Part shown: one piece after another, positions 1 through 33,688 of the stretch
How positions within the stretch are numbered: position 1 is the stretch's first letter
Layout of the letters: each line of letters starts with the position of its first letter
Virus record (IMG/VR): IMGVR_UViG_3300014499_000017
Span: 1 to 33,688 of that record
Direction: 5' to 3' (one strand)
DNA from: a virus
DNA length: 33,688 nt
Notes under the pieces: model-generated
Seen by the model: the letters and a program-made list of their open reading frames with translations, nothing else
The model's database searches: none
Told to the model about the DNA's origin: nothing
Position numbers and translations under genes: made by a program

Positions 1-2133
1 ACCGGAAATGTTAACTCTATTACTGGATTTCCAGTAGCATCATTTGCAGTAGGCCAGTCATTTTCTATAGGAACCCAAATATATACGATAATTAGTGCCA
101 CCGCCGGTGTTCAGGCTATGCTAGCTACAAGTGGATCTGGAACATTTAACATAAGCACTGGAGCATATACTTTTACAGGAGCTCCTGCATTAACAACTAT
201 ATTTTTCTATCCTGGATTACCGGTAATGGGATTAACTCAATACGAATCAGGAGCTATAAATAATCATCCAAGCTACGGTTTTGATACTAGATTTGCATAT
301 ACTTTTACAGGAGGTGCTTGGGCGCGTTCTGGAACCGCTATATGGAAAGGTACCAATTTAAACTATTTTTGGGCGACTAATTGGGAAGGCTCAGTAACAG
401 CGGCATCTTCACCTCCGATTATGTTTGTTACTAATTTTAATGCTACTGTCGGACCTTCTCCTCAGCCATCCGCTACCGATGATCCAATATGGTATTTTGA
501 CGGCACAACTTGGTATAGTTTGCCTGGTACTTTGGCATCCACTAGAGGATTCTTTTTCTTGCCTAGTTATGGCGGATCACCGCAAGCAGCTTATACCGGT
601 CCATTCGTTCAAACAGCGCTTATTATTGTTGCCTTTAAAGATCGTTTATTACTTTTAAATACAATAGAAAATGATAATAGTACTACCAATGCAGGCAGCG
701 GTATAACTACTCAATACAAAAATAGATGTCGTTATTCATTTAATGGTAGCCCACTTGCCAGAAATGCCTGGTACGAACCAAATACTAGTGATACAGGAGT
801 TGGTGCTACTCTCAATAATAATATTGCTGCTGGAGCCGGATATATCGATGCAACAACAGAAGAGGGAATAATTAGTGCTGAATTTATTAAAGATCGTCTG
901 ATTGTATATTTTGAACGTTCTACATGGGAATTGGTTTATACAGGAAATGAAATATTGCCGTTTTTGTGGCAAAAAATTAATACAGAACTTGGATCCCAAG
1001 GTACTTTTTCCACGGTTGCCTTCGATAAAGACGTTCTTACAATTGGTAATACCGGAGTTCACGCATGTAGTGGTGCTAACGTAATTCGTGTAGATACCAA
1101 AATACCACAAAAAATATTTGATTCATTTGAAACTAAAAATAGCGCTCCTGCTAGAATTGCTGGAATAAGAGATTATTTCACTGAATTAGTTTATTGGTCA
1201 TATTTAGATACTTCAGCCGTTAATCAAAATTTCCCTAATCAATTATTGGTATTTAATTATCAAAACGGATCATGGGCAGTGAATGATGATTGTTTTACTG
1301 CTTTTGGATATTTCGAACAACAAACAGATTTAACATGGGCATCTTCATCGCCATTAACATGGCAACAGTTTAATGCTTCCTGGATTGATAATATAATTCA
1401 AGCTAACCAAAGACAAATTATTGCCGGTACTCCGGAAGGATTTGTATTGAGAATAGCCTCTGATATATCCAGAAATGCTCCATCTATGCAAATAACAAAT
1501 ATGACAATTCCTAGTACAGTTTATGGTGCTGGATATGTAGATCTACAAGTTATTAACCATAATGTTGCAGTAGATGATTTTGTAGCGATAGAAAATGCAG
1601 TTGGCCTTAATTTACCTATACTTGGATTTTATCAGGTATTTAATGTTATAGATGCTAATAATTTCACGCTATATGCCCCTGATATTTCTGGAACTTATCT
1701 TGGTGGAGGAACTCTTGCGCGTGTTAGTAATATTCAATTTAACACAAAGCAAATCAATCCATATAATAAAGATGATCAGAATTTGTTCTTACAACGTGTA
1801 GATTTTTTGGTGGAAAAAACCAGCAGTGGACAGATAACTGTGGATTATTATCCAAGTGCTACGGAACTTTCAATGATAAGTTCAGGTGAAGCTACTGGTA
1901 CCATTATGGGAACTGGAATTTTAGAAACATTTCCAGCTGATCCACTTATATACCCACTAGAAAACGAACAAGAAAGATTAACACACTCAGTATTTTTCCA
2001 AACCACAGGAAATTGTATTCAGTTAGCATGTTATTTAACTCCAGCACAGCTGTCTAATGGTCAAATTGCATGGTCAGATTTCCAACTTGATGGTTTAATT
2101 TTAGTTACATGTCGCGCAGGGAGATTCCAATAA
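1..2133 (+). CDS. Tail hub / packaged-DNA stabilisation-type protein, C-terminal part
   Basis: The reading frame is open from base 1, so the start lies outside this end; the ATG at 118 is internal. The visible 710 residues are rich in beta-strand, aromatic and Asn/Gly residues and have no signal peptide. The stretch around ITNMTIPSTVYGAGYVDLQV followed by FYQVFNVIDANNFTLY resembles the FCCH-like beta module seen again in the genes at 29642 and 31272. The matching N-terminus (MAYDKFLIAPFNSGLQTDLR) lies at the other end of the window (33535-33688), directly after adaptor and tail genes. Position after a gp4-like adaptor and size suggest the role of P22 gp10, the hub that closes the portal channel; this is inferred from synteny, not a motif. 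The stop overlaps the next start (TAATG). Sure that it is a virion gene, less sure of its exact role. Confidence 0.6.
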   Translation, partial: TGNVNSITGFPVASFAVGQSFSIGTQIYTIISATAGVQAMLATSGSGTFNISTGAYTFTGAPALTTIFFYPGLPVMGLTQYESGAINNHPSYGFDTRFAYTFTGGAWARSGTAIWKGTNLNYFWATNWEGSVTAASSPPIMFVTNFNATVGPSPQPSATDDPIWYFDGTTWYSLPGTLASTRGFFFLPSYGGSPQAAYTGPFVQTALIIVAFKDRLLLLNTIENDNSTTNAGSGITTQYKNRCRYSFNGSPLARNAWYEPNTSDTGVGATLNNNIAAGAGYIDATTEEGIISAEFIKDRLIVYFERSTWELVYTGNEILPFLWQKINTELGSQGTFSTVAFDKDVLTIGNTGVHACSGANVIRVDTKIPQKIFDSFETKNSAPARIAGIRDYFTELVYWSYLDTSAVNQNFPNQLLVFNYQNGSWAVNDDCFTAFGYFEQQTDLTWASSSPLTWQQFNASWIDNIIQANQRQIIAGTPEGFVLRIASDISRNAPSMQITNMTIPSTVYGAGYVDLQVINHNVAVDDFVAIENAVGLNLPILGFYQVFNVIDANNFTLYAPDISGTYLGGGTLARVSNIQFNTKQINPYNKDDQNLFLQRVDFLVEKTSSGQITVDYYPSATELSMISSGEATGTIMGTGILETFPADPLIYPLENEQERLTHSVFFQTTGNCIQLACYLTPAQLSNGQIAWSDFQLDGLILVTCRAGRFQ

Positions 2134-2675
2134 TGGCTAGATCGTCGCAATATGGTAGTTTTGTAGCTACTACAAATGTATGGGATGTATCTCAAATACT
2201 CCAAGTGGATGTTAATACTCCTGAATTTAAACAATTATTGGTACGACTTTATCAAAACATTAACGATATAGTTAATATCCTTAATAAAAAAGATACAGGA
2301 ATGTATAATAATGCCTTTGAAATAGTTAATGGGCAATTATGGTTCTCTAATCCCAATAATAATTCCAGCACAGCAGCTAATCCATCTCTTAGACAAGTTT
2401 TTAGAACTGTAGTTAATTTTGGAGCTTTGCCTAATACAGGCACTACTTCTGTGCCCCACAATATTACCGTTACTGCTGCGACAACATTCACGAGAATTTA
2501 TGGTACTTCTAGTGACACTACTGATTTGGATTATATTCCATTACCATATGCTAGTGCCAGCGGAACTACTAATGTAGAATTATATGTTGATAATACTAAT
2601 GTTAATATTATTACCGCTTCGGATAGATCCAGTTTTAATATTACCTATATAATCCTTGAGTACATCCAGAGCTGA
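2133..2675 (+). CDS. Small virion-associated protein (function unknown)
   Basis: A 180-residue protein starting MARSSQYGSFVATTNVWDV. I chose the ATG at 2133 because it overlaps the upstream stop by one base and has AGGGAG before it; an in-frame start at 2109 would lie inside the previous gene. The N-terminal half is helical (VDVNTPEFKQLLVRLYQNIN), which would suit a docking segment on the tail. The C-terminal half is Thr/Ser/Asn-rich beta sequence. It is translationally coupled to the tail hub and followed by a strong terminator, so it is the last gene of the head-tail transcript. A tail tip or needle-base component is plausible. I recognise no catalytic motif. Confidence 0.7.
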   Translation: MARSSQYGSFVATTNVWDVSQILQVDVNTPEFKQLLVRLYQNINDIVNILNKKDTGMYNNAFEIVNGQLWFSNPNNNSSTAANPSLRQVFRTVVNFGALPNTGTTSVPHNITVTAATTFTRIYGTSSDTTDLDYIPLPYASASGTTNVELYVDNTNVNIITASDRSSFNITYIILEYIQS

Positions 2676-2716
2676 TGATATTCTTATTTTGACTACTACT
2701 CTCTCCTTTTTTATGG

Positions 2717-2748
2717 GTACCGAGACACTATCTCTCGGTACTCTTTTT
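2717..2748 (+). terminator. Intrinsic terminator after the tail hub operon
   Basis: A 9-bp perfect stem (GTACCGAGA with TCTCGGTAC, 7-nt loop) is followed directly by TCTTTTT. It sits between the rightward structural operon and the convergent leftward gene at 2772-3053. The opposite strand has no U tract after the stem, so it acts mainly rightward. Confidence 0.85.
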
Positions 2749-2771
2749 GTTAGCAAATCCCACTTAAACAC

Positions 2772-3053
2772 TCAACATTTTTCAAAGTGAATTATAAGTG
2801 ATACTAATGCAGTTAAGCCGCTAGCTATTACTGCAGAAATTGCTACTAAACGAGCTTTTTGTAATTTATTTTTACGTTCTTCTTTGGCGTTTTCTAATTC
2901 TTCAGTGTTATGTTTTGGGCTATCAATATTAATTACTATGGTCTCACCGGAATTAGATCGTTGATGATGTTTTTGTGGTATAATTCTTTGATTTTCCATG
3001 GCAAAAGTTAAACATGGAATCAACATTGTTAAGATAAGTATATTGAATTTCAT
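2772..3053 (-). CDS. Small secreted/membrane protein, signal peptide plus C-terminal TM segment
   Basis: A 93-residue protein on the minus strand inside an otherwise rightward structural region. The start at 3053 has a near-ideal GGGAGG five bases upstream; longer in-frame starts lack this. Residues 1-18 (MKFNILILTMLIPCLTFA) form a Sec signal peptide with a plausible cleavage before MENQ. A polar region follows, then a charged helix (ELENAKEERKNKLQKA) and a hydrophobic segment (AISAVIASGLTALVSLIIHF) near the C-terminus ending in Cys. A minus-strand TATAAT at 3090-3095 could be its -10 box. Opposite orientation and its own promoter suggest a moron-type gene. A lysis role (holin or spanin-like) fits the topology but no family motif supports it. 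Confidence 0.65.
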   Translation of the reverse strand: MKFNILILTMLIPCLTFAMENQRIIPQKHHQRSNSGETIVINIDSPKHNTEELENAKEERKNKLQKARLVAISAVIASGLTALVSLIIHFEKC

Positions 3054-3136
3054 TTTGCCTCCCAAAAGTAACAAAATTGTTCTATATATATTATAGTGAT
3101 TAAAAAAGTATAAACCTAAATTTTGAGGGTGAAATA

Positions 3137-3865
3137 ATGGCGAATTTTGGAAGTGGGGCACTAGGTGCTCTTGGTGGCGCAGCAAGTGGAGCCAAACTCG
3201 GTTCTTTTTTTCCGGGAATTGGAACCGGTATTGGGGCTGCTGCTGGAGGCTTAATTGGGGGTCTTTCTGGATTGTTCTCCGGAGGAAATAATTCATCCCG
3301 TCCAAATAGTAATAACATGATGCAACAAGGCCAATCAGGAACAGCTGGATTACCAGGACAATTCGCTCAATTACAGAAATTTAATCCTCAACAAATTAGT
3401 GCCATTAATCAACTCTTATCAATGGGACTAGGCGGCTTACAAAATCCATATGAAGGATTTGAACCTATAGAACAACAAGCTCGCCAAAATTTCCAAACCC
3501 AAACAGTTCCATCTATCGCTGAAAGATTCACTTCATTAGGTAGTGGCGCTCAAAGATCATCTGCTTTTGCTGGTGCTGTAGGACAAGCTGGAGCTGGATT
3601 AGATACTGGATTGGCCGCTCTAAGATCTCAATATGGAATGCAAAATAGAAATCAATTAGCTCAACTTTTAGGTCTTGGTTTGACTCCTCAGTTTGAGAAT
3701 TTACATGTTCCAGAACGCGCTGGATTCTGGGAATCAGCAGCTCCAGGGATTGGAAACGCTCTTGGTGTAGCCGGTTCATTAGCCGGATTATACGCAGGCC
3801 AAAAAGCATATAATTATTTCTATCCACAAAATCCGGCAGCTGAATCATCTGGCAATGAATTATAA
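3137..3865 (+). CDS. Probable ejection / internal virion protein
   Basis: A 242-residue protein with GAGGGTGA before the ATG. Residues 1-50 are almost all Gly, Ala, Ser, Leu and Phe (GALGALGGAASGAKLG; GIGTGIGAAAGGLIGGLSGL), a glycine-zipper-like membrane-active segment. The middle is Gln-rich and helical (PGQFAQLQKFNPQQISAINQ). A second Gly/Ala segment lies near the C-terminus (GIGNALGVAGSLAGLYAGQK). This composition is typical of proteins ejected with phage DNA that line or cross the host envelope, such as P22 gp7/gp20 and microvirus pilot proteins. It is followed nine bases later by a second protein of similar character. Function is inferred from composition and position. Confidence 0.6.
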   Translation: MANFGSGALGALGGAASGAKLGSFFPGIGTGIGAAAGGLIGGLSGLFSGGNNSSRPNSNNMMQQGQSGTAGLPGQFAQLQKFNPQQISAINQLLSMGLGGLQNPYEGFEPIEQQARQNFQTQTVPSIAERFTSLGSGAQRSSAFAGAVGQAGAGLDTGLAALRSQYGMQNRNQLAQLLGLGLTPQFENLHVPERAGFWESAAPGIGNALGVAGSLAGLYAGQKAYNYFYPQNPAAESSGNEL

Positions 3866-3874
3866 GGAGATATA

Positions 3875-5602
3875 ATGGTACAAATAATAAATAGAAATCC
3901 TGGGATATTAGCTGGACTTGGTTCTGGATTTGGGCAAGGTCTAGGGAATAGCCTTGAAAAATTAGCTAATTTTAAGATAAATCAGCTACAAGAACGTCAT
4001 AATTTAGATCAAACCGCTAAAGGACTACAAAATTTACCTGGATTGAATCTAAATGAACAACAATCTCAAGAACTGGCGTATTTAGCGCAGAATAATCCCA
4101 CATTATTCAACTCATTTATAAATCAACATGTTAAGCAAAAGCAATTAGCTAGTGAACGTCAGGCTGTTGAGAGACTTCATGGTAAAGATATCGCCGCACT
4201 TTCTCCCGCCGATAGAAGAGAATACATTAAGAGCTCTTTAAGGCCGACAACTTTATGGGAAGGTTTATCTTCTGTATTTACAGGAGTTCCGTCACAATCG
4301 AATGCCCAAGCGAATATTCCTCAAGCATATGAAACTCCATCTGGAGAACAACAACTAACGACCCAGCAAGCGTATAATATGGAACGTGAACGTGTTAAAC
4401 AAGAACCGTATTTAAAATCGAGCTTTGGAAACTTACTGGGACAATTAGCCACTAAAGGCGCAGAAGGTTTGGGTGAAGGAGTGACTAATGTCGCTGCATT
4501 ACCATTCAACTTAGCCAATTTAGTATCTGGCGGAAAGATTGCAGTTCCTGAAGCAGTACAAAGCTTACAGAAATTACCAAAACAAGTAGTCGAGCAATTA
4601 ACTGGCGGCCAATTCAAACCACAAACCGAAACAGAAAAGACGATTGGTAATACTGTTTCAGATATTGCATCTATTTTATCCCCTAGCGCATTTCTTGGTG
4701 CAGTTGGAAAGGGCGCCAAATTATTAGGAAAAAGCACTCCTTGGGTTAATGCAGTATCTAAATTTTTGGATGTTACTCCAAAAGCGGCAGCCAAAATTGC
4801 CGCAGGTGGAAATGTAGCTCAATGGTTGACTAAGCAAGCCGGAGCTAGTGAAGGCGTGCAACAGGCAGCTAAAATAGGCACAATGTTGGCAATTCCTATT
4901 GTTGGTACTAAATTTGCTGCTGGAAAAGTTTCTGAGTTAGGAAATACTATAAGACAAGCCATTCCTGAAGAGTTAAATGAATCTTCATCCACTCTTTTTA
5001 ATGAAATGGGCGATTTATATAATCGAGTTTCAAAAGCGCCAAGTTCTGAAATTAAAGATGTATTAATAGAAAATATTGAAGCATTATATACTAATAAATT
5101 CCCAGTAGGAAAACTTTGGGATTTTAAACAAATATTAGAACAATCAATAAAAGATCCAGATATTGCCAAGTCGGTACGTAGTATTTATCCTGATATTTCG
5201 AAAACCATTAATAATACTATTCTCAAAGCAAGCAATAAGGTTCCAGAACTCAGACAATTAATATCTGATTATAATGAACTATCGAATGGTCTTAATCAAA
5301 CATCAATCATACAAAATTTTGTAAATAGATATGTTTTAATGAGAAACTTCGACCCTGTGACCAGAGCTTTATATGCAAGCGTCTCTGCCGCTGGACTTGG
5401 CACTCGAACTGCGGCTGTTTTACCAGCATTAGGAGCCGCTATGACTTTAGGTGAAGCAGAAAAATTCCTAAAATTAACATTTAAAAGTCCTGCTTTTAGG
5501 CGTCTTTATGGCGACATAACCAATGCAGCTTTACTTGGTGAAGTTAATATTGTTAAGAGCGATATGAATAAATTGGATAAAATCATTAAAAAAGAAAAAT
5601 AA
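3875..5602 (+). CDS. Probable large ejection / internal virion protein
   Basis: A 575-residue protein with AAGGAG upstream, co-transcribed with the preceding ejection-type gene. It starts with a Gly-rich segment (GILAGLGSGFGQGLGNSLEK) followed by a Gln/Asn-rich helical region. Several Ala/Gly/Leu hydrophobic stretches occur in the middle (GNLLGQLATKGAEGLGEG; LSPSAFLGAVGKGAKLLGK; AAKIGTMLAIPIVGTKFAAG) and near the end (LYASVSAAGLGTRTAAVLPA). The end is Lys-rich. No transglycosylase or peptidase motif is evident. It most likely enters the cell with the DNA and forms part of a trans-envelope channel. A second terminator-like structure lies downstream. Confidence 0.6.
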   Translation: MVQIINRNPGILAGLGSGFGQGLGNSLEKLANFKINQLQERHNLDQTAKGLQNLPGLNLNEQQSQELAYLAQNNPTLFNSFINQHVKQKQLASERQAVERLHGKDIAALSPADRREYIKSSLRPTTLWEGLSSVFTGVPSQSNAQANIPQAYETPSGEQQLTTQQAYNMERERVKQEPYLKSSFGNLLGQLATKGAEGLGEGVTNVAALPFNLANLVSGGKIAVPEAVQSLQKLPKQVVEQLTGGQFKPQTETEKTIGNTVSDIASILSPSAFLGAVGKGAKLLGKSTPWVNAVSKFLDVTPKAAAKIAAGGNVAQWLTKQAGASEGVQQAAKIGTMLAIPIVGTKFAAGKVSELGNTIRQAIPEELNESSSTLFNEMGDLYNRVSKAPSSEIKDVLIENIEALYTNKFPVGKLWDFKQILEQSIKDPDIAKSVRSIYPDISKTINNTILKASNKVPELRQLISDYNELSNGLNQTSIIQNFVNRYVLMRNFDPVTRALYASVSAAGLGTRTAAVLPALGAAMTLGEAEKFLKLTFKSPAFRRLYGDITNAALLGEVNIVKSDMNKLDKIIKKEK

Positions 5603-5633
5603 AATATTTTTCATAGACCTAAATTTATTAATA

Positions 5634-5675
5634 TGATCTTAAGACAATATCCCATCAGGTATCCTCTTAAGATCA
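5634..5675. repeat. 11-bp perfect inverted repeat downstream of ejection genes
   Basis: TGATCTTAAGA (5634-5644) and its exact complement (5665-5675) flank a 20-nt loop. No U tract follows, so it may protect or process the mRNA 3' end rather than terminate it. The gap 5603-5808 otherwise holds only a short GC-rich hairpin with five Ts (5785-5800), a weak rightward terminator candidate. I see no gene in it. Confidence 0.6.
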
Positions 5676-5808
5676 CTCCCATATAATATTGTAGATTACA
5701 AAATAGATGTATGCTCAATCCCTTATAAGTACCACAGTAATCGCAGTATATTGTATTCATATTGACCCCATTTATTATTTATTTGTCGCGGCGACTTTTT
5801 CTTAATCT

Positions 5809-6066
5809 CTATTTACAACTTGAATATGGAATATTCGTTTTTTCTATCTTATATTTCTTATCGTTTTTTGGTGATCTGTGGAACAATATAAATGCTGACA
5901 ATAATATCGGTGAAGTTATAAAAAACACGTATACAAGGAAGATAAACGGATTATATTTATCTTTTTGTCTGGTCTTTTGATAGCATTTCATACTGCAAAA
6001 TTTAGTAGGAATTTTCTTTCTTCCGCTGGTAAATTCTTTTCCACATTTCAAACAAGCTTTTAACAT
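5809..6066 (-). CDS. Small zinc-finger protein with a transmembrane segment
   Basis: An 85-residue leftward protein. Residues 1-30 carry a treble-clef/zinc-ribbon pattern: CLKCGKEF, then about 15 residues, then FCSMKC. A single hydrophobic segment follows (FIFLVYVFFITSPILLSAFILF, about 40-61), then a Lys-rich tail. The start is preceded by AAAAGGTG and lies 15 bases after the stop of the ribbon-helix-helix gene, so the two form one operon. N-terminal zinc finger plus one membrane helix suggests a membrane-tethered nucleic acid or protein-binding factor. No specific family recognised. Confidence 0.6.
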   Translation of the reverse strand: MLKACLKCGKEFTSGRKKIPTKFCSMKCYQKTRQKDKYNPFIFLVYVFFITSPILLSAFILFHRSPKNDKKYKIEKTNIPYSSCK

Positions 6067-6081
6067 TACTACACCTTTTAG

Positions 6082-6243
6082 TTACTCGTATTTCTTTTCC
6101 CATTCCATTTTAGACATAATGGCCATCAATACGTATTCTGTAATCGTTGTATTTCTATCAATCGCTCTTATTTTTATTTCTTTATGTATTGCTGGATCTA
6201 TATTTAGAACCAATCTCTTAAGTTTTTTCTTTTCATCTACCAT
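6082..6243 (-). CDS. Ribbon-helix-helix (Arc/MetJ-type) DNA-binding protein
   Basis: A 53-residue leftward gene. The sequence KKLKRLVLNIDPAIHKEIKI followed by RAIDRNTTITEYVLMAIM fits the RHH fold. A basic beta strand with alternating residues (RLVLNI) comes first, then helix A (PAIHKEIKIRAID), a turn, and helix B (TITEYVLMAIMSKM). AAGGGG lies seven bases before the ATG. Two-strand dimers of this fold bind short palindromes, and a perfect 14-bp palindrome lies 27 bp upstream at 6271-6284. Expected role: a small repressor controlling itself, the zinc-finger gene downstream of it, and possibly the divergent fibre gene. It overlaps an unsupported rightward frame (6119-6355) that lacks a ribosome binding site. 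Confidence 0.75.
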   Translation of the reverse strand: MVDEKKKLKRLVLNIDPAIHKEIKIRAIDRNTTITEYVLMAIMSKMEWEKKYE

Positions 6244-6270
6244 GTTTACCCCTTATATCTCATGCACATA

Positions 6271-6284
6271 TATACAATTGTATA
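6271..6284. promoter_or_regulatory. Palindromic operator candidate for the RHH protein
   Basis: TATACAATTGTATA is a perfect 14-bp palindrome in the divergent region between the RHH gene and the first fibre gene. On the minus strand it sits between TTACTT and TATATA (17-bp spacing), so a bound repressor would block that promoter. Size and position fit an RHH operator. Binding is inferred. Confidence 0.5.
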
Positions 6285-6298
6285 CGAAATTAAGTAAT

Positions 6299-6327
6299 TT
6301 GCAAGTGAAACCTTTATGTGTTTTACT
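6299..6327 (+). promoter_or_regulatory. Possible promoter for the fibre cluster
   Basis: TTGCAA and TTTACT are separated by 17 bp, about 35 bp upstream of the first fibre start. Both boxes deviate from consensus at two positions. It diverges from the RHH promoter. Confidence 0.35.
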
Positions 6328-6363
6328 GAAAATAATTTTAAAATGCTCAAATTAGGAGAAAAC

Positions 6364-7626
6364 ATGGCTGGAAAACAATATATTAATGTTGGATATTCTT
6401 TAGGACAAGGTCCATTGACGCAATTGGCTCAGGCACCTATAATTGCCAAGAGAAATCCAACTACAAGTGACTTTGCTCCACTTGGAACTTTGTGGGTTAA
6501 CGTACCTAGTAATTTATTTTATATACTAACTTCTATAGTAAGTAATTCCGCTACTTGGACATCCCAATCAAGTGGAACATTTACTTCTATTACAGTGACT
6601 ACCGGACCTAATGATATTGAAGGTACAACGACCATAAATACCACTTCAGCAGCAGCTACTACGATCGGTAATGGTACTGGCGCTCTGACTTTAATTGGTG
6701 GCGCTGGAGGCATTTCTCTTGTTGGTGGTGGCGGAGCTATTGGAATTGGAAATGATGCTGCTGCTAATTCAATTACTATAGGTAATACAAATACTACAAC
6801 TGGTGTTGTAATAGATGTTGGAACTGGAAACTTTGTTTTAGATGGAGTTGCCGCTTCAACTTATAGTATTGCTCCTAGTACAACGACTGGAACAATAACA
6901 CTTGGCGGAACTGCTCAAAGTGGCAATATAGTTCTTGGTTCATCTTCAGCTACAAACACTCTAGCTATAGGTTCAGGCGCTGGGGCTACTACAGTTAATA
7001 TAGCTAACGGAGTTACTGGGAACACTATTTCTATTGGTAATGGTATAAATACTGGTGCTCAAGTGGTTAATATTGCTGGTGGTGCTGCGGGTGCTAACTC
7101 TACAGTTAATATACTTTCTGGAAATGCTTCTGCTGGAACACAGACATTAAACTTAGCTACTGGAACCGGTGGAAAAACCGTTCATATTGCTGATGCTGCT
7201 GCATTAAACGTAGTTACGATTGGGTCAGTATCTTCAAGTTCTTCAACAACTATAAAAGGTGGAACCGGTGGAATTGTTCTTACTCCTACTGGTGGTAATA
7301 TTTCAGTTGCTCCTAGTGTTTCTACAGCCCAAGTAACCTTAAGTCCAACGCTAAATGCTAGACTTGGATCTATTTTGGTAGACGGAACTAATGCTACTAC
7401 AAAAATAACGGCTGCAAGCACTTTAACATTTGCTATAAGTAACTCTACTGTTTTAGCAACTTCAATAGTATTTGCAACAGTTACATCTGTTGAAGCTATA
7501 GCTAACGTTAAATTATCTATTACAGCTATAGAAGTAGCTGCATCTACATTATCTCTTATAATTTCAAATTCCGGTGGCTCAAATACTGGCGGAAATTATA
7601 ATATTAATTTCTGGGTATTAAATTAA
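6364..7626 (+). CDS. Fibre-like virion protein with beta-repeat shaft
   Basis: A 420-residue protein. TTAGGAGAAAAC before ATG 6364 decides the start; the frame extends upstream to 6316 without support. Residues about 20-65 (IIAKRNPTTSDFAPLGTLWV, then NLFYILTSIV and ATWTSQ) match the N-terminal pattern of the fibre at 10301 and probably anchor the protein to the virion. The rest is a long low-complexity array of Gly/Thr/Ser/Asn/Ile repeats in which IGNG, VNIA, ITLGG and NIVLGS recur about every 12-16 residues, typical of a trimeric beta-helical shaft. The C-terminus is a short beta tip (SLIISNSGGSNTGGNYNINF). Receptor contact is likely. A hairpin terminator follows. Confidence 0.7.
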   Translation: MAGKQYINVGYSLGQGPLTQLAQAPIIAKRNPTTSDFAPLGTLWVNVPSNLFYILTSIVSNSATWTSQSSGTFTSITVTTGPNDIEGTTTINTTSAAATTIGNGTGALTLIGGAGGISLVGGGGAIGIGNDAAANSITIGNTNTTTGVVIDVGTGNFVLDGVAASTYSIAPSTTTGTITLGGTAQSGNIVLGSSSATNTLAIGSGAGATTVNIANGVTGNTISIGNGINTGAQVVNIAGGAAGANSTVNILSGNASAGTQTLNLATGTGGKTVHIADAAALNVVTIGSVSSSSSTTIKGGTGGIVLTPTGGNISVAPSVSTAQVTLSPTLNARLGSILVDGTNATTKITAASTLTFAISNSTVLATSIVFATVTSVEAIANVKLSITAIEVAASTLSLIISNSGGSNTGGNYNINFWVLN

Positions 7627-7643
7627 TAATTGATATCTTAATG

Positions 7644-7673
7644 GTAGAAGAGGATTTTTCCTCTTCTACTTTG
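7644..7673 (+). terminator. Hairpin terminator or attenuator inside the fibre cluster
   Basis: An 11-bp perfect stem (GTAGAAGAGGA with TCCTCTTCTAC) with a TTTT loop, followed by only TTTGT. The short U tract suggests partial termination, lowering expression of the genes downstream relative to the first fibre. Confidence 0.6.
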
Positions 7674-7709
7674 TATAACATTAAAATTTAATTATTTTTA
7701 GGAGACATT

Positions 7710-7940
7710 ATGGATATCAATTTAAGATCTTATGTTGTCATGGAAGTTAATAAAAACTCACGTTCTTATCAATTTTTAATACCTCTTGGTTCACCATATG
7801 ATGAAGCTGTAGAAACACTAAATGAATTTATTGGTGGCGTGGGTGAATTGAAAAAACAATCCGAAGCACATGCTGAACAAAATAAGCCAGTTGAAGAGTC
7901 TTCAAGTACTGATGCAGAACCCGTTAATAATCAAATCTAG
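7710..7940 (+). CDS. Small acidic protein of the fibre cluster
   Basis: A 76-residue protein preceded by TTTTTAGGAGACATT. The N-terminal 45 residues (LRSYVVMEVNKNSRSYQFLI, then GSPYDEAVETLNEFIGGV) look folded, two strands and a helix. The C-terminal 25 residues are charged and Ser/Glu/Pro-rich, probably disordered. It lies nine bases before the next gene and is part of the fibre operon. An assembly factor or minor structural subunit is possible. No family function known to me. Confidence 0.65.
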   Translation: MDINLRSYVVMEVNKNSRSYQFLIPLGSPYDEAVETLNEFIGGVGELKKQSEAHAEQNKPVEESSSTDAEPVNNQI

Positions 7941-7948
7941 GAGAAAAC

Positions 7949-8296
7949 ATGGCTTCAGCAAATTTAGCGGTCAGGTGGTACTGTGAGCCACTTAGATCTT
8001 TAGCTTTTGGTTCTATATCTAGTAGCTATGCAGCACTTGGAACGGCTTTTGCCAATCCGAGCAGACAAATATATATAGTAAATTATACAGACGTGCTTTT
8101 AACATTTAGTCTTGATGGAACTCACGATCATTTTGTAGTTGCGCCTAATTCACATTTCATTAGTGATATTATGACCAATGCATCTATTGCTGGTGGTTCA
8201 TGGGCAGCAGCTCAAGGCCAAGTAATATATGTTAAGGGCGCTCCTACGGTTAATGCTGTTTATTTATCAACCTTTTATGGCATTGGTGCTTTTTAG
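7949..8296 (+). CDS. Small beta-rich structural protein
   Basis: A 115-residue protein with TAGGAG before ATG 7949. It is rich in beta-prone and aromatic residues (RQIYIVNYTDVLLTFSLDGT; FVVAPNSHFISDIM; GQVIYVKGAPTVNAVYLSTF), with no signal peptide or Cys. The pattern of a loop-displayed jelly-roll fits a virion surface or fibre-associated subunit. It lies between the small acidic gene and the large C1q-tipped fibre with eight-base gaps, so expression is shared. Function not recognised. Confidence 0.6.
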   Translation: MASANLAVRWYCEPLRSLAFGSISSSYAALGTAFANPSRQIYIVNYTDVLLTFSLDGTHDHFVVAPNSHFISDIMTNASIAGGSWAAAQGQVIYVKGAPTVNAVYLSTFYGIGAF

Positions 8297-8304
8297 GAGA
8301 TACT

Positions 8305-10287
8305 ATGTCCCAGGTATCAGGCTTTTTTACAAATTCAGGACCAGGTGGTTATGTACAAACTTTAACTGGTAATAGCGGTGGACCTGTACATCCTACCGCT
8401 GGAAATATTAATATTATTACTGCTAATTCTACTCCTATATTTGCAGGTTCTGGCTCTACAGAAACGCTCGATTTTGGATTAGCTAATTTAGTTCTAGGTA
8501 GTTCTCTTCCTGCACTTACTAGTGGTACTAGCAATGTTGGTATGGGAAATGGAGTTTTTGGTGCTTTGACTTCGGGTATAGACAACGTCGGTATCGGAAC
8601 TCTTTCTAGCCAAATGATAACTTCAGGCGAAGCCAATACTTCTGTTGGATATGGTGCTGGAAGAGAAATATCAACTGGCATTAACAACACTTATGTTGGA
8701 GCCGGCGCTGGAGCTGCAACCACTATTGGATTCTCTAATTCTGCTTTCGGGACAGATGCGCTCAATAATTATACAACTGGTACTTCTAATGCAGGAAGTA
8801 ATACAGCAATTGGAGATGCATCCCTTGTTCAATTATCCATAGGAACTCTTAACACAGCTCTAGGCGCTTCATCTGGAGATCACTTGTTAACGGGTACCCA
8901 TAATATACTTATTGGATATAATGCCGCTAATACATATACCACATCAGAATCTTCAAATATTATCATTGGAAATTTTGGAGTTGTTAGCGAATCTAATGTA
9001 GTTCGCATAGGTACTAGTGGTACAGGTGCAGGACAACAAAGCACTTGTTATATAGCTGGTATAGATGGTGTGAATGTTGGATCAACAGCACAAGTTGTTA
9101 CAGAAGTATCAGGTCAATTGGGAAGTGCCGTAATAACTGCTGGAAGTGGAATTACTATCACTCCTGGAGCAAATACGATTACTATTACCGCATCAGGAGG
9201 TAGTGGAATTACAACTATTGATGGAGATTCCGGTTCAGCTACTGGAAGTACTATTACTTTTAATGCTAATACAAATGCGGGAGCAACAGTTAAATTTGCA
9301 GCATCTGGTTCTACTGTAGATCTTGATGTAACCGATGCTAATTTCAATACTTTTTTTGGACTCAATGCAGGCAAATCTGGAAATAGCACCAATCAATCTT
9401 CCGCATTTGGTAATGCTTCCTTATCATCTATTACAAGTGGAAATTACAACACAGCTCTAGGACAAAATAATTTATTTACCCTTACTACAGGTATAGGGAA
9501 TGTAGGCGTTGGTACTGATTGTTTATATACATTATTGGGTGGCAACCATAATATAGGCATTGGATTATTAAATTTATTTAATCTTGCTGGTGGATCAGGA
9601 AATGTATGTATTGGTTATCAATCTGGAGTAAATTATACTGCTTCAGAATCATATAATATTTTAATTGGCGATGACGTTGATGGTACTGTTGGCGAATCAC
9701 ATGTTCTTCGTATTGGTAAATCTACTGGTAGCGGAACAAGCCAATTGAATAAAGCATTTGTGGCTGGTATTAATGGAGCCACTTCAACCGGAACTGCTGT
9801 AGTTATCAATTCCTCTGATCAATTGACTGCAGGTGGTATTGCAACTAATACATCCCAGCCGGCATTCCAAGCGTATGCGTCTACATCATCTACTAATTCT
9901 ACTGGCGATGGAACTGTCGTTATCATACCATTTGATACAATAGTGTTTGATCAAAATGGTAATTTTAACACAAGTACACACACATTTACGGCGCCGGTTA
10001 CTGGTCGTTATATGTTTAACGTAGCTATTCTTTATACTGGAATTACTACACAAACCACTACTCAGATTGTAGTTGTGACCACTGGAAATAGTTTTAATTT
10101 AGCGTATCAATCTGGAGCTGGAACAGTGGCCGCTGGTGGATTCTTGGGTGGAAATGGAGCGGTTTTTGCTCATATGACCTCAGGAGACACAGCTTATTTT
10201 ACCGCTTCCGCAACTGGCGGACCAAAAACCGCTGGTATTGATGGTGGTCAAACATTTGTATATTGTGGCGGTTATTTAGTTAGTTAA
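8305..10287 (+). CDS. Long tail fibre with head-repeat shaft and C1q-like tip
   Basis: A 660-residue protein with TAGGAG upstream. Residues 17-40 (YVQTLTGNSGGPVHPTAGNI) share the TLTGNSGG module with the fibre at 10301. Residues about 75-225 and 345-480 are repeats of the type seen in trimeric YadA-like heads (SNVGMGNGVFGALTSGIDNV; NTSVGYGAGREISTGINNTY; NTALGQNNLFTLTTGIGNVG), each pair ending in a NILIG/VLRIG stretch. The last 145 residues (FQAYASTSS..., TFTAPVTGRYMFNVAILYTG, ending YCGGYLVS) fit a C1q/TNF-like globular tip: an FxAY start, a FTAPVTGxY core, a GG near the end. The tip probably binds the receptor. The duplicated head module suggests internal duplication. Confidence 0.75.
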   Translation: MSQVSGFFTNSGPGGYVQTLTGNSGGPVHPTAGNINIITANSTPIFAGSGSTETLDFGLANLVLGSSLPALTSGTSNVGMGNGVFGALTSGIDNVGIGTLSSQMITSGEANTSVGYGAGREISTGINNTYVGAGAGAATTIGFSNSAFGTDALNNYTTGTSNAGSNTAIGDASLVQLSIGTLNTALGASSGDHLLTGTHNILIGYNAANTYTTSESSNIIIGNFGVVSESNVVRIGTSGTGAGQQSTCYIAGIDGVNVGSTAQVVTEVSGQLGSAVITAGSGITITPGANTITITASGGSGITTIDGDSGSATGSTITFNANTNAGATVKFAASGSTVDLDVTDANFNTFFGLNAGKSGNSTNQSSAFGNASLSSITSGNYNTALGQNNLFTLTTGIGNVGVGTDCLYTLLGGNHNIGIGLLNLFNLAGGSGNVCIGYQSGVNYTASESYNILIGDDVDGTVGESHVLRIGKSTGSGTSQLNKAFVAGINGATSTGTAVVINSSDQLTAGGIATNTSQPAFQAYASTSSTNSTGDGTVVIIPFDTIVFDQNGNFNTSTHTFTAPVTGRYMFNVAILYTGITTQTTTQIVVVTTGNSFNLAYQSGAGTVAAGGFLGGNGAVFAHMTSGDTAYFTASATGGPKTAGIDGGQTFVYCGGYLVS

Positions 10288-10300
10288 TTAAGGAGATGTG

Positions 10301-11752
10301 ATGGCTGCTCAAAATAATTTAACTTTAAATGGGCTTCAAGCATTACCTTTTGCTGAAGTTCCCGCGCAATTATATCTTCAGCGAGTAGATCCGACATCTG
10401 CTAATTATTCCACCAGACCATACAAGAACTTCCAACTTGGTGCATTTTGGTTGAACACTGTTAATCAGAATTTATGGTATCTAGCAAATATTACTACCGG
10501 CCCGCATGTTCAGGGAAACTGGGTACAGATTTCTGGAGCTACAGCAATTTTAGAGACTCTTACTGGTAATTCTGGAGGAGTGGTTTTTCCCTCTGGGAAT
10601 AATATAAATGTTATTGGCGATGGAACTACTATAGCTATTACAGGAACTCCGTCTATACATACACTCAGTGCATCTGTTACTGGTGGTTTGAATGGACAAC
10701 TTTTAATCGGTAATACTGCCGGTTCCCCAATCTGGGCTAATTTAACTGCCGGATCTGGAATATCCATAACTAACGGTGCAAATTCTATTATTATCACAAA
10801 TACAGGAGGAGGTGGTGGTGGTGGAATTACATTTGAGGCTAATGATGCAACAACTGCTGCAGAATCTGGCGGTGTATTACAAATAGTAGGTAATTCTAAT
10901 ATTTTAACTACTGCTGCTACTAACGTGATGACTATTAATTTAATAAATAGTCCAAGCGTATCGGGATCGCTAACGGCTGGAACATCAGTTAATGCGGGCA
11001 CTTCTGTGAATGCTACAGGTGGCGTAACTGCTGGAACATTTGTCAGTTCTGGAACTTCAATTACTGCAGGTACTTCTATAACAGCTACAACTGGACTTAC
11101 AGTTAGTTCTTTGGGTGCTGGAGTAGTTCAAACCAACGGTAGTGGAGTATTTTCATCATCGGAAGGCACAGATGGCCAGGTATTAATATCTAGTTCTGCT
11201 GGAGCACCTGCGTGGCATACGCTTACTGCTGGATCAGGGATAGCGATTGCCAATGGGCATAATAGTATCTCAATATCAACAACGGGTGCAGGAGCTGGGA
11301 ATTATTTCCAAGCTTATCAACCTAGTTCACAGACTATAACTCAGAGTACTCAATATTTTATTGGTACATCATCTGCTTTAACTGTGAATTTTGATACTAC
11401 TGGCAACTTTTATGCTGGTAGTGGAAGTGGAGCGCCGGCTTCTTTTGCCGCGCCAATAACCGGTGTGTATTTTTTCACATTTATAGGTGAATTTAATACA
11501 GCCGTAACTAGAATGATAATGGATATAGTTGTAACTGGTACCAGCGCTGCTGATTATAACATACAACAAGGAAGCTTTGGTTCCACTAACTTAACTGTTG
11601 GCTCTATTACATTGTCTCAATTTGTGCCAATGACAGCGGGTGACGTTGCTAAATTTGGAGTTACTGTGACTGTTGTGAGTGGAAGTCCTTCGGTTCTTGG
11701 AACCTTGGGTGATGGATTAATTAGAACTAGTATAAGTGGTTTCTTATTATAG
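10301..11752 (+). CDS. Tail fibre with C1q-like tip
   Basis: A 483-residue protein. AAGGAG seven bases before ATG 10301 decides against the GTG at 10298. Residues about 20-75 (PAQLYLQRVDPTSANYSTRP, then FQLGAFWLNTVNQNLWYLAN) form an anchor domain like that in the fibre at 6364. ETLTGNSGGVVFPSGNNINV repeats the linker of the fibre at 8305. Two copies of LTAGSGI.I.NG.NSI.I and a run of AGTSVNAGTSVNATGGVTAG make the shaft. The final 150 residues begin YFQAYQPSS and contain FAAPITGVYFFTFIGEF, a C1q-like tip. Last gene of the cluster; a palindromic terminator follows. Likely a receptor-binding fibre. Confidence 0.75.
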   Translation: MAAQNNLTLNGLQALPFAEVPAQLYLQRVDPTSANYSTRPYKNFQLGAFWLNTVNQNLWYLANITTGPHVQGNWVQISGATAILETLTGNSGGVVFPSGNNINVIGDGTTIAITGTPSIHTLSASVTGGLNGQLLIGNTAGSPIWANLTAGSGISITNGANSIIITNTGGGGGGGITFEANDATTAAESGGVLQIVGNSNILTTAATNVMTINLINSPSVSGSLTAGTSVNAGTSVNATGGVTAGTFVSSGTSITAGTSITATTGLTVSSLGAGVVQTNGSGVFSSSEGTDGQVLISSSAGAPAWHTLTAGSGIAIANGHNSISISTTGAGAGNYFQAYQPSSQTITQSTQYFIGTSSALTVNFDTTGNFYAGSGSGAPASFAAPITGVYFFTFIGEFNTAVTRMIMDIVVTGTSAADYNIQQGSFGSTNLTVGSITLSQFVPMTAGDVAKFGVTVTVVSGSPSVLGTLGDGLIRTSISGFLL

Positions 11753-11796
11753 AAATTACTATAAAATATATAGTAACTCTTATGCTTTATTTAAAG

Positions 11797-11828
11797 CAAT
11801 AACCCCGAAGAATTCTTCGGGGTTATTG
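11797..11828. terminator. Bidirectional terminator, 32-bp perfect palindrome
   Basis: AATAACCCCGAAGAA is followed directly by its complement, extended by one C-G pair. The GC-rich core (ACCCCGAAGA) is flanked by A/T-rich arms, so both strands give a hairpin with a U-containing tail. It separates the convergent fibre and early operons. A smaller 8-bp inverted repeat (TTACTATA/TATAGTAA, 11756-11776) lies just upstream. Confidence 0.85.
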
Positions 11829-11901
11829 TTAACATGGAAACCATACCGAATCCATATTAATAAGGAGATTGTATTCCCTATAGAAATATTATAAAAGAAG
11901 A

Positions 11902-12195
11902 TTAATTTTCTTCTATTAAGGGACTTTCTTTCTTTTTTTGTTGTAGATCTACGAAAATATCTAAACATATTCCCATAAAACCACTATCTGCGATAAATTC
12001 ATAATTAAACACCTGTTCAAAAAAGGCGCCTAAGCGTTCCCATTTTGGATGTTCTGTATCCTGACTCAATTGAATAAAAAACTGATATTCCTGTCGATCT
12101 TTATCTACAATTATTTTATATATAGTTGCAAATGGATGTTTATCTAATGAAGTCGGTGGACAATATTGTTCAAGAATTTTATTCACGGGCTTCAT
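11902..12195 (-). CDS. Hypothetical protein of the leftward operon
   Basis: A 97-residue protein, last gene of the leftward operon. The start at 12195 is preceded by AAAGGTAGTAAGTAAT. The sequence alternates helical and strand segments (FATIYKIIVDKDRQEYQFFI; HPKWERLGAFFEQVFNYEFI) and ends with a charged, Lys/Glu-rich tail. It has neither signal peptide nor TM segment. A shorter frame overlapping its 3' end at 11780-11968 is a shadow. Function unknown. Confidence 0.65.
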   Translation of the reverse strand: MKPVNKILEQYCPPTSLDKHPFATIYKIIVDKDRQEYQFFIQLSQDTEHPKWERLGAFFEQVFNYEFIADSGFMGICLDIFVDLQQKKKESPLIEEN

Positions 12196-12225
12196 ATTAC
12201 TTACTACCTTTAATCATAGTTTTCC

Positions 12226-12432
12226 TTATGGTAAATCTAAGTAAATCTTTTTAATATTAGAAATTTCTTTAGTAAATTCACCTGTCGCTTGTAATATTTC
12301 TAATAGAGTTTCAGCTTTTTCGATTGCTTTACCTTTTTCAGCCAATAGCGCTTCTATGTGTGCAATATCAGCCCTAGATGCAACACAATTATTTACTAAC
12401 AATCCTAGAATTAAATACTTACTTAGATTCAT
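12226..12432 (-). CDS. Small secreted protein
   Basis: A 68-residue protein with AAGGAAAATT before the ATG at 12432. Residues 1-19 (MNLSKYLILGLLVNNCVAS) form a Sec signal peptide with VAS as a cleavage site. The remaining 49 residues are a highly charged helix (AHIEALLAEKGKAIEKAETL, then LEILQATGEFTKEISNIKKI). It is one of two adjacent small exported proteins in the leftward operon. A periplasmic helical peptide may act at the envelope, for example in exclusion or lysis control; that is a guess. Confidence 0.65.
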   Translation of the reverse strand: MNLSKYLILGLLVNNCVASRADIAHIEALLAEKGKAIEKAETLLEILQATGEFTKEISNIKKIYLDLP

Positions 12433-12444
12433 AATTTTCCTTAC

Positions 12445-12675
12445 TTATTTTTGTGATTCATAATAACTAGCGATTGTATTATCAATTGCTATATCAACAC
12501 GATCAGCATATGATGGATCGATAGATACGGACCAACTTCCTGTGTCTGCATCTCTATCATAAGAAGCACCACCTATATTAAATCCTGATAAGTTGCCATC
12601 AGAATCTGTTCTATCCATACACATGACTGCTGATGTGGATAAAAGTACTATTGAAAAAAACATTAAACGGTTCAT
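12445..12675 (-). CDS. Small secreted protein
   Basis: A 76-residue protein with GGAGTTTTT before the ATG at 12675. Residues 1-19 (MNRLMFFSIVLLSTSAVMC) are a signal peptide. The mature part begins MDRTDSDGN and is acidic, with DxDxDxGxW-like spacing (YDRDADTGSWSVSIDPSYAD), and ends in a short helix. The MCM junction is shared with the exported protein at 22867, suggesting a common secretion signal. Only 12 bases separate it from the next gene. Function unknown. Confidence 0.65.
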   Translation of the reverse strand: MNRLMFFSIVLLSTSAVMCMDRTDSDGNLSGFNIGGASYDRDADTGSWSVSIDPSYADRVDIAIDNTIASYYESQK

Positions 12676-12727
12676 AAAAACTCCAGCGAGTTTAAAGGGT
12701 TAATAAATTCTGCGTATAAGCTTCATA

Positions 12728-13477
12728 CTATTTACTACCTTTTGTATGTTTCATTTTTTGTATTTGTTTTAGTGAGTGTTCAAATATGCTTCTTCTCATA
12801 CCTTCCAACCCATCTATCTTTAATGCTTTTATAACTCTTTCATAGATATCTGGATGCCCATCTAATTCATTTTCTAATACATCGCATTGATCTTTTGATA
12901 TTAATTCTGGAGATTCTTCTTTTGTGCTGGGACTTAAAACCGGCATTTTATGAAATGTATTTCTAGTTTCAGCAGCAGCCATTTCTCCATCATCGTCCTC
13001 ATCTCCAGTTACTACACCTATTAGACTGGCATAGGCCATTCTTTTTATGTAGGTAGTATAACTACTGATGGTCTGTATATCATTTTTAGTCGGAGCTATA
13101 CGCATCTTTGATTCAATATATTGTCCAGACACGTGTAATAATATTGTATATAACGTACTGGAATCATCATCAAGATGTACGATATTTTGAATTACACATA
13201 ATCCATTTGCTGTTAATGCAGGTCTTGATGCCTGAACTATTGCCATTAAATCAGCATATCTGCTCTTAAAAAAAGGATTTGTGCGATTTAAGTTGGCTAC
13301 TTCCATAACTGATTGAGCTTTAGTTAAAGCAACAGCCAATTCTTTTATATCCATAGATCTGTTGGAAGCAACTTGATGCTTTTCAGAGACCTTTAATTTT
13401 GACTCAAGTTCAACGATTTTGTCTTGGTAAGGCTTGGTTATCGCCTCTATGATTTTCGATAATTCTAGGTGATCCAT
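12728..13477 (-). CDS. erf: ERF-family single-strand annealing recombinase
   Basis: A 249-residue protein. I place the start at 13477 (CAGGATAAAT upstream) rather than at 13510, which has no ribosome binding site. ERF-family landmarks are NPFFKSRYADLMAIVQ (68-83), ALTANGLCVIQNI (87-99), and the Q/TY block followed by ASLIGVVTGDEDDDGEMA (150-167). The N-terminal 40 residues are a coiled coil. The C-terminal part (about 175-249) is variable and Lys-ended, as in the family. Such proteins anneal complementary strands and circularise or recombine phage DNA, here probably together with RusA encoded on the other arm. It is the main recognisable gene of the leftward, presumably early, operon. Confidence 0.85.
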   Translation of the reverse strand: MDHLELSKIIEAITKPYQDKIVELESKLKVSEKHQVASNRSMDIKELAVALTKAQSVMEVANLNRTNPFFKSRYADLMAIVQASRPALTANGLCVIQNIVHLDDDSSTLYTILLHVSGQYIESKMRIAPTKNDIQTISSYTTYIKRMAYASLIGVVTGDEDDDGEMAAAETRNTFHKMPVLSPSTKEESPELISKDQCDVLENELDGHPDIYERVIKALKIDGLEGMRRSIFEHSLKQIQKMKHTKGSK

Positions 13478-13521
13478 ATTTATCCTGGTATGAGGTATAA
13501 GTGTAAACAAATATTTAGTAA

Positions 13522-13773
13522 TTATTTCTTGGAAGATATTTCTATTTCGTAAACATCTTCGAGCGAATTAAATAAATCATTTAACATTGGATTTTGCAAT
13601 CTAATTATATTTTCAGCGCCTTTAAGTTCATCCACCCATAAAGTTGCCATTTTGATACGGATTGCTTCTAATTTTAATTGTAGGCTTTTTGATTCTTTGC
13701 CTAATTCAGTCATTATCTCAAGCTTGGTATTAATTTGAGATTCTAGTTTGTTTGCTAATTCTTTTATTGTCAT
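13522..13773 (-). CDS. Small coiled-coil protein upstream of ERF
   Basis: An 83-residue protein with AAGGAG before the ATG at 13773. It is mostly helical with heptad-like spacing (LANKLESQINTKLEIMTELG; KSLQLKLEAIRIKMATLWVD) and an acidic end. It has no Cys, signal or TM segment. Its leader is an exact copy of the one before the next upstream gene, and both proteins are about 85-90 residues and helical, so they may have arisen by duplication. Possibly an accessory factor for the recombinase. No family recognised. Confidence 0.65.
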   Translation of the reverse strand: MTIKELANKLESQINTKLEIMTELGKESKSLQLKLEAIRIKMATLWVDELKGAENIIRLQNPMLNDLFNSLEDVYEIEISSKK

Positions 13774-13795
13774 AAAACTCCTTACTGTTTTATAT
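13771..13795 (-). repeat. 25-bp duplicated leader with ribosome binding site, copy 1
   Basis: The 25 bases up to and including the start codon are identical to 14079-14103. The shared unit contains ACAGTAAGGAG and TTTTATG, so two genes of one operon have the same translation signal. Confidence 0.8.
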
Positions 13796-13805
13796 TGGAA
13801 GATAT

Positions 13806-14081
13806 TTATCGTTTGAAAATATCCATTAATTCTTTGTGTGCCTCTTTACACTTGGTAAGAAGAAAAATATCTATTTTATCTTTTTCTTTAATTGCACTTA
13901 TTTGGTCTATCCATTCTTGCGACAATTCAAGAATTGATTGTTGTAGTTTGTGTTCGATTTTGTGGAATTCGCATTCTAATTCCAGTGTTTGTTCATTTAA
14001 TTGTAGAATTTTATCTACGCTTATCTTATTGCGATAATGTTCTATATATTCTTTAAATCCTGAGATGTTATCGTTATTCAT
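13806..14081 (-). CDS. Small helical protein, first gene of the leftward operon
   Basis: A 91-residue protein starting MNNDNISGFKEYIEHYRNKI. The frame is open further upstream to 14186, but only the ATG at 14081 has AAGGAG and it lies downstream of the promoter at 14122-14150. The protein is charged and helical throughout (ILQLNEQTLELECEFHKIEH, LSQEWIDQISAIKEKDKIDI). It has faint similarity in layout to the following 83-residue protein (a W-[IV]-D-[QE] segment at a like place). Being first in the early operon it may be regulatory. Function unknown. Confidence 0.6.
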   Translation of the reverse strand: MNNDNISGFKEYIEHYRNKISVDKILQLNEQTLELECEFHKIEHKLQQSILELSQEWIDQISAIKEKDKIDIFLLTKCKEAHKELMDIFKR

Positions 14082-14103
14082 AAAACTCCTTACTGTTTTA
14101 TAT
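14079..14103 (-). repeat. 25-bp duplicated leader with ribosome binding site, copy 2
   Basis: Identical to 13771-13795, ending at the start codon of the first leftward gene. Confidence 0.8.
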
Positions 14104-14121
14104 ATTATTACTATATAAGAT

Positions 14122-14150
14122 ATAATAACACATATGATTATATAAAGCAA
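14122..14150 (-). promoter_or_regulatory. Leftward early promoter
   Basis: On the minus strand TTGCTT and TATTAT are 17 bp apart, about 40 bp upstream of the first leftward gene. This is the only convincing promoter for the leftward operon. Confidence 0.6.
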
Positions 14151-14152
14151 AT

Positions 14153-14172
14153 TATCGTTGATTATTGCGATA
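14153..14172. promoter_or_regulatory. Operator candidate in the divergent control region
   Basis: TATCG and CGATA form a 20-bp interrupted inverted repeat that covers the rightward -35 box (14158-14163) and abuts the leftward -35. A protein bound here could control both promoters. The HTH protein encoded at 14223 is the obvious candidate. Confidence 0.45.
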
Positions 14173-14186
14173 GAATAGTATATCAT
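14158..14186 (+). promoter_or_regulatory. Rightward promoter for the HTH gene
   Basis: TTGATT, 17 bp, TATCAT; the start codon of the HTH gene follows 36 bp later with GGAG in front. Confidence 0.55.
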
Positions 14187-14222
14187 ATATAAAAATACTC
14201 AAAACACAGCACTGGAGCACCG

Positions 14223-14456
14223 ATGAAATATGCAAACATTCAAGAATTAATTGCCAATCAACTAGTTCTTGCAGAAGAATTAGGACTATTATTAATTAAA
14301 CACCCGAAATCTGTAGCGGCATTATCTAGAGATATTGGAGTATGCCAATTAAGTTTAAGTAAATTTTTATTGGGGGATGGAAAGCTTCAACCGTCTAGTA
14401 TTTTTAAGATAGTTAACTATCTTCAGAGAATAGAACTTGATAATAATAAGAATTAA
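14223..14456 (+). CDS. Small HTH DNA-binding regulator (Cro/C1-like)
   Basis: A 77-residue protein with GGAG five bases before the ATG. Residues about 30-50 (SVAALSRDIGVCQLSLSKFL) fit a helix-turn-helix: a small-residue helix, a G-V turn, and a recognition helix. The next helix (PSSIFKIVNYLQRIELD) matches the usual hydrophobic packing helix of lambda-repressor-like domains. It is too short for a cI-type protease domain. It is divergent from the early operon and has an inverted repeat in the shared promoter region, as for Cro-type switches. No integrase is present in the window, so a lytic timing role is more likely than lysogeny. Confidence 0.7.
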   Translation: MKYANIQELIANQLVLAEELGLLLIKHPKSVAALSRDIGVCQLSLSKFLLGDGKLQPSSIFKIVNYLQRIELDNNKN

Positions 14457-14518
14457 CGTAGATTATAAATAATTTTACGAAATGCGCGGAAAACTAGCAT
14501 CATTGAAACAAAGAAAAA

Positions 14519-14538
14519 ACCCGGCTTTAAAACCGGGT
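14519..14538 (-). terminator. Hairpin with U tract on the minus strand
   Basis: ACCCGG and CCGGGT form a 6-bp GC-rich stem. On the minus strand the stem is followed by TTTTTT; on the plus strand only by CAATCTTT. It therefore looks like a terminator for leftward transcription, although no leftward gene lies to its right. Confidence 0.55.
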
Positions 14539-14593
14539 CAATCTTTAAGATAATATAAATTTATAACTACATCCCACCAAAGACGTAAAATCA

Positions 14594-14667
14594 TAAAACT
14601 GCGATCAACGAGGAACATAAAAAATGAACTTAAAACTGCGATCAACGAGGAACATAAAAAATGAACT
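14594..14667 (+). repeat. Two tandem 37-bp repeats ahead of the initiator gene
   Basis: Two exact adjacent copies, unit starting TAAAACTGCGATCAACGAGG and ending ATGAACT. Each contains GAGG and an ATG about ten bases later. They could be a duplicated translation start, binding sites (iterons) for the downstream protein, or both. Bases 14457-14593 hold only the hairpin at 14519. Confidence 0.85.
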
Positions 14668-14719
14668 TAATCACTTTAAACATAAAACAACGAAAGAAGG
14701 AAGAGGTATTTCAATTTGA
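14624..14719 (+). CDS. Possible 31-codon leader peptide overlapping the initiator start
   Basis: From the ATG of the first repeat a 31-residue frame (MNLKLRSTRNIKNELNHFKH...) ends in TGA at 14717-14719, overlapping the TTG start of the next gene by two bases. The second repeat's ATG (14661) opens another 31-residue frame in a different phase, which ends at 14756 inside the next gene. Stop-start overlap suggests translational coupling, as for some plasmid rep genes. No protein homology is claimed. Confidence 0.35.
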   Translation: MNLKLRSTRNIKNELNHFKHKTTKEGRGISI

Positions 14720-15618
14720 ACATAAAACGCTGTATATCTTATACACAAAAGAATAATTCATTTCGATTAAAATGTCAAGAGAGAAAAGTAAGAGATATAA
14801 TTCCTACTATAAAGGAATTTTTAGATGATCCGGAAAAGTTTATTAGAGAGAATCTCAATAGATCTGAGATAGCTATTTTGGGTCATATGTTAGCTATGGC
14901 TAACTGTTTGAAGGATCTTTATCCAACTCAAGCTTATGTAGCAAACAAAGTTGGTATTTCTAGAGTACACGCTAATAAATCTTTTAGGACGTTACGAGAA
15001 TTTAAATTTGTAGATTATAACTATCGTCATCTGACATCATGTGAGTATAAAATTTCTAGTTATTTTGATGATCCAAAAGTTAGAGAAAAACTCAAGACAA
15101 TATTCAAAGCTTTATGGTATTTACCACTATCTTTATTAATGGCTCAGGAAGCTACTTTACAAGAACAGTTTACACAAGTTAAACAAATATATGAGGAAAA
15201 TAATAGAGAATATAACAATCGCTTTAAGATTCTTGAACATAACCTTGTTTACGGTGGGAAATTTGATAATTTTAATGTAACAACTCAGCAAATGGACTAT
15301 GAAAGGGATATCTTGGCAAGAAGCTTCGATTATGATTCGCATAATTCTCTCTCTTCTTCTTCCCATTCATTTTTGAATAAAAAATACATGCCTAGTGCTA
15401 TGGCCAAACGATTGGAAAATAAAGTTGATAACAAAGTTGTTAAGCAAGTTACGTGGGCTGTGAAGAATATTCACCCTTGTTGTGGTAGTTGTTTGGGTAA
15501 ATACTGTTGTGGTAGTTGTGAATTGAACAAGATAACTGGTCCATTGCCGCTTAGTGGGAATTTAAGGACGTGTGATAAAGTTCGTAAGTTAAGAATGGAG
15601 CTTGATGAAACTACATAA
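14716..15618 (+). CDS. Probable replication initiator / winged-helix DNA-binding protein
   Basis: About 300 residues from a TTG start at 14716, with GGAAGAGG about ten bases upstream; stops close the frame above and no ATG occurs before codon 58. Residues about 52-95 (SEIAILGHMLAMANCLKDLY, PTQAYVANKVGISRVHANKS, FRTLREFKFV) form a winged-helix of the type found in phage and plasmid replication initiators. The central part is helical. Near the C-terminus CCGSC occurs twice (255-259 and 264-268), a possible metal site, encoded by a repeated 15-base stretch. The tandem repeats just upstream would suit an origin or autoregulatory site. Replication role is inferred; a transcription regulator is the alternative. 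Confidence 0.5.
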   Translation: MNIKRCISYTQKNNSFRLKCQERKVRDIIPTIKEFLDDPEKFIRENLNRSEIAILGHMLAMANCLKDLYPTQAYVANKVGISRVHANKSFRTLREFKFVDYNYRHLTSCEYKISSYFDDPKVREKLKTIFKALWYLPLSLLMAQEATLQEQFTQVKQIYEENNREYNNRFKILEHNLVYGGKFDNFNVTTQQMDYERDILARSFDYDSHNSLSSSSHSFLNKKYMPSAMAKRLENKVDNKVVKQVTWAVKNIHPCCGSCLGKYCCGSCELNKITGPLPLSGNLRTCDKVRKLRMELDETT

Positions 15619-15729
15619 CACAAATTTTAATCCCTCGATTTTTTTAGTTTTTTTGATAGACTTCGCAACATATAAAGGAGTATTTGGAAGTTTGTAGTAA
15701 ATGTATAAATCAATTAAAAGGAAATGCAT

Positions 15730-16212
15730 ATGGAAACATCTAAGCAGTACATTATTTTTGGTAATCCGATACCGTTACAGCGACCAAGATACACTCCGTC
15801 TGCTGTTTGGGATTCTCAGAAGGGCTTGAAGATGACGTGTTCTGGTAAATTAGAAGAGCAACATGGAAGCTCTCCTTTGTTTGAAGGTCCTTTAGGTATG
15901 CAAATAATATTTTATATGCCGATACCTCATAGTGTTACTCATAAAAAGGTTACTTCTAAATATAATACTTACCATTTTATCAAGCCTGATATTTCTAATT
16001 TAATAAAATTCTATGAAGATGTAGCTACTGGCATTGTATACAAAGATGATTCAATCATATGCCATACATTTGCAGAGAAAAGATATGATGATGGTAAGGG
16101 TCCTAGAACTGAAATGACTATATTTAAATTAAAGACTACTGGATCTCCAGTTCCGTCATTAAAAGCTGAGATACAAATTGGGTCTGTTACTATACAATTA
16201 GGTGATAAATAA
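15730..16212 (+). CDS. rusA: RusA-family Holliday junction resolvase
   Basis: A 160-residue protein. AAAAGGA lies seven bases before ATG 15730, so I prefer it to ATG 15724. RusA landmarks: IIFGNPIPLQRPRYT at the N-terminus (8-22), KPDISNLIKFYED (85-97) with two of the metal-binding aspartates, and VYKDDSII (103-110) with the third. RusA dimers cut four-way DNA junctions at both strands; in phages they debranch replication and recombination intermediates before packaging. It overlaps the next start by one base, so it is coupled to the terminase genes. The extra C-terminal 20 residues are not conserved in my memory of the family. Confidence 0.9.
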   Translation: METSKQYIIFGNPIPLQRPRYTPSAVWDSQKGLKMTCSGKLEEQHGSSPLFEGPLGMQIIFYMPIPHSVTHKKVTSKYNTYHFIKPDISNLIKFYEDVATGIVYKDDSIICHTFAEKRYDDGKGPRTEMTIFKLKTTGSPVPSLKAEIQIGSVTIQLGDK

Positions 16213-16742
16213 TGTTAGCTAGAGCAAAAGATACCAAGAGATCTAAAATCTCCCAAAATAACACTGCAAAAAAAGATAACAAATCAAGTGGAAAAGACAC
16301 TCGGGTTATTGATGAATATATTGATATGTTCTACTTTATGCATAAACCAGTAACCGAAACGTTCCTTGAAATGCTGTGTGAGAAGTATAGCAAGTGGATA
16401 AAGTCGACTGATTCTTTGATATTTACAGAGTTCTTAGAGCACGAGGGAATTCCTCGTAGTACTTTTTACAAATGGTTGAAGCTTTCTGATCTCTTAGCTA
16501 CTACACATGACTTTGTTTTGATGACTTTGGGTAATCGTCGTGAACGCGGTGCTCTTAAAAAAGAATATGATGCCGGGACTGTTGCTAAAGTTCAGGGTTT
16601 TTATTCAGATATTTGGGTATCTGAATCTCAAAGAATATCCAAATTAAATAAAGACGAAGAGTTCCATCAGAATATAGAAGTTACAATTTCAAAAGTACCA
16701 CCATCAGATTTGGTTCCCTTGAAGAAATCTCAAGATGAGTAA
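16212..16742 (+). CDS. terS: Terminase small subunit (probable)
   Basis: A 176-residue protein directly upstream of, and overlapping by eight bases, the large terminase. A Lys/Ser-rich N-terminus is followed by a helical domain including FTEFLEHEGIPRSTFYKWLK (about 76-95), a helix-turn-helix suited to pac/cos recognition. A second helical region (LGNRRERGALKKEYDAGTVA, FYSDIWVSESQRISKL) could form the oligomer core, and the end is strand-rich (IEVTISKVPPSDLVPLKK). Identity rests on the HTH and position. The protein would bind the packaging start and activate TerL. Confidence 0.75.
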   Translation: MLARAKDTKRSKISQNNTAKKDNKSSGKDTRVIDEYIDMFYFMHKPVTETFLEMLCEKYSKWIKSTDSLIFTEFLEHEGIPRSTFYKWLKLSDLLATTHDFVLMTLGNRRERGALKKEYDAGTVAKVQGFYSDIWVSESQRISKLNKDEEFHQNIEVTISKVPPSDLVPLKKSQDE

Positions 16743-18093
16743 TCTTGCGATACAAATTCATCTTGATAAATTTAAGCCTAGACCTTATCAGGTTCCAATA
16801 ATGGACGCCATTGAAAATAAAGGTTATAAAAAAGTGGTTGCCATTTTACCACGACGTGCTGGCAAAGATGTTTGCGCTTTTAATTTGATAATAAGAGCTG
16901 CTTTAAAAAAGATAGGGGTCTACTATTACATATTCCCTACCTTTGCTCAAGCTAAGCGCGTTATTTGGGACTCAATAACAAATAATGGTGAGCGTTTTTT
17001 GGATTATATTCCTAAACAGTTAATAGCTGGTAGTAATAGCCAGGAAATGAAGATCACTTTAAAGAATGGGTCTCTCATTCAACTTGTGGGTTCGGACAAT
17101 TATGACGGTTTGGTTGGTACGAATCCACAAGGTGTAGTATTTTCAGAGTATGCATTACAAGATCCACGAGCATACTCATTTTTAAGACCTATTTTGGTGG
17201 CAAATAATGGATGGGCTTTATTTTTATCAACACCTCGTGGTAAAAATCATCTATGGGAATTATTTCAAATAGCATTAAATTCTCCGGATTGGTTTTGTTA
17301 TAAATTAACTGTTGAAGATACAGAACATATTCCTTTGTGGGAGATAGAAAAAGAGAAAGCTGAAGGTCTAATGTCGGATGATTTAATCCAACAAGAATAC
17401 TTTTGTAGCTTTGAAATGGGCGTAGAGGGATCATATTACGCTAAGTATGTTGATATAATGAGAGTTAAAAGACAAATTGGTCAAGTTCCGTGGGAGCCGG
17501 CATTCAAGGTTCACACTTGTTGGGATATTGGCGTTAGAGACAGCACAAGTATAATATTTTTTCAAAACATAGGACAAGTTGTCCGTATTATCGATTGTTA
17601 TGAAAAATCTAAAGAAGGATTAGAGCATTATGTTAAAGTTTTGGAGAGTAAGCCGTATGTTTATGGTAAACACATTGCTCCTCATGATATTAGGGTTCGT
17701 GAATTTGGTTCAGGCATCACAAGATGGGAGAAGGCAAGACAACTTGGCATCACTTTTACGCTTTCGAACGACGTATCAATTGTGGATGGTATCGAAGCAG
17801 TCCGAAGTTCACTTTCTAAAATCTGGATCGATGAAAACTCCTGTTCCACTCTTATCAAAGCTCTCGAAAATTATAGACAAGAATATGATAGCAAGAAAAA
17901 AATATACAAAAATCATCCCTTACATGACTGGTCATCTCATTTTAGTGATGCAATGCGATATTTATGTGTTACGTTATCAAAAACCAGAGATGGATTAACT
18001 CCAGAGGAATTAGATAAAAGATATCAAAAAGCTATGTACGGCAGCGATTCTAATATGCCAGCCATATTTCGAGAAGATGTACCTCATTATTAA
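16735..18093 (+). CDS. terL: Terminase large subunit
   Basis: A 452-residue packaging motor. The ATPase half has an adenine-binding/Q-like PRPYQ (16-20), a Walker A LPRRAGKD (38-45), a Walker B hydrophobic run ending in acid (VVFSEY, 134-139) and a coupling motif LFLSTPRGK (163-171). The nuclease half has WDIGVRDS (263-270) with two aspartates, and HDWSSHFSDAMRY (397-409) with the last metal ligand. The length and the PRRAGKD form fit the common phage terminase family. It cuts concatemeric DNA and pumps it through the portal encoded downstream. It is intact and has no intron, unlike the portal and capsid genes. Confidence 0.95.
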   Translation: MSNLAIQIHLDKFKPRPYQVPIMDAIENKGYKKVVAILPRRAGKDVCAFNLIIRAALKKIGVYYYIFPTFAQAKRVIWDSITNNGERFLDYIPKQLIAGSNSQEMKITLKNGSLIQLVGSDNYDGLVGTNPQGVVFSEYALQDPRAYSFLRPILVANNGWALFLSTPRGKNHLWELFQIALNSPDWFCYKLTVEDTEHIPLWEIEKEKAEGLMSDDLIQQEYFCSFEMGVEGSYYAKYVDIMRVKRQIGQVPWEPAFKVHTCWDIGVRDSTSIIFFQNIGQVVRIIDCYEKSKEGLEHYVKVLESKPYVYGKHIAPHDIRVREFGSGITRWEKARQLGITFTLSNDVSIVDGIEAVRSSLSKIWIDENSCSTLIKALENYRQEYDSKKKIYKNHPLHDWSSHFSDAMRYLCVTLSKTRDGLTPEELDKRYQKAMYGSDSNMPAIFREDVPHY

Positions 18094-18169
18094 AGGATCA
18101 CTGCAACAGAGTACGGTAAAATTTATCATTCAAAGTCGGGATTTAGGAGTCTGTTTTGGGGTATTTATA

Positions 18170-18198
18170 TTGAGAAAATGGCGTACTTATGCTATAAT
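18170..18198 (+). promoter_or_regulatory. Strong sigma70-type promoter for the HNH gene
   Basis: TTGAGA, 17 bp, TATAAT (perfect -10). Transcription would start about at 18205-18206, next to the ATG at 18207, giving a leaderless mRNA. No ribosome binding site precedes the ATG, in keeping with that. Confidence 0.7.
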
Positions 18199-18206
18199 TT
18201 AATATT

Positions 18207-19004
18207 ATGGTAAAGCATGGATTGCATAAATCACCTACATACTCTTCTTGGCGAGCAATGATAACTCGCTGCACAAATCCCAAACGTCCAAACTTTTATC
18301 TTTATGGTGGACGTGGAATAAAAGTTTGTGAGAGCTGGTTGAATTCTTTTGAAAATTTCTTAGCGGATATGGGCTTAAGGCCCGAAGCATATCAATTAGA
18401 TAGAATTAATACTGATGGTCATTATGAACCAAATAATTGTCGGTGGGCTACACCAAAAGAAAATTCTAATAATAGACGACAACAAGAAGATATTTGTACT
18501 GGCAAACAATTTGGTAGCTGGCTTGTGTTATCACCTACAAATAATAGGGATGGTAATGGTGGTTTAAAATATTTATGTAGATGCTCTTGTGGCTTCGAGG
18601 CTCTAGTTAAAAAGAAGGCTTTATTAAGTGGTGAATCTACTAAATGTAAAGAGTGCGCCAATTCTAGATATCTAAATGCCAATCAGGATGTTGTTGGAAA
18701 GAAATATAATAAATGGACTGTGGTTTCTATATTAAAAGAGAGAACGTCTCGTGGCAAGATACAATTTATTTGCAAATGTGAGTGTGGTAACATTTCATAT
18801 AAAATTAAGTACCAATTAGAAAATAATAGATCTCTTGCTTGTAGGAGTTGTGTAGCCTATGAAAGAGAGAGAAGATTTTGTGTTGAATGTAATTGCTTTG
18901 GTCATAAAATTATAGATTTAGAAACATCAGAATGCGATCTTCTTGGATTTTGTACTCGCTGTGATAAATTTAATCTTAAGTCTTATTTAAAACAAACTTA
19001 TTGA
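18207..19004 (+). CDS. Free-standing HNH homing endonuclease with zinc ribbons
   Basis: A 265-residue protein. Residues 5-92 match the phage HNH family: SSWRAMITRCTNP (13-25), YLYGGRGIKVCESW (31-44), F..FLADMG (48-56), then the active-site block LDRINTDGHYEPNNCRWAT (64-82) and ENSNNRR. The rest carries several Cys pairs (CRCSCG, CKEC; CKCECG, CRSC; CVECNC, CTRC), probably zinc ribbons for DNA recognition. It has its own leaderless promoter and sits between terL and the portal gene, 76 bp upstream of portal exon 1. It is outside any intron that I can define. It may cut intron-less portal alleles and so spread the adjacent portal intron. Confidence 0.85.
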   Translation: MVKHGLHKSPTYSSWRAMITRCTNPKRPNFYLYGGRGIKVCESWLNSFENFLADMGLRPEAYQLDRINTDGHYEPNNCRWATPKENSNNRRQQEDICTGKQFGSWLVLSPTNNRDGNGGLKYLCRCSCGFEALVKKKALLSGESTKCKECANSRYLNANQDVVGKKYNKWTVVSILKERTSRGKIQFICKCECGNISYKIKYQLENNRSLACRSCVAYERERRFCVECNCFGHKIIDLETSECDLLGFCTRCDKFNLKSYLKQTY

Positions 19005-19079
19005 TCTTGTGTAATTGTAATTCTAGACTAAAGTTGTAACAAATTTTTGTTGTTAAAATTTTATATTAGGAGACCAATT

Positions 19080-19199
19080 ATGTTATTCCCACAGCTTGGA
19101 CCACAATACTATGATGAAAGGGATAAGGGGATCCTGAGCCGCATGGAAGCCTTTTATAGTGAGTCCATCACTATAAATCAAGCTTTTTGGGGGGAGGCT
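19080..19199 (+). CDS. Portal protein, exon 1 (40 codons)
   Basis: TTAGGAGACC precedes ATG 19080. The 40 codons (MLFPQLGPQYYDERDKGILS...INQAFWGEA) are the N-terminus of a P22-type portal and end exactly on the codon GCT. Unspliced, the frame would stop at 19229. Joined to 19420 the protein reads ...FWGEA|DTDTRFYTGDQ with no gap. Confidence 0.85.
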
Positions 19200-19419
19200 A
19201 AAAAATTGGCCTCGTTAAATCTTCTCTGATTGACTTGGAAGCCTAAGGCGAAAGCTATGGCGACAGGGCGCAAGCGTAAGCAGCGTGATCGACTAAGTGA
19301 GAAGACCCTTAACTGGGATACGATAGTCAGAACAAGACAACGAAAGGTCTTGAGGGAATGTCGAAGAACTTCCCCGCCTAGAAATAGGTCAGTAAGCGAA
19401 AGCTGAAGTAACAGTTTTG
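19200..19419 (+). ncRNA. Group I intron in the portal gene (no endonuclease)
   Basis: 220 nt. P1: exon GAGGCT pairs with GGCCTC in the intron (19209-19214), with the required U.G pair at the 5' splice site. P3: CTTCTC with GAGAAG. P7: GACTA (19291-19295) with TAGTC (19324-19328). P8: CCC/GGG. It ends in G before the exon codon GAT. The start of the core (GTTAAATCTT...GACTTGGAAGCCTAAGG) is shared with the 212-nt capsid intron. There is no open frame inside. Splicing is inferred from these pairings and from perfect restoration of the protein. Confidence 0.88.
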
Positions 19420-21345
19420 GATACAGACACTAGATTTTATACTGGTGATCAAACATTGTGGAACGATCTTTATGGAAATCTTCCTGCTAATAGACGCCGT
19501 CAATTTAATTTCAACCGTATTATGCGTGTTATTAATATGATTTCTGGTCATCAAAGAAGAAATCGTAAATCTACTATAGTTACTGGAGTAGAAAATTTTG
19601 ATGATATGACAGCCGATCAATTTACTAAAATATTACTATGGATATCTCAAAATGAGGGCGTATTAGAAACGATATCAGAATCCTTTCAAGGGTCATTAGT
19701 TACTGGTATGAATCTATTACAAGTTTGGGTTGATTATAGAGCAGATCCAGTTTCGGGTAACATAAAAGTTGATAACTGTTCATATAATAGTTTTTTAATT
19801 GATCCTTATTTTAGAAAATCAGATCTTTCAGATTGTAATGCAATTTGGAAGCGTAGTTTTTTAACTAAAAGAGAATGTATATCGCTTCTTCCAGATCATG
19901 AAAATGAAATCATCGGACTTATAGGTAATGATTCTGGAACAGGAAGAGATGGTAAATTTCAATTCATGCCTGAAAGCTACAACTATGGTATGAAAAACTT
20001 ATTAACATATGATGAGTTTTATTATCGCGATTATAGATCTCAAAAGATGTTAGTTGATATTGAAACTGGAGAAAGCCAAGAATGGCGTGGAACTGGTAGC
20101 GACAATGAAGAAAAACTAAGATTATTTTTACATACATATCCCAGTATTACGGTTGTTGAACAAGATATTCCTACTGTTAACTTGGCTATAGTTGTTCAAG
20201 GAAAGGTAATGTACCATGGACCCAATCCATTGGGTATTGATCAGTATCCATTTGTGCCTGTTTTTGCTTATTATAATCCCCAGATGCCTTACTTCCCTTG
20301 GAGAGTTCAGGGAGTGGTGCGTGGGTTGCGCGATGCTCAATATTTATACAATAGGCGCAGAGTTATTGAACTGGATATTCTTGAAAGTCAGATTAACTCA
20401 GGATGGAAATATAAAGAGAATGCACTTGTTGATCCAAAGGATGTCTTCTTATCTGGACAGGGAAGGGGATTAGCCTTAAAAGAAGAAGCACTTATGTCAG
20501 ATGTAGAGCAAATTCTACCACCACAAGTTCCACCATCAATGATCGAGCTATCTAGGCTATTAGCACAAGAAGTTCAAGAAATTTCGGGTGTGAATGAAGA
20601 ATTACTCGGCAGTGCAACAGACGACAAGGCTGGCGTATTATCCATGTTGAGACAGGGCGCCGGTCTTACTACTTTACAGGTATTATTTGATAATTTAGAT
20701 AGAGCTCAAAAACTTTTAGGTAAATTGATGCTCGATATTATTCAAATAAACTTTACTCCTGGAAAAGTTAAGAAAATACTCGAAGGCCAAGAGCCGACTG
20801 AGCAATTTTATAATAAAGCTTTTGGTAAATATGATGCCGTCGTGGAAGAAGGCCTTAATACTTCTACTCAAAAGCAGATGAACTTTGCACAATTATTAAT
20901 GCTACGCGAAGCAGGATTGCCTATACCGAATGATCTCTTATTGGATGCCTCTACAATCCAAAACAAACAAAAACTTATAGACGCTGTTAGAAATAATGAG
21001 CAACAGCAAATGCAACAAGCGCAGCAACAAATGCAATTGCAAATGCAGGAAACTCAAGCTCGTATCGATTTAACTCAAGCTAGATCTAAAGCTGACGAAG
21101 GTTTAGGTTATGAACGTTTAAGTAGAATTGAAGAAAATAGAGCACTCGCGGTAGAGCGTCTGGCAGCTGCCGACAAAGATAAAGATATAGCATTCTTGAA
21201 TCTGGTAAAGGCTCTTAAAGAAGTTGATGAAATTGATTTACGTCAAGTAGAAAAATTATTAGCTTTATCTAATATTGTTAAACAAAGTGAAGTTAACACA
21301 GATAAAAATATTGAAGCACAAGAAACCGTACAGGAGCAAATATGA
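19420..21345 (+). CDS. Portal protein, exon 2
   Basis: Spliced portal is 681 residues, the size of P22-type portals. The exon begins DTDTRFYTGDQTLWNDLYGN and continues LPANRRRQFNFNRIMRVINM ISGHQ, a highly recognisable N-terminal block of this family. The body includes HGPNPLGIDQYPFVPVFAYY and a stem/wing region VVRGLRDAQYLYNRRRVIEL. EISGVNEELLGSATDDKAGV precedes the tunnel region. The last 130 residues are a Gln/Ala-rich coiled coil (QQQMQQAQQQMQLQMQE), like the P22 portal barrel. Twelve copies form the packaging channel. The TTG at 19417 is intron sequence, not the start. The end overlaps the next gene by four bases. Confidence 0.93.
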   Translation, partial: DTDTRFYTGDQTLWNDLYGNLPANRRRQFNFNRIMRVINMISGHQRRNRKSTIVTGVENFDDMTADQFTKILLWISQNEGVLETISESFQGSLVTGMNLLQVWVDYRADPVSGNIKVDNCSYNSFLIDPYFRKSDLSDCNAIWKRSFLTKRECISLLPDHENEIIGLIGNDSGTGRDGKFQFMPESYNYGMKNLLTYDEFYYRDYRSQKMLVDIETGESQEWRGTGSDNEEKLRLFLHTYPSITVVEQDIPTVNLAIVVQGKVMYHGPNPLGIDQYPFVPVFAYYNPQMPYFPWRVQGVVRGLRDAQYLYNRRRVIELDILESQINSGWKYKENALVDPKDVFLSGQGRGLALKEEALMSDVEQILPPQVPPSMIELSRLLAQEVQEISGVNEELLGSATDDKAGVLSMLRQGAGLTTLQVLFDNLDRAQKLLGKLMLDIIQINFTPGKVKKILEGQEPTEQFYNKAFGKYDAVVEEGLNTSTQKQMNFAQLLMLREAGLPIPNDLLLDASTIQNKQKLIDAVRNNEQQQMQQAQQQMQLQMQETQARIDLTQARSKADEGLGYERLSRIEENRALAVERLAAADKDKDIAFLNLVKALKEVDEIDLRQVEKLLALSNIVKQSEVNTDKNIEAQETVQEQI

Positions 21346-21545
21346 GTCCATTAGTATTAAACATTCTTATTATCGTATTATCTCATTCTGATCAATGGTC
21401 GGAAACCAGATATAAAGAATTCTTTAATGATATTGATCCTTATTTGACTAAAAAAGATGTTACGGATTTAGATTTAAGTAATATTTATCTCAATTATGTA
21501 AATATATTTGATGAATTATTACTAGAAGAAAAGAAAAATAACTGA
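21342..21545 (+). CDS. Small hypothetical protein coupled to portal
   Basis: A 67-residue protein whose ATG overlaps the portal stop (ATGA), with CAGGAGCAAAT as ribosome binding site. A short hydrophobic N-terminus (PLVLNILIIVLS) is followed by an acidic helical region (YKEFFNDIDPYLTKKDVTDL) and a charged tail. The hydrophobic part is marginal for a membrane helix. Function unknown. Confidence 0.6.
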   Translation: MSPLVLNILIIVLSHSDQWSETRYKEFFNDIDPYLTKKDVTDLDLSNIYLNYVNIFDELLLEEKKNN

Positions 21546-21565
21546 GAGGGCACACTGTGTGTTCT

Positions 21566-21651
21566 TTCAAGTTAGACGTTAACCGTTGTTTGGTTATAAA
21601 TCGGGGTAGAAAATTGATCTCGATGGTTGTAAATCCAAGCAGTAACTTGAA
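21566..21651 (+). promoter_or_regulatory. Structured leader enclosing a junction, touching the next ribosome binding site
   Basis: TTCAAGTTA pairs perfectly with TAACTTGAA 68 nt later; inside are TAACC/GGTTA and ATCG/CGAT helices. The closing strand overlaps the first bases of the AAGGAG that serves the gene at 21661. It may tune translation of that gene. Confidence 0.4.
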
Positions 21652-21660
21652 GGAGTTGCG

Positions 21661-22026
21661 ATGGCAGCAAAAAGAAGACATCATGCCAGCAAACGTGCTG
21701 AACATGAAGGACACCTAGGTAGAATGGAAAACCATGGTGGCCGTATGGATTCAGAACATTACAAATCTGATCATATGCGTGGAATATCTCAAGGTTCATA
21801 TGCTGGAGAATTAGCTCGCAGAACTCAAGAGATGGAAGATGCTGGAATGATTCATGAAGATATGAGAGCAATAGCTAATCTTCCTCAGGAAGTTATGATT
21901 AAACCTTATCCTAGAACAGGACCTTATAATCCAGAAGGTTTGGACGATACTATAAAAGGTGTTGATCGCCAAATGGATTATGATGACAGTAAGAGAGCGG
22001 CCAGTTTTTATCCTAAAAAAGTGTAA
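21661..22026 (+). CDS. Basic, His-rich phage protein (function unknown)
   Basis: A 121-residue protein with AAGGAG before the ATG. It opens with AAKRRHHASKRAEHEGHLGR and has a conserved-looking core RRTQEMEDAGMIHEDMRAIA NLPQEVMI followed by LDDTIKGVDRQMDYDD. I recall short proteins of this pattern (an xxAGMI.ED..AIANLP block) between portal and scaffold in related metagenomic phages, without a known function. The mixed basic and acidic composition suggests binding of DNA or capsid during assembly. It is followed three bases later by another small basic protein. Confidence 0.7.
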   Translation: MAAKRRHHASKRAEHEGHLGRMENHGGRMDSEHYKSDHMRGISQGSYAGELARRTQEMEDAGMIHEDMRAIANLPQEVMIKPYPRTGPYNPEGLDDTIKGVDRQMDYDDSKRAASFYPKKV

Positions 22027-22028
22027 AT

Positions 22029-22175
22029 ATGCCAGCAATGGTTAGAGCAGCCGGGAAAGCGAAAAAGATAGCTTATGGCATTCTTGGAGTTCCTGCTAAT
22101 TTACAAAAAAAGAGTAAGAAGAAGAAGAAAACTGATCAAGTTTTACTTTTTCAGGAAACAGCTCGAGTTAGATAA
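22029..22175 (+). CDS. Very small Lys-rich protein
   Basis: 48 residues (MPAMVRAAGKAKKIAYGILG, then VPANLQKKSKKKKKTDQ...), start two bases after the previous stop, so probably translated by coupling. A short amphipathic helix precedes a Lys run. Composition suggests nucleic acid binding, perhaps packaged with DNA. A terminator follows. No family recognised. Confidence 0.55.
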   Translation: MPAMVRAAGKAKKIAYGILGVPANLQKKSKKKKKTDQVLLFQETARVR

Positions 22176-22195
22176 GAGAATTTCTTGTGCATGGG

Positions 22196-22220
22196 GGGAC
22201 TATCGGAGTCCCTTCTTTTA
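22196..22220 (+). terminator. Intrinsic terminator, partly overlapping the next leader
   Basis: GGGACT, loop ATCGG, AGTCCC, then TTCTTTT. The next gene's ribosome binding site (AAGGGAG) follows at once, so read-through or a nearby start must feed it. Confidence 0.7.
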
Positions 22221-22232
22221 AGGGAGATAAAC

Positions 22233-22439
22233 ATGGAAATAGAATCAATACTTAGGGTTTCCTTTTTTGAAAAGGTGGACCCAAGAAGAAAACAAGAGCG
22301 TGAAGATGCCAGACAAATTAGCGAAGACCATAAAGCAATGGCTAATTTATCTAATAGAGCTATTCACAGAGAGTTTAGACATGATAATTTTATGGAACAT
22401 TTGAATATGTTCGATCAAAGTTCTAAAAATTGGAAATAA
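22233..22439 (+). CDS. Small charged hypothetical protein
   Basis: A 68-residue protein. AAGGGAGATAAAC before ATG 22233 decides the start over an upstream in-frame ATG at 22185 that lies in the terminator. The core KQEREDARQISEDHKAMANL SNRAIHREF resembles the EDAGMI.ED..AIANLP block of the protein at 21661, so the two may be diverged paralogues. It is helical and strongly charged. Function unknown. Confidence 0.6.
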   Translation: MEIESILRVSFFEKVDPRRKQEREDARQISEDHKAMANLSNRAIHREFRHDNFMEHLNMFDQSSKNWK

Positions 22440-22462
22440 ATCTCTTAACTTTAAAGGAAGAA

Positions 22463-22522
22463 ATGAAAAAATCTCACTGTAAGAAATGCGGCAAAACACA
22501 TGTTCCAGGTGGATGTAAGTAA
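22463..22522 (+). CDS. 19-residue Cys/His microprotein
   Basis: ATG AAA AAA ... TAA encodes MKKSHCKKCGKTHVPGGCK. AAAGGAAG lies just before the start, and the frame sits tightly between two genes (23 and 9 bases). The CxxC...H...C spacing is like half a zinc knuckle. Too short for statistical support, so existence is inferred from the ribosome binding site and fit. Confidence 0.45.
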   Translation: MKKSHCKKCGKTHVPGGCK

Positions 22523-22531
22523 GGAATTAAG

Positions 22532-22738
22532 ATGCCTAAATTAAAAAAGACTGCGTCCAAGAAGGCTAAAAAAGCTAGAGTGGAAACGGAAATGCATAAA
22601 TTTAAAGAACACGAACTGCATTCTGGTTCCAAAAAAGGACCTATAGTTACTAACCCTAAGCAAGCTATCGCGATTTCTCTTCATGAAGCGGGAATTTCTA
22701 AGAGGAAATCTAAGAAGAAGAAACTTAAAAAGAAATAA
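22532..22738 (+). CDS. DUF6496-like basic protein
   Basis: A 68-residue protein with AAGGAATTAAG upstream. The central segment MHKFKEHELHSGSKKGPIVT followed by NPKQAIAISLHEAGISKRKS matches the pattern I know for DUF6496 (M..FK.G.LHSGS..G..V..RKQAIAI.LSEA). It is flanked by Lys-rich ends. The domain is common in phages and bacteria, has no assigned function, and is thought to bind nucleic acid. It belongs to the group of small basic proteins between portal and scaffold. Confidence 0.75.
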   Translation: MPKLKKTASKKAKKARVETEMHKFKEHELHSGSKKGPIVTNPKQAIAISLHEAGISKRKSKKKKLKKK

Positions 22739-22767
22739 AAGAGTCTTACTTTTCATATACTATCCTC

Positions 22768-22824
22768 TATTTTATAGTGAAATCATATAGATACTTTATA
22801 TTTATGTGGTTTCACTATAAAATA
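22768..22824. repeat. 23-bp inverted repeat forming a long AT-rich hairpin
   Basis: The left arm 22768-22790 pairs with 22802-22824 through 23 positions, including three G.U pairs, with an 11-nt loop. The outer 15 bp are perfect (TTTTATAGTGAAA/complement). It could be a bidirectional terminator or an RNase III-type processing site between the basic genes and the next small gene. Confidence 0.7.
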
Positions 22825-22866
22825 TATTAATCTTTAAAGAAGTTGTGTAATTAATAAAGGAAACAT

Positions 22867-23025
22867 ATGAAATATTTATTTTTAGTCATGATTCTTTCGT
22901 GCTCACTTTATACAATGTGTATGAATAATGACAATAGCTCTACGGATACAAATTCAAATCCTTTTGATCAAAGCATAGAAGCTACTTGTGACTACATAAC
23001 TACAACTCCAAGCGGTAATTCGTAA
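22867..23025 (+). CDS. Small secreted protein or lipoprotein
   Basis: 52 residues, with AAAGGAAAC before the ATG. Residues 1-18 (MKYLFLVMILSCSLYTMC) are a signal peptide; the ILSC could act as a lipobox, or cleavage may occur before MNND. The mature part is Asn/Ser/Thr-rich with one Cys (EATCDYITTTPSG). It resembles the exported proteins of the leftward operon in size and in its MCM junction. It is flanked by a long hairpin and a strong terminator, so it forms its own transcription unit. Function unknown. Confidence 0.6.
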   Translation: MKYLFLVMILSCSLYTMCMNNDNSSTDTNSNPFDQSIEATCDYITTTPSGNS

Positions 23026-23090
23026 TAATAATTGAAATAAGCATCGCATTTAATATACTCTAATCTCAACTACATTCTTTTTTAAAGCTT

Positions 23091-23124
23091 CCCATGGTAA
23101 TATTCGTATTATCATGGGTTTTTT
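23091..23124 (+). terminator. Strong intrinsic terminator with UUCG loop
   Basis: CCCATGGTAATA and TATTATCATGGG form a 12-bp stem (one G.U) closed by a TTCG tetraloop and followed by TTTTTT. One of the clearest terminators in the window, ending the unit with the small secreted protein. Confidence 0.9.
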
Positions 23125-23165
23125 GTTATTTTATTATGAAATTCACATCACAATAAGGGAGTAAT

Positions 23166-23663
23166 ATGACAAAACAGACCATTGGTGATATTTCATCCAA
23201 GCTTATAATTAAACAGTCAGATGATACTCATTCAGCTCATGAGCAAATGGAAGAGAATCTTACTGACTATGACAAGAATCTATATGAATGTGTTGAAAGC
23301 GCTAAATCTATTTATGTAATAGGTGATTTTTATGTGGTAGTTACTACTAAAAAAGAACGCTTAATGCCTAATGTCATTCGTAATTATTTCTTTTCACGTT
23401 ATTCATGTCCAACCCCAGAATACGACCAAATAGTTTATAAATTCCATCGCAAAGATGAACAAATTGAATTCTTGTGGGTAGTTCCGTGCAAGGAAACTTG
23501 TGAGATAATGCGATTAGATCCACTTAATGTTCCCACTCAGGAAAAAGAACTATTGGATTTCGTTTTATCATTTGAAGATGGAACACTATTAAAATTATCA
23601 AAGAAATTAAATAATGAAGAAGAAGATTCGCTAGGCGCGGTCATAACATTTACAAAAACATAG
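23166..23663 (+). CDS. Hypothetical protein upstream of the scaffold
   Basis: A 165-residue protein with AAGGGAG before the ATG, eight bases ahead of the scaffold gene. It starts with a polar region, then alternates strands and helices (SAKSIYVIGDFYVVVTTKKE; EYDQIVYKFHRKDEQIEFLW; VVPCKETCEIMRLDPLNVPT) and ends with a strand-rich segment. There is no signal peptide, TM segment or known catalytic motif. Its constant-looking place next to scaffold suggests a morphogenesis role. Function unknown. Confidence 0.65.
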   Translation: MTKQTIGDISSKLIIKQSDDTHSAHEQMEENLTDYDKNLYECVESAKSIYVIGDFYVVVTTKKERLMPNVIRNYFFSRYSCPTPEYDQIVYKFHRKDEQIEFLWVVPCKETCEIMRLDPLNVPTQEKELLDFVLSFEDGTLLKLSKKLNNEEEDSLGAVITFTKT

Positions 23664-23671
23664 GGAGCATA

Positions 23672-24478
23672 ATGTCATTTGAAATGAAATACGATAAGAA
23701 TGGAGTTCCAGTATCTCAAGTTGCTAATTTTAATCAGCCAGAACAGGAATTATCAGTTGAAGTAGTCACACAAGATAATGAGTTAGTTGAAGATGTAGAA
23801 TCTCAAGAAGTTATTGAAGAAGAATCTCAGCCAGAACCGGTTCAGCAAGCAGCCGAGTCTAATAAAGATCGTAATTTCAGATTGTTACGCGAAAAAGCAG
23901 ATAGATCTGATAGATTTGAGCGAGAACGTGATGCGGCGATTCAAGAATTACAGGCTTCCAAGAATAAACAGCCTGAAGTAGATTATGATGAAGAGCTCGG
24001 CTTAAATGAAACCGACTTAGCTGAAGGTAAACACCTTTCTAAGGTTGATAAAAAGATAAGAAAACTACAGCAAGAATTAAATACATATAAACAACAAACT
24101 GCTGCTCAAGTTACACAGGCTAGAATAAAGTCTCAATTTCCTGACTTTGAGAAGATAGTTAATCCCGGAAATATACAGATTTTAGAGTCTCAATTTCCTG
24201 AAATTGCTTATACTTTAAATTCTTCAACAGATCTTTATTCTACTGCTGTGTCTGCTTATACGATGATTAAGAAATTGGGAATATCTAAAGAAGAAGTTTA
24301 TAATCCTGACAGAGCTCAAGCTATTAGAAATTTATCTAAACCCAAACCTCTTGCTAGCGTCTCTCCGCAACAAGGAGAAAGTCCTCTTTCTAAAGCTAAT
24401 GCGTTTGCAAATGGATTAACTGATGATCTTAAAGATCAACTGCGTAGGGAAATGTTCGAAGCTAGAAACAAAATGTAA
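23672..24478 (+). CDS. Capsid scaffolding protein (probable)
   Basis: A 268-residue protein placed between portal and capsid genes, where podoviruses carry the scaffold. AGGGAGCATA precedes the ATG. The first 70 residues are acidic and disordered (VTQDNELVEDVESQEVIEEE). Residues about 65-150 are coiled coil (RNFRLLREKADRSDRFERER; KVDKKIRKLQQELNTYKQQT). The C-terminus is basic and helical (DDLKDQLRREMFEARNKM), as in P22 gp8, where the end binds the coat. It would organise capsid subunits and leave before packaging. No motif proves it; position and composition are convincing together. Confidence 0.75.
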   Translation: MSFEMKYDKNGVPVSQVANFNQPEQELSVEVVTQDNELVEDVESQEVIEEESQPEPVQQAAESNKDRNFRLLREKADRSDRFERERDAAIQELQASKNKQPEVDYDEELGLNETDLAEGKHLSKVDKKIRKLQQELNTYKQQTAAQVTQARIKSQFPDFEKIVNPGNIQILESQFPEIAYTLNSSTDLYSTAVSAYTMIKKLGISKEEVYNPDRAQAIRNLSKPKPLASVSPQQGESPLSKANAFANGLTDDLKDQLRREMFEARNKM

Positions 24479-24523
24479 CTAATATATAATCCTTTTGACT
24501 GCTCTTTTTATATATTGGTAAGT

Positions 24524-24567
24524 TACACCGGGATTAGTTTGATTCACCATTTAATAATCCCGGTGTA
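24524..24567. repeat. 13-bp perfect inverted repeat, first of a pair
   Basis: TACACCGGGATTA (24524-24536) and its exact complement (24555-24567), 18-nt loop, GC-rich core. No U tract follows. It lies 46 bp after the scaffold gene. Confidence 0.85.
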
Positions 24568-24587
24568 GAATAAAGATACGGTGTACG

Positions 24588-24628
24588 GCAGTGGTTGTGA
24601 TTTCGTGAATAACTCTCACAACCACTGC
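24588..24628. repeat. 13-bp perfect inverted repeat, second of a pair
   Basis: GCAGTGGTTGTGA (24588-24600) and its exact complement (24616-24628), 15-nt loop, ending 30 bp before the endolysin start. No U tract follows. Confidence 0.85.
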
Positions 24629-24658
24629 ACTAAATTATTCTTTACCGCTGGAGATCTT

Positions 24659-25030
24659 ATGAAATTATGGCAACAACAGTCCATATTTGCTCTTAACGTT
24701 TCTAAATTGATTTCATATATTAATATTCAAAATTTCTATTGTACTTTAGGCGATGCTTACAGGTGTCCAGAAATGGCCGCTATATATGCCAAAGAAGGAA
24801 AAGGTATAAACGATAGTTTACACTGTAAAAGATTAGCCATAGACCTAAATTTGTTCGATTTAAATGGGGATTATCTCCAAGATTCAAAATATTATGAACC
24901 TTTTGGTGAATACTGGGAAACACTTCATGATAATAATCGTTGGGGTGGAAAATTTATAAAAAATGGCGGCAAGATAAGTGATCCTAATCACTTTGAAATG
25001 CGACCAATCGAAATACATATCATAAGTTAA
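24659..25030 (+). CDS. M15 (VanY-like) peptidase endolysin
   Basis: A 123-residue protein. The start at 24659 has GGAG six bases upstream; the open frame above it lies in the second hairpin. Zinc-site residues of the M15 D-Ala-D-Ala/L-Ala-D-Glu peptidases are visible: SLHCKRLAIDLNLF (53-66) with H55 and D62, and DPNHFEMRP (108-116) with H111. GDAYRCPEMAA (31-41) matches the family's entry motif. WGGKF and YEPFGEYWETLH fit the rest of the fold. No signal peptide, so a holin or other route is needed for it to reach peptidoglycan. It cleaves cell-wall peptide cross-links at lysis. Confidence 0.87.
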   Translation: MKLWQQQSIFALNVSKLISYINIQNFYCTLGDAYRCPEMAAIYAKEGKGINDSLHCKRLAIDLNLFDLNGDYLQDSKYYEPFGEYWETLHDNNRWGGKFIKNGGKISDPNHFEMRPIEIHIIS

Positions 25031-25048
25031 TTGTTTTTGAGGAGAAGT

Positions 25049-25426
25049 TTGAGAGATATAACTTATTTTGCAACGGGTTTTACTTATAAAAGTGATAGAG
25101 ATGCATATATCGAATATCACTTAGCAAATAATTGGCATCCGATTTATCCCGATAGTTCTATACCATTTCTTCATGGTCAACGATTCTTATTAAAACGTAA
25201 TTCCTGCATTTGTTTAACGGAAGAACCCAAGAAAATAAGTTGCAGAAAAACACGACCTTGTGTGTATATAGTACAAACAAATGTAGTTTATGCATTCAAA
25301 TGTGAGTCACAATCCATTGGAAATTGGGGAGTTTTTTTGAAAACTACGTATAAAAGAGATGAAGATCAAAGTGTGCTTAACGGACCGTCTATTATTACAT
25401 ATAATAGTTTTTTTAAAATGCTTTAG
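25049..25426 (+). CDS. Hypothetical protein after the endolysin
   Basis: A 125-residue protein. GAGGAG lies four bases before a TTG at 25049 (MRDITYFATGFTYKSDRDAY); no ATG occurs early in the frame. It contains YHLANNWHPIYPDSSIPFLH, several Cys (SCICLTEE, SCRKTRPC, FKCES) and mixed strand content. No signal peptide or TM segment. It is transcribed with the endolysin. I do not recognise the family. Confidence 0.55.
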   Translation: MRDITYFATGFTYKSDRDAYIEYHLANNWHPIYPDSSIPFLHGQRFLLKRNSCICLTEEPKKISCRKTRPCVYIVQTNVVYAFKCESQSIGNWGVFLKTTYKRDEDQSVLNGPSIITYNSFFKML

Positions 25427-25442
25427 TTAAGAGGAAAAATAT

Positions 25443-25919
25443 ATGGAATGGATTAACGTTAAAGATCGGTTGCCTGAAAATGAAAAAGAAAATGTTCTAG
25501 TGTTTATACAGCATTCTGTCTATAAAGAGAGCATGATAGCCATTGCTTATCATTATTTCTTAGACAAATTCTGTTCATGTGAAAATTGCGATGTTAAAAG
25601 ACATTCTAACTGGCACATAGAGTTTTCAGGGGAAAAAGTTTTTATAGGTTACGATGTTTTCTATTGGATGTATTTACCAACCAATCCTGAAGGCGCATTT
25701 AAAAGTCTTATTACAAAACTTCCATCTTTTAAGCACTCTAATCGGGTGATTAAATTACTTAATGATTATGGAATAAAATATATAGAAGACATAGAGCTCA
25801 AAAGTATTATACAATTAAAATCAATAAAAAAACTGGGAATATTAGGAAGAAACAGCCTTCTACAGGCAATTCAACTATATCGACAAAAGAATCCCCCCTA
25901 TACGAAAAGATGGAATTAA
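25443..25919 (+). CDS. DUF551 protein fused to an RNA polymerase alpha-CTD-like domain
   Basis: A 158-residue protein with AAGAGGAAAAAT before the ATG. The first 85 residues match the DUF551 pattern: EWINVKDRLPENEKENVLVF at the start and FYWMYLPTNPEG at the end, with a CSCENC pair between. Residues about 97-150 (HSNRVIKLLNDYGIKYIEDI, ELKSIIQLKSIKKLGILGRN, SLLQAIQLY) follow the helix-hairpin-helix layout of the RNA polymerase alpha C-terminal domain (R...LL...GI..I.DL......L..I..LG..SL..I). That domain contacts promoters and regulators. A role in redirecting host polymerase is possible but inferred from the fold only. Confidence 0.65.
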   Translation: MEWINVKDRLPENEKENVLVFIQHSVYKESMIAIAYHYFLDKFCSCENCDVKRHSNWHIEFSGEKVFIGYDVFYWMYLPTNPEGAFKSLITKLPSFKHSNRVIKLLNDYGIKYIEDIELKSIIQLKSIKKLGILGRNSLLQAIQLYRQKNPPYTKRWN

Positions 25920-26287
25920 AATAAAGTCTAAGAAGATATAACAACTTAAATAACGCATTTCAGTGTGTGACAAAACCTCACGCACTGAGGCTGCATACCT
26001 TCCGCCAACAACAATCAGCCTGCTTGTCAAGCCGTGGGAATTTTTCCCATCTCTTCCCAACGCAATGACATCCAAGTAACACGTTTGCTAAATAGCGTAA
26101 CACTTTCCCCTAAATTATGATTTAATTTGATTCTATAATTTCACTTTAGTATTATACCCATGAGACGTATAGAAGAGTCGCTCACTTCACCCCTGGGCCG
26201 TATGTGATTCGCCCACACATTGACCGTACGAAGTCCTCGTCAGACTTAAGTTGTGTTATTACTAACATTTCACTTAAGGAGCCACTT
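25920..26287. other. Intergenic leader region before the capsid gene
   Basis: 368 bp without a gene. It holds a 12-bp hairpin (25959-25989, loop CAAAACC, no U tract), a short TGGGAA/TTCCCA hairpin near 26036, the promoter at 26127-26155 and a 5' untranslated region of about 125 nt. That region has a TGGGC/GCCCA stem and an AAGTC/GACTT stem ahead of AAGGAG. Confidence 0.6.
26127..26155 (+). promoter_or_regulatory. Promoter for the major capsid gene
   Basis: TTGATT, 17 bp, TATTAT. It would give a capsid mRNA with a leader of about 125 nt. Confidence 0.55.
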
Positions 26288-26325
26288 ATGGCTATAACTA
26301 CTACGAGCACATTGCCCTCTCCGGT
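26288..26325 (+). CDS. Major capsid protein, exon 1 (12 codons plus 2 nt)
   Basis: TTAAGGAGCC precedes ATG 26288; the codons read MAITTTSTLPSP plus GT. Unspliced, the frame stops at once (PVN-stop). Joined to 27086 it gives ...LPSPVQQSFSYKLL, the N-terminus expected for N4-gp56-type capsids. Confidence 0.8.
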
Positions 26326-27085
26326 AAACTGAGTGCCGGAATAAAACTGAAGGTGATTACATGGAAAGTCTAAACATAAATTCCAAGGTGTGCTATACTC
26401 ACAGTAAGTACAACACACATATAAATAAAGGGAATTTATGCAAGATAACCAGAGGCAAACGCATTGGGCATATATCGCAGGCATTATGGACGCAGATGGG
26501 TGTTTTATGATAGGAAAATATAATAGGAAGACTAAAAGAAGGACTACGGAAAGAGCATTAGCTTTTCCAACAAATCTTTCTCAATGGAATCCCGTTTATT
26601 TGCCTACCGTTAAAATAGCCATGGTGGAACCAGAAGCCATAGACTTCATTATGAATGATATGAAGTTTGGATCTATGACTCTTGATGGCGCTCGTAAAAA
26701 TAGGCCTAACTGTAAACCTATTTTTCATTGGTATATACGAAGCAGAGAAGCAATTATTCCTTTTTTAGAGGGGATTATTCCCCATCTAAGAGTGAAAAGA
26801 AATAGAGCAGAACTGTTACTGGAATTTAGCAAGCATATTAAAAATGAAGGCGTTCCTGGATATCGTGGTACCTCTGATAACGAGCTAAATTACCGAGAGC
26901 AATCGTATGTTAAAATACGAGAGCTTAATGGTAATAAAGTAGCCGCAACGACTAAGTCCTTTAGACGCGAGAGCGTAAGCGATAGTCTCAACTTATAGGA
27001 AACTATAAGAGGATTGATCGAAGTATTGATCCCGCCAGAAATGGTCAGTAGGGTTTAAGTTTATAGGCCTGAAAGTAAGAGAATG
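26326..27085 (+). ncRNA. Group I intron 1 in the capsid gene, with endonuclease gene
   Basis: 760 nt. P1: exon TCCGGT pairs with GCCGGA (26335-26340), six pairs with U.G at the splice site. P3: GTCTAAA with TTTAGAC. P8: ACGC-GAGA-GCGT. P7: GACTA with TAGTC. It ends GTAAGAGAATG. The LAGLIDADG gene lies between P3 and P7, its last codons overlapping the P7-P8 region. Confidence 0.87.
26438..26998 (+). CDS. LAGLIDADG homing endonuclease in intron 1 (single motif)
   Basis: A 186-residue protein with AAAGGGA before the ATG and an extended -10 box (TGCTATACT, 26391-26399) upstream, so it may be made from its own transcript. One LAGLIDADG motif (YIAGIMDADGCF, 12-23) is present, then a body with HWYIRSREAIIPFLEGIIPH LRVKRNRAELLLEF. 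One motif implies a homodimer acting on a near-palindromic site, or a maturase role. The unit is similar in plan to each half of the endonuclease in intron 3. The 3' end of the gene doubles as ribozyme core. It should cut capsid genes lacking intron 1. Confidence 0.85.
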   Translation: MQDNQRQTHWAYIAGIMDADGCFMIGKYNRKTKRRTTERALAFPTNLSQWNPVYLPTVKIAMVEPEAIDFIMNDMKFGSMTLDGARKNRPNCKPIFHWYIRSREAIIPFLEGIIPHLRVKRNRAELLLEFSKHIKNEGVPGYRGTSDNELNYREQSYVKIRELNGNKVAATTKSFRRESVSDSLNL

Positions 27086-27284
27086 GCAGCAAAGCTTTAG
27101 TTACAAATTACTTTCGGTTCCAGTTCCGAACATGATTCACAAGATCCCTGCGATGCTAAAACAAATGCCTCGTAATGGTGGTACAACATTGCGTATGAGA
27201 AGATATAATCCTTTAAATACAGCTATGGTTCCACTTGGAAACTCCGGTGTCACTCCTCCACCGCAAAATTTAACAGCTGTGGAT
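27086..27284 (+). CDS. Major capsid protein, exon 2
   Basis: 199 nt completing codon 13 and running to codon 79: VQQSFSYKLLSVPVPNMIHK, IPAMLKQMPRNGGTTLRMRR, ...PPPQNLTAVD. The MPRNGGTTLRMRRY block is typical of the N4-gp56 family N-terminal arm. The ATG at 27132 is internal. The exon ends on a full codon (GAT). Confidence 0.87.
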
Positions 27285-27496
27285 AAATACTATGTCCACG
27301 TTAAATCTTTGGTAATCGACTTGGAAGCCTAAGGTATATGCTAAGGTTACAAGGGCCAAGCAGGGCAACCGTGCAGGCTGAGAGACTAAACCCAGAGAAG
27401 TCGAAAGACTATGTGATAGTCCAACCTCTGATCGAAAGACAGAGAGGTAGCAGAAATGACTACCCGCCACATAAGTGGTTAACAAGTAATAGATTG
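27285..27496 (+). ncRNA. Group I intron 2 in the capsid gene (no endonuclease)
   Basis: 212 nt. P1: exon GTGGAT pairs with GTCCAC (27294-27299), U.G at the splice site. P10: CTAT just before that guide can pair with exon 3's ATAG. P3: CTTTGG/CCAGAG. P7: GACTA/TAGTC. It ends GTAATAGATTG. Its core opening is nearly the same as in the portal intron. No open frame of its own. Confidence 0.88.
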
Positions 27497-27571
27497 ATAG
27501 ATGCAAAGATAAGTTTCTATGGAACTTATGTACAATTGTCTGAACAAGTAACGTTGCAAAACCAAGACCCT
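27497..27571 (+). CDS. Major capsid protein, exon 3 (25 codons)
   Basis: A 75-nt exon encoding IDAKISFYGTYVQLSEQVTL plus QNQDP, in phase at both ends. FYGTY...EQVTLQNQDP is a conserved capsid segment. Reading on without splicing gives KQMNLVFA and a stop. Confidence 0.87.
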
Positions 27572-27636
27572 AAACAAATGAACCTGGTTTTTGCATAACA
27601 AGATTCACTTGATCTTTTAATATAACCCATGTAAAC

Positions 27637-27664
27637 TTAGTTATATGAATAAATGTATAACTGA
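27637..27664 (+). promoter_or_regulatory. Hairpin abutting the endonuclease ribosome binding site
   Basis: TTAGTTATA and TATAACTGA form a 9-bp stem with one G.U pair; the last two bases belong to the GAGGGA ribosome binding site of the gene at 27673. It may hold down translation of the endonuclease from the long capsid transcript, as known for the T4 td intron. Confidence 0.4.
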
Positions 27665-27672
27665 GGGAACAG

Positions 27673-28920
27673 ATGGAAAAAGAGAATATAAAAATGGCAT
27701 ATCTAGCGGGACTTATGGATGGCGATGGAAGTTTTAGTATTATCAAGCATAAGACTAAGGCTAGTCCTCTCTATTATCCGTTCCTGCAGTTTGTAAGCTG
27801 GAAGAAAGACGTGATTGATTTTTTAACAACAGAACTTAGTGGAAGTGTCACTATAACTAAGCCTTGTACTCGTAAAGATGGCTCATTAGGACATCTTATG
27901 TATCGTTGGAGAATAAGAAGTCATGATAACGTTAGACCTGTTTTGGAAAAACTTATTCCCTATCTGCGCATTAAATCTGAGCGAGCAAAATTTCTGCTTA
28001 GTTTTATAAATCAAACACCATTTGAAAGAGGGAAAAGATTATCTGATGATAAACTCGTTGAAAAAGAACGTGCTTATATAAAGATGGTTCAATCTAACGA
28101 CTGGACTTCGTTTGATAACACTTTAACTACCCAGATAGCAAAAGTTATTAGTGAAGATAGCGTTTTTTGGTCTTATTTGGCTGGTATTATGGATACTGAT
28201 GGATCTTTTTCTGTTAAATGTCAAAAGCAGAATAAAGGAACGCACGTTAAAAACCATAGATATCTACCAATAATAAGTATTTCATCTACAGATACTCGTG
28301 CCATAAATTATATTCGTGAGAATTTTCCTTTAGGTAAACTATATATACCTAAAAATAAAGACTGTTCCGCTGGATTTCATTATCAATATGGAATTTATAC
28401 CAAGAAAGAATGTTGTGAATTCCTAAAAAGAATCATTCCATTCTTAAGGGGCAAAAAAGAAAATGCTGAAGTTTTGCTAAATTTTTGTGAAAACTCAGTG
28501 AACACTTTATATTGCCGCGATGGTATTTCTTCTAAAGAATTGGAATTCAGGCATGAATGTTATATTAAATTAGTTTCTCTTAATAAGTATGGGGTCTCTA
28601 AATCTTCTCTGATAGACTTGAAACCCTTACCAGATAATGCTGGAGGCAACAAGGGGCAAGATATGAATTACTGCGATAAATGTTACTCGGAAAATCATTT
28701 CGATAGTATAATGTGCCAAGCTACTACTCTTGAATCTATGTTGGATTTTATTAAAGAAGTTCCATATAGAAATTTTAAAGTAGTTTATAGGGGTCACTCA
28801 GAAAATACTTACGAATTGTATGTAGCATCTTGTTGTTGGGGTTCAGATCAGCCTGAACGTAGTAAGCGAGAAGACCTTGAAAAAGGATGCGGTACTCTGA
28901 ACATTGCAGAAATGCAGTGA
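27673..28920 (+). CDS. Double-motif LAGLIDADG homing endonuclease in intron 3
   Basis: A 415-residue protein with GAGGGA four bases before the ATG. Two LAGLIDADG helices, YLAGLMDGDGSF (10-21) and YLAGIMDTDGSF (168-179), each start a unit with a RIRS/GIYT strand and a VLEKLIPYLRIKSERAKFLL-type helix, so it acts as a monomer. The endonuclease proper ends near residue 305. The frame then continues through the guide sequence and ribozyme core to 28920, adding about 110 residues with a Cys-rich start (MNYCDKCYSENHFDSIMCQA). This tail is partly dictated by RNA structure, partly by an insert in the P6 region. It should target capsid genes lacking intron 3. Confidence 0.87.
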   Translation: MEKENIKMAYLAGLMDGDGSFSIIKHKTKASPLYYPFLQFVSWKKDVIDFLTTELSGSVTITKPCTRKDGSLGHLMYRWRIRSHDNVRPVLEKLIPYLRIKSERAKFLLSFINQTPFERGKRLSDDKLVEKERAYIKMVQSNDWTSFDNTLTTQIAKVISEDSVFWSYLAGIMDTDGSFSVKCQKQNKGTHVKNHRYLPIISISSTDTRAINYIRENFPLGKLYIPKNKDCSAGFHYQYGIYTKKECCEFLKRIIPFLRGKKENAEVLLNFCENSVNTLYCRDGISSKELEFRHECYIKLVSLNKYGVSKSSLIDLKPLPDNAGGNKGQDMNYCDKCYSENHFDSIMCQATTLESMLDFIKEVPYRNFKVVYRGHSENTYELYVASCCWGSDQPERSKREDLEKGCGTLNIAEMQ

Positions 28921-28992
28921 GGGAAGCTAAATAAACTTCCTCGCCAATTGTGCAGCAGCTGCTGCGTAATTGGTCATAAAAGTAACAGATTG

Positions 28993-29628
28993 GTATTAAA
29001 CGAATGTGCTGCAAGATTGGGTGTATCACTTCGTCAGACAGAAGATCAGTTGACTAGAGACATGCTTGCGAGCACCGCCTCTTTCATTAACTGTACAGGC
29101 GGAGTTAATGGGGATGTCCCGACTGAAATAACACGTTCTGATGTTGATACAGTTGTTAGAGCTTTATTAAATAATAATGCCTATACAATCATGGATAACA
29201 TTGAGGGTGAAGATAAGTTTGGTACAGCTCCAGTTCGTGATGCGTATTTTGCGTTATCATCAACTCAGCTTACCGGTAACCTTGATAACGTTTCCGGATT
29301 TATACAAAAGAACCAATATCCAGCTCCAATGAATGCATTGCGTTCAGAATGGGGTGCTATTGGTAACTTAAGATTCTTAATATCTTCTATTGGATCCGTT
29401 TCACCTAATGCCTCTTCTTTAGGTGCTGATGTTTACAATATTTTCTGTGTTGGAATGGAAGCTTATGCTTGCATACAACAAGATGGATATTCTGCTAGCT
29501 TCATTTATCGCCCACCGATATATGATGGTCCATTAGCATTGAATGCTTCTGTTGGTTATAAATTTGCGGAAGTACCTCGAATCACTAATGATTTGTGGGT
29601 ATTAAACTTACGTGCAACATTAGCTTAA
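28993..29628 (+). CDS. Major capsid protein (N4-gp56 family), exon 4
   Basis: 211 codons. The spliced capsid protein is 315 residues: exon junctions read LPSP-V-QQSF, LTAVD-IDAKI and QNQDP-VLNEC, all uninterrupted. Exon 4 begins VLNECAARLGVSLRQTEDQL TRDML and includes TASFINCTGGVNGDVPTEIT RSD, DKFGTAPVRDAYFALSS and the final WVLNLRATLA, all recognisable in this capsid family. The protein forms the HK97-fold shell on the scaffold. The ATG at 28948 is in the intron and is not a start. Apart from the portal, it is the only intron-bearing gene found here. The next gene starts 13 bases later. Confidence 0.93.
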   Translation, partial: VLNECAARLGVSLRQTEDQLTRDMLASTASFINCTGGVNGDVPTEITRSDVDTVVRALLNNNAYTIMDNIEGEDKFGTAPVRDAYFALSSTQLTGNLDNVSGFIQKNQYPAPMNALRSEWGAIGNLRFLISSIGSVSPNASSLGADVYNIFCVGMEAYACIQQDGYSASFIYRPPIYDGPLALNASVGYKFAEVPRITNDLWVLNLRATLA

Positions 29629-29641
29629 GAAAGGAATCACT

Positions 29642-30766
29642 ATGGACGGAACTATAATCGGACAAGGGTCTTTTGTCGTACCTTCAACTATTGCTAACTT
29701 AGTAATAGCTATACCTTCAGGTGCAGACTGGGCAAGAGTAGTTAACTACACTCAAAGTGGCACTGTTGGCGGCGCTGCTGCTGCTGGTAATGAATTTTAC
29801 TGGCAACGTGGAATGGCCGCTGGAACGGGTACTGTAAAATACTATAGCAATGGTTCAGCTATTATTAATGGCGACACATTAGCTTCTGGTGGTTTTACTT
29901 TATATGATCCATCAGGACAAACTGCTGGTGCATTACCATTAATTTCAGCTCCTGTTGCAACTACTGCTTCTACTAACGCAACGCGTCCTGTAGTAAGTAC
30001 TGGTAACACAGCTGGAATTTCTGTTGGTACTGTAGTTCGTATGAGTAATACAGCTCAAAATGATGTTAATGGTATTGATATGGTTGTAGGCGCAGTTACT
30101 GCAAATACAAGCTTCACACTATTAACAGCTGGTAACGCATTAGCTACAGCTCCTGGTGCTATTGGTGGTGCTGGTTTCTATAGAATTGTTAATACTAATC
30201 CTCTTTTCTATCCAAGACGTAGAAATATTACCAATATTACTCAAGCAGTTAATGCTCAAGTAAGTACGGCAATTGCTCATGGTCTTACTGTTGGACAAGA
30301 AATTAGATTTAATATTCCTGCAGTTTCTGGGATGACACAATTAAATCCTAACCCACTGAATAATAACTTTCCTTCTAATAACAGTACTAGCGCCATTATT
30401 CTTAGCGTTGTTGATGATTACAACTTCACCATCAATATTGATACTACTGCTTTCACCGCATTTACTTATCCAACCATTGCGCAACAACCGAGTTCATTCC
30501 CGGAAGTTACCCCATTTGGTGAAGATACAGCAACTGCGCTAGTGAGCACCGCATCACAAACTCCTACTATTGCAGGACAACAAATCTTTAATACCAACAC
30601 AGGTATTTTAGCTGACTCTACTGTAAATACAGGCGTTCTTGGTATGGTACTTGGAACAGGTGGTCTTGGAGTTATATCCGGTGCGGCTATTACAGGTCCT
30701 GCTGGTACAACTGCTGGAGATAAAGTTTACTGGACAGCTGGTAAATCTACCTATGGCGGATTGTAA
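29642..30766 (+). CDS. Probable capsid decoration / head-associated protein
   Basis: A 374-residue protein with AAGGAATCAC before the ATG, directly after the capsid gene. It is rich in Thr, Ala, Gly and Asn with beta content (DWARVVNYTQSGTVGGAAAA, FYWQRGMAAGTGTVKYYSNG). Residues about 196-290 (RRRNITNITQAVNAQVSTAI, AHGLTVGQEIRFNIPAVSGM, ...NFTINIDTTAFTAFTYP) form an FCCH-like beta module also present in the proteins at 31272 and at 1-2133. The end is another Gly/Thr-rich domain (GDKVYWTAGKSTYGGL). Position and composition suggest a head-surface decoration protein; not proven. Confidence 0.6.
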   Translation: MDGTIIGQGSFVVPSTIANLVIAIPSGADWARVVNYTQSGTVGGAAAAGNEFYWQRGMAAGTGTVKYYSNGSAIINGDTLASGGFTLYDPSGQTAGALPLISAPVATTASTNATRPVVSTGNTAGISVGTVVRMSNTAQNDVNGIDMVVGAVTANTSFTLLTAGNALATAPGAIGGAGFYRIVNTNPLFYPRRRNITNITQAVNAQVSTAIAHGLTVGQEIRFNIPAVSGMTQLNPNPLNNNFPSNNSTSAIILSVVDDYNFTINIDTTAFTAFTYPTIAQQPSSFPEVTPFGEDTATALVSTASQTPTIAGQQIFNTNTGILADSTVNTGVLGMVLGTGGLGVISGAAITGPAGTTAGDKVYWTAGKSTYGGL

Positions 30767-30780
30767 TATATTGAATTAAT

Positions 30781-30808
30781 ATATGGGGGAAAGCGCTTTC
30801 CCTCATAT
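30781..30808 (+). terminator. Near-palindromic hairpin after the decoration gene
   Basis: ATATGGGGGAAAGC pairs with GCTTTCCCTCATAT (14 bp, one G.U), followed by ACCTTTTA. A partial terminator or 3' stabiliser for the abundant capsid/decoration mRNA. Confidence 0.6.
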
Positions 30809-30831
30809 ACCTTTTAGAGAGAAGAAAAAAG

Positions 30832-31254
30832 ATGAAACAAGTAGAAAATAAAATAGAATCCAAAGTAGATTCTAAAATAAATAAATTAGAAGAAATAAAA
30901 AAGAATGCTCAGTATTTACGCGATAAAGATCGTGAACCAGTGCGAGGCATATTTAGATTTCATGAAGTTCCAGGCGGAACAATGTCCTTTAGTATCAAAA
31001 TACATAAGGCCGACCACGTAGAAAATTTCACCTTATTGGATGGTGAAGTTTATACATTACCATTGGGCGTAGCTAAACATTTGAATAAAAATTGTTGGTA
31101 TCCAGTACATTCCTATGCTACTGATGAAGGCGGAAAGCCATTAATGAAAATTGGTCAAAAAGTACGTCGTTGTAGTTTTCAAAGTTTAGAGTTTGTAGAT
31201 ATTGACGATCTTACTCCAGTAGGAAATTCAATACTTACAGCTGAAATGATATAA
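30832..31254 (+). CDS. Conserved phage head/tail-region protein
   Basis: A 140-residue protein with GAGAGAAG before the ATG. A Lys/Glu-rich coiled coil (KQVENKIESKVDSKINKLEE) precedes a compact domain: EPVRGIFRFHEVPGGTMSFS, FTLLDGEVYTLPLGVAKHLN and VRRCSFQSLEFVDID. I recall this domain from related phages with the same neighbours, without a known function. A head-completion or decoration role fits its place between capsid and adaptor genes. Confidence 0.65.
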   Translation: MKQVENKIESKVDSKINKLEEIKKNAQYLRDKDREPVRGIFRFHEVPGGTMSFSIKIHKADHVENFTLLDGEVYTLPLGVAKHLNKNCWYPVHSYATDEGGKPLMKIGQKVRRCSFQSLEFVDIDDLTPVGNSILTAEMI

Positions 31255-31271
31255 GCAAGGAGAGTAGTGAT

Positions 31272-31625
31272 ATGGCATATCCAATAACTAATCCGATATT
31301 TCAACCAGCATTGCGCACTATTTATAATATAACCAATGCTAATCCGGCATTAGTAGTTACAACACAACCACATCTTTATATTACTGGAACTGTTGTGCGT
31401 ATAGATACACCCCCTGGATTTGGGATGCAACAAATTAATCAACTATTTGGGACTATAGTTGTAAATAGTTCTAACTCTTTTTTTATTAATATTGATACAA
31501 CACTATTTGATGTATTCTCTATGCCAGAAACATATCCGTATAATAGCCAACAAGCACAATCGGTCCCAATAGGCGAAGATAATTCGATTTTAACGGCCGC
31601 TGTGCAGAATACATTGCCACATTAA
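31272..31625 (+). CDS. Small FCCH-like domain protein
   Basis: A 117-residue protein with AAGGAGAG before the ATG. It is essentially one beta module: IYNITNANPALVVTTQPHLY, ITGTVVRIDTPPGFGMQQIN, SFFINIDTTLFDVFSMPETY. The same layout, down to INIDTT.F..F..P.TYP, occurs inside the 374-residue protein at 29642, so one probably arose from the other by domain duplication. Likely a virion surface or head-tail connector subunit. No catalytic residues visible. Confidence 0.6.
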   Translation: MAYPITNPIFQPALRTIYNITNANPALVVTTQPHLYITGTVVRIDTPPGFGMQQINQLFGTIVVNSSNSFFINIDTTLFDVFSMPETYPYNSQQAQSVPIGEDNSILTAAVQNTLPH

Positions 31626-31701
31626 GAAATAGTAGAAGTTGAAAACTTACTTTGTTAGTATTGATTGTATTGTAAAACTTAAAATTTAAACGGAGTTTGT
31701 A

Positions 31702-32892
31702 ATGGCAAATCCTACCCCACCAACCCCAACGGCTACTGTAGGTGCGCCTACGGCCACATTACAGGCTATAGAGACAAAAGTACGTCGTCTTACGCGCTCA
31801 CCTAGTACTGCGCAGTTATCTCAAGCTGATTTAGATAACTATATTAATACTTTTTTAGTGTATGATTTTCCAGAACACTTACGAACTTATAATTTAAAAA
31901 GACCGTTTACCTTTTTTTGTAATACAGGACAAGATGTTTATCCTACCGACGAAGCTTCTTTTGGTGGTGTTACTACTAATATGCTTTATAATTTTCAAAA
32001 CCTTTATTTAACAGTTCATCCACCATTCTTTATTGGCGGTTTTCCTGCACTATTTACCCAATCTAGAGACCAATTTTTCGGCATTTATCCAATGATAAAT
32101 AGCATTGCCTCAATTGGAGCAAGTGGAGATGGCGTTACTACAAACTTTACTGGTGTTATTAATTCACAACAGTCAATAGTTCCACCGGGATCAACACAAT
32201 ATATAACGCTTTTACAAAACAACGTTCTATTTAGCTCTAGTGATTCTAATGGTAACGGATTATCTTTAGCCGATATACCAATTATAGATTCTGCTACAGG
32301 TAACCCAATTCATTTGGGAAATCTTTATGATCCCGCTTCTGCTGCATATCAAGCCGCGCTGCAAACTCCCCCTATAGGAACCGCTCCTTATATCCCTGGA
32401 ACTGGTGGTATTCTTGTTGGTAATACAATAAATTATATAACGGGTGCATTTACTGCTACTTTTACTAATGCTCCTGGCCCTGGAATACCAATTAATAGCC
32501 AGTCGGTTCCTCAAAATCTATCGATTCCTCAAGCTATCATGTTCTATAATAATGAATTCACAGTTAGACCTGTTCCTGATCAACCGTACAGGATAACTTT
32601 TGATGTATTTCAAAGACCTACTGCACTTTTAGCCGCAGGACAATCTCCAGAACTAGAAGAATATTGGCAATTAGTCGCTTATGGAGCAGCTAAAAAGATA
32701 TTTGAAGATAGAATGGATTTAGATAGCGTTCAGATGATTATGCCAGAATATAATCAACAGATGCGTTTGTGTCTCAGAAGAACAATAGTACAAAATACTA
32801 ATGAACGTACTGCTACTATTTATACGGACCAAGTTGGTGGAAGCCAAGGATGGGGATGGGGACAAACTGGTGGTGGCGGCTCATCATTTTAA
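31702..32892 (+). CDS. Head-to-tail adaptor (P22 gp4-like, probable)
   Basis: A 396-residue protein with CGGAGTTTGTA before the ATG. The N-terminal helical part (AIETKVRRLTRSPSTAQLSQ ADLDNYINTFLVYDFPEHLR) and C-terminal helices (SPELEEYWQLVAYGAAKKIF, EDRMDLDSVQMIMPEYNQQM RLCLRR) are typical of phage adaptors that dock under the portal. Between them (about 90-300) lies a large beta-rich insert with IINSQQSIVPPGSTQY-like loops. The tail is Gly-rich (GGSQGWGWGQTGGGGSSF). Twelve copies would extend the portal channel and receive the hub encoded next but one. Bases 31626-31701 hold no gene. Confidence 0.65.
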   Translation: MANPTPPTPTATVGAPTATLQAIETKVRRLTRSPSTAQLSQADLDNYINTFLVYDFPEHLRTYNLKRPFTFFCNTGQDVYPTDEASFGGVTTNMLYNFQNLYLTVHPPFFIGGFPALFTQSRDQFFGIYPMINSIASIGASGDGVTTNFTGVINSQQSIVPPGSTQYITLLQNNVLFSSSDSNGNGLSLADIPIIDSATGNPIHLGNLYDPASAAYQAALQTPPIGTAPYIPGTGGILVGNTINYITGAFTATFTNAPGPGIPINSQSVPQNLSIPQAIMFYNNEFTVRPVPDQPYRITFDVFQRPTALLAAGQSPELEEYWQLVAYGAAKKIFEDRMDLDSVQMIMPEYNQQMRLCLRRTIVQNTNERTATIYTDQVGGSQGWGWGQTGGGGSSF

Positions 32893-32916
32893 TATGTAAT
32901 CAACTTAGGAGAAATA

Positions 32917-33525
32917 ATGGCGTATAACTACAATATTCCGCAGAGTAATGACTCTTTATCCGTTTCTCAACCACAAATTTTAGGTAATTTTCAAGCATTA
33001 GGAGTGATTGGGGGAAATGGACAGGCAGCTAGTGCTAGTTTAAATTTAACATCTGGATTTAATTTCGTTTATCTATCACCTCAAGTTCCAACTCCTGCAA
33101 TTCCAGCTGGAAATGTTGGGTTATATTCCGCAACTAATGCCGCCACTGGTGTTAATGAACTATATGTAAATAAAACAATAACTGGTCCAACTGTTAAGCA
33201 GATACCAATGACAGCTTATGTATTGGGTGGAACTAATGCTGGAAACGGATGGACATATTTACCATCTGGTTTGTTGATGGCATGGGGAAGAAGCACAACG
33301 GGCGGTAGTACTAGCGTTACACTCACATATAATACTGAACTGACTAATTTTCCTGGATTTAATACTGCCAATGCATTTCCTCAATTAACTCGAATTACCG
33401 GTGCAGGAGCTACTGAAAATTTCGTTGCTTTAACAGGATATAATCAAACCACTTTTACTGTTTCTAGCTCTTTAGCTACCACTGGAACCGGCATTCAATT
33501 TTGTTGGTTTGTAATAGGAATATAG
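32917..33525 (+). CDS. Small tail/fibre-type structural protein
   Basis: A 202-residue protein with TTAGGAGAAATA before the ATG. The start MAYNYNIPQSNDSLSVSQPQ ILGNFQAL is a pattern I know from tail proteins, where it anchors to the tail. A beta-rich middle (NELYVNKTITGPTVKQIPMT) and a C-terminal domain with LPSGLLMAWGRSTTGGSTSV and FCWFVIGI resemble fibre tip domains that begin with GLL.QWG. It probably decorates the adaptor or hub. It is nine bases from the next gene. Confidence 0.6.
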   Translation: MAYNYNIPQSNDSLSVSQPQILGNFQALGVIGGNGQAASASLNLTSGFNFVYLSPQVPTPAIPAGNVGLYSATNAATGVNELYVNKTITGPTVKQIPMTAYVLGGTNAGNGWTYLPSGLLMAWGRSTTGGSTSVTLTYNTELTNFPGFNTANAFPQLTRITGAGATENFVALTGYNQTTFTVSSSLATTGTGIQFCWFVIGI

Positions 33526-33534
33526 GAAGATAAT

Positions 33535-33688
33535 ATGGCATATGATAAATTTTTAATTGCACCGTTTAATTCCGGATTACAAACTGATCTTAGGCCGTTC
33601 TTGGTTATGGACGATGCTTTTACTTATTTACAAAATGCCTATGTCTTTAGAGGAAGATTAAGAAAAAGATTCGGCTCTCTTTTGATGG
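33535..33688 (+). CDS. Tail hub protein, N-terminal part (cut by the window end)
   Basis: AGGAAGATAAT precedes ATG 33535. The 51 codons (MAYDKFLIAPFNSGLQTDLR, PFLVMDDAFTYLQNAYVFRG RLRKRFGSLLM) run off the end. They look like the start of the protein whose remainder opens the window at base 1. Direct joining of the ends puts the frames out of phase, with a stop after four codons, so intervening bases are missing. Confidence 0.65.
   Translation, partial: MAYDKFLIAPFNSGLQTDLRPFLVMDDAFTYLQNAYVFRGRLRKRFGSLLM

Follow-up and report, generated by a model that had tools for sequence, protein, structure and literature searches.

An ORF-less group I intron in a phage portal gene and its relationship to introns of the capsid gene

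The 33.7-kb phage record analysed here (33,688 nucleotides in full, termed the window) bears a P22-type portal gene in which the N-terminal 40 codons are separated from the body of the gene by 220 nt. This raises the questions of what the intervening stretch is and how it arrived in the gene. How endonuclease-free group I introns reach new genes is an old question for which data are thin. The clade of this phage offers one intron family at dozens of mapped sites, empty alleles and fast change of P1, rendering the prediction made by reverse splicing testable; the first such test in the clade, given below, provided no support for it.

The interruption of the portal gene

The portal locus is composed of three parts.

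19080-19199, + strand: portal exon 1, 40 codons, GAGGCT being its 3' end, next to the 5' splice site; joined directly to exon 2 in homologues
19200-19419, + strand: ORF-less group I intron, the last base being the terminal G of CAGTTTTG; empty-site alleles, covariance model (CM) match and structure counts
19420-21345, + strand: portal exon 2, P22-type portal, PF16510/phrog_156 (Pfam E=1.1e-72, PHROG E=1.1e-68, spliced ORF)

Splice translation across exons 1 and 2 produces an uninterrupted portal protein of 682 aa, the intron ending in CAGUUUUG at the 3' splice site and the spliced junction reading GAGGCT followed by GATACA. The coordinates reported for the interruption in a first-pass annotation proved exact, and the comparison with intron-less portal alleles suggested there identified, among the loci examined, 101 homologues that are contiguous across the junction. 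Portal genes are split in this region only in the window and in L020/L101, which are one and the same record and in which the intron occupies a different site, 16 nt downstream; the site used in the window is occupied in no other phage among these loci. Similarly, 79 of the first 80 portal relatives obtained from IMG/VR have no gap between the two portal parts. An exact empty site in portal homologues and a terminal G of the intron, both expected of a group I intron, are observed. No endonuclease ORF is present within the 220 nt.

The elements of the intron are arranged as follows.

19194-19199, + strand: exon strand of P1, GAGGCU, with U.G at the splice site; 6-bp pairing with the guide at 19208-19213
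19208-19213, + strand: internal guide sequence (IGS) GGCCUC, the 3' strand of P1; sequence pairing
19220-19305, + strand: P3 (UCUUCUC, 19220-19226, with GAGAAGA, 19299-19305) around P4 (from 19234), P5 and P6; covarying helices
19291-19295, + strand: 5' strand of P7, GACUA, inside the stretch enclosed by P3; covarying helices
19306-19328, + strand: P8 (CCC with GGG, 19306-19317) and the 3' strand of P7, UAGUC (in AUAGUCAG, 19323-19330); P7 pseudoknot paired in 15 of 15 introns
19333-19389, + strand: P9 (CAAGAC/GUCUUG), P9.1 (GGGAAU with UUCCC) and P9.2; structure counts

Fourteen other compact introns, 13 of them from relatives and one being capsid intron 2 of the window, were aligned with the portal intron. 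RNAalifold returned P3, P4, P5, P6, P8, P9, P9.1 and P9.2 from these 15 introns, and the P7 pseudoknot was added by hand. In the core from P3 to P9.2, including the pseudoknot, 98.3% of the cells are paired, a value which falls to 41-48% when the partner is shifted by one column. Both-sided changes occur at 32 pairs, with 146 double-changed cells compared to 45 expected (0/500 shuffles), and the covariation score is 0.673 and 0.199 in the observed and shuffled alignments, respectively (0/500). Thirteen introns of other phages, and no window sequence, went into a covariance model, which matched the portal intron at 126 bits (E = 7.8e-34). With the complete set of helices, this match and the lack of an ORF, the earlier assignment to group I introns without endonuclease is upheld. 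Searching the portal intron with Rfam RF00028 gave no match at E<=1, and within its own genome only a weak match, to capsid intron 1, was obtained, below the cut-off. The RF00028 miss is a limit of the general model, not the absence of a defining structural feature.

P1 was also considered across the intron family. Guides pair with their own exons at 5.8 of 6 positions versus 2.7 of 6 with exons of other sites, the own-exon figure being inflated because P1 also served to place the 5' ends. Compensatory changes in P1 within a single site, for example GGAU/GUCC and CGAU/GUCG at MCP237, are less affected by this bias. At the level of sequence, 19200-19419 is confirmed as a compact ORF-less group I intron in a P22-type portal gene, and splicing is predicted.

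The intron family in the window and in relatives

Three further introns interrupt the major capsid gene of the window.

26288-29628, + strand: major capsid gene; splice translation, phrog_1357
26288-26325, 27086-27284, 27497-27571 and 28993-29628, + strand: capsid exons, joined into an intact 315-aa protein
26326-27085, + strand: capsid intron 1 with a LAGLIDADG ORF (26438-26998), P1 UCCGGU/GCCGGA; CM match 26920-27017, weak RF00028 match, spliced capsid ORF
27285-27496, + strand: capsid intron 2, ORF-less, P1 GUGGAU/GUCCAC, same family as the portal intron; CM E=3.2e-29, site MCP nt 237 common to relatives
27572-28992, + strand: capsid intron 3 with a LAGLIDADG ORF (27673-28920); CM matches 28598-28733 and 28801-28920, sequence

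The one model derived from relatives recognises all four introns of the window, with parts of capsid introns 1 and 3 matched at 3e-8, 4e-7 and 5e-5, and membership of the four in one family is confirmed. In capsid intron 3 the IGS GGGGUC (28591-28596) pairs with exon GACCCU more than 1 kb upstream, and the endonuclease gene starts within the P1 loop. Both LAGLIDADG genes of the window lie on the capsid-gene strand; in relatives many LAGLIDADG genes in capsid introns are on the opposite strand (L009, L014, L019, L026, L028, L033, L052, L058, L063, L069, L077).

Matches to this model are distributed all along the capsid genes of relatives. A pattern scan of IMG/VR added at least 119 contigs, with intron boundaries set from P1, the conserved tail and restored reading frames, and at least 82 compact introns were resolved. 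The capsid gene contains more than 20 well-mapped intron sites, some more in distant capsids being approximate, the portal gene at least four (nt 120, which is that of the window, 129, 136 and 1302) and terL one among the matches listed (L064, nt 798). Exon and guide changed together at single capsid sites, for example nt 237, 354, 93 and 684.

Individual relatives differ in the number and placement of these introns. The capsid gene of L033 (identical to L120 and L230), at 17825-20388, carries about five to six full introns and one micro-insert, and a contig binned to Patescibacteria (L204) carries two family introns, at 14638-14774 and 14914-15069, 140 nt apart. Closely related family introns occupy one site in one gene, following CAAGACGCU, in L085, L089, L130, L142, L149, L156, L162, L178, L182, L187, L188 and L190. 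When named phages were searched for relatives, one clear case only was found, the public podovirus record MW202674.1 (L208), in which two CDS are annotated for the P22 coat protein and an unrecognised family intron lies between them, at 16872-17088. The closest portals in genome assemblies (60-68%) are those of L201 and L202, contigs binned to Chlamydiia/Simkaniaceae, a hint at the host which may also reflect a binning error. Insertions of 800-1200 nt at several positions in terL (L007, L045, L054, L063, L065, L076) are without intron signals and were excluded; ends such as VHN followed by S suggest that they are inteins.

The relationship of the portal intron to the capsid introns was analysed in a tree of 80 introns, occupying 42 sites among the matches listed, from which P1 was left out and among which capsid intron 3 is not included. 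The portal intron groups with the L058 capsid introns at MCP nt 432 and nt 279 (bootstrap 99, SH-aLRT 62-72; among the matches listed), SH-aLRT support for the exact sister being moderate. Its identity to the L058 intron at nt 432 is 82-85%, and the portal gene of L058 is intron-less. This group lies within a clade of 27 introns (99/97) containing no other portal-site intron by gene mapping, one member, L193_4762, being unplaced by gene mapping and located just upstream in a portal gene region. Capsid intron 2 falls among other introns of the capsid gene, the highest-ranking BLAST match to it being the intron at the same site in L053. Topology tests reject both sisterhood of the portal intron with capsid intron 2 (AU p=0.021) and a single clade of the portal introns of five phages (AU p=0.0005), and disfavour a grouping of the portal intron with those of L020 and L034 (p=0.025); they involve short alignments and groups partly named after the BLAST results were seen. 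Internal recombination among family introns may also blur the tree. The fewest gene changes on the intron tree is four. As the portal introns do not form one clade, the family has moved between genes repeatedly. Homology of all portal introns at one site was likewise rejected, the four portal sites having separate ancestry.

These results both extend and correct the first-pass annotation, which had described the core opening of the portal intron as nearly identical to that of capsid intron 2, matched its P3 to that of capsid intron 3, regarded the introns as relatives that moved between virion genes and suggested a tree of the cores. The likeness of the openings is real (75% over 69 nt) but resides in a stretch conserved in nearly all family introns. 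The P3 match holds, UCUUCUC being present in both introns, and is likewise a family-wide feature. Membership of one family and movement to new sites are retained, and the tree rejects monophyly of the portal introns; the direct link to capsid intron 2 is not retained, as the tree also rejects that sisterhood, and a move within one phage is therefore not supported either. An ectopic move of the portal intron is well supported.

Route of movement into the portal gene

If introns are inserted as RNA under direction of the guide, kin introns at different sites are expected to share 5'-exon letters. Over the 42 sites, sharing of 5'-exon targets among kin introns was not above chance (p=0.32-0.48); for the 3' exon the closest pairs gave p=0.07, and flanking controls were null. 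Values of p = 0.07-0.8 were obtained in Mantel-type tests covering both the 5' and the 3' exon as well as the controls, and the guide of a kin intron shows no better pairing to the new exon than a random guide does (cross-pairing p=0.14-0.55). Judged from these comparisons, reverse splicing followed by fast change of P1 would still be compatible with the data.

Two routes are each tentatively considered, at the same level, for the ectopic move. The first is reverse splicing at the RNA level, in which free intron RNA would enter portal mRNA at a site matching the IGS and then be copied back to DNA. It is a textbook proposal for intron spread (PMC3984707, PMC1299323), and a route independent of an endonuclease is required here. 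The portal target GGAGGCU is also the target of a capsid intron at MCP nt 783 in L119, whose IGS would pair with it over 7 bp. However, cross matches of at least 6 bp occur in 1.4% of intron/exon pairs, such that one match among some 40 sites is unremarkable, and the L119 intron is not the sister of the portal intron of the window; it was rejected as donor, its core being sister to the L020 portal intron. Reverse splicing is further weakened by the lack of excess 5'-exon target sharing over the 42 sites, unlike fungal rDNA, and a source of reverse transcriptase for the phage would have to be accounted for.

The second is illegitimate recombination at the DNA level, whereby intron DNA would have entered the portal gene and selection would have kept, and then refined, a working P1. 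This requires no target similarity, the clade is rich in HNH and LAGLIDADG nucleases able to cut DNA, and the compensatory P1 changes within single sites indicate that P1 is easily refined. Against it, no direct trace was seen, and a non-splicing insertion in an essential gene should be lethal, so that some initial match is required.

Collaborative homing, in which an HNH enzyme encoded upstream would cut intron-less portal genes at this site and so spread the intron, involves one further gene.

18207-19004, + strand: gene for a free-standing HNH endonuclease, immediately upstream of the portal gene; phrog_374 E=1e-55, beside 8 intron-less portals

Phages are known in which an intron lacking an ORF is paired with a free-standing endonuclease (PMC3984707), and here the HNH gene adjoins the portal gene. 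In eight relatives, however, the same HNH gene lies in the same place beside an intron-less portal, indicating that it is not tied to the intron, and no HNH match is found beside the portal introns of L020 and L034. Collaborative homing is therefore considered improbable.

Still less probable is an origin of the portal intron by direct copying of capsid intron 2 (or 3) of the same phage; the introns share family, opening and genome, but the rejected sisterhood and the closer L058 capsid introns argue against capsid intron 2. Least probable of all is an old, vertically inherited portal intron lost in nearly all relatives, since the introns of other phages at the neighbouring positions nt 129 and 136 occupy different sites and are not kin of that in the window, and 101 portals are without the intron.

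Combined, the data are best explained by an endonuclease-free self-splicing intron that is an ectopic copy from a capsid-centred family, with P1 matched to the portal exon, a reading to which we assign a probability of roughly 0.85. Members of the family reside chiefly in the major capsid gene in this clade of phages, the portal gene having probably been reached by an ectopic move from a capsid-type intron. After portal codon 40, the IGS would pair with the last six exon bases, P1 now being fitted to the new exon. As suggested by the anatomy, a guanosine in P7 would attack after the U and the freed exon would then attack after the terminal G, thereby restoring the reading frame. From its present place, the portal intron has no visible means of homing.

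Micro-inserts in relatives and comparison with known systems

In at least 30 distinct capsid genes of relatives, an insert of 28-41 nt follows TACGGT at capsid nt 264; the window contains full introns of the family and no such insert. Among the matches listed, 30 of 30 micro-inserts end in G and 29 of 30 contain the guide GCCGUA, the remaining one having a wobble version. None at nt 264 can be read through, and they start like P1 (TACGGU/GCCGUA). A full intron is present in the same gene in 9 of 9 cases with a micro-insert versus 6 of 21 without (Fisher p=0.0007), in a portal-ascertained sample in which only 30 of the capsid genes were detected by the match pattern.

When the next intron is at nt 290, the 3' half of the micro-insert pairs with exon sequence whose end lies 8 nt upstream of that intron. 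Pairing in this set averages 9.5 bp (one bulge allowed) versus 6.9 when partners are shuffled (p=0.0005), and compensatory changes occur in the micro-insert/exon pairing. When the next intron is at nt 314 or 350, pairing moves to the exon 7-8 nt before it, for example CUGAUUCUG/CAGAAUCAG. Carriers at nt 264 with pairing of about 8-11 bp include L009, L014, L026, L028, L033, L052, L053, L092, L093 and L136, as well as L163, L225, L238, L249, L253, L255, L256, L273 and others. The nt-314 set is composed of L019, L064, L069/L265, L105, L141, L176, L209 and L214, and that at nt 350 or nearby of L007, L087 and L267, the latter placements being read from the sequences, as they went unmarked in the motif search. 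In distant capsids (L112, L127, L152, L168), the same layout is visible by eye at other sites, and it is also seen, with the insert being longer, in portal genes (L106/L175, L193); P1 in these inserts has compensatory change (GUCGAU/GUCGAC, GUGGAU/GUCCAC).

Translational bypass was rejected for the micro-inserts, as their terminal G is constant and a matching glycine landing codon is lacking. From the pairing pattern, it is possible that they are core-less introns removed by the core of a neighbour. Tentatively, the family may be an RNA system that invades virion genes without a protein of its own, P1 being remade each time and cores also serving core-less satellites. The satellites would be inserts of 28-41 nt, some longer, possessing only P1 and a second guide (helix B), and helix B would pair with exon sequence about 8 nt ahead of the following full intron such that one core removes both. 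In the literature searched, no precedent was found for core-less satellite introns dependent on the ribozyme of a neighbour.

Related introns in different genes of one phage are represented by those of td, nrdB and nrdD in T4. The genes concerned are not those occupied by the present family, and the sites are far fewer in T4. The T4 introns are named in work on cluster J mycobacteriophages, which have group I introns in capsid and tail genes and for which the Tuc2009 capsid intron is cited (PMC3706429). The cluster J and Tuc2009 introns resemble those described here in residing in virion structural genes and are spliced during late expression (PMC3706429). Cluster J phages contain one or two introns each, whereas here a single capsid gene (L033) holds up to about six, and siblings occur in portal and terL.

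In fungal rDNA, group I introns have spread to new sites by reverse splicing (PMC1299323), and related introns at many heterologous sites are common to both systems. The fungal donor and new sites share 4-8 nt of 5' exon (PMC1299323), whereas the whole-family test performed here detects no such sharing. Group I introns, some of them without an ORF, are similarly located in genes of tailed phages, for example among the 45 intervening sequences described in Bastillevirinae (PMC11878797), and splicing of several has been demonstrated in infected cells or in vitro. In comparison, the sites occupied here by one family number in the dozens, most of them within one capsid gene, the portal gene is occupied in at least three branches, and with the general Rfam model the family stays below threshold. 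Group I introns in the capsid and tail genes of phages are thus already known and the portal intron adds to them; what is unusual here is how widely the family has spread within one gene, together with the micro-inserts, the latter being potentially new.
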